Assembly (NCBI GenBank): GCA_003694635.1
Contig: RFKQ01000092.1
Span: forward strand, 1-47,926
Source: Planctomycetota bacterium
Lineage (GTDB): Bacteria > Planctomycetota > J132
Length of the DNA stretch: 47,926 bases
Reading direction: 5' to 3'
Shown here: positions 1 through 47,926 of the stretch, piece by piece
Numbering within the stretch: the stretch's first letter is position 1
Layout of the letters: each line of letters starts with the position of its first letter
The notes under the pieces: generated by a model
Told to the model about the DNA's origin: nothing
Database searches by the model: none
Seen by the model: only the letters and a program-made list of their open reading frames with translations
Made by a program: the position numbers and the translations under genes

Positions 1-667
1 AGGCGGCCATATTATCGCAGATAAGGGTGGTTTTCACGCCGTTTTGTTGCAGTTCCCAGGTACTGAGTCTGGCGCCTTGCCAGAGAGGTCGGGTTTCGTC
101 CACAAAGACGGAGATATCTTTTCCTTCTTGGAGGGCGGAGTAGATCACGCCGAGGGCGGTGCCGTAGTTTGCGGTGGCTAGGGCGCCGGCGTTGCAATGG
201 GTGAGGACATTGGCGCGGTGGGGGAGGAGTTTGGCGCCGTGGTAGCCGATTTTTTGGCAGCATTGGAGGTCTTCTTGGAGTATTTGTAGGGCTTTGTTTA
301 GGAGGAGAGGGAGGAGTTTGTTGGTGGGGAGGTGTTGGTTTTGGCGGTAGAGTTTTTCTTGTTGTTGGAGTGCCCAGAATAGGTTGACGGCGGTGGGGCG
401 GGAGTTTTGGAGTTCTTGAAGGACATATGGTAGGGTGATATGTTCGCCTTCTAGGATTTGTCGTGCCCCCAGTACCACGCCGAAGGCGGCGGCTATTCCG
501 ATGGCGGGTGCGCCTCGGACCACCATATTTACGATAGCTTCTTTCACTTCTTGGAAGCGGTGGCAGATTTTATATTCCAGTAGGGTGGGGAGTTTGGTTT
601 GGTTGAGGAGCTTGAGGTGTCCATAGGCGTCTCCCACCCATTCTATGGTGCAGACGGGCAGTTTCAT
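1..667 (-). CDS. mtnA: S-methyl-5-thioribose-1-phosphate isomerase, 3' end missing
   Basis: Isomerises 5-methylthioribose-1-phosphate to methylthioribulose-1-phosphate in the methionine salvage pathway, in the cytoplasm. About 222 residues are present; the family usually has about 340-350, so the C-terminal third lies beyond the window. Reading the minus strand I see the early motif TIEWV, then RGAPAIGIAAAFG (about residues 45-60), RPTAVNLFWA, the active-site segment THCNAGALAT containing the catalytic Cys, VDETRPLWQGARL, and TLICDNMAA containing the catalytic Asp at the very edge. The ATG overlaps the purC stop as ATGA, so translation is probably coupled to purC. The related eIF2B-alpha family is the main alternative, but the Cys and Asp motifs fit MtnA. 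The gene is absent from simple ORF listings because it runs off the window. Confidence 0.95.
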   Translation of the reverse strand, partial: MKLPVCTIEWVGDAYGHLKLLNQTKLPTLLEYKICHRFQEVKEAIVNMVVRGAPAIGIAAAFGVVLGARQILEGEHITLPYVLQELQNSRPTAVNLFWALQQQEKLYRQNQHLPTNKLLPLLLNKALQILQEDLQCCQKIGYHGAKLLPHRANVLTHCNAGALATANYGTALGVIYSALQEGKDISVFVDETRPLWQGARLSTWELQQNGVKTTLICDNMAA

Positions 668-1581
668 TTTTTTTCCTTTCGGGGGTGAAATCCGGTCCAT
701 TTTTGGCAGAAGAGGAGGTAGCGTTGTGCGATTTCCTCCACAAGTTTGGGGGGAAGTTGGGGAGGGGGGGGGTGGTTATTTTTTTGGAGTTGTCGGCAGA
801 ATCGTTGGAAGGGTTCTCTTTCGTAGGAGAGTTCTAATTCTTGGTGGTTGGGGGTGGATTGGTTGGGTTGGAGTTTCCAGAAGAGGCAATCTCCCTTGCT
901 CAGGGGTTCGCCGATCAGGAGGATATCGCCGTCTAGGAGTCCCCATCGAAAGCGCATTTGTGCTAGGATAAATCCCTTATTTTGGGAGAGTTGTTCTAGA
1001 CATTCGAAGGCGGAGAGGGATTTTTGTTGGATTTCCCAGGTGATTTTATCCCCCACCACTTCTGACATTTGGCTGAGGCCGAGGTAGGGGGTAGAATATT
1101 CTTGGTGAGAGGAGGCGTTGCGGGCGAAGATGACGGGTTCTTCCAGGCGTTCTTGGGGGGTTAGGCCGCGGGGGAGTTTGGTTTTGCGCAGGTAGGGGAG
1201 TTTGGTGTAGGATTGGGTGAGGGTTGGGGGGAGGTAGCGGCAGACCCAGAAATCGATGGGGATCACGCTAGCTTTTTTGACCAGTAGGGTACGGTCTTTT
1301 AGGATATGTCTTGCGTCGCCGAGGTCGGTAGGGATTTTTTCGATATCGGAGGTGAGGTAATGGGTTTTTAGGAAGGATTGGAGGTGTTGATACCAGAGGG
1401 CCAATATTTTGGCGATAGCGATTCCTTTGTAGGGGATGGGATAGGATTGTTGTTGATAGGTGATTTTATCCATGGCGACGAAGAGGAGGCGGTTGTCTAG
1501 GCGGTAGATATCCCAGTGGTTTGTTCGCTTTAGGATACGTACGTTTTGGAGGGTAGTTTCTGTGATAGGAAGGGAGTTCAT
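664..1581 (-). CDS. purC: Phosphoribosylaminoimidazole-succinocarboxamide synthase (SAICAR synthetase)
   Basis: ATP-dependent ligase joining aspartate to CAIR in de novo purine synthesis, cytoplasmic. At 305 residues it is the longer bacterial/yeast-type form. Visible family features are the N-terminal RTNHWDIYRLDNRLLFVA strand pair, the segment SVIPIDFWVCRYL (counterpart of the usual PIEVVVRgYL), and the C-terminal GLLDGDILLIGEPLSKGDCLFW, corresponding to the family's 'DGELLLIDEVLTPDSSRFW' metal/nucleotide region. The sequence is divergent: the 'P(L/I)E' and 'IDEVLTPD' motifs are altered, so this is a family-level identification with good order of motifs. It sits 7 bases after the lipoprotein gene and overlaps mtnA by 4 bases. 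A G9 run on the plus strand near base 764 encodes a proline stretch. Confidence 0.85.
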   Translation of the reverse strand: MNSLPITETTLQNVRILKRTNHWDIYRLDNRLLFVAMDKITYQQQSYPIPYKGIAIAKILALWYQHLQSFLKTHYLTSDIEKIPTDLGDARHILKDRTLLVKKASVIPIDFWVCRYLPPTLTQSYTKLPYLRKTKLPRGLTPQERLEEPVIFARNASSHQEYSTPYLGLSQMSEVVGDKITWEIQQKSLSAFECLEQLSQNKGFILAQMRFRWGLLDGDILLIGEPLSKGDCLFWKLQPNQSTPNHQELELSYEREPFQRFCRQLQKNNHPPPPQLPPKLVEEIAQRYLLFCQKWTGFHPRKEKK

Positions 1582-1588
1582 AGCGTTT

Positions 1589-2002
1589 TTATTTTAGGTC
1601 TGGTGAGAATTGGGAGGCTCGTTGCCAGAGTTTTTCAATTTTTTTTTCTTGGACAGGGGGTAGTTTTTCGAGTTTAAAGTGATAGGTATGGATATCTTGG
1701 AGGGATAGGGGTAGAAGGATTTCGAACACGAAGTCTAGGGGGAAGATTTCGTAGATAGGGGGTTGGAGTTGGATGTTTTTGACGAGGAGTTGATATCCAT
1801 TTTTTTTCAGGATAATTTCTCGTCCTCCGTAGTGGGTAAATTCGAGGAAGAGGGGGGTTTTTCCTATTCGTTTGCCATCCAGGTAGGCTTCGGCCCCTGG
1901 TGGATCGGAGCGCAGAATGAGGATACGTTCCACGCAGCCGAGGAGGAGGGGGGGGAGAAGCAGGGAGATTTTCCATAATTTTGTGCAGATAGGTTCCTCC
2001 AT
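1589..2002 (-). CDS. PEGA-domain lipoprotein
   Basis: A 137-residue predicted lipoprotein. A short hydrophobic stretch (KISLLLPPLLLGC) ends in a lipobox with Cys at about residue 23, so it should be lipid-anchored outside the cytoplasmic membrane. The next 50 residues form a PEGA domain: SDPPGAEAYLDGKRIGKTP, then FTHYGGREIILKKNGY. The remaining 70 residues are unassigned. PEGA domains are small surface or periplasmic beta folds of mostly unknown role; versions with the F-T-x-Y-G pattern are familiar from planctomycete genomes, though I cannot verify the relationship here. It is the first gene of a minus-strand run with purC and mtnA and is transcribed divergently from pnp. Its role beside purine and methionine-salvage genes is unclear. 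Confidence 0.75.
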   Translation of the reverse strand: MEEPICTKLWKISLLLPPLLLGCVERILILRSDPPGAEAYLDGKRIGKTPLFLEFTHYGGREIILKKNGYQLLVKNIQLQPPIYEIFPLDFVFEILLPLSLQDIHTYHFKLEKLPPVQEKKIEKLWQRASQFSPDLK

Positions 2003-2101
2003 GATGGGAGTGGGTTTAGGCGTAGGGATAAGGTATTTTGAGTTAAGATTTATAGGTTGACGAATTTTCTAGAGTTTAAGTATAGATTAGTTTTTTTCAT
2101 G

Positions 2102-2110
2102 TGTTATAAT
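2102..2110 (+). promoter_or_regulatory. Extended -10 promoter element for pnp
   Basis: TGTTATAAT is a perfect TGn-TATAAT extended -10 element in the AT-rich 211-base divergent region between the lipoprotein gene and pnp. There is no good -35 at 16-18 bases, as is usual for extended -10 promoters. It would give a leader of about 100 bases. A second candidate lies just upstream: TTGACG at 2057 with TATAGA 18 bases later. Confidence 0.55.
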
Positions 2111-2213
2111 ATAAATATTTCAAAATAACAAGAGAACTTTTAGATTTATCTAAAAAAACGTTAAGATTTTTTAAGATTTTCGAATTATTTTTTTACAAAT
2201 AAGGTAGTTTTGG

Positions 2214-4373
2214 ATGAGTTTAGAGAATTTTGTACATTTATCGAAGCCTTCGAGCTTTAGTTGGGAGGTGGAGGGGGAGAGGATTATGTTTGAGACGGGG
2301 AGGATAGCGAAGCAGGCCAATGGTGCGGTGGTTTTGCGGTATAGGGAGGCCTTTCTTTTAGCAACGGCCACGGCGGCTACTCAGCCGAGTGAGGGGATAG
2401 ATTTTGTACCGTTATCGGTAGAATATCGGGAGAAGTTTGCTTCTGCGGGTAGGATTCCGGGGGGATTTTTGCGTCGAGAGGGGCGCATTACAGACGAGGA
2501 GGTGCTGACTTCGCGTCTGGTGGATAGGTCCATACGTCCGTTATTTCCAAAGGATTATCGTTATGAGACGCAGGTCTTGGTTCATGTATTTAGCACGAGT
2601 GAGGAGTGTGATACGGAGCCGTTAGCGATTTTAGCGGCATCTGTGGCGTTGTATATTTCGGACATTCCTTGGGGAGGGCCGGTGGGAGGAGTTCGGGTGT
2701 GTAGGATTGGGGGGGAGTTTCGTTTATTTTCTTCGTTGCAGGAGAGGGAGAGGGCGGATTTAGATTTGGTGATTTCTTGTTCGCCGGAGGGGTTAATTAT
2801 GTTAGAGGGGGGGGGTAAGGAGGTGGAGGAGAGGGAGGTTTTGGAGGCGATGGAGTTTGCGCAGCGGGGTTTAGTTTCTTTTTTTGAGCGGGTATCTGAG
2901 TGGGGGAAGGAAGTAGGTAGGCCGAAGCGTGCGTTGTTGGAGGATGGGGATAGGGCGGCTGTGGAGGCGAGGGCGGAGGAGATTGGTCGGAGGTGGGAGG
3001 CTTCTTTTGCGGAGGCGTTTGGTTTTTCTGTGAAGAAGGCACGTCGGCAGGCGTTGGAGCGCTTACGAGAGGAGGTTTTGGAGGCGTATAGGGATTTGGA
3101 GGGTGAGGGGTTTGATGCGGGTTTTTGCGCCAAGGCGTTTGAGTTGGCCAAATCGGGTTTTATGCGTGCGCAGATACTTCGTGATCGGCGGCGGATAGAC
3201 GGTCGGGGGATGGGGGAGATCAGGCCGATAGAGGTGGAGGTGGGTATTTTGCCGGGGGCTCATGGCTCTAGTTTATTCACTCGTGGGGAGACTCAGGCGT
3301 TGGTGACGTGTACGTTGGGGATGGAGAGTGAGAGTCAGGTGGTGGAAACGATTTTTGGGGAAGGGCAGCGTTATTTTCTTTTGCATTACAATTTTCCGCC
3401 TTATTGTGTAGGTGAGGTGCGTCCCATGCGCGGTCCGGGTCGGAGGGAGATTGGTCATGGCAATCTTGCTCGGCGTGCGCTGTTGCCGGTGATACCTTCC
3501 CGGGATGCTTTTCCCTACACCATTCGGGTGGTTTCTGACATTACCGAGTCCAATGGTTCGTCGTCCATGGCGACGGTTTGTGGGGCTTCTATGGCGTTGA
3601 TGGATGCGGGGGTACCGATTTCGAAGCCGGTGGCGGGGATTGCGATGGGGTTGGTTTGTGAGGGAGAGGAGGTGGCGATACTTTCGGATATTTTGGGGGA
3701 TGAGGATCACTTAGGGGATATGGATTTTAAGGTGGCGGGGACGAGGGATGGGATCACGGCGGTGCAGATGGACAATAAGTTGGGTTCTGTGGAGCGTTCT
3801 GTTTTGGAGAGGGCGTTGCAGCAGGCTCGGGAGGGTAGGTTGAGCATTTTGGAGACGATGTCAAAGACTCTTGGTGCTCATCGGCAGGAGCTTTCGGAGC
3901 ATGCTCCTCAGGTGGCTTCTTTGCAGATTTGTCCGGAGACGGTTCGTCAGTTGATTGGTCCGAAAGGGAAGACCATTCAGCAGATTCAGCAAGACACGGA
4001 GACCTCCATTGAGGTATCGGAAAACGGGAGGGTTCGGATTTACGGAAGGAGTCGGGCCAGGCTTCAGGAGGCGAGGGAGTTGGTGGAATATCACACGGCG
4101 CAGGTGGAGGTAGGCAAGTACTACGAGGGTGAGGTGAGTTCCATACGGGATTTTGGTGCATTTGTTCGCATATATGCCCATGTAGAAGGTTTGATTCACA
4201 TTTCCGAGATTGATCACAAGAGGGTTCAGGCGGTTGAGGATTATCTTCGGGTGGGAGAGAAGGTGGTGGTGAAGGTTTTAGGAGTGGATAGAAAAGGGCG
4301 CTTGTCCCTCTCTCGCAAGGAGGGGCTGCATATTCAGAAAGAGTGTGTGGAAAATTGGAAGGGTAGAATGTAG
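2214..4373 (+). CDS. pnp: Polyribonucleotide nucleotidyltransferase (PNPase)
   Basis: Phosphorolytic 3'-5' exoribonuclease of mRNA turnover. The 719-residue length and domain order are canonical: RNase PH-like domain 1 (about 14-150, with FVPLSVEYREKFASAGRIPGG), helical linker, catalytic RNase PH domain 2 (about 325-530), KH domain with the GxxG loop IGPKGKTI near residue 580, and an S1 domain from about 633. Domain 2 carries the HYNFPPYCVGE and GPGRREIGHGNLARRAL signatures and both catalytic aspartates in RDGITAVQMDNK. The start has an AAGG Shine-Dalgarno 9 bases upstream. Its stop codon is followed immediately by the ATG of the next gene, so the two are probably co-translated. A run of nine G (2807-2815) lies in the coding sequence. 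Confidence 0.98.
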   Translation: MSLENFVHLSKPSSFSWEVEGERIMFETGRIAKQANGAVVLRYREAFLLATATAATQPSEGIDFVPLSVEYREKFASAGRIPGGFLRREGRITDEEVLTSRLVDRSIRPLFPKDYRYETQVLVHVFSTSEECDTEPLAILAASVALYISDIPWGGPVGGVRVCRIGGEFRLFSSLQERERADLDLVISCSPEGLIMLEGGGKEVEEREVLEAMEFAQRGLVSFFERVSEWGKEVGRPKRALLEDGDRAAVEARAEEIGRRWEASFAEAFGFSVKKARRQALERLREEVLEAYRDLEGEGFDAGFCAKAFELAKSGFMRAQILRDRRRIDGRGMGEIRPIEVEVGILPGAHGSSLFTRGETQALVTCTLGMESESQVVETIFGEGQRYFLLHYNFPPYCVGEVRPMRGPGRREIGHGNLARRALLPVIPSRDAFPYTIRVVSDITESNGSSSMATVCGASMALMDAGVPISKPVAGIAMGLVCEGEEVAILSDILGDEDHLGDMDFKVAGTRDGITAVQMDNKLGSVERSVLERALQQAREGRLSILETMSKTLGAHRQELSEHAPQVASLQICPETVRQLIGPKGKTIQQIQQDTETSIEVSENGRVRIYGRSRARLQEARELVEYHTAQVEVGKYYEGEVSSIRDFGAFVRIYAHVEGLIHISEIDHKRVQAVEDYLRVGEKVVVKVLGVDRKGRLSLSRKEGLHIQKECVENWKGRM

Positions 4374-5264
4374 ATGGAAGAGAGAAAGCGAAGACGAAAT
4401 TTTTCTCAGAAGGGTTCTTTTTCTTCGAAGCATAGGAAAGGGCGGCCGGGTTTCAAAGTTCAGCGTGGGGCTAAGGGTTGGAGGCGGCGTTCTTCTTCGT
4501 CTCAGCGGCGTCGCTACCGCAGGTCACTTCCTCCCGAGATCAAGGCCAAAGCCGAGCAGTTGATGGAGAAAAATGGTTTGAGCTTTAAGTATGCGGTGGA
4601 GGTGGCGCGGGGACGCAAGAAGCTTCCTGAAGCTCTTCAGGAGATGTTTCAGCGCAGGAAGATGGAGGAGCTGATGAGGAAGCACCGCTTAGATCGGGCG
4701 ATGGCTGGTCAGGTGGTTCATCAGCGTCTTTCTCTGGAGGAGGCGAAGAGGATTGTTCATTTTAAGAGGTTCCGTCGCAAGCATATGCGCACAAGTTGTT
4801 TTACTCTTTCGTACAAGCGGAAGTTAGCGTTTGTTTTTGAGTGCCATGGCCATCGGCGGAATGTGGGTATGGTGGTGGTGGATGATCCTTATGACATTAC
4901 GTTGCAGCTGCAGGGAGAGGAGTTGCGGATGCCGAAGTTGGAGGTGAAGTATTCTTATAGGGAGGAGGAGGCTTCGTTGGTTCAGCCGAAGGTTTCTAGG
5001 GATTTGGAAGTGGTGGAGAAGGGTCTAGGTCCTATCCAGCGCATTTTGGACAGGTATCGGATTAAGGATAGGTTGTTGTTTGATTATTATCTTGCGAGGA
5101 AGCCGGTGCGGTTTACCACGTTGGAGGGGGATGTGTTGGTGGGTAGGATAGTGTGGTTTAACCAGTATGAAATTGGTTTAGATTTGGGGGAGAGGGCTAG
5201 CGTTTATCTTTTGCGTCATGCTCTTTACAGTTGGGAGCAGTTGGAGAATGGAGCGGGAGCTTGA
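4374..5264 (+). CDS. Basic protein with a C-terminal Hfq/Sm-like domain
   Basis: I do not recognise this 296-residue family as a whole. The first 50 residues are very rich in Arg, Lys and Ser, resembling a disordered RNA-binding tail. Residues about 60-125 contain two related helical units, each of the form (K/R)-x-L-x4-A-x2-V-x8-L (KNGLSFKYAVEVARG and KHRLDRAMAGQVVHQ). Residues about 238-291 resemble Hfq: KPVRFTTLEGDVLVGRIVWF, then NQYEIGLDL, then VYLLRHALYSW, paralleling Hfq's G-x-x-(L)-x-G-x-(V/I)-x-x-(F)-(D/N)-Q-(F/Y) and Y-K-H-A-I motifs. A possible second strand-rich unit lies at about 149-205. The start codon abuts the pnp stop, suggesting an RNA-related partner of PNPase. The Sm assignment is motif-based inference; function is unproven. 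Confidence 0.6.
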   Translation: MEERKRRRNFSQKGSFSSKHRKGRPGFKVQRGAKGWRRRSSSSQRRRYRRSLPPEIKAKAEQLMEKNGLSFKYAVEVARGRKKLPEALQEMFQRRKMEELMRKHRLDRAMAGQVVHQRLSLEEAKRIVHFKRFRRKHMRTSCFTLSYKRKLAFVFECHGHRRNVGMVVVDDPYDITLQLQGEELRMPKLEVKYSYREEEASLVQPKVSRDLEVVEKGLGPIQRILDRYRIKDRLLFDYYLARKPVRFTTLEGDVLVGRIVWFNQYEIGLDLGERASVYLLRHALYSWEQLENGAGA

Positions 5265-6240
5265 GACTTTGCAGAGGCCTTATCGAGAGGTTGGGGTAGA
5301 CGAAGGGAGGGTGATTTCCATACTTCGGGAGGTGATGGATACTTCTTTGTCTCCGCTGCCATCTAATTTTTTTTGTCAGCTTGTTCCTCTTCCTTCTTCC
5401 CTTTCCTCTCGTTCTTCCTATTTGGCTCTTAGTACGGATGGGGTTGGTACGAAGTTATGGTTAGCACTTCAGACGGGTTATTTTCGCCATCTTGGTCAGG
5501 ATTTGGTGGCGATGGTTTACAATGACTTGATCACTTGTGGGGCTCAGCCGCTTGGTTTTTTGGACTATTACGCCGCGGGTGTATTGGAGGAGGGGGTGTA
5601 TCGGGGTATACTTTCTTCCATTCAGGAGGCTTGTTTGGAGGTTCAGATGCCGTTGTTGGGTGGGGAGACGGCACAGATGCCGGGTTTTTATCCGCGTGGA
5701 AGGTTAGATTTAGCGGGGTTTGGGGTGGGGGTGGTGGGTGAGGAGGAGTTATTGGGTCCTCATCGGGTGAGGAAGGGGGATATTTTGGTGGGATTTTCTT
5801 CTTCTGGGTTTCACTGCAATGGTTTTAGTCTTTTGCGGCGATATCTTTCTGAGGGGGAGCTTTATCGGAGTTATACCTTTGGGGGGCGGACGCGTCCGTT
5901 GTATCGTTTTCTTTTGGAGCCGGCTTATTTGTATCGTTGGGTGTTGGAGGGGAGGGAGTTTTTGCGTCCGCTTGCTTTGGCGCATATTACGGGTGGTGGG
6001 ATTTATGGCAATGTGGTACGGGTGTTGCCTTCTTCTTTACAGATGCGTTTGGATGAGGAGGTGATTTGGAGTCGTTCGGAGGCGGAGATATTTTTATGGT
6101 TTGGCAGGTTGGCGGGTTTAACACGTCGGCAGATGCTTGCGATTTTCAATTGTGGGGTGGGGATGGTGGCGGTGTTGCGGGAGCCTAGGGAGGAGGATAT
6201 TGCTAGGTTAGGTGGTTTTGTGTTGGGGGAGGTGATTTGA
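5248..6240 (+). CDS. purM: Phosphoribosylformylglycinamidine cyclo-ligase (AIR synthetase)
   Basis: ATP-dependent closure of FGAM to AIR in purine biosynthesis. Signature blocks are LSTDGVGTKLWLAL, QDLVAMVYNDLITCGAQPLGFLDYYAAG, PLLGGETAQMPGFY, LAGFGVGVVG, GFSSSGFHCNGFSLLR and ITGGGIYGNVVRVLP. With the chosen ATG the protein has 330 residues, slightly short of the usual 340-350. An in-frame start 30 bases further upstream would overlap the previous gene by 47 bases; I prefer this ATG because GGGAG lies 10 bases upstream and the overlap is only 17 bases. The overlap suggests translational coupling with the Sm-like gene. purC lies about 4 kb away on the opposite strand, so the purine genes are not one operon here. 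Confidence 0.95.
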   Translation: MERELETLQRPYREVGVDEGRVISILREVMDTSLSPLPSNFFCQLVPLPSSLSSRSSYLALSTDGVGTKLWLALQTGYFRHLGQDLVAMVYNDLITCGAQPLGFLDYYAAGVLEEGVYRGILSSIQEACLEVQMPLLGGETAQMPGFYPRGRLDLAGFGVGVVGEEELLGPHRVRKGDILVGFSSSGFHCNGFSLLRRYLSEGELYRSYTFGGRTRPLYRFLLEPAYLYRWVLEGREFLRPLALAHITGGGIYGNVVRVLPSSLQMRLDEEVIWSRSEAEIFLWFGRLAGLTRRQMLAIFNCGVGMVAVLREPREEDIARLGGFVLGEVI

Positions 6241-6280
6241 GGGGTTGGGGAGAGTTGGTTTTGGCGGAGGAGCAGGAGTT

Positions 6281-7042
6281 ATGTCCGGTTCGGTGTTAGA
6301 GGTTGTTCAGCTTACTTATGGGTATAAGAAGCCGTTGGGGGAGGGATTAAATTTTTGTTTGCCTTCTTCGTCGTTTTTGGCGGTGATTGGGCCGAATGGG
6401 GTGGGGAAGAGTGCTTTTTTGCGGACGTTGTTGGGGGTAATTGCCCCGTTGCGTGGGGAGGTGAGGTATAGTTTTCCGCTTAGTTGTAGGGCTCAGAACT
6501 TGGCATATTTACCTCAGCATCCTGTACTTCCTCTTGGTTTGAGGGTAGAGGAGGTGGTGGAGTTAGGGAGGTTTCCCCGTAGGCGTTGGGGTTTAGGTGC
6601 TGGAGGTGCTGTAGGGGATCGGGGTGTGGTTTGGGAGGCGATGGAGCGGGCGGGGATTTTGGAGTTGAGGGGTAGGATGGCGTCGCGGATTTCTGGTGGG
6701 GAGCGTCAGAGGATGCACATAGCTCAGTTGCTTGCTCAGGATCCTTGTATTTTTCTTTTGGACGAGCCTTTGACCCATTTGGATTTAGGTCAGCGTTGTA
6801 GGGTTTTGGATCTTTTGGGTAGTTTGCGTGAGGAGGGGAAGGTGGTGGTGGCGACGTTTCATGATCTTGAGGTAGTTTCTTCGGTGGCGGATTGGGTTTT
6901 ATTGTTGAAGCCTGGTGGGGGGTATATATTTGGGGAGGTGGAAGAGGTGTTGAGCTTAGAGCATTTGCGGGAGGCGTTTGGGGATATTTCTTTTTGGGAG
7001 GGATTGGGGGGTAGGTTTAGTTCGTTTTTTGTTCGGAGGTAG
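6281..7042 (+). CDS. ABC transporter ATP-binding protein, metal/siderophore (FecE/ZnuC) type
   Basis: Cytoplasmic ATPase subunit of an importer, about 253 residues. Walker A is GPNGVGKSAF, the Q-loop is LPQH, the signature is ISGGERQR, Walker B is IFLLDEP, followed by the D-loop LTHLD and the H-loop Asp-preceded TFHDLE. The sequence style and length match the ATPases of iron-complex, B12 or zinc/manganese importers. The start has AGGAG 3 bases before ATG's spacer; an upstream TTG without a good ribosome site was rejected. No permease or substrate-binding protein is visible in the window, so the substrate cannot be named and the partner genes must be elsewhere. It follows purM by 40 bases and may be co-transcribed. 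Confidence 0.85.
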   Translation: MSGSVLEVVQLTYGYKKPLGEGLNFCLPSSSFLAVIGPNGVGKSAFLRTLLGVIAPLRGEVRYSFPLSCRAQNLAYLPQHPVLPLGLRVEEVVELGRFPRRRWGLGAGGAVGDRGVVWEAMERAGILELRGRMASRISGGERQRMHIAQLLAQDPCIFLLDEPLTHLDLGQRCRVLDLLGSLREEGKVVVATFHDLEVVSSVADWVLLLKPGGGYIFGEVEEVLSLEHLREAFGDISFWEGLGGRFSSFFVRR

Positions 7043-7082
7043 TGATGGAATGGTGTGGGGGTGATAGAATATTTTTTCCTAT

Positions 7083-7088
7083 TATAAT
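7083..7088 (+). promoter_or_regulatory. Possible -10 element for the ECF sigma gene
   Basis: A perfect TATAAT lies 41 bases upstream of the sigma-factor ATG in the 86-base gap after the ABC ATPase gene. No convincing -35 hexamer is at the right distance, so this is a weak call supported mainly by position. Confidence 0.3.
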
Positions 7089-7128
7089 GGAGAGGTTGTA
7101 CTGCATTGATGGATAAGGTTTTTATTTT

Positions 7129-7695
7129 ATGAGCACCGATAGCGAATTGATTGAGAGGTCACTTCAGGGGGACAAATCTGCGTTTGCTGAGTTGGTGGAG
7201 CGCTATCGGGAGAAGAGCTACTGGATTGCGTACAATATGCTTCACAATTATGAGGATGCGAGGGACATTTCGCAGGAGGCGTTTATTCGGATTTATCGTT
7301 CTTTGGACAAGTTTAATCCGAAGCGTCAGTTTTACACGTGGCTTTATCAGATTGTGGTAAATTTATGCATTGATCATTTGCGCAAGTGGGGGAAGAGGAA
7401 GTCGGTTTCGTTGGAGGAGAATCTTTCGGAGGATCCTCATTTTTCGTCGTCGCCGTATCACACTTTAGAGGAGTATGAGTTATGTGAGGAGGTGCATCAG
7501 ATTTTGAAGAAGATTCCGCCGAAATACAGGAGTGTTTTGATTTTGAGGGATTTGGAGGGGCTTTCTTGCCAGGAGACGGCGGAGATTATTGGTTGTACAT
7601 ATGCCACGGCGCGTTGGCGCTTACATCAGGCGAGGCAGATGTTCCGAGAGCTTTGGGAAAAAAAGCACACTCAATCCTCCTCGAATTCTTCGTGA
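7129..7695 (+). CDS. ECF-type RNA polymerase sigma factor
   Basis: A 188-residue sigma-70 family factor of the RpoE-like extracytoplasmic-function class. Region 2 spans about residues 8-90: AFAELVERYREKSYWIA, then EDARDISQEAFIRIYRSL (the core-binding D-x-x-Q-E-x-F motif), then FYTWLYQIVVNLCIDHLRK (-10 recognition). A Ser/Glu-rich linker leads to region 4 (about 125-180), with IPPKYRSVLILRDLEGLS and the recognition helix TYATARWRLHQARQMF. No anti-sigma gene with a transmembrane ZAS domain is adjacent; the next gene, 27 bases on, is an asparaginase. Either the partner is elsewhere or regulation is at transcription. Which genes it controls cannot be told from here. Confidence 0.92.
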   Translation: MSTDSELIERSLQGDKSAFAELVERYREKSYWIAYNMLHNYEDARDISQEAFIRIYRSLDKFNPKRQFYTWLYQIVVNLCIDHLRKWGKRKSVSLEENLSEDPHFSSSPYHTLEEYELCEEVHQILKKIPPKYRSVLILRDLEGLSCQETAEIIGCTYATARWRLHQARQMFRELWEKKHTQSSSNSS

Positions 7696-7722
7696 TATTT
7701 TTGTCAGAGTAGGAAGGTTTGT

Positions 7723-9189
7723 ATGTCGCAGAGTAGTTCGGGAGGTGTACTGCTTCTTTACACGGGTGGTAGTACCACTTGTTGGGGGGATGATCGTTAT
7801 GATCCGAATAGTCCGCTTGTATCGGCGCCTTGGTCTGTTTTTGAGCGTGAGGTACATTGTTTGAAGGTGATGCGGGAGAAGTTTCCGATTGATTGTTATG
7901 CGTTTTCCCAGCCGTTGGATTCGACGGACATTCAGCCGGGGCATTGGGTGGAGATGGTGGAGGTAATTGAGCGGCATTATGATCGCTATGAAGGTTTTGT
8001 GATTTTGCATGGTACGGACACGATGGCGTTTACGGCGGCAGCGCTTTCGTTTATGTTGGAGAATTTGGGCAAGCCGGTGGTATTGACGGGTTCGCAGTTG
8101 CCGATATTGGGCAATCCTCGCAACGATGGGGAGCAGAATTTGATCACGGCGCTGTTGATAGCCAATCCATCTTATTCGGGTTTGCCGGTTATTCCGGAGG
8201 TTTGTATTTACTTTGGGGGGAAGTTATTGCGTGGCAATCGGGCGCGGAAGTTGAGCAGTAAGAATTTTGATGCTTTTCATTCGCCCAATTATCCGTTGTT
8301 AGGGACGGCGGGGGATAGGATTCGGATTGAGGAGAGTCTTTTGTGTTGTTCGGAGGGTTTGGATTTTCGGACGAAGAGGTCTCTTTGCACAGATGTGATT
8401 AGCCTTCAGATTTTTCCTGGTATTCAGAACAGTGATTTGATGGAGCGGTTGCTTCATTTACCTCGTTTACGGGGGATTGTTTTGAACACGTATGGGGCGG
8501 GGAATGCTCCGACGGATGTATCGTTTTTGCAGGCGATAGAGCGTGCTCGGGAGAAGGGAGTGATTTTGCTCAATGTTTCTCAGTGTATAGAGGGGATGGT
8601 GGAGTTGGGGGTATATGAGACGAGTGTGAGTTTATTGGAGCGTGGGGTATTGAGTGGTTTTGATATTACTCCGGAGGCGGCGTTATGCAAGTTGATGGTG
8701 TTATTGGGGGAGGAGGATTTGAGCACGGAGGAGGTAGCGGGGTTAGTGCAGAGGAATTTGGCGGGGGAGCAGAGTTATAGTCTTTACAGTGTTGTTTATG
8801 ATTTGGGGTTAGTGTCTTTGGGTGGGGAGGAGAATCGTTATCGTTTTCCTGGTCGGGAGTTGGGGGGGCATTTTCGTTCTTCGGAGGTGGAGAGGGTGGT
8901 ATTGCGTTTGAGGGGTGGGGTGGTAGAGGCGGCGGAGTCGCCGTTAGAGGTTCGGATATTTTTTAATTTATCTCGGGAGGATCCGTTGGACGAGGCTCGG
9001 TCTAGTTTTTTGGGTAGGTTTTATCGTCAGGTTTCGTCTGTTCCGCGGACGTTATCGTTTGATTTAACTTCGGCTCTTCGGGGAAGGGTCTTTTCAGGTG
9101 TACGTTTATCGTTTACTGTGGCGATATCTTCTGGTGGTGGGAGGTTAAGTTGGAGGCAGGCGGAGTTATCGGTTTATGTTCGTGAGTAA
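7723..9189 (+). CDS. Asparaginase-family amidohydrolase with C-terminal extension
   Basis: Probable L-asparaginase (Asn to Asp plus ammonia), bacterial AnsA/AnsB superfamily. The first ~330 residues hold the fold, with LLLYTGGST at residues 10-18 in place of the usual TGGT(I), and FVILHGTDTMAFTAAALSFM containing the second catalytic Thr-Asp (T98, D99), followed by KPVVLTGSQLPI and GNPRNDGEQN. The position of the first nucleophilic Thr (TGGT) is Ser17. The last ~120 residues are strand-rich and not part of a standard asparaginase, making the protein 488 residues against 330-350 normally. No signal peptide is seen, so it is likely cytoplasmic. A GatD-type tRNA amidotransferase subunit was considered; no GatE is present and glnS is encoded in this window. 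Confidence 0.8.
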   Translation: MSQSSSGGVLLLYTGGSTTCWGDDRYDPNSPLVSAPWSVFEREVHCLKVMREKFPIDCYAFSQPLDSTDIQPGHWVEMVEVIERHYDRYEGFVILHGTDTMAFTAAALSFMLENLGKPVVLTGSQLPILGNPRNDGEQNLITALLIANPSYSGLPVIPEVCIYFGGKLLRGNRARKLSSKNFDAFHSPNYPLLGTAGDRIRIEESLLCCSEGLDFRTKRSLCTDVISLQIFPGIQNSDLMERLLHLPRLRGIVLNTYGAGNAPTDVSFLQAIERAREKGVILLNVSQCIEGMVELGVYETSVSLLERGVLSGFDITPEAALCKLMVLLGEEDLSTEEVAGLVQRNLAGEQSYSLYSVVYDLGLVSLGGEENRYRFPGRELGGHFRSSEVERVVLRLRGGVVEAAESPLEVRIFFNLSREDPLDEARSSFLGRFYRQVSSVPRTLSFDLTSALRGRVFSGVRLSFTVAISSGGGRLSWRQAELSVYVRE

Positions 9190-9201
9190 GGAGTGTTTAG
9201 A

Positions 9202-9618
9202 ATGTCTGAGGTTTTGGAGCGTTCGGGCGGGGTAGTTCTTTTTCGGCGTGAGGGGGGTGAGGTTTGTTTTTTGCTTTTAAAGAGTCGAGCGCATGGGGAG
9301 TGGGGTTTTCCCAAGGGTCATTTGGAGGTAGGGGAGGATTTCCGAGCGGCGGCGTTGCGGGAGTTGCGGGAGGAGACGGGGATAGAGGGAGTCCGATTTT
9401 TAGGGCCTTTGGGGGAGCTTTCGTATCCTGTTGGGGGGCGGCAGAAGAGGGTGGTTTACTATTTAGCGGAGGTATTGGATGGTGGGGAGGTGGTTCTTTC
9501 TTCCGAGCATACGGCGTATTGTTGGGCATCTGGGGAGGAGGTGTTGCGGTTGGTACCTCACGAGAATTTACGGGTGCTTTTCCAACGTTTATGGAGGGAG
9601 TTAGAGGCGGGGGCTTAG
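9202..9618 (+). CDS. Nudix hydrolase, diadenosine-tetraphosphatase type
   Basis: A 138-residue single-domain Nudix enzyme. The Nudix box is complete: G-HLEVG-E-DFRAAAL-REL-REE-TG-I, matching GX5EX7REUXEEXGU, so metal-dependent pyrophosphohydrolase activity is expected. The N-terminal SGGVVLFRREGGEVCFLLLKS and WGFPKGHLE, and a short C-terminus, resemble asymmetric bis(5'-nucleosyl)-tetraphosphatases. Substrate assignment is by resemblance only. The ATG has AAGGAG 8 bases upstream; a GTG three codons earlier was rejected. The gene is 12 bases after the asparaginase gene, and its 3' end overlaps the convergent pseudouridine synthase gene by 4 bases. Confidence 0.9.
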   Translation: MSEVLERSGGVVLFRREGGEVCFLLLKSRAHGEWGFPKGHLEVGEDFRAAALRELREETGIEGVRFLGPLGELSYPVGGRQKRVVYYLAEVLDGGEVVLSSEHTAYCWASGEEVLRLVPHENLRVLFQRLWRELEAGA

Positions 9619-10568
9619 GATTTTTTGGTGAGTCGGAGGGTGTAGAGGGTGTTTTGGAGGTCGTTTGGTAGTGGTGCGGTGAAGAGGAAGTTTTTCCCTT
9701 GCCACTGGAATTGGATGCGGTGGGCGTGTAGGGCTAGTCGAGAGAGGAGGGTTTGTTTTTTCCAGCTAAAGGTCTTTCGCCGTCCGTAGAGGGGGTCGCA
9801 GAGGATAGGGAAGCCGAGGTGTTGGAGGTGCACTCGGATTTGGTGGGTTCGGCCGGTATGAGGGTGGACTTGGAGGAGGGAGAGTTTTGGGGTGATGTGG
9901 GGGAAGGTTTCGAGGGTTTGGTAGTAGGTGAGGGAGGGTTTTCCTTTTTGGTCGTAGCGGATGGTCATTTTTTGGTGATTTCGTGGATTTCTTCCGATGG
10001 GGTCAGAGATTTTACCGGTTGGGGGGGAGGGGATACCTTCGCAGAGGGCGAGATATTCTTTGAGGATTTGTCGTTGTTGGAAGAGTTGGGAGAGGGCTTG
10101 ATGAGCGGAGGGTGTTTTGGCGGCGAGGATGACGCCGGAGGTATCTTTATCTAATCGGTGCACGATTCCCCATTTGTTGGGGTCATCGGTGGGTGCGAGG
10201 TTTGGGGTGTACCCTAGGAGGGCGTTGACGAGGGTACCGTGGTGGTTTCCGTGGCCTGGGTGGACGACCATGCCTGGGGGTTTGTGGATAGCGAGGAGAT
10301 GTTGGTCTTCGTAGAGGATATTGAGGGGGATATTTTCGGGAGAGGGTGGCGTTGATTGATTGGGTGAGGTGTTGGGGAGTTGGAGTTGTAGGGTTTCACC
10401 TGGTTTGAGTTTATAGCTAGGTTTGATGATTTTATTTTGGACGGTAGCGTGGCCGTTTTTGATGAGTTTTGCGAGGTAAGAGCGGGAGAGGTGGGGGAGT
10501 TGTTGGGCGAGGAAGGTATCGGCCCGTTGGGTTTGGGTACTGATAAAGGAGAGTTTTTTTTTATCCAT
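9615..10568 (-). CDS. rluD: RluA/RluD-family 23S rRNA pseudouridine synthase
   Basis: Converts specific uridines of 23S rRNA to pseudouridine. An N-terminal S4 RNA-binding domain (RADTFLAQQLPHLSRSYLAKLI, then GHATVQNKIIKPSYKLKPGE) occupies about residues 10-75. The catalytic domain shows LNILYEDQHLLAIHKPPGMVVHPG, the active-site motif GIVHRLDKDTSGVILAAKT with the catalytic Asp, and HPHTGRTHQIRVHLQHLGFPILCDPLYG. About 317 residues, normal for RluD. An in-frame TTG 14 codons upstream is possible, but the ATG is preferred although its Shine-Dalgarno is weak. The S4 domain favours RluD or RluC over RluA. The gene lies at the end of the first G/T-rich plus-strand segment and is itself C/A-rich on its coding strand. 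Confidence 0.9.
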   Translation of the reverse strand: MDKKKLSFISTQTQRADTFLAQQLPHLSRSYLAKLIKNGHATVQNKIIKPSYKLKPGETLQLQLPNTSPNQSTPPSPENIPLNILYEDQHLLAIHKPPGMVVHPGHGNHHGTLVNALLGYTPNLAPTDDPNKWGIVHRLDKDTSGVILAAKTPSAHQALSQLFQQRQILKEYLALCEGIPSPPTGKISDPIGRNPRNHQKMTIRYDQKGKPSLTYYQTLETFPHITPKLSLLQVHPHTGRTHQIRVHLQHLGFPILCDPLYGRRKTFSWKKQTLLSRLALHAHRIQFQWQGKNFLFTAPLPNDLQNTLYTLRLTKKS

Positions 10569-10642
10569 GGGATTTTGGGGTTTTGGAGAAGTAGGAAATT
10601 TTATTTCCAACTGGAGTCTTGGGGCAGTTCTTGTGCACCCCT

Positions 10643-11290
10643 CTACTTTTCCACCAACAAATAAGTCTGCGCGGAAAGAAAAGGACGAGTAGGGAAAATC
10701 TTAACTATCCTAAGATTTGCGCCCTCCAGATCCTCGCGCATCCGGTGCAAAGATATTGGCACTCTATCGCGCAAATCCGCACAGCCAAAACAGCGCCTCA
10801 AAAAAAAACGAAATCCAGAAAAGGAAAAAGACCAAAAAAAAGAAAAAATCACATACCTCTGGCTAACCCTTGCCAACTCCAAAAGCGCCCTTCTTCTCGT
10901 GGATGCTTGAGTAAAATGGTGAAAAAGCCTGTTGCAAACAATTAACGGAAAGCTTTCGGAAGGATAACTCAAAGAAAAGATATCCTCCACTTCCCAGCGA
11001 ATCAGAGAAGAAGAAGTAGACACTCTTTTTGCCATTTCAATCATAGCAGGCGAATAGTCCGCCGCAATAACCCGATAGCCCAGATCGGCCAGAAAATAAC
11101 TGATCCGGCCCGTCCCGCAGGGTATATCCAGAATCGCAGCTCCCGGCAGGAGCGAAATGTATTCCATCGCCCTTTGGATACATCTCTTCTCCCTACGATC
11201 TCTAGCTGAGCCAACCAACTTTTGGCTGTATTGCTTCGCCGCCTGGGGTGAGAAAAAGCGATCCTTGCAGAGCTCTTCATCTAAACTCAT
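10643..11290 (-). CDS. Class I SAM-dependent methyltransferase
   Basis: A 215-residue methyltransferase of the UbiE/Methyltransf_11 kind. Motif I is AILDIPCGTGRISYFLADLG, motif II acidic end is VIAADYSPAMIEMAKRV, and motif post-I/III follow in WEVEDIFSLSYPSESFPLIVCNRLFHHF. The C-terminal half (VIFSFFWSFSFSGFRFFLR and onward) carries a hydrophobic stretch and no substrate signature that I recognise. The substrate is unknown; similar proteins act on quinones, lipids, sugars or small molecules. It is the first gene after the composition switch and may form a minus-strand unit with the secreted-protein gene 17 bases upstream of it. Confidence 0.8.
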   Translation of the reverse strand: MSLDEELCKDRFFSPQAAKQYSQKLVGSARDRREKRCIQRAMEYISLLPGAAILDIPCGTGRISYFLADLGYRVIAADYSPAMIEMAKRVSTSSSLIRWEVEDIFSLSYPSESFPLIVCNRLFHHFTQASTRRRALLELARVSQRYVIFSFFWSFSFSGFRFFLRRCFGCADLRDRVPISLHRMREDLEGANLRIVKIFPTRPFLSAQTYLLVEK

Positions 11291-11307
11291 TCCACTGTAC
11301 CTACCAA

Positions 11308-12003
11308 CTATTTTTTCCAGCTCAACTCAAACCTCAATCGCATATCCCCTTGGGAAGTAGGAGAAAAACCAAATTTTTGGACAAAAAACCGCGGGAAATA
11401 TTTTTTGAGCTGAAAAGGAGTACGCTGCAAAAGGGGGAGAAAAGGAATGGGAATTTGCTTCTGAATCCGAGAGAGCTTGAATCTGAGAAATTGAAGAGGA
11501 TTGATATTGGGGCGAGCTACACCGTGCTCCAAAACCAAACAAAGTGAAAACGGCCCTTGTATAAGGTTTTTTTTGCTATCCCAAACCAGATACGCCCTCC
11601 CCGAAGCCCACACCGTCGCCACATCCTTAAAACCATCGTCCACAAAACCCGCCTTGGTTTTAAATCCACGCCAGCGGATCTTCCACGTGCGCCGATCGGC
11701 GCGGATATGTATGAGCGCACTCCATTTCAACTGATTGGATTCAATATTTAGAGTAAGTCTTTCTAAAATAGGACGAAGATTGTGGTACTTAAAACGCAAA
11801 ATTTGGAAATCTCGAAAGGCTTTCTTTTTTTGAAGCTCTTGGCGCAGTAGAGAAAATAAACGATTTTCCAACTCCTTTTTGCCTATCGTTGCCTGACCAT
11901 AAATCAAAAAACCTCCTTTCGTCCTCTTATATAAAAGATAATCCAACGTGGAGGCCTGAACAGTCCCCCAGAGAAAAAGAAAACAAAATACGCCAACTCT
12001 CAT
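11308..12003 (-). CDS. Secreted protein of unknown function
   Basis: I do not recognise this 231-residue protein. It begins with a clear signal peptide (MRVGVFCFLFLWGTVQAS, likely cleaved after A-S), so it is exported. The mature part is basic, mixed alpha/beta, and contains the stretch WKIRWRGFKTKAGFVDDGFKD. I chose the ATG that has GGAG about 6 bases upstream, immediately giving the signal peptide; an in-frame start 10 codons earlier would lengthen the N-terminus without a better ribosome site. The next upstream gene encodes another exported protein of similar size and charge; I see a loosely similar R-G...G-(K/R)-(A/Y)-YLV(W/F) pattern in both, which may mean distant relationship. Confidence 0.6.
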   Translation of the reverse strand: MRVGVFCFLFLWGTVQASTLDYLLYKRTKGGFLIYGQATIGKKELENRLFSLLRQELQKKKAFRDFQILRFKYHNLRPILERLTLNIESNQLKWSALIHIRADRRTWKIRWRGFKTKAGFVDDGFKDVATVWASGRAYLVWDSKKNLIQGPFSLCLVLEHGVARPNINPLQFLRFKLSRIQKQIPIPFLPLLQRTPFQLKKYFPRFFVQKFGFSPTSQGDMRLRFELSWKK

Positions 12004-12123
12004 CTTTGCTCTCCTTAAAAACAGGTTCTTCAAATACCTCTAGGAGTGTACGGAACGAAAACCAACCACAACACTTCTATCCTACCAATTTATTCGCCAG
12101 ATAGAGAGTTAGATGACAAAAAA

Positions 12124-12915
12124 TTATTTCTTTCTCTTTTCGATTTTTAGAGGTAAAATTATCAGAATTCCTCTCTTCAGCCCATAAAGCTCGGAATGAG
12201 ACCACTCAATAGCAGAAGAAATTTGATAAAATGATGTGGAGTTTTTTACAATGGGTTGAATAGAAACATCTAAGGGATTTTTCTCCAACATCCAAGCTAA
12301 CAAGACCTTAGAAGCCTGATAAATCGTTTTCATTCGTTTGATATTTGTAAGCTGGAAGTATTTATCTCGATAGCTAAAAAAAGAAATGTGTAGCTTGTCC
12401 AGCTCTCGCTCGGATTCAGAGGTAAAGACCAGATATTTCCCCTGCATTGTCATAAGATATTTTTCCCGAACACCACGGACCTTCATATACGGCTTATCCT
12501 TAAAGGAAATCAATATCTCGCCGCTGACTATAAATCGAATTTTGGTAGGGTCCTTCTTTAAGGGCTCAATATGGAGGCGAATTCCCTGGAAATTCTTTTG
12601 CTTTTTGGGTAAAAAATAAACAGTCAAATAAAAAACGGACAGAGGAAGTTGAATGAGGTCCTTAAATTTTTGCTGAATGAGAGTATAGGAAATAAAAATG
12701 CTCAAACACGGACGTAAAGAGGAATTTTGGAAAACCTTTCTCTTTTGATAAAATGCACTCCACATATCCTGATCGGTGATCCTCATTTTGGAGATTAGCT
12801 CTTGCACAAAAGGGGGAATGCTGGATGGCTTTTGCTTTTTGGGGGAAGGGTTTTGAGCAAAAAGTAATTGGATATAGAAGAAAAAACAAACTATAAAGCC
12901 AATTTTGATTTTCAT
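12124..12915 (-). CDS. Secreted protein of unknown function
   Basis: A 263-residue exported protein that I cannot assign. The N-terminus KIKIGFIVCFFFYIQLLFAQ is a signal peptide, probably cut after FA, followed by a Pro/Lys/Ser linker. The mature region is basic and rich in Ile, Phe and Tyr and includes MKVRGVREKYLMTMQGKYLV, which looks like paired beta strands. The chosen ATG has GGAG 8 bases upstream; a longer reading starting 20 codons earlier lacks that. The coding sequence is more AT-rich than the housekeeping genes. It is followed by a 120-base gap without any feature that I can name, then by the second exported-protein gene, and may be co-transcribed with it. Confidence 0.6.
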   Translation of the reverse strand: MKIKIGFIVCFFFYIQLLFAQNPSPKKQKPSSIPPFVQELISKMRITDQDMWSAFYQKRKVFQNSSLRPCLSIFISYTLIQQKFKDLIQLPLSVFYLTVYFLPKKQKNFQGIRLHIEPLKKDPTKIRFIVSGEILISFKDKPYMKVRGVREKYLMTMQGKYLVFTSESERELDKLHISFFSYRDKYFQLTNIKRMKTIYQASKVLLAWMLEKNPLDVSIQPIVKNSTSFYQISSAIEWSHSELYGLKRGILIILPLKIEKRKK

Positions 12916-13087
12916 TTTCCACTCCTCAAAACACCGAAATTGTAGAATCCTTCTTAAAAATTTTAACACTTGCAAAAAAATGGCAATCCTTTCGTCTACT
13001 TAAAAAAGTTCACAAAGCATGAATTCCATTTCCACATTTCTTCTTAGCTTGGTCTTGCTAGCCATCTAACGAGAAAGGGAAAGTCCC

Positions 13088-14350
13088 ATGAGAGAAAAAA
13101 CTTCTCATTCCAAATCTGAAGTTTACAAAGAATACTTAAGCCTGACCACGGGGAAGTGGAATTTTTGGGAATTCGCCTTTGTGGATACCCTCCAAGAAAT
13201 CCAAAATCAAACACCTGATCAAGCTCAAAAAGCCCTAGAAGCTCTCTGCTATGATCTACAGCAGCTCAGCCGCAACTCCTTTCGCAAAATGCTTCAGAAT
13301 GTAAAACTATTCGCCAACAATGAAAATGACCTAGAAGAAAGTTCCTTGGCCAATGACCGCAAAGTTCTGGAAACCTTTGATCAAAAGATCACCTCCCTAC
13401 TCTCCAGCTACTCTTCCTCTTTGCAACCTCTACATTCCCAGAATATGGGTAAAGCCACTCTCACCTTAAATCTAGAAAAAATGCAAAATAATATTTTGAA
13501 TGACTTAAAAAACGCTTTTACCGAAAGCCTCTTCCAGCTAGGAATACAGGATAAAAACATCCAAGAACGCTGCTATGAATACTTTCTTGCCAAAGGCGGA
13601 ATCGCTTTCAGAAACAAAACTCTGGAAAAAATCTTAAATCGAAATACCGAAATCTTTCAAAAAATTTTCTACTATATTTTCTTGAAAATCGCCGCTATCC
13701 CTCAAGAGGGATGGCAAGATATTTACGAAGAGTTTTATCAAGAATTTTACACCTACTTTCTAAAACATAGAAAAAAGATATTCCGGAATTTTAACCCAAA
13801 TACCTCTTCTTTTTCCACCTATTTAAATGGAATCTTCCGAAACGTTTCCCGAGATTATATCAAAAATACCCTAAAAAACAAAACGTCCAGCCTGTCTTTA
13901 GAAACTCTTCTATCCACCTATATCAACTCCTCCCATACAGCGCATGTAAACACCATCTCCAACGATCTAGAAAATGATGAGAAAAAAATAATATCCCAAG
14001 ATATTCTGAGAAAATTTCAAAAATCCTACCAAAACTACTGCAAAGAAAAAAAACTAGACAAATACTACGATATCCTTTTTAAATATTGGCTCCCGTTTGC
14101 CCTCAAATCCCTTTCCACAAAAAAGGTTAAGAGCGAAATTATCGATGAAATCGCTACCTATTTAAACTTAAAACCCAACTGTAAAAAAGACCGCAATACT
14201 GCTTCTCAAAACCTGAAGCGGGCCAAGAAACACGCCAAAAATTATCTAAAACAGTACGCGATCACCCAACTCCTTGATACAGAGGAAAAAGCGTATTTGG
14301 AAGAAATTCTAAATTTTGGAGAAAAAGTAGACGAATCAAAGCGGAAATGA
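13088..14350 (+). CDS. Divergent sigma-70-like protein (possible alternative sigma factor)
   Basis: A 420-residue protein with an all-helical N-terminal ~200 residues that I cannot assign. Residues about 215-260 read WQDIYEEFYQEFYTYFLKHR, then FNPNTSSFSTYLNGIFRNVSRDYIKN, which parallels sigma region 2 (D-x-x-Q-E-x-F ... F-D-P-x-x-G-S-F-x-x-W-L-x-x-I-x-R-N-x-x-x-D). Near the C-terminus (about 365-395), CKKDRNTASQNLKRAKKHAKNYLKQ resembles the region 4 recognition helix and its T-x-x-S-x-L-x-R-A-(R/K) pattern. This suggests a highly diverged ECF-like sigma factor with a long N-terminal domain. A Ser/Thr kinase gene follows 50 bases later. The gene is noticeably more AT-rich than its neighbours. 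The sigma assignment is inference from pattern only. Confidence 0.45.
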   Translation: MREKTSHSKSEVYKEYLSLTTGKWNFWEFAFVDTLQEIQNQTPDQAQKALEALCYDLQQLSRNSFRKMLQNVKLFANNENDLEESSLANDRKVLETFDQKITSLLSSYSSSLQPLHSQNMGKATLTLNLEKMQNNILNDLKNAFTESLFQLGIQDKNIQERCYEYFLAKGGIAFRNKTLEKILNRNTEIFQKIFYYIFLKIAAIPQEGWQDIYEEFYQEFYTYFLKHRKKIFRNFNPNTSSFSTYLNGIFRNVSRDYIKNTLKNKTSSLSLETLLSTYINSSHTAHVNTISNDLENDEKKIISQDILRKFQKSYQNYCKEKKLDKYYDILFKYWLPFALKSLSTKKVKSEIIDEIATYLNLKPNCKKDRNTASQNLKRAKKHAKNYLKQYAITQLLDTEEKAYLEEILNFGEKVDESKRK

Positions 14351-14400
14351 TAAAATATCGCAAATAAAACCTTGAAAAAGAAAACATTAGAAAAAAGCGC

Positions 14401-16452
14401 ATGATTCCGTCTGACTGCTCCTTTCAACCCTTCTCCTCCCAACTATTCTCCTCCCACTTGCTAGAGATATATAAAAAAGCCGCCCAAAAAGTCGAAATAC
14501 AAACCCATTGGGCCAAAGGCGGAGAAGGAGTCATCGACTTTATCCGAGAAGGGCAACTCCTCCTAGCATTGAAAAAAACCTACTCTCCCCCCCCTTCCCT
14601 CTCTAGCCCCGATTTCTCCTGCCTCTCTCAACACGCCCACATTATCCCCATTTACCACATCAAACAAACCACAGATATGTCTATCATGATAATGCCGTTC
14701 CGCGCTTGGGACCTAGAAGGCCTGCTAAACGCTCTGTATAACCAAACCAAAGCGAAAGATACTCTACCTCCCTACCTGAAAAAACTCTCCCCCACCCAAT
14801 CCTATCCTATCCACCTAAGCGATGTGAAACAAATTGCCTCTGAACGAGAGACAATCTTAAAAGAAGCCCAACAAAACCCTCTCTGGTTATTTCAACGCTA
14901 TAGTGAACTGGTGGAAGCGGTCCATTACCTGCATCAAAAAGGATATGTACACCTCGACATTAAGCCTGGCAACGTCTTGCTCAGCTCCTCCTCAGCCTTC
15001 CTAACAGACTTTGGGCTTACAAAAACCGTAGGAACACCTCTCCTTATCCAAGGAAGTAAGCTCTATGCCTCGCCCCAATTGCTCTCACTTTCCAAAACTG
15101 AATTCTCCCTCGATCTCTACGCCCTAGGAATGATCCTACTCAAGATCATCTCCACCTTGCTCCACCAACCCTTTCTTCCCTACCAAGGCATCACCGAAAA
15201 TGAACTTGCTAAAATCTCCAACTACCGCCTCTCAGAATTTCTAGCGTATATCCAAAATAAACCTATCTCCTTCTGGCAAAGAGGCGCGGTGGCAGAGTTT
15301 TTTTCCAAAACCCTTCCCGCAGCCAAACAAACCAGCCAAAAAGCAGAAGAACAACTCCTCCACATTGCTCAATCATGTCTCCAAACCAACTACAACTCAC
15401 AAAAACTCCAAAACGACCTAGAGCTTTTTCTCAATCTCTTAAAAAATCCTACCTCCCCTCTAACCTTAGAAGATCCGCGGCCCCTTCCCGCCTCTATTTT
15501 CCCTCAACTTCCTACTTTTATATTTTTGGCAACCGCTCTAACAATCCCCAAACTATCTAATCTTTTTCTTCACTCAAAGCTGATACAAAAAACTCTTCAA
15601 AAACCTCCAAAGAATTTAACAGCTCAATCCCTTCTTGTAAAACTTAAAAAAGAAATAAAAAAATCCCAAATTTATTGGAAAAAAGGGCATCTTATCCCCA
15701 CCCACATTCCTCCTACCCTGCTTCAGGACTTTCACAACCTTCCCAATCCCTCTCTCTTATTCTCCTCTTTACTGCGGAAACCGCCTCTGCCGCTGAACAC
15801 GAAACAACTCCAAGCCAACTACACGATTTGGCTGCTCGAGCTTTATCGGCAAGTGAGTGCGCAATCTTTATCGGAGAAAAAAATCAACCTCCAGCAAATC
15901 GCTAAATCTGTTCCAAAACTATTGGAGCGCGCGCAAAACAAACACTGTGCCCTCATTCTGGCTAAATTTCTTTTCTTTCCTCTGCCAAACAGATATTCAG
16001 CCTTTGAGCTTATTCAAAAGTGCTCCAAAGCTCTTTGCAAAAAGTGTAAATCTTTTTTTATGCAATATTGGCTTCCCCTTCTGGAAAGAAAACTAGCAAT
16101 TCTCACTCTCTCTACAAAGGGTATCTTACCTAAACTCAAACAACTCAAAAACAACTCACCTACCGACCTCATCACCATCTCCTATAACCGCTACGCTCTC
16201 TATGCCTCCCTCCACCTCCTCCAAAGAAACCCAAAAGCCAAACAAAATATACAAAAGCTCCTCCCCCTCTTACTCCAGTTCGACGATGCCCTTTTTCAAG
16301 CTCCAAAAAGCGAAAAAAAGTCTATTGCAAAAAAAATATTGAGCAATTTTTGGAAAGAAATTCCAGACTCTACAAAAAATACTTTGCAAATCATCCTGAA
16401 AAATAGGATCTGGGATAACCCCCAACTCGCCCACTTCCTCAACCAATCCTAA
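14401..16452 (+). CDS. Ser/Thr protein kinase with long C-terminal region
   Basis: A 683-residue protein whose first ~320 residues form a Hanks-type kinase. I see a glycine-loop relic (WAKGGEGVIDF), the ATP-binding Lys in LLALKK (about 58), the catalytic loop VHLDIKPGNVLL with D186 (HLD replaces HRD), DFG in TDFGLTK (about 202-204), and SKLYASPQLL in place of the APE motif. All residues needed for catalysis seem present, though helix C is very short and its conserved Glu is not obvious. The C-terminal 350 residues are helical, Leu/Lys-rich and unassigned; a hydrophobic stretch near 360-380 might be a membrane segment. No strong Shine-Dalgarno precedes the ATG. The preceding gene encodes a probable sigma factor. 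Confidence 0.8.
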   Translation: MIPSDCSFQPFSSQLFSSHLLEIYKKAAQKVEIQTHWAKGGEGVIDFIREGQLLLALKKTYSPPPSLSSPDFSCLSQHAHIIPIYHIKQTTDMSIMIMPFRAWDLEGLLNALYNQTKAKDTLPPYLKKLSPTQSYPIHLSDVKQIASERETILKEAQQNPLWLFQRYSELVEAVHYLHQKGYVHLDIKPGNVLLSSSSAFLTDFGLTKTVGTPLLIQGSKLYASPQLLSLSKTEFSLDLYALGMILLKIISTLLHQPFLPYQGITENELAKISNYRLSEFLAYIQNKPISFWQRGAVAEFFSKTLPAAKQTSQKAEEQLLHIAQSCLQTNYNSQKLQNDLELFLNLLKNPTSPLTLEDPRPLPASIFPQLPTFIFLATALTIPKLSNLFLHSKLIQKTLQKPPKNLTAQSLLVKLKKEIKKSQIYWKKGHLIPTHIPPTLLQDFHNLPNPSLLFSSLLRKPPLPLNTKQLQANYTIWLLELYRQVSAQSLSEKKINLQQIAKSVPKLLERAQNKHCALILAKFLFFPLPNRYSAFELIQKCSKALCKKCKSFFMQYWLPLLERKLAILTLSTKGILPKLKQLKNNSPTDLITISYNRYALYASLHLLQRNPKAKQNIQKLLPLLLQFDDALFQAPKSEKKSIAKKILSNFWKEIPDSTKNTLQIILKNRIWDNPQLAHFLNQS

Positions 16453-16519
16453 ATCCTCCTCAAAACAAATCGCGGAAAGCTCAAAAATCCACCTCTCATC
16501 CCCATAGGTTTTGCACGGC

Positions 16520-16547
16520 TTGTTTTTTTCTCTATAAGCACTATAAT
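16520..16547 (+). promoter_or_regulatory. Sigma-70-type promoter for the nadC operon
   Basis: TTGTTT and TATAAT separated by 16 bases, in the 148-base gap before nadC, give a start point near 16554 and a leader of about 45 bases. It would drive nadC and the three closely spaced genes after it. Confidence 0.55.
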
Positions 16548-16600
16548 TTAGTTTCTTATCCTCAATCAAAATGCAAAAGTAAACGAAAGCGACTCTTTTC

Positions 16601-17467
16601 ATGTGGAGCGATTCTGTCCAAAAACTGATCTCCCTTGCCCTTCAAGAAGATGACGTAGAGCGCGATATCACCTCCTCCCTCCTCCTCCCTCCTCACGTCT
16701 GGGCAAAAGCCAAAGTGCAAGCCAAACAATCCGGTGTGCTTGCAGGAAATGCACTCCTCAAACCACTCTTCGAAAATACCAGCGTGGTGGGGCAACCCCA
16801 AGCAAACGACGGCGAAAATGTCCACCCTCACCAAATCGTCGCTACGCTGGAGGGAAAATTGTACGAAATTCTAAGCCGAGAAAGAGTCTTTTTGAATTTC
16901 CTTATGCGCCTCTCCGGCATAGCTACTCTCACCCAACAATTTGTCCAACAAGCCGCCCCTTTAGGCATAGAAATCCTCGACACCCGCAAAACCACCCCCG
17001 GACTACGGGAACTCGAAAAATACGCCGTACGCATGGGAGGAGGAAAAAACCAACGCCTTAACCTCTCCCACCAAATCCTGATCAAGGAAAACCATCTCGC
17101 CGCCTTTACCACCCCAAAGGAAGCCTTGAAACAACTCTACCAAAAATTAAAAAAAATGAACCAAAATATCTTTGTGCAAATCGAGGTGGAAAATCTTTTT
17201 GAGCTCCAAAATATTCTCCAGCACCCCCCACACCCCAATGCCGTCCTACTCGACAATATGACGCCCCCGCAAATCAGACAAGCCGTGGAAATCCGCAATC
17301 AATGCGCCAAAAATGTACTCCTAGAAGTCTCCGGCGGCATCCGCCTAGAAAATCTACACCACTACCTCATCCCCGGAATTAACCGCATCTCCATTGGCTC
17401 TCTCACCCACTCCGCAACCGCACTAGATTTCTCTCTGCAAGTGGAGGAAGTCCGTGCAAATGGCTAA
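16601..17467 (+). CDS. nadC: Nicotinate-nucleotide pyrophosphorylase (quinolinate phosphoribosyltransferase)
   Basis: Converts quinolinate and PRPP to nicotinate mononucleotide in NAD synthesis. The 288-residue length is normal. Diagnostic segments: ALQEDDVERDITSSLLLP at the N-terminus, SRERVFLNFLMRLSGIATLT, ILDTRKTTPGLRELEKYAVRMGGG in which the Arg/Lys residues bind substrate, NLSHQILIKENHL, IQIEVEN-type strand (IFVQIEVENLFE), AVLLDNMTP, LEVSGGIRLEN and ISIGSLTHS. It starts an apparent plus-strand operon; the next ATG overlaps its stop. A downstream cinA gene also acts in pyridine-nucleotide metabolism, which supports a functional grouping. nadA and nadB are not in the window. Confidence 0.97.
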   Translation: MWSDSVQKLISLALQEDDVERDITSSLLLPPHVWAKAKVQAKQSGVLAGNALLKPLFENTSVVGQPQANDGENVHPHQIVATLEGKLYEILSRERVFLNFLMRLSGIATLTQQFVQQAAPLGIEILDTRKTTPGLRELEKYAVRMGGGKNQRLNLSHQILIKENHLAAFTTPKEALKQLYQKLKKMNQNIFVQIEVENLFELQNILQHPPHPNAVLLDNMTPPQIRQAVEIRNQCAKNVLLEVSGGIRLENLHHYLIPGINRISIGSLTHSATALDFSLQVEEVRANG

Positions 17468-18650
17468 ATTCTCACTGCGAAATAAACTCCTCAAAGCTAT
17501 GCGCAACTACCTCAAAGAACGTGGAGCCACCCAATTCCAAATCCAATGGCAAACAGAAAAAAACAACGAACCAAAAGAACTCCCCCATCTTCAATGCTCT
17601 TTTGGCCGTAGCCAAATCTATCTAGAAGTGGTGCCCACAAAAGAAGAAATGGTCCACAACCAACCAAGATGGAAGCAAATCTATCACAACCAAAAAGAGA
17701 AATGGGGGATTTTCCTTACCTATAAAAAATTTGGACAAGAGAGTGGAAAAACAATACTCGAACACGCCCTTAAAAACGCCCTAGGAAAATTTTCAAAAAT
17801 CCAAATCTTTACCTACCACCGGGGCAAAATTAGTGGCGATTTTTCACCTATCTATCAGGAGTACGCTATGAATCAACTCGGAAAGCTCCGATTTCAAACC
17901 ACCACCCTGGGCAAAATTCGCGTCGATGGAGGCGTAATGTTCGGAGTGGTCCCCTTCACCCTCTGGAGCAAAAAGGTGAAAGTGGATGAAAACCATACCG
18001 TACTGCTCGGCCTAAACCCCCTGGTTGTGCAAGAGGGAAATACCATCACCCTCGCCGATACTCCCGGGCCTGCACAAAAAATCTTAGATTTTTTGCAAAG
18101 CCTAGAACTTACCCCCGCCGATGTCCATTACGTCTTCCTTAGCCACCTCCACTGGGACCACACCTACGGAATCCTGAACGAAAGAGGGAAAATCCTCTTC
18201 CCGCACGCCAAAATCTTTCTGCAAAAGAAAGAGTGGGAATTCGCCAATAATCCACCTCCGCGATGCCAAAATGACTTTGATAAGGACGTCTTAAATGCCC
18301 TCCAAAACTCCCCCCAACTCGAGCTCCTAGACGGCTCCACCACCCTCGAGGGATCCCTAAAAGCTACCCTCACCGGCGGACATACCCCCGGCCACCAAAT
18401 CGCCCAGTGGCAAGACCAAGCCAACCTAATCTTTGCCGCCGACCTTATCCCTACCACCGCCCACCTCCGACTGCCCTATATCTCCAGCTTGGATATAGAA
18501 CCCAAAACAAGCTACGATGCCAAAAAACAATTGCTAGAAAATATCTCCCCCCAAGACGTCATCGCCTTTTTCCACGACGTCCATATCCCCTTAGCTTCCA
18601 TAGAAAAAGAAAGTGGAGCGATTCAACCATTCCCCACTTCCCCAAAATAA
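17460..18650 (+). CDS. Metallo-beta-lactamase-fold hydrolase with an extra N-terminal domain
   Basis: A 396-residue protein. The C-terminal ~240 residues are a metallo-beta-lactamase fold with the zinc motif SHLHWDH (near residue 227), the second metal histidine in TGGHTPGHQ, the bridging Asp in IFAADLIP, and a final His in FFHDVHIP, so a two-metal site looks complete. The family covers lactonases, glyoxalases and nucleases; the TPGH pattern suggests a small ester or lactone substrate, but I cannot name it. The N-terminal ~150 residues are unusual: basic, with GRSQIYLEVVPTKEE and KWGIFLTYKK, and do not match any fusion partner that I know. The ATG overlaps the nadC stop by 8 bases, with GGAGGAAG 9 bases upstream. 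Confidence 0.8.
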   Translation: MAKFSLRNKLLKAMRNYLKERGATQFQIQWQTEKNNEPKELPHLQCSFGRSQIYLEVVPTKEEMVHNQPRWKQIYHNQKEKWGIFLTYKKFGQESGKTILEHALKNALGKFSKIQIFTYHRGKISGDFSPIYQEYAMNQLGKLRFQTTTLGKIRVDGGVMFGVVPFTLWSKKVKVDENHTVLLGLNPLVVQEGNTITLADTPGPAQKILDFLQSLELTPADVHYVFLSHLHWDHTYGILNERGKILFPHAKIFLQKKEWEFANNPPPRCQNDFDKDVLNALQNSPQLELLDGSTTLEGSLKATLTGGHTPGHQIAQWQDQANLIFAADLIPTTAHLRLPYISSLDIEPKTSYDAKKQLLENISPQDVIAFFHDVHIPLASIEKESGAIQPFPTSPK

Positions 18651-18659
18651 GGAGAACAC

Positions 18660-19898
18660 ATGCTAGCGGAAATTATCTCCACAGGCGCAGAACTCCTCAC
18701 CGGTGCCACCCTAGATACCAACGCCCATTACCTCGCCAAAGAACTCCAGCCCCTAGGCATCCAAGTCCAACGCATCACCACCATAGGCGATGAAGAAGAA
18801 GTCCTGAGAAAAGCTTTTCAAGAAGCTAGTCAACGCTCCAAGCTCTGCCTAGTCACGGGCGGACTTGGCCCCACAGACGACGATCGAAGCGCCCAAGCCG
18901 CCGCTCAAGCCGCCGGCACAGAACTGGAACCCAATCCCACAGCTCGTAAATACATGGAGGAATTCTTCCGCACCCTCTCGCGTCCACTCACCTCCACAGA
19001 TGCCAAACAAGCCCTCCTACCAAAAGGCGCAGAAGCTATCCCTAACCCCAAAGGCACAGCGGTAGGCTTCTCCCTCCAAATCCATCAATGCCACTTCTAC
19101 TTTATGCCCGGCGTCCCTCAAGAAATGAAGGCCATGTTCGAAAAATATGTCCTGCCCAAAATAAAAAACACCCTACAAACTCCCCACCATGGCCTTCAAA
19201 CCCTCACCCTCTTCGGCTGCCGTGAAGCAGAAGCCGCTGAAATCCTCAACGACTTCCCCCAACTCTTCCCCCAAATCCAACTCGGCTACCGAGTCCACTT
19301 CCCCCAAATCCAACTCAGGCTCTACTACCCCCCCAAAGCCAATTTACAAAATGCACTCGATTGGCTCAAACAAAAAGTAGGAAAGTGGATCGTCTCTTGG
19401 CAAGGACGCTTCCTAGAAGAAGAAGTCCCCCATCTACTCCAAAAATTGGGGCTGAAAATAGCCGTGGCGGAAAGCTGTACCGGCGGACTTGTCTCTGATC
19501 TTCTGACCAATTTTCCGGGAAGCTCCCAATTTTTCTTGGGCTCGGTGGTCGCCTACTCCAACTCCCTCAAACAACACCTCCTCAACGTCTGCCCACAAAC
19601 CCTTCAAAAATACGGAGCCGTCTCCCAAGAAGTAGCTACCCAAATGGCCAAAGGCATCCAAAAACATAGCCAAGCCGACCTAGGCCTCGCCACAACCGGT
19701 ATCGCCGGACCTAGCGGCGGCAGTGAACAAAAACCAGTAGGAACCATTTGCATCGCCATCGCCTACCAAAACCTTAGCCATAGCTGGCGCTTCTGTGTGG
19801 ATTTTCGCGAAAGAGAAAAAAATAAACTCTTCTTCGCCACAATGGCACTAGAGTCCCTGAGGCGCCATATCTGCAAAAAATATAACCTCAAAACCTAA
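18660..19898 (+). CDS. cinA: CinA-like nicotinamide-nucleotide amidase
   Basis: Two-domain CinA of 412 residues. The N-terminal MoaB/COG1058-like domain shows EIISTGAELLTG, LVTGGLGPTDDD, and FYFMPGVPQEMKAMFE. The C-terminal PncC domain (from about residue 255) shows AVAESCTGGLVSDLLTNFPGSS with the catalytic Ser, GSVVAYSNSLKQ, YGAVSQEVATQMAKG, and ATTGIAGPSGGS, followed by KPVGTICIAIA. PncC deamidates NMN to nicotinate mononucleotide and the N-terminal domain is linked to ADP-ribose pyrophosphatase activity, thus pyridine-nucleotide recycling. It lies 9 bases after the metallohydrolase gene and 14 before the voltage-sensor gene, in the nadC operon. Confidence 0.96.
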   Translation: MLAEIISTGAELLTGATLDTNAHYLAKELQPLGIQVQRITTIGDEEEVLRKAFQEASQRSKLCLVTGGLGPTDDDRSAQAAAQAAGTELEPNPTARKYMEEFFRTLSRPLTSTDAKQALLPKGAEAIPNPKGTAVGFSLQIHQCHFYFMPGVPQEMKAMFEKYVLPKIKNTLQTPHHGLQTLTLFGCREAEAAEILNDFPQLFPQIQLGYRVHFPQIQLRLYYPPKANLQNALDWLKQKVGKWIVSWQGRFLEEEVPHLLQKLGLKIAVAESCTGGLVSDLLTNFPGSSQFFLGSVVAYSNSLKQHLLNVCPQTLQKYGAVSQEVATQMAKGIQKHSQADLGLATTGIAGPSGGSEQKPVGTICIAIAYQNLSHSWRFCVDFREREKNKLFFATMALESLRRHICKKYNLKT

Positions 19899-19912
19899 AG
19901 GACAACAGATCC

Positions 19913-22900
19913 ATGAGGGATACACGTTCCTATAGCCTAAAAGAAGTCCAACAAAAACTCCAACAACTTAAAGAAGAACTTGGAAAAATGGACCAACTAG
20001 ACCTAGCGCAGTGCTGGGAACGACTCCAACTGGCTATGTCCCTCGAAGCAGCGGCCCGCTACCAACAGGCAAATGAACTCCATCAAGAAGCCATTAGCCT
20101 AAGAACCCAAATCCGCCTAATCGTGGAAAGACAAGCGGAAAACGCAGATCCAGCCCTGGTCGACGAATTCTTAAACGAACGCCACGAAACCCTATTGCTC
20201 GAAATTCAAGAACAATCCGACGATATCCAAACGCAAATCAAAAACCTCTACCGAATACGCGATGAAATCCTATGGCTCATTCGACTATCCGAAAAACGTC
20301 AAGGTATCGTGCCCGAAAACCCTTTAACCTACATCGAAGAAGAATTGGAACGACTGGATGAGCAAATACGACAGCTGGAAAAACAACAATGGGACACCAA
20401 AACCGTAAAACTGGATAAAATTCACTGCGAAGAAGAACTTTTAACTGCACAAATAGAAGACCTAACCCGTATCGTGGAACAAAATCAAAATTACTCTCCC
20501 CAAGAATGGTTCCTAGTCTTCCAACGCTCCCACCACCTCCAGCGAAGCGCCAAATGGGCCCTAACAATGAATTGCCAACAAGAAAGATCCGCACAGAAAC
20601 TAAAAAATGCCTGCCAACTCCTAGAACAAAAACAAACTAAACTCCTAGAATACCTCCACCCCCAAAAAGAAGAATTTAAATCCCAATGCCTTGAGCTTTT
20701 CCTAGAATATGCCAATGGACTCAAAGTAAAAGTGGAAGAAATACCCCTACAAAAAGCCGTGGCAACCCTCCACTATTTCCAAAAAGAAATCCAAGAAGCC
20801 TACCACTTCCTCCCTCAAGATGAAAAAACAAAAGCTAAAAAATTAAAAAAACTAGAAAAATACGCCCGCACCGAAGCAATGGAAAAAGCTCTACAACATC
20901 GCCTAGAAAATATCTTTGGATACCGCTTCGTCAGCTTCTTTGAAAACCTTATCCTCTTCCTCATCCTAGCTGTCATCGCCCTCATGGTGGTGGAGGAAAC
21001 CGTGGACCTAACCCTCTCCCAACGCCTAACTCTAATGTGGACCGACGTGGGAATTTGCGCCATATTCCTCCTAGAATTTTTTACCAAACTTTTTTTGTCT
21101 AATAATAAATTCTTGTATTTTAAAAACCACTTTCTCTTTGACTTTCTGCCCTCCATCCCCTTCAGCCTCCTAACTTTGGCTGAAGCAGATGTCCTTCGAG
21201 CCGGCCGACTAGCCCGATTGGGCAGACTAACCCGAATGTTGCGCTACATACGCGTGGCACGCCCGTTTGTCCGATTATTTCGCCTCTTCCTGCTACTGGT
21301 GAGAATCCTAGACCGAGCTGTCAAACAATACTCCTCTCTTCTAAATAAAGAAATTGTCATCTTTAGCCAAAAACCCTTCCAACCTAAAGAAACAAAAAAC
21401 ACCCTCGAAAAACTCTTTCAACTCCAACAAACCACCAGTCGCCGCATCTGGCTAGCTCTACAAATTATCCCAGAAAAAGAAAAACTGGAAATTCTACAAT
21501 GGAGAATCCTCCGCCTACACCTCCTATTGGATAAAACCTCCCTTGGAGAAGGCAAATACCGTACCTTCCTAGACGATAAAATCACCAAAAATCAAGCAAT
21601 CCAAGAGGTCTCCTTAGAAAGCATTATCTACGAAATGACCCACATGGATGCCAATAAAGTACAAGAAATTCTGGGAAGACATGCCTGCCTAACCGCAGCT
21701 CGCTACCTAAAACTATTCAACGTTCCCATTGTCCGTAAACTCCCCCTAATTCGCAAAATCTGCCAAAATATGGAAAAACTAAATTCCTTCGAAATCACCG
21801 CCCAAACTGGAAGAGAAATCGGGCTGGCCCTGCAAAAAATCCTCGAAGCCATCTACTACCTAGCCGACTTTCACGGTATTGTAACCGCGCCTCAACTTTT
21901 AGATCGAGTAGGCAAAAGCTTCGTAAAAGCAACACAACGCCCAGCAATACGCCTAATCATTTTGGGAACCATCTTCTTCCTCCTACAAGGACTCGCCCAC
22001 CTAATCAAAATTCCCGCCCTTATCCACGCCACCAGCTTCCTAAGCCAAACCCTAGGTACTCCCATCATTATCCTAGGAATCCTCTGCGCCGTCCCCCTCG
22101 CCCTAGGCTACTGGTTTCTGGCAATCGCCGGGCAAGCCTCCTTCTTCTATGACCGCGTCGCAGAAGCCCAATACATCAACCTGCTAAAAGAACTCAAAAT
22201 AAAAAATTCTCAACGAGACCTAAATGTACTCTACAAAAGAGTCCTCCAAGGTGAAGAACTAGAACGAGATACCCTCTATAACAAAAATGATTTCTTCCAA
22301 CTAGTGGCCGAAAGCGCCAATATCCACACAAATAAAAAAAAATCTCATCACATATTCTGGGAAGAAGCCCAACGAATCACCCTCCTCTACCGAGATTACC
22401 TCGACGGTGCTACCCTCCATCACTCCGACGTGAAAACCTGTGAGCAACTCCTAGGAAACCTAACCATCGATGGAATCAAACGGTTTAAACTCAAATACAG
22501 TAAAAAAGAATTAAAACAACTGGAAAACCTAGATCTAAAAGAAAGTAAAAGAATTTTTGGCCCTTATATCTGGTTCCACTTTATCACCCACTCCCTCGCC
22601 CAACGCTCCGCAAGACTCCTAGTAGAATACAATCAAAACTGCTTCCCCCTCAGCGACCTCCCTCACCTAAGTCCCGAAGAAAAAACATCCATGCAAGCCT
22701 GGCTCGAAAGAAAAAAAAATCCTCAACCCCACCCCCCTACAACCAAAGAAATAAAACAAATTTCCAACCTCTACCGCACCACAGAATTCAATGCACTCTA
22801 CTTCCTAAGCAAAGATCCACAACGAGAAAAATATATCCAACAACAATTTGGACAAGATATCTATCACCTCCTCTGCCAAGATAGAAAAGCCATGTTCCGC

Positions 22901-23911
22901 GATATCTTCGGCTCCTATCCCCTCCATCATCTCCCCAAAAAATGGCGCGTCCTCAACCCCTTTCAACTGTACTCAGACTACTGCTCCCAGGGAAAAATTT
23001 TTCTCCTCCCCGTCTACTTTCTCTACCTCGGAAGCATTGCTCTAAAGTTGGCCATAAAAAAATTATTGCAAGCCATCCGGGATATTCTCCACCCCAACCT
23101 CACTCCCTTACACTTTGAAAAACTCCACAGCGGCTTCCATGTAGCCGTCAGAAAAATCAACCGAATGCGCAAACCTATCTACATGGAAATCCTAAAAATG
23201 CGAGCCCTCTTCGATCACGAATACCTCGCCATCCCTACCCCTACCTACCCCCTTCCGTTCGAAGAAAATATTGAAGATGATTTAAACTTCATCAGCGCCA
23301 CATTTGAAGAGCGACAATTCTTTGAACAACTCATCCAACAACGTGAAAAATCTATCCAACAACTCAAAACCTTTTTGGAAGAAGAAAAACTTCTCAACAA
23401 AGACCTAGAAAACTTCTTGCTCAACCTACCTAACGGAAGACAACTCGTTTCAAATAAATATCGCATCCTGCGAAATTTAACCATCGCCTACCTTATCAAT
23501 TCCAACCAACTCGCCACCCACTGCCACGAATACCTCACCGTCAAACACTTCTTCCTAGACTCCCTCCACAAACAAAACTCCCTAAAACCCACCCCTCCCC
23601 TCTTCGCCAGCCACAGAAAAAAACAACTCTTCGAAAATATCACCAACTGCCTATCCATCACCTTCCCCAAACAAACCCAAAAATACCAAACAATGCGAGC
23701 CTTCCTAAAAAACAAACAAATTCAACATGCCGCCCAAAATGTCCTAAAATTTAACGGCCTAAAAGGAATCCTAGAAACCATCCGACAAATTTGCCAACAC
23801 TGGCACATCTGGAACGAAGAACTCCTTACCCTGCGAACCCTCCAAACCCTCTCCGTAATGGATATCCAAAACTATAGAGAAATCGTTCACCAAATGGGGG
23901 AATATCCATAA
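19913..23911 (+). CDS. Giant membrane protein with a voltage-sensor domain
   Basis: 1332 residues; I do not recognise the family as a whole. Residues 1-335 are charged, Gln/Glu/Lys-rich coiled coil. Residues about 342-460 form a four-helix voltage-sensor: S1 (ENLILFLILAVIALMVV), S2 with acidic and basic residues (FLLEFFTKLF), S3 (NHFLFDFLPSIPF), and S4 at about 425-460, in which Arg recurs at every third position eight times (starting RAGRLARLGRLTRMLR). No S5-pore-S6 follows. Instead there are ~200 soluble residues, two more hydrophobic helices (about 678-700 and 714-740), another long soluble region, a further hydrophobic helix (about 1026-1050) and a helical C-terminus. It is the last gene after nadC and cinA. 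A voltage- or membrane-state-responsive protein is an inference. Confidence 0.65.
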   Translation: MRDTRSYSLKEVQQKLQQLKEELGKMDQLDLAQCWERLQLAMSLEAAARYQQANELHQEAISLRTQIRLIVERQAENADPALVDEFLNERHETLLLEIQEQSDDIQTQIKNLYRIRDEILWLIRLSEKRQGIVPENPLTYIEEELERLDEQIRQLEKQQWDTKTVKLDKIHCEEELLTAQIEDLTRIVEQNQNYSPQEWFLVFQRSHHLQRSAKWALTMNCQQERSAQKLKNACQLLEQKQTKLLEYLHPQKEEFKSQCLELFLEYANGLKVKVEEIPLQKAVATLHYFQKEIQEAYHFLPQDEKTKAKKLKKLEKYARTEAMEKALQHRLENIFGYRFVSFFENLILFLILAVIALMVVEETVDLTLSQRLTLMWTDVGICAIFLLEFFTKLFLSNNKFLYFKNHFLFDFLPSIPFSLLTLAEADVLRAGRLARLGRLTRMLRYIRVARPFVRLFRLFLLLVRILDRAVKQYSSLLNKEIVIFSQKPFQPKETKNTLEKLFQLQQTTSRRIWLALQIIPEKEKLEILQWRILRLHLLLDKTSLGEGKYRTFLDDKITKNQAIQEVSLESIIYEMTHMDANKVQEILGRHACLTAARYLKLFNVPIVRKLPLIRKICQNMEKLNSFEITAQTGREIGLALQKILEAIYYLADFHGIVTAPQLLDRVGKSFVKATQRPAIRLIILGTIFFLLQGLAHLIKIPALIHATSFLSQTLGTPIIILGILCAVPLALGYWFLAIAGQASFFYDRVAEAQYINLLKELKIKNSQRDLNVLYKRVLQGEELERDTLYNKNDFFQLVAESANIHTNKKKSHHIFWEEAQRITLLYRDYLDGATLHHSDVKTCEQLLGNLTIDGIKRFKLKYSKKELKQLENLDLKESKRIFGPYIWFHFITHSLAQRSARLLVEYNQNCFPLSDLPHLSPEEKTSMQAWLERKKNPQPHPPTTKEIKQISNLYRTTEFNALYFLSKDPQREKYIQQQFGQDIYHLLCQDRKAMFRDIFGSYPLHHLPKKWRVLNPFQLYSDYCSQGKIFLLPVYFLYLGSIALKLAIKKLLQAIRDILHPNLTPLHFEKLHSGFHVAVRKINRMRKPIYMEILKMRALFDHEYLAIPTPTYPLPFEENIEDDLNFISATFEERQFFEQLIQQREKSIQQLKTFLEEEKLLNKDLENFLLNLPNGRQLVSNKYRILRNLTIAYLINSNQLATHCHEYLTVKHFFLDSLHKQNSLKPTPPLFASHRKKQLFENITNCLSITFPKQTQKYQTMRAFLKNKQIQHAAQNVLKFNGLKGILETIRQICQHWHIWNEELLTLRTLQTLSVMDIQNYREIVHQMGEYP

Positions 23912-23981
23912 CCTTCCCATGGTAAGGGAAACCCTTTTCATACTTTCCCCTAAAAACCCCTTTTCCAAAACTTCCCTTCCT

Positions 23982-24007
23982 CGGAACCTTTTTGAAAAAA
24001 GGTTCCG
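23982..24007. repeat. Palindromic repeat copy A, possible bidirectional terminator
   Basis: A near-perfect palindrome: CGGAACCTTTTT, two bases, then AAAAAGGTTCCG. It lies in the 123-base gap between the convergent voltage-sensor and PLP-enzyme genes, where a two-way terminator would be expected; arms with T-runs suit that. A second copy with matching flanks (ACNTCCAAAAACTT) occurs at 34465. A weaker inverted repeat (TTCCC ... GGGAA) lies just after the upstream gene's stop. Confidence 0.7.
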
Positions 24008-24034
24008 AACTTCCAAAAACTTCTCCCAAAAACT

Positions 24035-25459
24035 TTACAAAGAGTAAAGCTCATTGGAAAAATAGCGCAAAAAAGCCTCCACCAACTCAGGCGATGAGGA
24101 ATTGAGCATCTGATGAATACCTGCCATCCGCGAAGGAAGCCTCCCCTCCCTAATCCCCACCATCTCCAAAAAAGCCCCCATACTCACCTCGTCCAAATCC
24201 TCCACCTTCAGCTCACCTAAATCCACCTCCTCGGGAGGTGGCAATCTCCGAGCACTCTCCACACTTTCCTCCAAATCCTCTAAAAATGGATCCACCAAGG
24301 AAAAATGAGCCGCAGTAATACTAAGGTGAAAATTCTCCTTTCCCCCTCCCCTCGCAAACTGCGGCTGTATATACCAACCCCTTGCACGCATCTCATCAAT
24401 AATATGGAAAACATTCACCTCATCAGACGCCACAGCTAAAAGACTCATCTCCGGCTCCCCCAAAATATACAACCCCCCTATCCTCTCAATCCCCTGAGAA
24501 ATCTTTTCGGTGGCTACCAACGTCTTTCTGGATAACTCCAAATAACCCTCCTCACCAAGATAATTTAATAGCGCCCAACACGAGGCCAATGGACCACCCG
24601 ATTTGGAACTCTGAACAGTCGGATTTACCATCGCATAACCGGTCCAATGGGAACAAGTGAAAATCTGATATTTGCGCAACCCCTTGTCTCGATAAAGAAC
24701 CACTGAAGCCCCTTTGGCAGCATAAGCATACTTGTGAAAATCCATCGAAATCGAACTAACTCCCTCTACAGAAAAATCAAACGAAGGAATATCCCGCCCC
24801 AACTTGCGCCAAAAAGGAAGCAAAAAACCCCCAATACAAGCATCCACATGAAAGTAAATATTGTTTTCCAATGCCAATTGACCAATTTCCTCAATGGGAT
24901 CGATCACCCCGTGAGAATACGACGGCGCTGACGCTACCAATAAAAACGTAGATTCTGTGATAGCATCCTTCATGGCCTCCACATCCGCTTTAAACGTCCG
25001 CGGATCTACCGGCACAACGATCGCTTCCACATCCAAGTAGTGAGCCGCTTTGTGAAACGCCGCATGCGCAGTAACAGGTAAAATCATCTGAATCTGCGTC
25101 AGATGCGGATTTTCCTCTCGAAACTTGTCCCTAGCCGCCTTTACCGCCAAAAAAATACTCTCCGTCCCACCACTGGTGAAATTCCCTACCACCTCCCCAT
25201 CCCCTTGCAAATGAGAAGCCGCAATGGCCACCACCTCCCTCTCCATCTCAAGCAGACTGGGAAAAACCGTTGGATCCAACGCATTCTCTGTCAAAAAAGA
25301 AGTATACGCCTGCCGAATTACCTCCCGCACCTCCTCGTCCACATCAAAAATATACCCAAAAATCCTTCCCTCCCGCCAAGGATGATCGTTTTGACGATAG
25401 CGCTGCATCCTCTCAAAAAGAGAATCCCGATCCAATCCTTTCAAAGGTAGCCTCACCAT
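24035..25459 (-). CDS. PLP-dependent lyase resembling sphingosine-1-phosphate lyase / group II decarboxylase
   Basis: A 474-residue fold-type I PLP enzyme. Residues about 90-110 show FTSGGTESIFLAVKAARDK; the cofactor-binding Asp is in IYFHVDACIGGFLLPF; the PLP lysine is in SMDFHKYAYAAKGASVVLY (K near 239), followed by YQIFTCSHWTGYAMVNPT and SGGPLASCWALLNYLGEEGY. This pattern (HKY-x-x-x-x-KG-x-S-V-V-L-Y and W-x-G-x-x-x-x-P-T) is that of sphingosine-1-phosphate lyase rather than glutamate decarboxylase. Bacterial homologues exist, but the substrate is unsure. No membrane anchor is visible, unlike the eukaryotic enzyme. A strong AAGGAGGAGG precedes the ATG. It is the last gene of the cdaA-to-glnS run, 21 bases after glnS. 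Confidence 0.82.
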   Translation of the reverse strand: MVRLPLKGLDRDSLFERMQRYRQNDHPWREGRIFGYIFDVDEEVREVIRQAYTSFLTENALDPTVFPSLLEMEREVVAIAASHLQGDGEVVGNFTSGGTESIFLAVKAARDKFREENPHLTQIQMILPVTAHAAFHKAAHYLDVEAIVVPVDPRTFKADVEAMKDAITESTFLLVASAPSYSHGVIDPIEEIGQLALENNIYFHVDACIGGFLLPFWRKLGRDIPSFDFSVEGVSSISMDFHKYAYAAKGASVVLYRDKGLRKYQIFTCSHWTGYAMVNPTVQSSKSGGPLASCWALLNYLGEEGYLELSRKTLVATEKISQGIERIGGLYILGEPEMSLLAVASDEVNVFHIIDEMRARGWYIQPQFARGGGKENFHLSITAAHFSLVDPFLEDLEESVESARRLPPPEEVDLGELKVEDLDEVSMGAFLEMVGIREGRLPSRMAGIHQMLNSSSPELVEAFLRYFSNELYSL

Positions 25460-25480
25460 CTGTCCTCCTCCTTAAAAATC

Positions 25481-27193
25481 TTACAACTTGCTACTTTTTT
25501 TCGTATTTCTCCCCTTCGCCTGCTTCTGAAGCTTGGCCCAAGTGTCCCTCAACGTAGCTGTGCGATTAAAAACCAAACCATTCTCCGTAGAATCCGGATC
25601 CAGCACAAAATACCCCAAACGCTCAAACTGATAGTATTCCCCCAACTTCGCCTCGGACAAACTAGGCTCCAAAGGACAGCTCTTTAAAACCACAAGAGAA
25701 TCCGGGTTGACAGCGGAGAGAAAATCCTCCTCCTCTTCCGGATTTTCCTTGATAAATAAATGCTCGTAAAGCCGAACCTCCGCAAAAACCGCATGCCTAG
25801 CACTCACCCAATGCAAAGTACCCTTTACCTTTCGACCATCGGGAGAATCTCCCCCTCTGGTCTGTGGATCGTAAGTGCAACGCACCTCCTGGATATTGCC
25901 CGCCTCATCTTTGACCACCTCCTGGCAGGTGATATAATACCCATAGCGCAAACGCACCTCCCTACCCGGGGCTAGACGGAAAAATTTTTTGGGCGGATCC
26001 TCCATAAAATCGCTCTGTTCAATGTAAAGCTCCCGACTAAATGGAATCTCTCGAACCCCCGAAGATGGGTCTTCGGGATTGTTGATGGCCTCCAACCACT
26101 CCTCCTTGTCCTCGGGATAATTGGTGATCACCACCCTCAACGGACGCAATACCCCCATCACACGCTTGGCGCGCTTGTTTAAATCCTCCCGCAAACAATG
26201 CTCCAACAACGCATACTCCACCGTGTTCTCTCGCTTGGAAACCCCCACCTTTTCGGAAAACATCCGGATAGACTCCGGCGTATAGCCCCGCCGGCGAAGC
26301 CCCGCAATCGTGGGCATGCGGGGATCATCCCAACCGCGAACAATTTTCTTCTCCACCAAAATCCCTAGCTTGCGCTTGCTCATCACCGTGTAGCTCAGGT
26401 TCTTCCGAGCAAACTCAATCTGCTGCGGATGGTAAAGCTCAAGCTCATCCAAAAACCAATCGTAGAGCGGACGATGATTTTCAAACTCCAACGTGCAAAG
26501 AGAATGGGTGATCCCCTCAAACGAATCGCTCATACAGTGAGTGTAATCGTACATGGGATAAATGCACCACTTCTCTCCCGTGCGATAATGAGGCACGTGC
26601 ATGATACGGTAAATCACCGGATCCCGCATATTTAAATTTGGCGAAGCCATATCAATCTTGGCGCGCAATACCTTCTCTCCATCCCTGTACTTGCCCTGAC
26701 GCATCTCCTGAAAAAGGCGTAAATTCTCCTCAACGCTCCGATTCCTATAGGGACTCTCCCTCCCCGGCTCCGTCAACGTCCCCCGGTACTGGCGAATCTC
26801 CTCCGCACTCAAATCACAAACATAGGCCTTACCCCGCTTGATCAGCTCCATAGCATATTCATAAAGCTTTTCAAAATAATCCGAAGCAAAATACATCCTA
26901 TCCCCCCAATCAAACCCCAACCAACGCACATCCTCCTGAATCGCGCGCACGTACTCCTCACTCTCTTTGGTGGGATTGGTGTCATCAAAACGCAAATTGC
27001 ACAGCCCCCCATACTCCTGGGCAATGCTAAAGTTCAAACATATCGTCGTGGCATGCCCAATATGCAAATAACCATTGGGCTCCGGAGGAAAACGTGTGTG
27101 CACCCGGCCACCATATTTCCCCGTATCTAAATCTCTATCGATGATTTGACGAATAAAATCTTTGGACTTTTGAGCTTCTCTTTTCTTTTCCAT
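25481..27193 (-). CDS. glnS: Glutaminyl-tRNA synthetase
   Basis: Charges tRNA-Gln with glutamine. 570 residues, class I. The N-terminus has the catalytic block [16 protein letters not shown] with the HIGH motif, [12 protein letters not shown], and further in [36 protein letters not shown]; the KMSKS counterpart is VMSKRKL. The C-terminal anticodon-binding beta barrels follow ([17 protein letters not shown] and [10 protein letters not shown]). The chosen ATG follows a GTG that is also in frame. The gene is in the same run as cdaA, ybbR, glmM and the cyclic-nucleotide-binding gene, 13 bases after the last. Its presence argues against reliance on the GatCAB or GatDE amidation route. Confidence 0.98.
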
Positions 27194-27206
27194 CACAGCG
27201 AAACCT

Positions 27207-27653
27207 CTATTTACTCAAGCGAATATTGGTAATGGAGAGACGTTGACAGGTGATTTTCAAAAGCTCTAAAAGCATTTTGGCAGTGATCTTTGCCGATTTC
27301 TCCAGCAATTTCTGCATATGATCGGTGGTGATCGCATAAAGATACGTGTCCCGAACAGCCACAGCCTTGGCAGAACGCCTCGATTTTGTGGCAAAACTCC
27401 CCTCTCCAAAAACATCCCCCGGGCCCAAAATCGCCAAAACCTCCTCCAAACCCTCCCTATTCTCCAACAAAATCTCCACCTCCCCCGTCAAAATAATGTA
27501 GAGGGCCTCGCCCGGATCCCCCTTCAAAAATACACAATCCCCGCGATTGTAACGGTTGATCACCCCCTCATTCAAAAGAACACGAACCTCTCCTTCTTCA
27601 AAATTGGAGAAAAACTTGTTCTTTCTCGCTAAAATTGATGAATTTAACTCCAT
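27207..27653 (-). CDS. Stand-alone cyclic-nucleotide-binding domain protein
   Basis: A 149-residue protein made of a single cNMP-binding domain with no DNA-binding domain. The beta-barrel strands are seen in [20 protein letters not shown] and LTGEVEILL. The phosphate-binding cassette is [19 protein letters not shown], with both the Glu (FGE) and the Arg (RRSA) that contact a cyclic nucleotide, so binding of cAMP or cGMP is plausible. It ends in a helical tail. Such single-domain proteins act as sensor subunits; the partner is not known. An upstream start ten codons earlier was rejected because AAGGG sits at a proper distance from this ATG. It lies between glmM and glnS in an operon led by a c-di-AMP synthase. 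Confidence 0.85.
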
Positions 27654-27689
27654 CCTCTTCCCTTTCCAAAAAAATAAAGACAAAAAAAA

Positions 27690-29039
27690 CTATCCAGCCC
27701 CTAGCCCCTGCAACTGTGAAGAAGCCTCGATCCCCTCACCAATCCTCTCCATCAACTCCTTTAACAAAGATACGCTCTCCCCTTCCAACATCACCCGCAA
27801 CAAAGGCTCCGTCCCCGAATACCGCAAAAGAATCCTCCCCTCCGAACCTAATCTATTTCTCACCTCCTCACAAATCTCTCGCAACGAAGTTAGCTCCTCT
27901 AAAGGTGGCTTACAACTTACCGAAAAACTTTTTAAATACTGAGGATAAGGCCGAAATCCCTCCAATAACTCCTCCAAACTCAACCCCGTCTCCACCAAAA
28001 CACGCATGAGCTCAAGAGCCGTCAATATCCCATCCCCTGTGCTATGATACCGGCGCAAAATAATATGCCCCGACTGCTCCCCTCCCAACACCACCCCTCC
28101 CGCCTCCATCGCCTCCAATACCCACCGATCCCCCACCTCCGTGCGCTCCAATTGAATACCCTTCTGCTCCAAAAAACGCTCCAACCCCACATTGCTCATC
28201 ACCGTCGATACCACCCTCGAAGAGGAAAGCCAACCATTGCGCTGGTAAAACAAAGCCAATATGGCCAGCAAATGATCCCCATCCAATACCTTCCCCGTCG
28301 GCGCAATGACTATGACTCTATCTCCATCCCCATCAAAACTAAAAGCAATGTCCGCTTCCGTCGCCTGAAGCCGCTCGAGAGCAAAGGACGGTGAAGTGGC
28401 ACCACAACCCTGGTTAATGTTCCTGCCGTTGGGAAGTACATTGTACGCATCCACATAAGCCCCAAGACGCCGAAATGCCTCCGGCGCAACCTGAAAACAT
28501 GCCCCATGGGCACAGTCCAAAAGTACCTTAAACCCCGTCAACGATAAACCAGAAAATACCTCTTCCAAAAACTGTAAATACTCCGCCTGAAAATGAGAAG
28601 AAGAAATCTCAATCCGCCCCATCCCCTTACCTTCAACTCCTCTACCCTCCTCATAAAACCTTTTAATTTGCCTCTCCTCCTCCACCTTTAACTTTTTACC
28701 CTGCGCAGAAAATAACTTAATCCCATTGTACTCGCCAGAATTGTGAGACGCAGAAATCACTACTCCCAAAGAAAAATCATTCTTCCTGCTCAAATACGCC
28801 ACCGCCCCTGAAGGCAATACCCCCCCCCAAACCACCGAAAAACCACCAGAAGTCAAACCCGCACTCAACGAAGATGCCAACATATCTCCCGACTCCCGCG
28901 TATCCTTCCCCAACAATACCGGCTGATCCAACCCCCTCTCCCGAAGAAAATGACACAATGCTCTCCCCAATCTCACCAATTTCTCCGGAGAGAAATATCC
29001 CTGATTTGGATAACCTCGAATCCCATCCGTACCAAACAT
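27690..29039 (-). CDS. glmM: Phosphoglucosamine mutase
   Basis: Interconverts glucosamine-6-phosphate and glucosamine-1-phosphate for peptidoglycan and lipopolysaccharide precursors. 449 residues in four domains. The N-terminus is MFGTDGIRG; the phosphoserine loop is VVISASHNSGEYNGIKLF with the catalytic Ser at 98 (the usual Asn-Pro is Asn-Ser here); the metal loop is FSFDGDGDRVI; the sugar loop is LGGEQSGHII; the phosphate loop is RYSGTEPLLRVM. The order cdaA-ybbR-glmM is widespread in bacteria and links c-di-AMP to wall synthesis. A TAG lies six codons upstream in frame, which fixes the start within a short interval. A run of nine C on the plus strand is inside the gene. Confidence 0.97.
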   Translation of the reverse strand: MFGTDGIRGYPNQGYFSPEKLVRLGRALCHFLRERGLDQPVLLGKDTRESGDMLASSLSAGLTSGGFSVVWGGVLPSGAVAYLSRKNDFSLGVVISASHNSGEYNGIKLFSAQGKKLKVEEERQIKRFYEEGRGVEGKGMGRIEISSSHFQAEYLQFLEEVFSGLSLTGFKVLLDCAHGACFQVAPEAFRRLGAYVDAYNVLPNGRNINQGCGATSPSFALERLQATEADIAFSFDGDGDRVIVIAPTGKVLDGDHLLAILALFYQRNGWLSSSRVVSTVMSNVGLERFLEQKGIQLERTEVGDRWVLEAMEAGGVVLGGEQSGHIILRRYHSTGDGILTALELMRVLVETGLSLEELLEGFRPYPQYLKSFSVSCKPPLEELTSLREICEEVRNRLGSEGRILLRYSGTEPLLRVMLEGESVSLLKELMERIGEGIEASSQLQGLGAG

Positions 29040-29054
29040 AACTTCAAAAACCTT

Positions 29055-29129
29055 CTACAAAACTCCCAACAAGCTCTTCGAAACATCTCCAAATCCACGA
29101 ATCACCAAACTCAGTTTAATAATAACCAT
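29055..29129 (-). CDS. Possible 24-residue leader peptide upstream of glmM
   Basis: A short ORF in the 109-base gap between ybbR and glmM, beginning MVIIKLSLVIRG and ending 15 bases before the glmM ATG, in the same frame. A G-rich stretch lies 10 bases before its ATG. It could be a translated leader that couples ybbR to glmM, or chance. No known peptide resembles it. Confidence 0.2.
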   Translation of the reverse strand: MVIIKLSLVIRGFGDVSKSLLGVL

Positions 29130-29148
29130 CCTCTTCAAACTCCCCCCC

Positions 29149-30270
29149 CTACTTCACACTCCTCTCCCTTTTGACAATATAAAACTCCACCTGCAACGGC
29201 TTAACCTTGAGAATTCTAACCTTTTTCAAACCCCTGTCAAGATATACCCGCAAAGACGTCACAATCGGACTAGGCTCCCGAGCCCCCACAGAGGGAACAA
29301 CTCGAAACGAAGGTTCCGACCAATCCAATACATCCGGTGCTAAATTCTCTGGTCGAATATAGCAATCAATGTACTTTTGAGGGTGCTTCAAAACCTTTTC
29401 CATCTCTGGCCTAGGCCCCTGAAGAGTTAAATATGCCGTTTTCTTTAAAAGCTCCACAGAAAATACCGCATCCTTGGTAAGGGCCGGCGGAGCTTTTCGA
29501 CGAACATAATCGCTAAAATTATCTGAAATCAATATCCTTATGGGAATAGCTACTCGCTGAGGCGGAGGAAGCTTTTGACGACGCCTCAAAACAAGCTCCA
29601 CCTCCTGATCGCACTCTACCTCATGACGGTACTCTCTCGGAATCTCCACAGGCAATTCCAATATCCTCTGTCCAGAAGTGCTAGAAATCCCAGAAATAGC
29701 CGTCGCCAATACTCTCAGAGGCCGCTGAGAAATCTGATTTAAAATATACTCCGGCCCCTTGACCAAAACCCGCTTTGGACGGTAACTCTCCACCTCAAAA
29801 GAAGAAGGTAAGCGCAAATTAGAAATGTCTACCTCCAAACGTCTCTTTACAATTCTACTTAAAATAAAATTGACTTTGGATGGCTCAATTTTTATGCACA
29901 TCACACCTTCTGGGAGTACAGCCACATTTTCCTTTAAAATAGGCATAAGAAAAGGTGAACCAATCTGAGCTGCCTCGGGTATATGGACATAAACAAATAA
30001 ACCATTGTAATTGACCTGAGCAAGCCTAGACTTACTCCCCCGCAAAGTGACCTTTACCATTTTTACATCTTGCCAAACCGCTCGCACCCCCTTAAACTTT
30101 TCTGCACTGGGCATTTTAAACACCAAAGGTACCTGGTAAAACACCCGCTCTTCCGTAATCTCTTCGGAAACCGAATACCAAATAAACACAGCTATCAGCA
30201 AAGCAATCAGCTTGTTTTTCCAATCCCTAAATAAAAAGAAAAATATATTCTTGATCTTCCTCATTTCCAT
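29149..30270 (-). CDS. YbbR-domain protein (CdaR-like regulator of the c-di-AMP cyclase)
   Basis: A 373-residue protein with one N-terminal transmembrane helix (WKNKLIALLIAVFIWYSV) followed by an extracytoplasmic region with repeated YbbR strands: each unit runs roughly 'V...V.....P..V.V.GP...L'. Clear units include RLEVDISNLRLPSSFEVES and RPKRVLVKGPEYILNQI. YbbR proteins (CdaR) bind and modulate the membrane-bound diadenylate cyclase CdaA, and the genes are adjacent here, so this role is inferred from context plus domain. The C-terminus is basic and unassigned. Start: two in-frame ATGs lie two codons apart; the first is given. Confidence 0.8.
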   Translation of the reverse strand: MEMRKIKNIFFFLFRDWKNKLIALLIAVFIWYSVSEEITEERVFYQVPLVFKMPSAEKFKGVRAVWQDVKMVKVTLRGSKSRLAQVNYNGLFVYVHIPEAAQIGSPFLMPILKENVAVLPEGVMCIKIEPSKVNFILSRIVKRRLEVDISNLRLPSSFEVESYRPKRVLVKGPEYILNQISQRPLRVLATAISGISSTSGQRILELPVEIPREYRHEVECDQEVELVLRRRQKLPPPQRVAIPIRILISDNFSDYVRRKAPPALTKDAVFSVELLKKTAYLTLQGPRPEMEKVLKHPQKYIDCYIRPENLAPDVLDWSEPSFRVVPSVGAREPSPIVTSLRVYLDRGLKKVRILKVKPLQVEFYIVKRERSVK

Positions 30271-30328
30271 TTTCCATCTACAGAAAAAATTTTTCTGTTT
30301 TTGAATTTAAAGTTCTCCACCTCTTTCC

Positions 30329-31075
30329 TCATTTGGTTAAGTAAAGATCGGTAAAAAGTTTTTTCAGGCTATCTTTGTCTAAATTTTTATGAAGCTCGCC
30401 CCGGTGCGCTAGCGAAATCGCCCCCGTTTCCTCCGAAACTATAATCACAATCGCATCACTCTCCTCCGTCACCCCAATCCCCGCACGATGACGAGTACCC
30501 AACCCCTTCGCCAGCTCACCGCTCTCCGTGAGCGGAAACAAACAACTAGCCGCCAAAATCTGCTCCTCACTAATGATCACCGCCCCATCGTGAAGGGCAG
30601 TACCCGGATAAAAAATCGTCTCCAAAAGCTCACTGCTCACCAAACCCTGAATCAAAACTCCACCCTCCACATAACTCCTTAACCCCACCTCTCGCTCAAT
30701 CGCTATAATCGCTCCAATGCGGTTGCGAGACATCCTCAGCGTAGCCTTCAAAATCTCCTCAATAATCGTGTCCTCCAACGGAATAATCTTATCCAACAAA
30801 GGCGTCTGACCAAGGCGCACTAAACCACGCCGTATCTCCGGCTGGAAAATAATAATCAACGCAAAAACATATGTTGGCAAAAAATTGGATAAAATATAAT
30901 TTAACTGCTCCAGTTGAAAATACTTTGCAATATAAAAAACCACACCATACCCTGCAAAAAATAAAAAGGTAACACCCCGAAAAATGCCCTCTCCCCTGCT
31001 CCCTTTAATAAAGTTTAAAATCGGGTAAATAAATAAAAATAAAAATAAAATCTCAATAATGTTTTTCCAACTCAT
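30329..31075 (-). CDS. cdaA: Membrane diadenylate cyclase (c-di-AMP synthase)
   Basis: Makes cyclic di-AMP from two ATP at the cytoplasmic membrane. 248 residues: three N-terminal transmembrane helices (about 8-24, 35-52, 60-78) and a DisA_N/DAC domain from about residue 90. The catalytic motifs are complete: LHDGAVII (the DGA motif, near 160) and GTRHRAGIG (the RHR motif, near 195). c-di-AMP is essential in many bacteria for potassium and osmotic control. It is the first gene of a minus-strand operon, with a promoter just upstream and a shared divergent region with fusA. Confidence 0.97.
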   Translation of the reverse strand: MSWKNIIEILFLFLFIYPILNFIKGSRGEGIFRGVTFLFFAGYGVVFYIAKYFQLEQLNYILSNFLPTYVFALIIIFQPEIRRGLVRLGQTPLLDKIIPLEDTIIEEILKATLRMSRNRIGAIIAIEREVGLRSYVEGGVLIQGLVSSELLETIFYPGTALHDGAVIISEEQILAASCLFPLTESGELAKGLGTRHRAGIGVTEESDAIVIIVSEETGAISLAHRGELHKNLDKDSLKKLFTDLYLTK

Positions 31076-31143
31076 TCGTCTCTACCAATGTAAACCTCGA
31101 ATCCTGCTCGCCTTCCACCACAGATTTCCCTTGAATTCTCTTT

Positions 31144-31172
31144 ATCTTAACCCCTTGCTTGCAAAATTGCAA
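31144..31172 (-). promoter_or_regulatory. Promoter for the cdaA operon
   Basis: On the minus strand TTGCAA and TAAGAT are separated by 17 bases, in the divergent region between cdaA and fusA, about 70 bases before the cdaA ATG. Confidence 0.5.
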
Positions 31173-31173
31173 G
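31158..31173. repeat. Inverted repeat overlapping the cdaA -35 region, possible operator
   Basis: CTTGCAA, two bases, then TTGCAAG: a perfect 7-base inverted repeat that covers the cdaA -35 hexamer and lies about 30 bases upstream of the fusA -35. It could be a repressor site. It is short and no regulator is implied by its neighbours. Confidence 0.35.
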
Positions 31174-31200
31174 ACTAGTAGGAAAAGTAAAAAATTTTTC

Positions 31201-31227
31201 TTGAAAAGAAATTTTTCATGGTATAAT
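31201..31227 (+). promoter_or_regulatory. Promoter for fusA
   Basis: TTGAAA, a 15-base spacer and TATAAT, preceded by TGG, so an extended -10 (TGGTATAAT). Start of transcription would be near 31234, leaving a 75-base leader that ends in GGAG 11 bases before the ATG. Confidence 0.6.
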
Positions 31228-31308
31228 TCCCATTTATTTCCAACTCAATTTTTTGACACTCCACAGATTTTTATCTCATCCAACCAATAACGAGGAGAAT
31301 CTCCCCCC

Positions 31309-33435
31309 ATGATGAACCTTGCTAAACTACGCAATATCGGAATTATGGCCCATATCGATGCAGGCAAAACCACCACCACCGAGCGTATCCTCTACTACAC
31401 AGGCAAAACCTACAAGCTCGGAAACGTTGACGAAGGCTCCGCTACCATGGATTGGATGCCCCAGGAAAAAGAACGAGGCATCACCATCACCTCCGCCGCC
31501 ACCTATTGCCCATGGAAAGAACACGTTATCCAAATTATCGATACCCCCGGCCATGTGGACTTCACCGCCGAAGTGGAACGCAGCATCCGAGTGTTAGACG
31601 GCGCCCTCGCTCTGTTTTGCGCCGTTGGCGGTGTAGAACCTCAGTCGGAAACCGTCTGGAGACAAGCAGATAAATACAAAATCCCCCGCTTAGCCTTTGT
31701 CAATAAAATGGATAGAGCTGGAGCAAATTTCGAACGCGTTATCTCGATGATCTCCGAACGCTTCCATACCCTCCCTATCGCCATCCAATACCCCATCGGA
31801 GAAGGTGAACACTTCCAAGGAGTGGTAGACCTCATCGAAAAAAAAGCCATCCTCTGGCCAGAACAAAACAGCGCTACAGACTTCCAACTTAGCGATATCC
31901 CGTGGCAATGGGAAGAACCCGTACAAAAAGCACGAGAGAAAATGCTAGAAAGCCTCTGCGATCTTAGTGATCACCTCGCAGAAAAATACCTCAACGAAGA
32001 AGAAATCTCACCCCAAGAAATACGATCCCTACTCCGAGAAAAAACCCTTTCCCTCGAAATCACCCCCGTGCTGTGCGGCTCCGCCTTTAAAAATAAAGGG
32101 ATACAACCCCTCCTCGATGCCATTGTCCACTATCTCCCCTCCCCCCTAGATCTACCTCCCATCGAAGGCGTCCATCCCCAATCCAAAGAAAAAAAACAAC
32201 TTGCCACCTCCCCCAACGAACCCCTAAGCGCCCTTGCCTTCAAAATTATGGCCGATCCACACGTAGGCAAAATCACCTTCTTACGCCTCTACTCCGGTAC
32301 CCTCCAAGCCGGATCCTATGTCCATAACGCCAACAACAACACCAAAGAACGCATCGGACGCATCCTCCGCATGCACGCCAACGAACGGGAAGCTATCCCC
32401 CAAGCCACCGCCGGCGATATCGTCGCCGTCGTAGGGCTAAAACACACCAAAACAGGCCATACCCTCTGCCAAAAAGAAAATCCTATCCTGCTCGAGAATA
32501 TCAACTTCCCCGAACCCGTAATCTCCATCAGCGTCGAACCACAAAATCGCGCCGAGAGAGAAAAATTTAGCAAAACCCTCAGCCGACTGTGCGAAGAAGA
32601 CCCTACCCTCCAAGTCCATCACGATACCGAAAACGAACAAACCCTTATCTCCGGTATGGGAGAACTCCACCTAGAAGTGATCCTTCACCGCATTCAAAAC
32701 GAATTCCACCTCCCCGTCAGCTCCGGCCGACCTCAAGTGGCTTATCGAGAAACTATCTCGAAAAAATCCTCCGCCAACGTCAAATACGCCAAACAAACCG
32801 GAGGTAGAGGACAGTACGCCCACGTCATCCTCGAAATCGAACCCAATAAGGCCGGGGGCGGCTTCGAATTCCAAAACTCCATCGTTGGCGGCGCCATTCC
32901 TAAAGAGTACATTCCCGCTGTGGAAAAAGGCATCCAACAAGCCATGAAAGAAGGTGTACTCGCCTCCTTCCCCATGGTCGATATCAAAGTACACCTCACC
33001 GACGGCTCCTTCCACGAAGTGGACTCCTCCGAATTGGCCTTCCAAACAGCAGGCTACATGGCCTTTAAACAAGCTGCCGCAAAAGCCTCTCCAAAACTCT
33101 TAGAACCCGTCATGCTCGTGGAAGTGTTTACCCCCGCTGAATACCTAGGCGATGTCCTTGGCAATATCCAACAGCGACGAGCGAAAATTCAATCCATCCG
33201 AGAACAAGGTCGCACCCAACATATCCAAGCCCATATCCCCCTGGCGGAAATGTTTGGCTATGCCACCGTCTTGCGCTCCCTCACCCAAGGAAGAGCTGAC
33301 CACACCATGCAATTTTCCCACTACCAAGTGCTCCCCCAAGAACTCGCCGAAGAAGTGCGCAATACCAAAAAGAAAACCACCACAACCCCCTCAAACACAA
33401 ACGCAAAATCCAAGAAAAAAGCAAAATCCGCCTAA
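31309..33435 (+). CDS. fusA: Elongation factor G
   Basis: GTPase that drives ribosomal translocation. 708 residues. G1 is [15 protein letters not shown], the switch region has [13 protein letters not shown]3 is DTPGHVDF, G4 is NKMD, G5 is GSAFKNKG. Domain II ([15 protein letters not shown]), domain III ([16 protein letters not shown]), domain IV ([15 protein letters not shown], then [14 protein letters not shown]) and domain V ([26 protein letters not shown]) follow in order. It lies alone, outside a ribosomal-protein operon, so it may be one of two EF-G copies. The C-terminal ~20 residues are Lys/Thr-rich and beyond the usual end. The stop overlaps the stop of the convergent gene. Confidence 0.97.
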
Positions 33436-34388
33436 TCCTCTCCCCCCCCTTGAGGGGGGCTACCCTTCCCCGACAACTTTCCCGTGTCCAAAATATACAC
33501 CACCTTCGATGAAAAAAACGTTACCTCATGAAACAACGAATACCTCCGCAATACCAAAGGCAAATCCCAGACAACCAAACGATGCACCCCAAAAATTTTA
33601 CCTGAGAAAAGAAGTAGTAACGTCGGATTGCTCCTGAGGCAAACTCCACCAACTCCCCCCTCCAAAGGATCTGAACATAAAAAATCTAAACAAAGCTCCG
33701 CCTCTCCCCCTCTCCACCTTCCTTTTCCCAAATCGGGGGAAACTCTCCCCGGTATAACATACTCCACATCATTAGCCAAAACTCCAAAATAAACTTCCTT
33801 TACCTCCCCCTGAAATAAAAGAATAGACCTTCTACTCAACGAAGAATACAAACTCTCCAACCTCCAAAAATCTTTCTGTATGCCCATAAAATCTTTATAT
33901 AAGTCCGAAAAATTCTCTACCTTTCTCGAAAAAGCCTCTATCCTGAACGCTAAACGCCTCCAAAACTCTCCCTCCGCATAAGTCAAATCTCCCTTCTCCA
34001 ACACTTCAGAAGCGGAAAAACCTCTCTGCCTAGCCTCCAAAGAAAATCGCAACAACTCCCACCAACGGTCCATCAACAAAGATTGAGAAGAGAAAGTTCC
34101 ACTGGCAATAGAGTCAAAAAGAGTTTGAAAAAATTCTATCGACTCTAAAAAAAGCTCAAATAAAACCGGCCGACTTCCCAAAATCTCTCTCCAAAAAGCG
34201 CAAAATTCTAACAAACCCTCCACCACCGTTCCCCGACAAAGACACTCTACCTGCTCAATTACGTCCAACATCAAAGGCAAATAACCGTCCAACAGCTCAG
34301 AAGAAACGGAAAGCCTCTCTACATAAAATTTTAAACTCTGGCAATAAACCTCCAACTCCTCCCGAAGCAACACCAAATCTGAAGACAT
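33432..34388 (-). CDS. CheA-like protein lacking the kinase domain (degenerate Hpt plus CheW-like part)
   Basis: A 318-residue protein that I assign only loosely. The N-terminal 100 residues are helical and run like a CheA P1 domain: a four-helix pattern ending [20 protein letters not shown], similar to the end of P1. The phosphorylated His motif (HTLKG) is missing. Residues about 190-300 look like a CheW/P5 beta fold: [20 protein letters not shown], then [20 protein letters not shown], ending [13 protein letters not shown], like CheW's closing 'dg.v.lIlD...L'. No ATPase (P4) is present. The gene follows a chemoreceptor-like gene on the same strand, so a scaffold or coupling role is plausible. 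The last codons contain a G-rich hairpin. Confidence 0.4.
33442..33459. terminator. GC hairpin at the convergent fusA / CheA-like ends
   Basis: A run of eight C, loop TTGA, then six G: a strong 6-base-pair stem a few bases after the fusA stop and inside the last codons of the opposite gene. It lacks a clean T-tract, so it may be only a folded 3' end. Confidence 0.4.
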
Positions 34389-34464
34389 ACCCTATTTCAG
34401 AACAAAATCCTTTGCAACAAGGACTGCCCGAACTCCTTCTGTCTCTGCGAAACCCTTTCTCACT

Positions 34465-34491
34465 CGGAACCTTTTTCAAAAAAAGGTTCCG
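34465..34491. repeat. Palindromic repeat copy B
   Basis: CGGAACCTTTTT, C, then AAAAAAAGGTTCCG (27 bases), nearly identical to the copy at 23982. Flanks match on the right (ACCTCCAAAAACTT) and, more loosely, on the left (GAAACCCTTT). Here it is between two minus-strand genes, not at a convergent site, within a 184-base gap. Confidence 0.7.
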
Positions 34492-34572
34492 TACCTCCAA
34501 AAACTTTTGCTTTGTACCCCCCCCACAAATCAAAAAACCGAGCAAAACTCATAATTTCTTCACACCTCGCAA

Positions 34573-36366
34573 CTACCCCCCAGAAAAAAAATCCTGGAAA
34601 TCCAAAAAAATATCTTCCAGCCGCTGAAACTTTCCACAAATCCGCTCCCAACCCTCCCCCAACTCTCGAAGCCTACATCCCAAATCTTTTATGACTAAAT
34701 CTTTTTCCTCTTCACTATCTCTTCCCAAACGGCTCAAAAGCTCTTCTAATCTCTTCCTCGCTGCATGCACCCCGCTCTTCCAATCCCTCCACTCTCGAAA
34801 AAGCGAAGAAAGCTCCTCAGAAAGCAAAGCTAACTTGCGCAACATACCCTCACGAAACTCCTGAAACTGAACCTGCCAACCTGCAGCTTTCTCCCTTATC
34901 CGATCCATCTTCTCTAAAACTACCTTTTGGTTTACCCTCACCTGCCTAGCCATCTCTTCCACCCCACGTCCCATCTCCCCAAGCTTGGCCGCCTCCAAAG
35001 ACGCATTTACCGCCACAAAATCTAAAGTGCTCAAATCACGAAAAACCTGTTCCACACTCTCTAATAGCACCTCAGATACATTCTCCTTCAGGTTCGGCCA
35101 AAACGAAAAACCTATCCACGTCTCCAGCTCCCCCACCAAAGAGCTGATCCTATCTTCCGAAATACGTGAATCCATTTTATCCAACAGGAGCTCTAAACTC
35201 CGAATGACCTCTTCTAATCCTTCCAATCGGAAGGACTGCTTTTGCTGAGCAATATTTTTCTGAATTTTGAATAGTTCCTTTTGCTGATTCTCACTATTTT
35301 CTTGGAAATGAAGAAAAGCCGCCTGAAAATCCCGATAACCGTGATAAACCCTTTTGATCTTTCTCTCCCTCTCAAGTTTATCATTTTCGCAAAAATAACA
35401 AATTTGCTCATAAAACTCCCTCCATAGCTCTTCTTCTTCTGCCACCCTCTTTATAGGAAATGGCTTTCCAGGGAAGAGTCCCTTCCAGATTTGACGAGCT
35501 TTCTCCACCTTCTGAGAGAGTTTTAGACTAAATCGCAAAGATAGCCAAAAACAAATGAACACTACTCCCCCGAAAATCAGACCCAAATACAGCACCATAT
35601 TCCTGAAACTCTCCATTCCCTTCTGTAAAGGTAGCAGCAACCACAAGCTACAGGGCAAAGGTGAGTGGGAAAACTCTAATTTTTTATATACACCTATCCT
35701 CCCCCACCAAAGTGCTTCAATCCAGTTGGAATCAACACAACTCTGAATAAAAAAAGACCTCTCTTCTCCTCGAACATTGGTAAAAATAGGCTCGCCCAGT
35801 TCATCCTCAAATAAAATCTTTATCCCCTTCCAAACGTCGGAAAGTTCTTGAAAGTCGAAAGCAAATTCTTGGAAAGAAAATATAAAAATCATGGAAAAGC
35901 CTGACTTAAAGGGCAAATACGCCCCTCCCTTCCACTCTGATAAAGAAGAGGCTTTAAAAAAAAATATTTTTGGCGTACTTGAAGAGAGTCGATCTAAAGA
36001 AGAGAGGTCAAAATTTTTTCGCATTTTCCCATCTCCTCCCACTAACTCCCCCTTGGAATTGAAAATATAAATATGCCTCAAATACCTAAACTTTGATTTT
36101 ATCTCCGCTAGCTTTCGAGGAAGACGTCTCACATTGTAAACCTCTGTATTACGATAAACCGCCTCTACCCGCTTCGTTAAATCTTCCATTCGTTTCTGCC
36201 ATCTTCCCTCTAAATGGTTGCTTACCTCCAGCAACTTGCTATGATAGGAGCGAAAAAGGGCCCGCCCCCAAAAATATCCAAAGCTGCCCAATAATCCCAT
36301 GATAGGCAAAAGGAAAACAAAAACATAGTAAACAAACCTTCTTATGGTCAAAAAGACTACACTCAC
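34573..36366 (-). CDS. Degenerate methyl-accepting chemotaxis protein-like receptor
   Basis: A 597-residue membrane receptor. A transmembrane helix at about 8-35 and a second at about 255-280 bracket an extracytoplasmic sensor domain of about 220 residues, with a Cache-like IYIFNSKGELVGGDGK. After a linker comes a coiled-coil signalling part. Its hairpin tip (about 445-466) reads TLDFVAVNASLEAAKLGEMGRGV, matching the chemoreceptor consensus of N-L-L-A-L-N-A-A-I-E-A-A-R-A-G-E-x-G-R-G, followed by VEEMARQVR. The tip is altered relative to standard receptors. It probably signals to the CheA-like protein encoded next. Its ligand is unknown. No cheY, cheR or cheB is in the window. Confidence 0.7.
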   Translation of the reverse strand: MSVVFLTIRRFVYYVFVFLLPIMGLLGSFGYFWGRALFRSYHSKLLEVSNHLEGRWQKRMEDLTKRVEAVYRNTEVYNVRRLPRKLAEIKSKFRYLRHIYIFNSKGELVGGDGKMRKNFDLSSLDRLSSSTPKIFFFKASSLSEWKGGAYLPFKSGFSMIFIFSFQEFAFDFQELSDVWKGIKILFEDELGEPIFTNVRGEERSFFIQSCVDSNWIEALWWGRIGVYKKLEFSHSPLPCSLWLLLPLQKGMESFRNMVLYLGLIFGGVVFICFWLSLRFSLKLSQKVEKARQIWKGLFPGKPFPIKRVAEEEELWREFYEQICYFCENDKLERERKIKRVYHGYRDFQAAFLHFQENSENQQKELFKIQKNIAQQKQSFRLEGLEEVIRSLELLLDKMDSRISEDRISSLVGELETWIGFSFWPNLKENVSEVLLESVEQVFRDLSTLDFVAVNASLEAAKLGEMGRGVEEMARQVRVNQKVVLEKMDRIREKAAGWQVQFQEFREGMLRKLALLSEELSSLFREWRDWKSGVHAARKRLEELLSRLGRDSEEEKDLVIKDLGCRLRELGEGWERICGKFQRLEDIFLDFQDFFSGG

Positions 36367-36422
36367 CTATAACCTACCTCCAGTAAAATTTAAAACGCTT
36401 CTTGCGTTCTAAAAAATCGGAC

Positions 36423-36956
36423 CTAAACTAAACGCCCATCAAAAGTCTTTATAAACCTTTCCCACGCCTCTCTATGCTCAAAAGAAATTTTGAATTGCAG
36501 ATAAACTCGATACGAGGAAAGCGATCGTATCCTCCAAAATACTCTAGGGTTGCTGGTCATGTAAAATACCACTGCACAAATTGACGCTACCAAACTCCAA
36601 AACCTCCATACAGAGGGTAAAAAAGGTATAAAATCTATCTGTCCAACTCCCCAAAAAAGCAAAAAAGCAAAAGCAACCCAAAGCAAAATCAAAGGATGCC
36701 TGCGCTCCAAATTATAACTATCTACGCTTGAATATGGCAGATAAATAGTAAAATTGCGAAACAACCCCTGCCGGTGAATTTGCAAAGCATCAGAATTTAA
36801 GACAATCTTAGTCTGCAATCGAGAGCGAAATATCAACCGGACGCAAGAGGAAAAAATCCCACAATTCCTCAAGACAAAAACAGGAGCATCTCTATCCTCA
36901 GACTGAATCGAAACTACTTCCTGGCAGGGGAAAACCGTCTTAGAATACCATATCAT
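36423..36956 (-). CDS. Small membrane protein, possible bacterial PH-like
   Basis: A 177-residue protein. Residues about 45-80 look like a strand-rich pre-membrane segment (TKIVLNSDALQIHRQGLFRNFTIYLPYSSVDSYNLERR), of the kind found in bPH2-type proteins. Two membrane helices follow (about 90-110 and 118-135), and the C-terminus has FKISFEHREAWERFIKTF. I do not know its function. It is separated from the receptor gene by 56 bases on the same strand and could belong to the same unit. A GAGG lies 9 bases before the ATG. Confidence in being a real gene is good, in the PH-like idea low. Confidence 0.6.
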   Translation of the reverse strand: MIWYSKTVFPCQEVVSIQSEDRDAPVFVLRNCGIFSSCVRLIFRSRLQTKIVLNSDALQIHRQGLFRNFTIYLPYSSVDSYNLERRHPLILLWVAFAFLLFWGVGQIDFIPFLPSVWRFWSLVASICAVVFYMTSNPRVFWRIRSLSSYRVYLQFKISFEHREAWERFIKTFDGRLV

Positions 36957-37054
36957 TTCTTCTTCTACCTCTAGAACAAAGATTATTGTCTATTGGGTAA
37001 TTATATAAAATGATACCATTTTCGCAAACCATTTTCTCTTGGAGAGTCTAAATA

Positions 37055-38200
37055 ATGCCAAAAATTGCCGTTTTAGGCGTAGGCCGAGTTGGATATACCA
37101 TCGCCAAAACACTTTCTCAAAAATATACGGTTTACGCCGTAGATTGCAGCGAAACAGCTCTCAGAAAACTTCACTCTCTCGACAACCTCCATACCATCCA
37201 CGGCGATCTTAACAACCCTACCTCTCTCGAAAAAATAGGAAACCAGGTAGAGCTCGTGGTCAACGCCCTCCCTAGCCATTTGGGTTATTCCACCCTACAA
37301 ACGATCCTCAAACTTCAAAAAAACATTGTGGACATTTCATTCTTTTCGGAAGATCCTTTCCAACTCGATAACCTAGCAAAAAGCAACCGCGTATGTGCTG
37401 TTGTGGACAGCGGCCTGGCGCCCGGTTTGAGCAACCTCTTCCTCGGCTACTACGAAAATCAACTCCCCATTACCCATTTTGAGTGCATGGTGGGAGGCCT
37501 TCCTCTAGAGCGCACTCTACCTTTTCAATACGCAGCTCCCTTCTGCCCGAGGGATGTTCTAGAGGAATACATACGTCCAGCGCGATTTAAAAAAAACGGC
37601 AACATACTCTCCCAAGATCCACTCCAAAATCTAAATCTTATCGAAATACCAACGGTAGGCACATTGGAATGTTTCTTAACCGACGGGCTACGTACCTTAT
37701 TGTACACCTCAGCAGTTCCCAATATGGAGGAAAAAACTCTACGCTATCCCGGACACCTCCAATGTATACGAGTTTTAAAAGCCGCAAACCTACTCCAAAC
37801 AGAAAGCGTCGAGTTCCAAGGAACCTCTCTTCGCCCCATTGACTTCACCGCCCATCAGCTGAAAGAATGCTGGCAATTTAAAAATGGGCAAAAAGATATC
37901 ACTATTATGCTTCTGCGCATGAAAACTCCGTCAAAAACCCTCTCCTTTCGCCTCTGGGACACCTACGACACAATCACTTCCACCTCCTCTATGGCGCGCA
38001 CCACAGGCTTTACTTGCTGCGCTGTGGTGGAACTTCTGTTGCAAGGAAGCTGGAAATCAACAGGAGTTCAGCCGCTGGAGTTTGTTGGAAAAGACGAGAA
38101 AGCCTTCCGATGGATTTTAAACTACCTCACCAGCCGTGGTGTTCAGCTTTCTCAAAGCGAAGAAAAATTCCCAGACAAGCCAAATCCCGATTCCCCCTAA
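37055..38200 (+). CDS. Saccharopine-dehydrogenase family oxidoreductase, lysine 6-dehydrogenase-like
   Basis: A 381-residue NAD(P)-dependent enzyme. The Rossmann motif is KIAVLGVGRVGYTIAKTL at the N-terminus. Other features are VVNALPSHLGYSTLQTIL, AVVDSGLAPGLSNLFLGYY, PFQYAAPFCPRDVLEEYIRPAR, VGTLECFLTDGLRTLLYT and EKTLRYPGHLQCIRVL, all found in the saccharopine-dehydrogenase and lysine-dehydrogenase group. The most likely substrate is lysine or a related amino acid; carboxynorspermidine reductases are an alternative. GGAG is 11 bases before the ATG. The 3' end overlaps the opposite yfhO-like gene by 84 bases. Confidence 0.8.
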   Translation: MPKIAVLGVGRVGYTIAKTLSQKYTVYAVDCSETALRKLHSLDNLHTIHGDLNNPTSLEKIGNQVELVVNALPSHLGYSTLQTILKLQKNIVDISFFSEDPFQLDNLAKSNRVCAVVDSGLAPGLSNLFLGYYENQLPITHFECMVGGLPLERTLPFQYAAPFCPRDVLEEYIRPARFKKNGNILSQDPLQNLNLIEIPTVGTLECFLTDGLRTLLYTSAVPNMEEKTLRYPGHLQCIRVLKAANLLQTESVEFQGTSLRPIDFTAHQLKECWQFKNGQKDITIMLLRMKTPSKTLSFRLWDTYDTITSTSSMARTTGFTCCAVVELLLQGSWKSTGVQPLEFVGKDEKAFRWILNYLTSRGVQLSQSEEKFPDKPNPDSP

Positions 38201-40453
38201 CATGAATAAGCTAATCCACTTGCCTAAAACCCAGCCCGGGGGAATGTAAAACAACCTCAAATAATGCCTGCCGGAGGGTACCGTTATCGCTCGAAAAAGA
38301 ATATTCGCAGGATAAATCTCCGTTTCCTCTCCATCCAAAATGGCCCTCCAACCAGGTGCATAACTATCCAAAATCAGCAACCAAGCCGGCTGAGACGTTT
38401 CCAATTCCAACTGGAGAAAGTTATAGCCATAATTCACTAGACGAATATTTTGATGGCGCGCCACCGTTGTTTCCCAAGATCTCCCCTCCCCTTGCTTTTC
38501 GATCACCACCATTTTGGAATAGGGGAGACGTTTGATGACTTTTGTAGCTTCCTTGAGATTTTTTACAAAAATAGCTTTGTAAAAAAATTTATAGCGAGGC
38601 ATAGGATTTATCGTTTTATACCAGGCAAAGCCCTTTTGATCTGAGTGATAATATAATCTAAAATTTGGGTTGAGCTGAATAGAGGAAAAAAGAGGCTTCT
38701 TCTCATAAGGGCTGATCAAGTAGTGAGTATTGGTCATTTTATAAAAGCTCACCGCCTCCAATGTTTCCTTAAGCTTATACCACCGCAAAAAGGCAAACGT
38801 GGAATACCCATCCGCCGTCTCATATCCATACGCTGCGCTGAGATTTAGCCCCATGGTCTCTCGGCCTATCTGAAGCATCACCGGAACACTAGGCTGCTGA
38901 TTTCCTAGCATCAAATGATCTTTGGGAAAACGACTAATTCGAAATGAATATAGCTTTGGCTTGGGCAACGGAGAAGAAATAGTAAGATTGTAAATCCTAG
39001 GTGAAGCCAACGGCAGCTCCCGCTGATGAAGAGAAAGCAAATCCCCTAGCGATATCCCTAAAACAAGCGCCAAAGCCAGAGAGGATCTTCGCCAAAACAA
39101 GGCAACACAGAGTAAGAAAAACAGACTGGCAAATCTGAGTAAAGCCTTCTGAGATACAAATAACTCTTTTCCCCGATACACAGGAGCTAGTTCTGGAAGC
39201 GGTAAAATCCACCAAACCAATATCGAAATGGCCAAAAACGATATCAAATGGCCTTTGGCGAACTCTCTTGCAGGAAATAGCATATCCAACCCTTTTCCGG
39301 CTAAGAGGGATGCAGAAAGGGTTAACCAGAATAAAAATTTTTCTGGATATCGAAATTTTTTAAAAAAAGGCAAGACTTCTTGCAAAATACCATAAAGAGG
39401 AGTATAGCTCCCCAAACTAATTAAAAAAGACACAAGCGCTAGGATAACCCAAAAATTTGTTTCTAAATAACGTCTTTGCTGTCCCTTTAGCCGAACACTA
39501 GCCCATATCGCCAAACACACCGCGCCTAACCCAAAGTACACAGAAGTAGTCCAGCTAATGGAAAACATATTTGAGTCCTCCACGTAGTGCGTAAGATGAG
39601 GGTCTAAACCAAAAAGTCCAGGGATAAGAAAAAGTGGGAGACGTATAAGTTCCAAGTTCCAAAAGTCACCTGATGCTTTGTATTGGCTTAGCTGAGCACT
39701 CTGAAGAAGAAAAAACGTAGGGACCCACTGACATGCGGAAATGGCGGCTCCCAAACCCATGATAAAAAAATAGAATTTAAAAAACTCTTTTGGTTTTTTA
39801 CGACGATAGGCTAGCAGATGAAAAAACAAAAAAATCGCTGTAAAATAAGACGCAAAAATGTCCCCCGAAAGCACCATCAGCCCAAAAACTATCCCTCCGC
39901 CCCCCCCCCACCGCCAGCGCTGCCTTCCTTGGGCAAGCTCCAGCTTTTTCCATATTCCAAATAGCAGAGGTATCCAGACAATCGCTCGGAACTTCATAAG
40001 GTTGATCACAGAGACAAAATATCCACTAAATGTAAAGGTTATCGCGGTGAAATACGCTCCCGGCGGACGTACTCCATAACTTCTGGCTAGGAAATAGCTG
40101 TTGAGAAAGGCTATGATAAAATGAGAAAGGAAAAAAAAACGAACGGCATCTTCAAAGCGAAAAAATAGAAAGATCCATTGGAAAGGATAAAAACAAGCAT
40201 TGGTTGCATCCGCTAAAAAAGGAGTTCCGCACTGCAAATAGGGATTCCAAAAGGGTAGCTCCCCCTTCTGAAAAGCCCAAGAATGAAAGGTAATGTTGGG
40301 AAAATTATAGAAGTAAAAATCTCGAAAAAAAGGCACTTTGCCCCCAAACACCATCCCATAGTTAAAAAATAATACCACAAAAATAGCCACCAGTCCCACC
40401 TGGCAAAAGGGCAAAAAAACAATCCAATCCTTTAATTTTTTATTGCTCTTCAT
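38117..40453 (-). CDS. YfhO-family large membrane protein
   Basis: A 778-residue integral membrane protein of the YfhO (bacterial membrane protein, GT-C-like) family. About a dozen transmembrane helices occupy the first ~470 residues, with the periplasmic loop feature FRDFYFYNFPNITFHSWAF and WNPYLQCGTPFLADAT. A soluble domain follows, with the diagnostic SYAPGWRAILDGEETEIY and ILFRAITVPSGRHYLRLFYI motifs, and a last helix at the end. In some bacteria YfhO is linked to glycosylation of lipoteichoic acid; in Gram-negatives the role is unknown. A run of ten G on the coding strand (39900-39909) encodes Gly residues and is a potential slippage site. The 84-base overlap at its 3' end with a convergent gene is unusual. 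Confidence 0.88.
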   Translation of the reverse strand: MKSNKKLKDWIVFLPFCQVGLVAIFVVLFFNYGMVFGGKVPFFRDFYFYNFPNITFHSWAFQKGELPFWNPYLQCGTPFLADATNACFYPFQWIFLFFRFEDAVRFFFLSHFIIAFLNSYFLARSYGVRPPGAYFTAITFTFSGYFVSVINLMKFRAIVWIPLLFGIWKKLELAQGRQRWRWGGGGGIVFGLMVLSGDIFASYFTAIFLFFHLLAYRRKKPKEFFKFYFFIMGLGAAISACQWVPTFFLLQSAQLSQYKASGDFWNLELIRLPLFLIPGLFGLDPHLTHYVEDSNMFSISWTTSVYFGLGAVCLAIWASVRLKGQQRRYLETNFWVILALVSFLISLGSYTPLYGILQEVLPFFKKFRYPEKFLFWLTLSASLLAGKGLDMLFPAREFAKGHLISFLAISILVWWILPLPELAPVYRGKELFVSQKALLRFASLFFLLCVALFWRRSSLALALVLGISLGDLLSLHQRELPLASPRIYNLTISSPLPKPKLYSFRISRFPKDHLMLGNQQPSVPVMLQIGRETMGLNLSAAYGYETADGYSTFAFLRWYKLKETLEAVSFYKMTNTHYLISPYEKKPLFSSIQLNPNFRLYYHSDQKGFAWYKTINPMPRYKFFYKAIFVKNLKEATKVIKRLPYSKMVVIEKQGEGRSWETTVARHQNIRLVNYGYNFLQLELETSQPAWLLILDSYAPGWRAILDGEETEIYPANILFRAITVPSGRHYLRLFYIPPGWVLGKWISLFMLGGIGIWLVWEFFFALRKLNTTAGEVV

Positions 40454-40731
40454 CGCAGTATTTCCTGACGATTTTTAAAATCATAAAAAAAGATAACATC
40501 CATTCTCAAAATTCACTTACCATCCAACTCAAAATATAAAAAAAATGGCTATTTTCAACACTCAGGCCTGTTTTTATAAGATAGATCATAGAAAAACGGC
40601 AGTTAGACGGAAACATAATCTTGCAACCAAGATCCTTCTCCTCGCACACTGGAAAATTTCTGAAATATTTTTATCATATCCTCCAGCGCATGAAGAAAAG
40701 CATTTGACCTTGCAGAAGAAGGAGGAAGGCG
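40454..40731. other. Divergent intergenic region with no recognised feature
   Basis: This 278-base region separates the yfhO-like and hutH genes. It is AT-rich, holds the hutH Shine-Dalgarno (GGAGGAAGG) and an isolated TTGACC. No convincing -10, DnaA box cluster or RNA gene is seen. It contains the right-hand switch in strand composition. Confidence 0.4.
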
Positions 40732-42675
40732 ATGCCTCATCCAAGCGAAATCTCAAATGTTGTGGTCGGTGGAGCTGATCTAAGAGTGGAGGAAATTCTG
40801 GCGGTGAGCAGTTGGGGAGCAACGGTGGAACTGGATGAGGCGGCCATAGAACGAGTGGAGGAATGCCGCCAAGTGGTGGATATCCTTGTAGAGCAAGAGA
40901 CCGTGGCGTATGGGATCAACACAGGTTTCGGTGCCCTGCGGGATAAAACCATTTCCAAGGATTTGGTGAGAAAGCTGCAGAGAAATCTCATCCGCTCCCA
41001 TGCCTGTGGAGTGGGAAAGCCGTTGGGAGAAGATCTAGTTCGGGCAATCATACTTTTGCGCGCCAACACGCTAGCCAAGGGCCACTCCGGGGTGCGATCC
41101 AAGCTCATTCAAGGCTTGTTGGACCTACTCAATCTCAAGATTTATCCCTACATTCCAGAAAAGGGCAGCGTGGGCTCTAGCGGAGATTTAGCTCCTCTTT
41201 CCCACCTTGCGCTGGTGCTAATGGGCGACGAATATGGCCGTTTTCTACCACCTAGTTATGAGAAAAAGGCGGTAAATTCTTGGCGAGATTTTTTGCCTTC
41301 TACCAAAGAAAATCTACGAAAATGCGGATTTACACCTCTGGAGTTGGAGGCCAAAGAGGGTTTAGCCTTAAACAATGGGACTCAGTTTATTGCTTCTGTG
41401 GCGGCGTTTGTACTCTATGAGGCGAAAATCCTTTTAAAAGCAGCGGAATATGCTTTAAGCTTAAGCATAGAGGCAATCCAAGGCGTAAGAGATGTATTTT
41501 CTCCCCAGCTCTATGAGGTGAGAGATCATCCCTATCAAAAGCAGGTTGCCAAGCGAATGCTCGCTTATACAAAGGGAAGTGAGATTTTGAACACTCCGCT
41601 CAATACCGCTTATATCCATCGAAGTATTTTTGAGCTGCAAGAGGCCTACCACTGGCTTGAGGATAAGCACTCTAAAAAGAGACTGTGGGGACTGATAGAA
41701 GATTTAGAAGCCTTTTTGGGTTCTCTATCGCCTGTATCGGAGGGGATATCCTATGAAGAGGGTAGAGGGCTTTTTTTAAAAGATCTTGAGAAGTTGCAAA
41801 GAAGTTTGTTAAATTTGCAAAAGGAATTTTTGTCCAGATTTCAGCAAAAAGATTTTTATAAACTTTCCCAATGCCTTAGCTCGGTGCAAAAAAATCTCTA
41901 CCTCTCCCTTCCCCTCACTCGTCCTGTCCAGGACGATTACTCGTTTCGCTGCGGCTTGCAGGTTTTAGCGGCGGCGTATCAGGCACTGGAGGCCCTGGAG
42001 AGAGTTTGCCATGTGGAATTCAATGGAGCGACGGACAATCCACTGATTTTCGCTCCAAAGCGGAAAGACGCCGAAAAGGGCTCCTATCATTCTTTTTTGG
42101 AGAAAAATCTTCCCCTTTGCGAGAGGGCCATTCTTTCGGGAGGGAATTTTTATGGCGAGCCGTTAGGTTTGGTTTTGGATTATGTCGGGGTGGCTTTGGC
42201 AGAAGTAGGAAATATTGCTGAGAGGCGAGTGGCTCATTTGGTGGATGCAGCGTTGAGCAATGGTTTACCACCTTTTTTAACCCCTCGTGCGGGGGTGGAA
42301 AGCGGTTTTATGATTGGCCAGTACACCGCGGCGGCGTTGGTTTCTGAGAATAAAATCCTTTGCCATCCCGCTTCGTCGGATAGTATTCCCACCAGTGCCA
42401 ACGCAGAAGATCATGTATCTATGGCCTCGATTGCCGCGCGAAAGTGCTTTCAGATTTTGGGCAATGTGCGTAGAATAATTGCCATTGAGTTTTTAGCAGC
42501 TGCCCAAGGAGTGGAGTTTCGCAAACCTTTTTTACCCTCCAAGCAGGGCCAAAAAATTCTAGAAATTCTAAAAGAACACGGCTGGTCACCTCTTCAAGAG
42601 GATCGCCCATTGTACCAAGAAATTGAGAGGGTAGCGGAGTGCATCGCTTTAGAAGCCTTTTCTAATCCAACCTAG
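40732..42675 (+). CDS. hutH: Histidine ammonia-lyase with a large insertion
   Basis: Removes ammonia from histidine to give urocanate, or acts as a related aromatic ammonia-lyase. 647 residues against about 510 normally. The signatures are YGINTGFGALRDKTI, RSHACGVGKPL, RANTLAKGHSGVR, the MIO region VGSSGDLAPLSHLAL (S149-S150-G151), LNNGTQFIASVAAF, EFNGATDNPLIF, LSGGNFYGEPLGLVLD, GFMIGQYTAAALVSENK, and SIPTSANAEDHVSMAS. The MIO triad is Ser-Ser-Gly, not the usual Ala-Ser-Gly. An insert of about 100 residues (about 296-396) lies before RPVQDDYSFRC. Other hut genes are absent, so a role outside histidine degradation is possible. A strong Shine-Dalgarno precedes the ATG. Confidence 0.9.
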   Translation: MPHPSEISNVVVGGADLRVEEILAVSSWGATVELDEAAIERVEECRQVVDILVEQETVAYGINTGFGALRDKTISKDLVRKLQRNLIRSHACGVGKPLGEDLVRAIILLRANTLAKGHSGVRSKLIQGLLDLLNLKIYPYIPEKGSVGSSGDLAPLSHLALVLMGDEYGRFLPPSYEKKAVNSWRDFLPSTKENLRKCGFTPLELEAKEGLALNNGTQFIASVAAFVLYEAKILLKAAEYALSLSIEAIQGVRDVFSPQLYEVRDHPYQKQVAKRMLAYTKGSEILNTPLNTAYIHRSIFELQEAYHWLEDKHSKKRLWGLIEDLEAFLGSLSPVSEGISYEEGRGLFLKDLEKLQRSLLNLQKEFLSRFQQKDFYKLSQCLSSVQKNLYLSLPLTRPVQDDYSFRCGLQVLAAAYQALEALERVCHVEFNGATDNPLIFAPKRKDAEKGSYHSFLEKNLPLCERAILSGGNFYGEPLGLVLDYVGVALAEVGNIAERRVAHLVDAALSNGLPPFLTPRAGVESGFMIGQYTAAALVSENKILCHPASSDSIPTSANAEDHVSMASIAARKCFQILGNVRRIIAIEFLAAAQGVEFRKPFLPSKQGQKILEILKEHGWSPLQEDRPLYQEIERVAECIALEAFSNPT

Positions 42676-42743
42676 GGCTGTTTTTCACTTAAGCACAAAA
42701 GTAATTTCAAAACGTTTAAAAGGCGTTTCCAAAAGGCGGTTGT

Positions 42744-45392
42744 ATGAGAAAGCTGGCGGAATGGATTCTAGAGTTTCCCAAAACACTCTTGGGAATTTTT
42801 GTATTTTGTGCCATTGTTTCTGCCTATCTTACAGCGAAGATTCCGTTTGATTTTTCCACAGAATCCCTTTTTGTATCCAACGATCCCCAGAGGCGAATAT
42901 TAGAGAAATTTAAAAAAATTTATGGCAATGATGACAATTTTATTTTCATTGCCTTTGAGCATCCTCATTTATTTAAGTTGGGGATGTTGGAAAAGATTCG
43001 GGAGTTGGAAAAGGATCTGGAAGAGGTGGAGGAAGTGGAGCAGACGTTTTCGTTGGTGGATGTGGTGATGCTAGAGGAGGTGTGGCTAAGCTTTGAGGAG
43101 GTTTTGCGATCGAAGGAGTTGGTGCTTCCGCGGGAGTGGAAGGAGGCCGAGGTGAGGTTGGAACGACTGTTAGAGGATTTTGAGAAGCGCTACCCTCGTT
43201 TTCGCAAGAGAGTGGAGGGAATCCTTTATCGAAATCTTTCCGATGACGCCAAAAAGGCGTTGGCGTCTCAGTTGGCCATGCGATCGATGATGCCGGGGGC
43301 GCCGATTCGTCGCAGCGAAATCTACAAGCAAGTCTATCGCCAGCTTCCCCTAAAAAGAAGGCAAAAGATTCTGAGAGAGATTCTATCCGAAGTGGAGCTT
43401 GCCCCGCTGTTGTACTATTCTGAGCGGCGGCTGGGGAAAGTTTTGGAGCGGATTTTGCGCCAACGTCGTTTACCAAGAAGTCAGAAAAGGCTAGAGCGCA
43501 TTCGACCAAGGGTTTTGAAAAATCGTTTATATGCAAAGAACATCGTTTCTGAGGATGGCAAAAGCACGGGGATTTTGCTGATTTTAAACCCTCATCTTCA
43601 CACCAATGCCAAGCGGGTATTGGTAATAAAGAAAATTCAAGCAGTGTTAGATAAAGACCGCTACCAAGAGCTTGCCCCGTTTTATTTAGCGGGAATTCCC
43701 GTGGTACGTACGGAGTACGCAAGGCTAATTAGCCGGGATCATTTGACATTTTTGCCGATTATTCTTCCCCTATTTTGTTTATTTTTGTATGTGAATTTCC
43801 GCAATTTTTTTCAGATGGTGGTACCTTTGTTGGTGGTGGGGGCGTCGGTAGTTTGGACCTTAGGTTTTATGCAGTTGATGGGGGAGTCGATCAACATACT
43901 TTCCAACGTAATTTACGTTTTAATTTTGGTGATAGGAGTGGCTTCCTCCATCCACGTTATCACGTGTTATAACACTGAGTTAGCGGCTTTTAAAAACAAG
44001 CGAGAGGCTGTGATAAGCACGATGGTGCACATGGGGAAGGCGTGTTTTTTTACATGTTTTACCACCGCGATAGGTTTTCTCTCACTAGCGGTGACGGACA
44101 TTCGCATCATTCGCAGTTTTGGGATTTTTTCTGCCATTGGGGTGATGCTTACCTTTGTAGCGGCGGCGTTTCTTTTGCCCATGGTTTTATTTTTTTTGCC
44201 TCTCCCCAATCTTCGTCGGCAGGAGCAAAACCTGGATCACCGGTTGATTAAACGCATTTTATGGAAGGTAGGTTATTTTAACAGCCGTTATCCTTATCTT
44301 TTGGTGGGTTTTATTTTTTTGCTCACTCTTTTTTGGATATATTTTATTCTGTTTTACTTGGTGATTGACACGCACATGTTGGAGGAGGTATCGGAGACAA
44401 ATCCTGTGGTATTGGCCAATCATTTTGTGGAGAAAAAGTTGGCGGGGGTATTGCCATTGGAGATTTTGCTTAAAGAGAAGCAGCCTTCTCTTTTGAAAAG
44501 GCCGGAGGAGTTAAGGAAGTTGGAGGCGGTGCAGGAGTATATTCGCCAGAAAAAAATGGTTTCTACGGTGGTTTCTTTTGTGGACTTGGTGAAGATGGCC
44601 AATGATTACTTATCCGGGCATTTTGCGGGTGGGGAGAAAGTTCCGGAGGATCCGGCATTGATTTCCAAGCTTTACCATCTTTTGGAGCGATTTTATCAGC
44701 GTAGGGAGTTTGGGGTTCGTCTTCATCACAGGGAGGGGGAGAAGCTAGTGTTGAGAATAACGGCTCGACTGCGTGATGATGGCTCCAATGCGCACTTTGC
44801 GCTGATTCAGGATATTGAGCGTAAGATGAGGGAATATTTTCCCTCTGAGCGGTACGAGATTATCTTCACAGGCGAGCCTCATATGGCGTCGGTATTGATC
44901 AAAAGGTTAGTGCATGGGATGTTGTCGAGTATTTTTTTGGCAGCGGGGATCATTTGCATTGTGATTTTGATTATTTTTCGCTCTTGGAAATTGGCGCTGT
45001 TGAGTATGGTACCGAATATTATTCCGATTATTTTCACATTAGGGATGATGGGTTTATTTGGTTTTGTTTTGCGCACTTCGACGGTGGTGATCTTTAGCAT
45101 TGCTTTGGGGATAGCGGTTGACGATACTATTCACTATTTAATCCGCTACAAGCATATGTTGCAGCGAGGTTTGGGGTACAAGCGGGCGATGTTTCACACG
45201 TTATTGACAACAGGCAAGGCGATGATTTGGACCTCGATTGTGATCTGCAGTGGTTTGTTTGTGCTGATAACTTCGAGTTTTTTAGCCACTTCTGATTTTG
45301 GGATTTTGGGGAGCATTACTTTGCTATCAGCGTTGTTGGGCGATTTGGTTTTATTGCCCGTGTTGTTGTTAATTTTCCGCCCTAGGATGTAG
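42744..45392 (+). CDS. RND-superfamily transporter (MMPL/HpnN-like)
   Basis: An 882-residue inner-membrane transporter. The layout is TM1 (LLGIFVFCAIVSAYLTAK), a large first periplasmic loop (about 35-330), TM2-TM6 (about 338-500, with the SSD-like VIYVLILVIGVASSIHVI and acidic residues in membrane segments), TM7 (LVGFIFLLTLFWIYFILF), a second loop (about 550-715) and TM8-TM12 (FRSWKLALLSMVPNIIPIIF and FSIALGIAVDDTIHYLIRY, an RND motif). Export of lipids or hydrophobic molecules is the family-level expectation. No membrane-fusion or outer-membrane partner is nearby; it may work alone, like MmpL or HpnN. It lies 68 bases downstream of hutH and 147 upstream of selA. Confidence 0.88.
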   Translation: MRKLAEWILEFPKTLLGIFVFCAIVSAYLTAKIPFDFSTESLFVSNDPQRRILEKFKKIYGNDDNFIFIAFEHPHLFKLGMLEKIRELEKDLEEVEEVEQTFSLVDVVMLEEVWLSFEEVLRSKELVLPREWKEAEVRLERLLEDFEKRYPRFRKRVEGILYRNLSDDAKKALASQLAMRSMMPGAPIRRSEIYKQVYRQLPLKRRQKILREILSEVELAPLLYYSERRLGKVLERILRQRRLPRSQKRLERIRPRVLKNRLYAKNIVSEDGKSTGILLILNPHLHTNAKRVLVIKKIQAVLDKDRYQELAPFYLAGIPVVRTEYARLISRDHLTFLPIILPLFCLFLYVNFRNFFQMVVPLLVVGASVVWTLGFMQLMGESINILSNVIYVLILVIGVASSIHVITCYNTELAAFKNKREAVISTMVHMGKACFFTCFTTAIGFLSLAVTDIRIIRSFGIFSAIGVMLTFVAAAFLLPMVLFFLPLPNLRRQEQNLDHRLIKRILWKVGYFNSRYPYLLVGFIFLLTLFWIYFILFYLVIDTHMLEEVSETNPVVLANHFVEKKLAGVLPLEILLKEKQPSLLKRPEELRKLEAVQEYIRQKKMVSTVVSFVDLVKMANDYLSGHFAGGEKVPEDPALISKLYHLLERFYQRREFGVRLHHREGEKLVLRITARLRDDGSNAHFALIQDIERKMREYFPSERYEIIFTGEPHMASVLIKRLVHGMLSSIFLAAGIICIVILIIFRSWKLALLSMVPNIIPIIFTLGMMGLFGFVLRTSTVVIFSIALGIAVDDTIHYLIRYKHMLQRGLGYKRAMFHTLLTTGKAMIWTSIVICSGLFVLITSSFLATSDFGILGSITLLSALLGDLVLLPVLLLIFRPRM

Positions 45393-45410
45393 GAGGAAGC
45401 TGGAGGAGTG

Positions 45411-45438
45411 TTGAACTTTTTGTTTGGGTTGCTATACT
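45411..45438 (+). promoter_or_regulatory. Promoter for selA
   Basis: TTGAAC and TATACT separated by 16 bases, in the 147-base gap after the RND gene, about 105 bases before the selA ATG. Confidence 0.5.
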
Positions 45439-45539
45439 GTTGAGGAATTCAGGTTGGTTTTGGAAGGAGGAGTTTTTTTGTTTTACGAGGAGAAGAGGCT
45501 TGATTGATTTTCATCCTAGAGCTGGGGAGTTGGTGAGAG

Positions 45540-46925
45540 ATGCAAGATATTTTGCGCCATTTGCCGAAGATGGATGAGTTTTTAACTCGGTGGGGGGAGG
45601 AGTTTTCTGCGGAGAGTATCAAATTGGCGGCGAAAAGGGAGCTGGATTGTTTGCGAGAGGAGGTCCTTCGTGGGGAGAGGGAGTGGGATAGGGAGCAATT
45701 GCGCCAGAGGGCTTTTGAGGGGGTACGGGCGCGTTTGGTGGAGTTGGCTCGTCCTTTTCTTCGGGAGGTGATCAATGCCACGGGGATTATTTTGCACACG
45801 GGTTTAGGGCGTGCGGTGTTGCCCTTGGTGGCGCGGGAGGGGTTGGTGGAGTGCGGTGGAGCGGGTTTATTGGAGGTGGACAGACACAGTGGCAAGCGAG
45901 GGGTTCGGGAAAAGGTGGTGGCTCAGCTTTTGTGCGAGCTAACGGGTGCGGAGGCGGCCACGGTGGTAAACAACAATGCGGCGGCGGTTTTATTGGCGTT
46001 GCGGGCTTTGGCGGCGGGGAGGGAGGTGGTGATTAGCCGTGGGCAGATGGTGGAGATTGGGGGGAGTTTTCGCATCCCCGAGGTGATGGCTCAGAGTGGC
46101 TGTATTTTGGTGGAGGTGGGGTGCACCAACCGGACGCATCCGCGGGATTATGAGGAGGCCATTGGGGAAAGGACGGCGTTGTTGTTGGAGGTACATCCGT
46201 CGAATTATCGGGTGGAAGGGTTTACGGCTTCTGTGGACACGAGGACGTTGGTTGAGATTGGTCGTCGGCGGGGTGTGCCGGTAATGTGTGATTTGGGGAG
46301 TGGTTGTTTGGTGGATTTAGAGCGGTATGGACTGCCCCATGAGCCAACGGTTCAGGAGAAGATGGAGAGTGGGGTGGACTTGGCTACGTTTAGTGGGGAC
46401 AAGTTGTTGGGGGGGCCGCAGGCGGGGATTTTGGTAGGGAAGCGTTCGTTGATTGAGAAGGTTCGGCGCCATCCTTTATTTCGGGCTTTGCGTCCGTGCA
46501 AGTTGACGTTAGGGGCGTTGGAGAGGACGTTGAGGGTATATCGTTGTTCTCCCCGTTTGGAGGTAGAGTTGCCGGTGTTGCGGATGTTGACGTTAGGGCA
46601 AGAAGAGATTGCCGAGCGGGTGGAGGCCTTTTGTCAGAGGGTGTCTTCTTGTTGGGAGGTGGAGAGGGTGGAGGGGGTATCTTGTGTAGGGAGTGGGGCT
46701 TTACCGGGGTTGGAGTTGCCGACGGTGTTGGTGTCTTTGCGTTGGCCGGGCAAGTCGGCGGAGGAGGTATCGGGGGCGTTGCGGGGGAGTGAGCCACCGG
46801 TTTTTGGTCGAATTCAGGGGGAGCGGGTGTTATTGGATTTCCGCACCGTTTGGCCTTCGCAGGAGGAGGGCTTATTGTCCGTTTTAAATGGTTTCACGTC
46901 TATGAATTTCCCAAAAGCAAAATAA
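45540..46925 (+). CDS. selA: L-seryl-tRNA(Sec) selenium transferase
   Basis: PLP enzyme that converts seryl-tRNA(Sec) to selenocysteinyl-tRNA(Sec). 461 residues. Features: INATGIILHTGLGRAVLP, VDRHSGKRGVREKVVAQLLC, TGAEAATVVNNNAAAVLLAL, VVISRGQMVEIGGSFRIPEV, VEVGCTNRTHPRDYE, EVHPSNYRVEGFT, MCDLGSGCLVDL and the PLP lysine in TFSGDKLLGGPQAGILVG (K near 288). This shows the organism makes selenoproteins; selB, selD and the tRNA are elsewhere. The C-terminus is unusual: the last ~14 codons appear to be a duplicated copy of a sequence that recurs just downstream. Confidence 0.96.
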   Translation: MQDILRHLPKMDEFLTRWGEEFSAESIKLAAKRELDCLREEVLRGEREWDREQLRQRAFEGVRARLVELARPFLREVINATGIILHTGLGRAVLPLVAREGLVECGGAGLLEVDRHSGKRGVREKVVAQLLCELTGAEAATVVNNNAAAVLLALRALAAGREVVISRGQMVEIGGSFRIPEVMAQSGCILVEVGCTNRTHPRDYEEAIGERTALLLEVHPSNYRVEGFTASVDTRTLVEIGRRRGVPVMCDLGSGCLVDLERYGLPHEPTVQEKMESGVDLATFSGDKLLGGPQAGILVGKRSLIEKVRRHPLFRALRPCKLTLGALERTLRVYRCSPRLEVELPVLRMLTLGQEEIAERVEAFCQRVSSCWEVERVEGVSCVGSGALPGLELPTVLVSLRWPGKSAEEVSGALRGSEPPVFGRIQGERVLLDFRTVWPSQEEGLLSVLNGFTSMNFPKAK

Positions 46926-46979
46926 TGGCGAAAGCCGGTTATTGTCCGTTTTAGATGATTTTGTGCTCTAAGAATTTTG
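46871..46979 (+). repeat. Imperfect direct repeat of the selA 3' end
   Basis: Copy 1 (46871-46910, inside selA) and copy 2 (46938-46979, after the stop) share TTATTGTCCGTTTTA then (A/G)ATG(G/A)TTT and (T)CTA(T/A)GAATTT, offset by 67 bases. Copy 2 translates as LSVLDDFVL followed by a stop, like an old gene end. Confidence 0.6.
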
Positions 46980-47018
46980 AGTGGGGGGAGGAAGGGGGAG
47001 ATTTTTAAAAATCACCTC

Positions 47019-47046
47019 TTGCCAGAGGGGGAAAATGGATTATAAT
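47019..47046 (+). promoter_or_regulatory. Promoter for acpP
   Basis: TTGCCA and TATAAT separated by 16 bases. The start point near 47053 leaves an 85-base leader before the acpP ATG. It is one of the best consensus promoters in the window. Confidence 0.65.
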
Positions 47047-47138
47047 ACAGCATCTTCTGAAAGTTCTGGTGGATAGGATAGGGAGAGATGTATGTTGTGG
47101 TGGTATACTTAAATTATTTTGATAAGGAGAAGAAAGTT

Positions 47139-47384
47139 ATGTCTGAAGTACGAGAGAAAGCGTTAAAGATCATTTCCAATAGACTTGGTGTACCTGTGGA
47201 GAAGTTGAAGCCGGAGAATGAGTTTATGAAGGACTTGGGTGCGGATTCGTTGGAGATTGTGGATTTGGTGATGGAGTTTGAGGATGAGTTTGAGATCACC
47301 ATTCCGGATGAGGTGGCGCAGAAGATTCGAACGGTAGGTCAGGCGATTGAGCACATTGAGCAAGCGGTGAAGGAAAAGGGCTAA
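47139..47384 (+). CDS. acpP: Acyl carrier protein
   Basis: Carries fatty-acyl chains on a phosphopantetheine arm during fatty-acid synthesis. 81 residues, acidic and helical. The phosphopantetheine site is FMKDLGADSLEIVDLVM with the modified Ser of DSLE. An upstream in-frame start would add 17 residues, but AAGGAG 9 bases before this ATG and the standard ACP length fix the start. It is followed by an intrinsic terminator and then by the start of fabF, a common order in bacteria. Confidence 0.98.
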   Translation: MSEVREKALKIISNRLGVPVEKLKPENEFMKDLGADSLEIVDLVMEFEDEFEITIPDEVAQKIRTVGQAIEHIEQAVKEKG

Positions 47385-47396
47385 AGGGGAGATTTG

Positions 47397-47424
47397 AGCG
47401 GGCGAGAGAGCCCGCTAATTTTTT
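47397..47424 (+). terminator. Rho-independent terminator after acpP
   Basis: A 7-base-pair stem, AGCGGGC and GCCCGCT, with loop GAGAGA, followed by AATTTTTT. It lies 12 bases after the acpP stop and would end most acpP transcripts before fabF, or attenuate read-through. Confidence 0.85.
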
Positions 47425-47473
47425 GCTTGTTTGGGTATGTTGTTTAGTGGAGTATGGAAGAGAGATAGAGAAA

Positions 47474-47755
47474 ATGAAGAGACGTGTTGTGATCACGGGG
47501 CTGGGGGTAGTTACGCCGTTAGGGCATCAGGTGGATGTGTATTGGAAGGGGTTATTGGAGGGGGCGAACGCGGTAGATACGTTGCAGAATTTTTCTCCAG
47601 AGCGGTTGTTGGTAAGGTTTGGGGCGGAGATAAGGGGATTTAATCCATTGGATTATTTTAGCAAATCCGAGGCAAATCGGATGGATAGGGTGAGTCATTT
47701 TGCGGTTGTGGCGGCGATGTCTGCGATAGAGGACAGTGGGCTTGAGTTGGAGAAG
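47474..47755 (+). pseudogene. fabF: 3-oxoacyl-ACP synthase II, N-terminal fragment only
   Basis: The first 94 residues read as FabF: RRVVITGLGVVTPLG, LLEGANAVDTLQNF, AEIRGFNPLDYFSKSEANR and MDRVSHFAVVAAMSAIEDSG, ending in LELEK. FabF continues for another ~320 residues with the catalytic Cys-His-His, none of which is present. The reading frame goes straight on into a sequence with a different relationship (next entry). Position after acpP is the standard place for fabF. Either the gene is broken by recombination or the last ~170 bases of the window are a misjoined sequence. The N-terminal identification is secure. Confidence 0.85.
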
Positions 47756-47899
47756 ATGGTGGGATTTAGGAACAGAATCATCCATCGGTATTGGGAGGTA
47801 GATTTGGAAGAAGTGTATAGGATCTTCAAGGAGCGTATCGAAGACTTTAAGCGCTTTGAAAGGGAAATCATCAGGTTCATAGAGAGGCTACCTGATTGA
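47756..47899 (+). other. C-terminal fragment of a HepT-like (DUF86) toxin fused in frame to fabF
   Basis: The last 47 codons, starting MVGFRNRIIHRYWEVDLEEV, are a close match to the end of HepT/DUF86 proteins: GFRN, then the RNase motif R-x4-H-x-Y (RNRIIHRY), then WEVDLEEVYRIFKERIEDF and a terminal helix. HepT is the RNase toxin of HepT-MntA modules. Only the C-terminus is present, and no MntA nucleotidyltransferase fits in the remaining 27 bases. Composition also changes: the segment is A/G-rich, not G/T-rich. An assembly chimera at a contig edge is the simplest explanation. Confidence 0.65.
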
Positions 47900-47926
47900 C
47901 CCAAACCAAGTAAGGATGTGCTTCAG

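Follow-up and report, generated by a model that had tools for sequence, protein, structure and literature searches.

A gene in the window (the whole 47,926-nucleotide stretch of planctomycete DNA analysed here) encodes a protein that we read, with a probability of roughly 0.6, as a membrane-potential sensor in which a voltage-sensor domain (VSD) of the prokaryotic K+-channel type carries a large helical effector where a channel would have its pore. The open reading frame, 19913..23911 (+), starts with ATG, specifies 1332 residues laid out as in the original prediction and is present as a single copy in its own genome. It belongs to a previously unnamed, mainly planctomycete family, whose members are mostly 1200-1500 residues long. 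Earlier inspection of the DNA had suggested a protein of new architecture that responds to voltage or is anchored in the membrane, and this is supported by the VSD fold, the retention of its charges and the lack of a match to any pore. The features of the gene and of its upstream neighbour are listed below, with conservation counts from an alignment of 54 family members.

18660..19898 (+): cinA-like gene, 14 bp upstream of the open reading frame
19913..20902 (+), residues 1-330: charged N-terminal region, probably helical, whose length and sequence vary
20933..21001 (+), residues 341-363: S1, with an acidic residue at its outer end (E361; E/D in 51/54)
21026..21103 (+), residues 372-397: S2, with D378 (54/54), C382 (52/54) and the charge-transfer centre residues F/L385, E/D388 and K/R392
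21122..21184 (+), residues 404-424: S3, with H406 (45/54), D/E410 (54/54), P413 (53/54) and P416 (54/54)
21191..21310 (+), residues 427-466: S4, with eight Arg at exact +3 spacing, then R454, R457 (54/54) and R464
21311..21364 (+), residues 467-484: post-S4 element, family consensus RGxDRLVRRYxxLLNRxIVFF, a proposed coupler from S4 to the effector
21383..21940 (+), residues 491-676: first cytoplasmic helical domain, with D652-x-x-G655 conserved in 54/54
21941..22012 (+), residues 677-700: TM5, from hydrophobicity and the structural model
22040..22132 (+), residues 710-740: TM6, Gly-rich and strongly conserved (G722 in 54/54, W734 in 52/54)
22133..22996 (+), residues 741-1028: second cytoplasmic helical domain, with conserved blocks YRDYLDGxxLHxSDxKT..QLLGN and FGTYPLH and no known relative
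22997..23086 (+), residues 1029-1058: amphipathic or monotopic helix, from hydrophobicity and the model
23120..23908 (+), residues 1070-1332: C-terminal all-helical domain, with an RKINRMRKP motif, model blocks mostly at pLDDT 83-94 and no known fold match

Domain layout of the protein

The reading frame, the hydrophobic helices, the charged residues in S2 and S3 and the arginine ladder of S4 that had been picked out by eye were all recovered. The hydrophobicity profile peaks at residues 342-360, 372-390, 448-466 (the tail of S4), 682-700, 718-736 and 1029-1047. S3 and S4 are less hydrophobic than the other helices, as is usual for a VSD. Three additional hydrophobic helices had been proposed beyond S4; those at 682-700 and 718-736 stand, but the helix at 1029-1047 is amphipathic and falls under the hydrophobicity threshold in several homologues. 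Similarly, the region in front of S1, originally described as a coiled coil of about 335 residues, carries charge and is probably helical, yet a periodicity of 3.5 residues rises above that of shuffled sequences only at residues ~85-140 and 183-252, where local coiled coils can be placed. This N-terminal region is among the least conserved parts of the protein (mean information 1.37 bits per column, against 2.2-2.6 for the VSD), with dN/dS reaching 0.53 in close pairs.

The S1-S4 domain

Residues 341-466 are almost certainly a true S1-S4 VSD. Pfam Ion_trans matches residues 341-465 at 31.7 bits (cut-off 25, E 1.1e-7) and covers only positions 2-132 of the 241 in the profile, which is its S1-S4 half; 14 of the 16 homologues scanned also match. 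When the VSD by itself served as the profile, the PDB yielded the voltage sensors of Nav, NavMs, NaChBac-type and KvAP channels at E 1.7e-6 to 1e-5. AlphaFold modelling of this isolated domain from 14 sequences gives the expected S1-S4 bundle at pLDDT 80, with S1-S3 near 90 and S4, predicted as helices at 427-443 and 445-472, at 60-82. Foldseek places the KvAP VSD first for this model (probability 0.99, TM up to 0.61), together with the Nav1.7 VSD and NavAb chimeras; the Ci-VSP VSD stands lower in the list. The Foldseek E-values are weak (best 0.14), yet the leading matches are VSDs, and weight is therefore placed on their identity and on the sequence evidence.

The charged residues expected of a working sensor are in place. 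In S4, R429, R432, R435, R438, R441, R444, R447 and R450 follow one another at exactly +3, and R454, R457, R464 and R468 come after them; shuffling the segment produces a run of eight such arginines at a frequency of 2.5e-5, and shuffling the whole protein produces none in 2000 trials. S2 reads F385-x-x-E388-x-x-x-K392 and S3 carries D410. Across the family, position 385 is F or L in 54/54, position 388 is acidic in 54/54, position 392 is basic in 52/54 and position 410 is acidic in 54/54. The S4 arginines are kept in most of the aligned homologues (Arg435 in 48/53, Arg438 in 50/54, Arg444 in 46/53, Arg457 in 54/54), and their S2 and S3 countercharges in nearly all.

A second line of support for a working sensor comes from L030, a 410-residue planctomycete 6TM K+-channel-like protein with a full pore and the filter TGGFGD, whose genome also encodes a full-length family member. 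L030 shares the family-specific motifs of S2, S3 and, in part, the post-S4 element. A VSD tree separates it from 15 other planctomycete channels and places it, with support 97/94, next to or among the 54 family members. Across the phylum, no further protein was found that closely resembles L030 over its full length. Since one type of VSD sits both on a normal pore and on a large effector, the VSD would be a swappable module; from sequence comparison, L030 thus supports a functional sensor and an exchange of modules, in either direction.

The principal alternative is that the VSD fold serves only to anchor the protein in the membrane or to bind anionic lipids, with the Arg-rich S4 and post-S4 helices holding phospholipid head groups and giving no response to voltage. 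The ladder is indeed uneven: at least six consecutive +3 basic residues are found in 31/54 members, and the longest run ranges from 1 to 8. Short runs group at about four places on the family tree; in one such clade the ladder is merely interrupted, and in L039, L092, L121 and L041 it is truly eroded (longest run 1-2). With S4 arginines eroded in these few members, voltage sensing is not kept by all. The very basic post-S4 helix is also among the more conserved parts, and conservation of the TM5-TM6 hairpin equals or exceeds that of S4. Nonetheless, the S2 acid and base and the S3 acid, which are needed for charge transfer and not for anchoring, are retained almost throughout; the long runs persist in more than half of the members; and a related VSD is found on a K+-channel-like pore in L030. 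We consider a pure anchor unlikely, and predict that the window protein probably does respond to voltage.

Close pairs of homologues show purifying selection. The core has dN/dS of 0.12-0.23 in four of the five scorable pairs and 0.42 in the other (L043/L110), and S4 has 0.07-0.11 in three close pairs. The best-conserved parts include S3, TM6 and the cytoplasmic blocks at 820-905 and 955-1030.

The region after S4

The original prediction held that no S5-P-S6 follows the VSD. Pfam, PDB-profile and motif searches bear this out, finding no pore family, filter motif or fold match in the ~870 residues after S4, while the same approach recognises genuine planctomycete channels: L021 and L030, used as positive controls, match Ion_trans including its pore half and also Ion_trans_2. 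The window protein has no Pfam match to Ion_trans_2, profile searches of the PDB return nothing related to either the TM5-TM6 region or residues 740-1332, and a motif search finds the K+ filter in none of the 54 members. These sequence searches support a protein lacking an S5-P-loop-S6 pore. More broadly, the residues outside the VSD have no Pfam, NCBIfam, PADLOC or PDB relative. A large model of the protein is helical throughout (pLDDT 69, pTM 0.56, S4 at low confidence), and its only confident PDB match is the KvAP VSD. In this model, TM5 and TM6 pair as a hairpin whose turn is very short and lacks a P loop.

A non-canonical channel was also weighed. In one version, the VSD would act across the 200-residue cytoplasmic insert to gate a pore built by oligomerisation of TM5 and TM6; in the other, protons would pass through the VSD itself. 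Six TM helices ordered as a VSD plus two would resemble a 6TM channel, TM6 is Gly-rich and highly conserved, and MscS-type channel genes adjoin the family gene in three loci (L032, L040 and L045). Against it stand the short hairpin turn, the lack of any P loop or filter, and the absence of an Ion_trans_2 or PDB pore match where true planctomycete channels are matched through the pore; TM5-TM6 as a pore was consequently rejected as unsupported. For proton conduction, V354 was matched by hand to Asp112 in S1 of Hv1, and the position is hydrophobic in 54/54. A channel of either kind is improbable, and somewhat more so than an anchor.

Distribution and gene neighbourhood

The family is carried by 56 of the 392 Planctomycetota genomes sampled, counting matches stronger than E 1e-30; weaker matches limited to the VSD are mostly ordinary channels. 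The gene is also present in 5/5 genomes examined from another small phylum, none of which overlaps the Planctomycetota set. Two of these five genomes carry titles naming Deltaproteobacteria. Named carriers include a Brocadiia MAG and Candidatus Uabimicrobium amorphum, a bacterium that has been isolated, engulfs other cells and encodes an intact member. No relatives were found on viral contigs or plasmids. This distribution refutes an assembly or gene-fusion artefact, in which a channel gene was wrongly fused to an unrelated one: the window comes from a fragmented draft assembly of 158 contigs that is 67% complete, but the same architecture occurs in more than 50 independent genomes from many families, including the single-contig 9.5 Mb genome of Ca. 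U. amorphum, and dN/dS lies well below 1.

The gene had been described as the last of an NAD-salvage operon convergent to a c-di-AMP operon. The genes themselves are there. Upstream and co-directional with it lie nadC, an MBL-fold gene and cinA, separated in turn by a 14 bp overlap and gaps of 9 and 14 bp; convergent downstream are genes for a PLP enzyme, a tRNA synthetase and a cNMP-binding protein, a 449-residue glmM-like gene, ybbR and cdaA (DAC), with the synthetase and glmM names taken from a reading of the sequence. The context is mostly not conserved, though, and only cinA recurs, directly upstream in two distant relatives (L116 and L118). By Pfam, no family dominates among 47 adjacent co-directional genes, and all-against-all clustering of neighbours likewise gives no conserved operon partner. 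A fixed operon partner was rejected because only small groups of neighbours recur: MscS-type genes three times, a T2SS ATPase three times within the one clade where T2SS genes are repeated neighbours, and cinA twice besides the window. With 47 genes sampled, such neighbours serve as leads only.

Comparison with known voltage sensors

VSDs that lack a pore are familiar from eukaryotes, where they occur in Hv1, the voltage-sensing phosphatases (VSPs), TMEM266 and SLC9C1. The closest structural kin of the family are the prokaryotic 6TM K+ channels with a KvAP-type VSD, which share the S1-S4 fold, the charge-transfer centre and the +3 arginine ladder; in place of S5-P-S6, however, the family has ~870 residues of helical domains and a TM hairpin. 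Ci-VSP and TPTE similarly couple a pore-less VSD (TM 0.59-0.60 for Ci-VSP) to a cytoplasmic effector. In contrast to them, the family is bacterial, has an extra TM hairpin and a large N-terminal region, and lacks a phosphatase domain. No Pfam phosphatase was found in the 16 members scanned and HCx5R occurs in 2/54, at scattered positions; with neither a phosphatase domain nor a conserved Cx5R site, identity with VSPs was rejected.

Hv1 and TMEM266 are further examples of a VSD without a pore but with a helical region that possibly serves oligomerisation, as the family may have. Unlike Hv1, the window protein is 1332 residues long with an extended helical C-terminus. Identity with Hv1 was rejected, as no acid occupies the hand-matched S1 position and RxWR, the Trp motif of Hv1-type S4 helices, is found in only 2/54 members and not in the window protein. 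MscS and MscK channels carry the MscS beta domain after the pore helix, and neither the window protein nor the scanned homologues match Pfam MS_channel. The sperm Na+/H+ exchanger SLC9C1, like the family, joins a VSD to a non-channel membrane protein (PMC13095418), although neither an exchanger nor a cyclic-nucleotide-binding domain was found in the window protein.

According to a 2023 review that drew on database searches, every prokaryotic voltage sensor known by that time sits on a K+, Na+ or Ca2+ pore, and prokaryotes have no known Hv1-type channel (PMC10377628). We found no report of a planctomycete or other bacterial pore-less voltage sensor in the open-access journal literature, the scope of the search. 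As far as we have found, a VSD placed on a long uncharacterised helical region instead of a pore is an arrangement not previously reported in bacteria.

Proposed mechanism and significance

If the protein is a membrane-potential sensor, a change in potential would move S4 past the charge-transfer centre of S2 and S3. The continuous basic helix formed by S4 and the post-S4 element (RGxDRLVRRYxxLLN) could then pass this motion both to the Gly-rich TM5-TM6 hairpin and to the helices in the cytoplasm, and these parts may in turn scaffold or regulate partner proteins. Oligomerisation may fall to the N-terminal helical region. Full-length homologues combine the conserved hairpin with cytoplasmic helical domains, two or three in number. 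The searches turned up no enzyme signature, making a regulatory or scaffolding output likelier than catalysis; the nature of that output is a guess. More tentatively, and at somewhat less than even odds, the family might form a new class of bacterial membrane-potential receptor in which a pore-less VSD acts on partner proteins through a unique TM hairpin and a helical domain in the cytoplasm, evolved by module exchange with planctomycete K+ channels and signalling directly from voltage to protein.

The family is a widespread exception to the rule that prokaryotic VSDs sit on pores, and together with L030 it offers a natural case of one type of VSD reused with both a pore and a non-pore effector. 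Members with full and with eroded S4 helices allow a direct comparison. Should voltage sensing prove true, we know of no earlier bacterial voltage sensor that lacks a pore, and bacterial electrical signalling would gain a direct protein output.

Relatives and neighbours of the voltage-sensor family

The voltage-sensor domain (VSD) of this family also occurs in a channel-like protein. A genome represented by locus L030 encodes, alongside a full-length family member, a six-transmembrane protein whose VSD is of the same type as that of the window protein and whose selectivity filter is unusual (TTVVTGGFGD):

L030:1156-2385, + strand, 410-residue K+-channel-like protein

Within the family itself, homologues with eroded S4 arginines (loci L039, L041, L092 and L121) retain the S2 and S3 countercharges of the charge-transfer centre. 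At three further loci, L032, L040 and L045, genes for MscS-type mechanosensitive channels directly adjoin the family gene, and the upstream copies at L040 and L045 abut or overlap it.

Genomic context in the window

Among the convergent cdaA, ybbR and glmM-like genes of the window lies one further gene, which is possibly a link between two nucleotide signals:

27207-27683, - strand, cyclic-nucleotide-binding-domain protein (PF00027, E 4e-23)

Over most of the contig (1-47926) the GC skew is very pronounced, with an absolute value of 0.3-0.49. Its sign, which is independent of gene strand, changes twice, at ~11 kb and ~40 kb; these changes could reflect an inversion or a misjoin, or mark a replication boundary.

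Distribution in a small phylum

The family protein was present in all five examined genomes of one small phylum, among them G392, G393, G395 and G396 (loci L124-L127); two of the five have Deltaproteobacteria in their titles. Because every examined genome carries it, the protein may be near-universal in that phylum.
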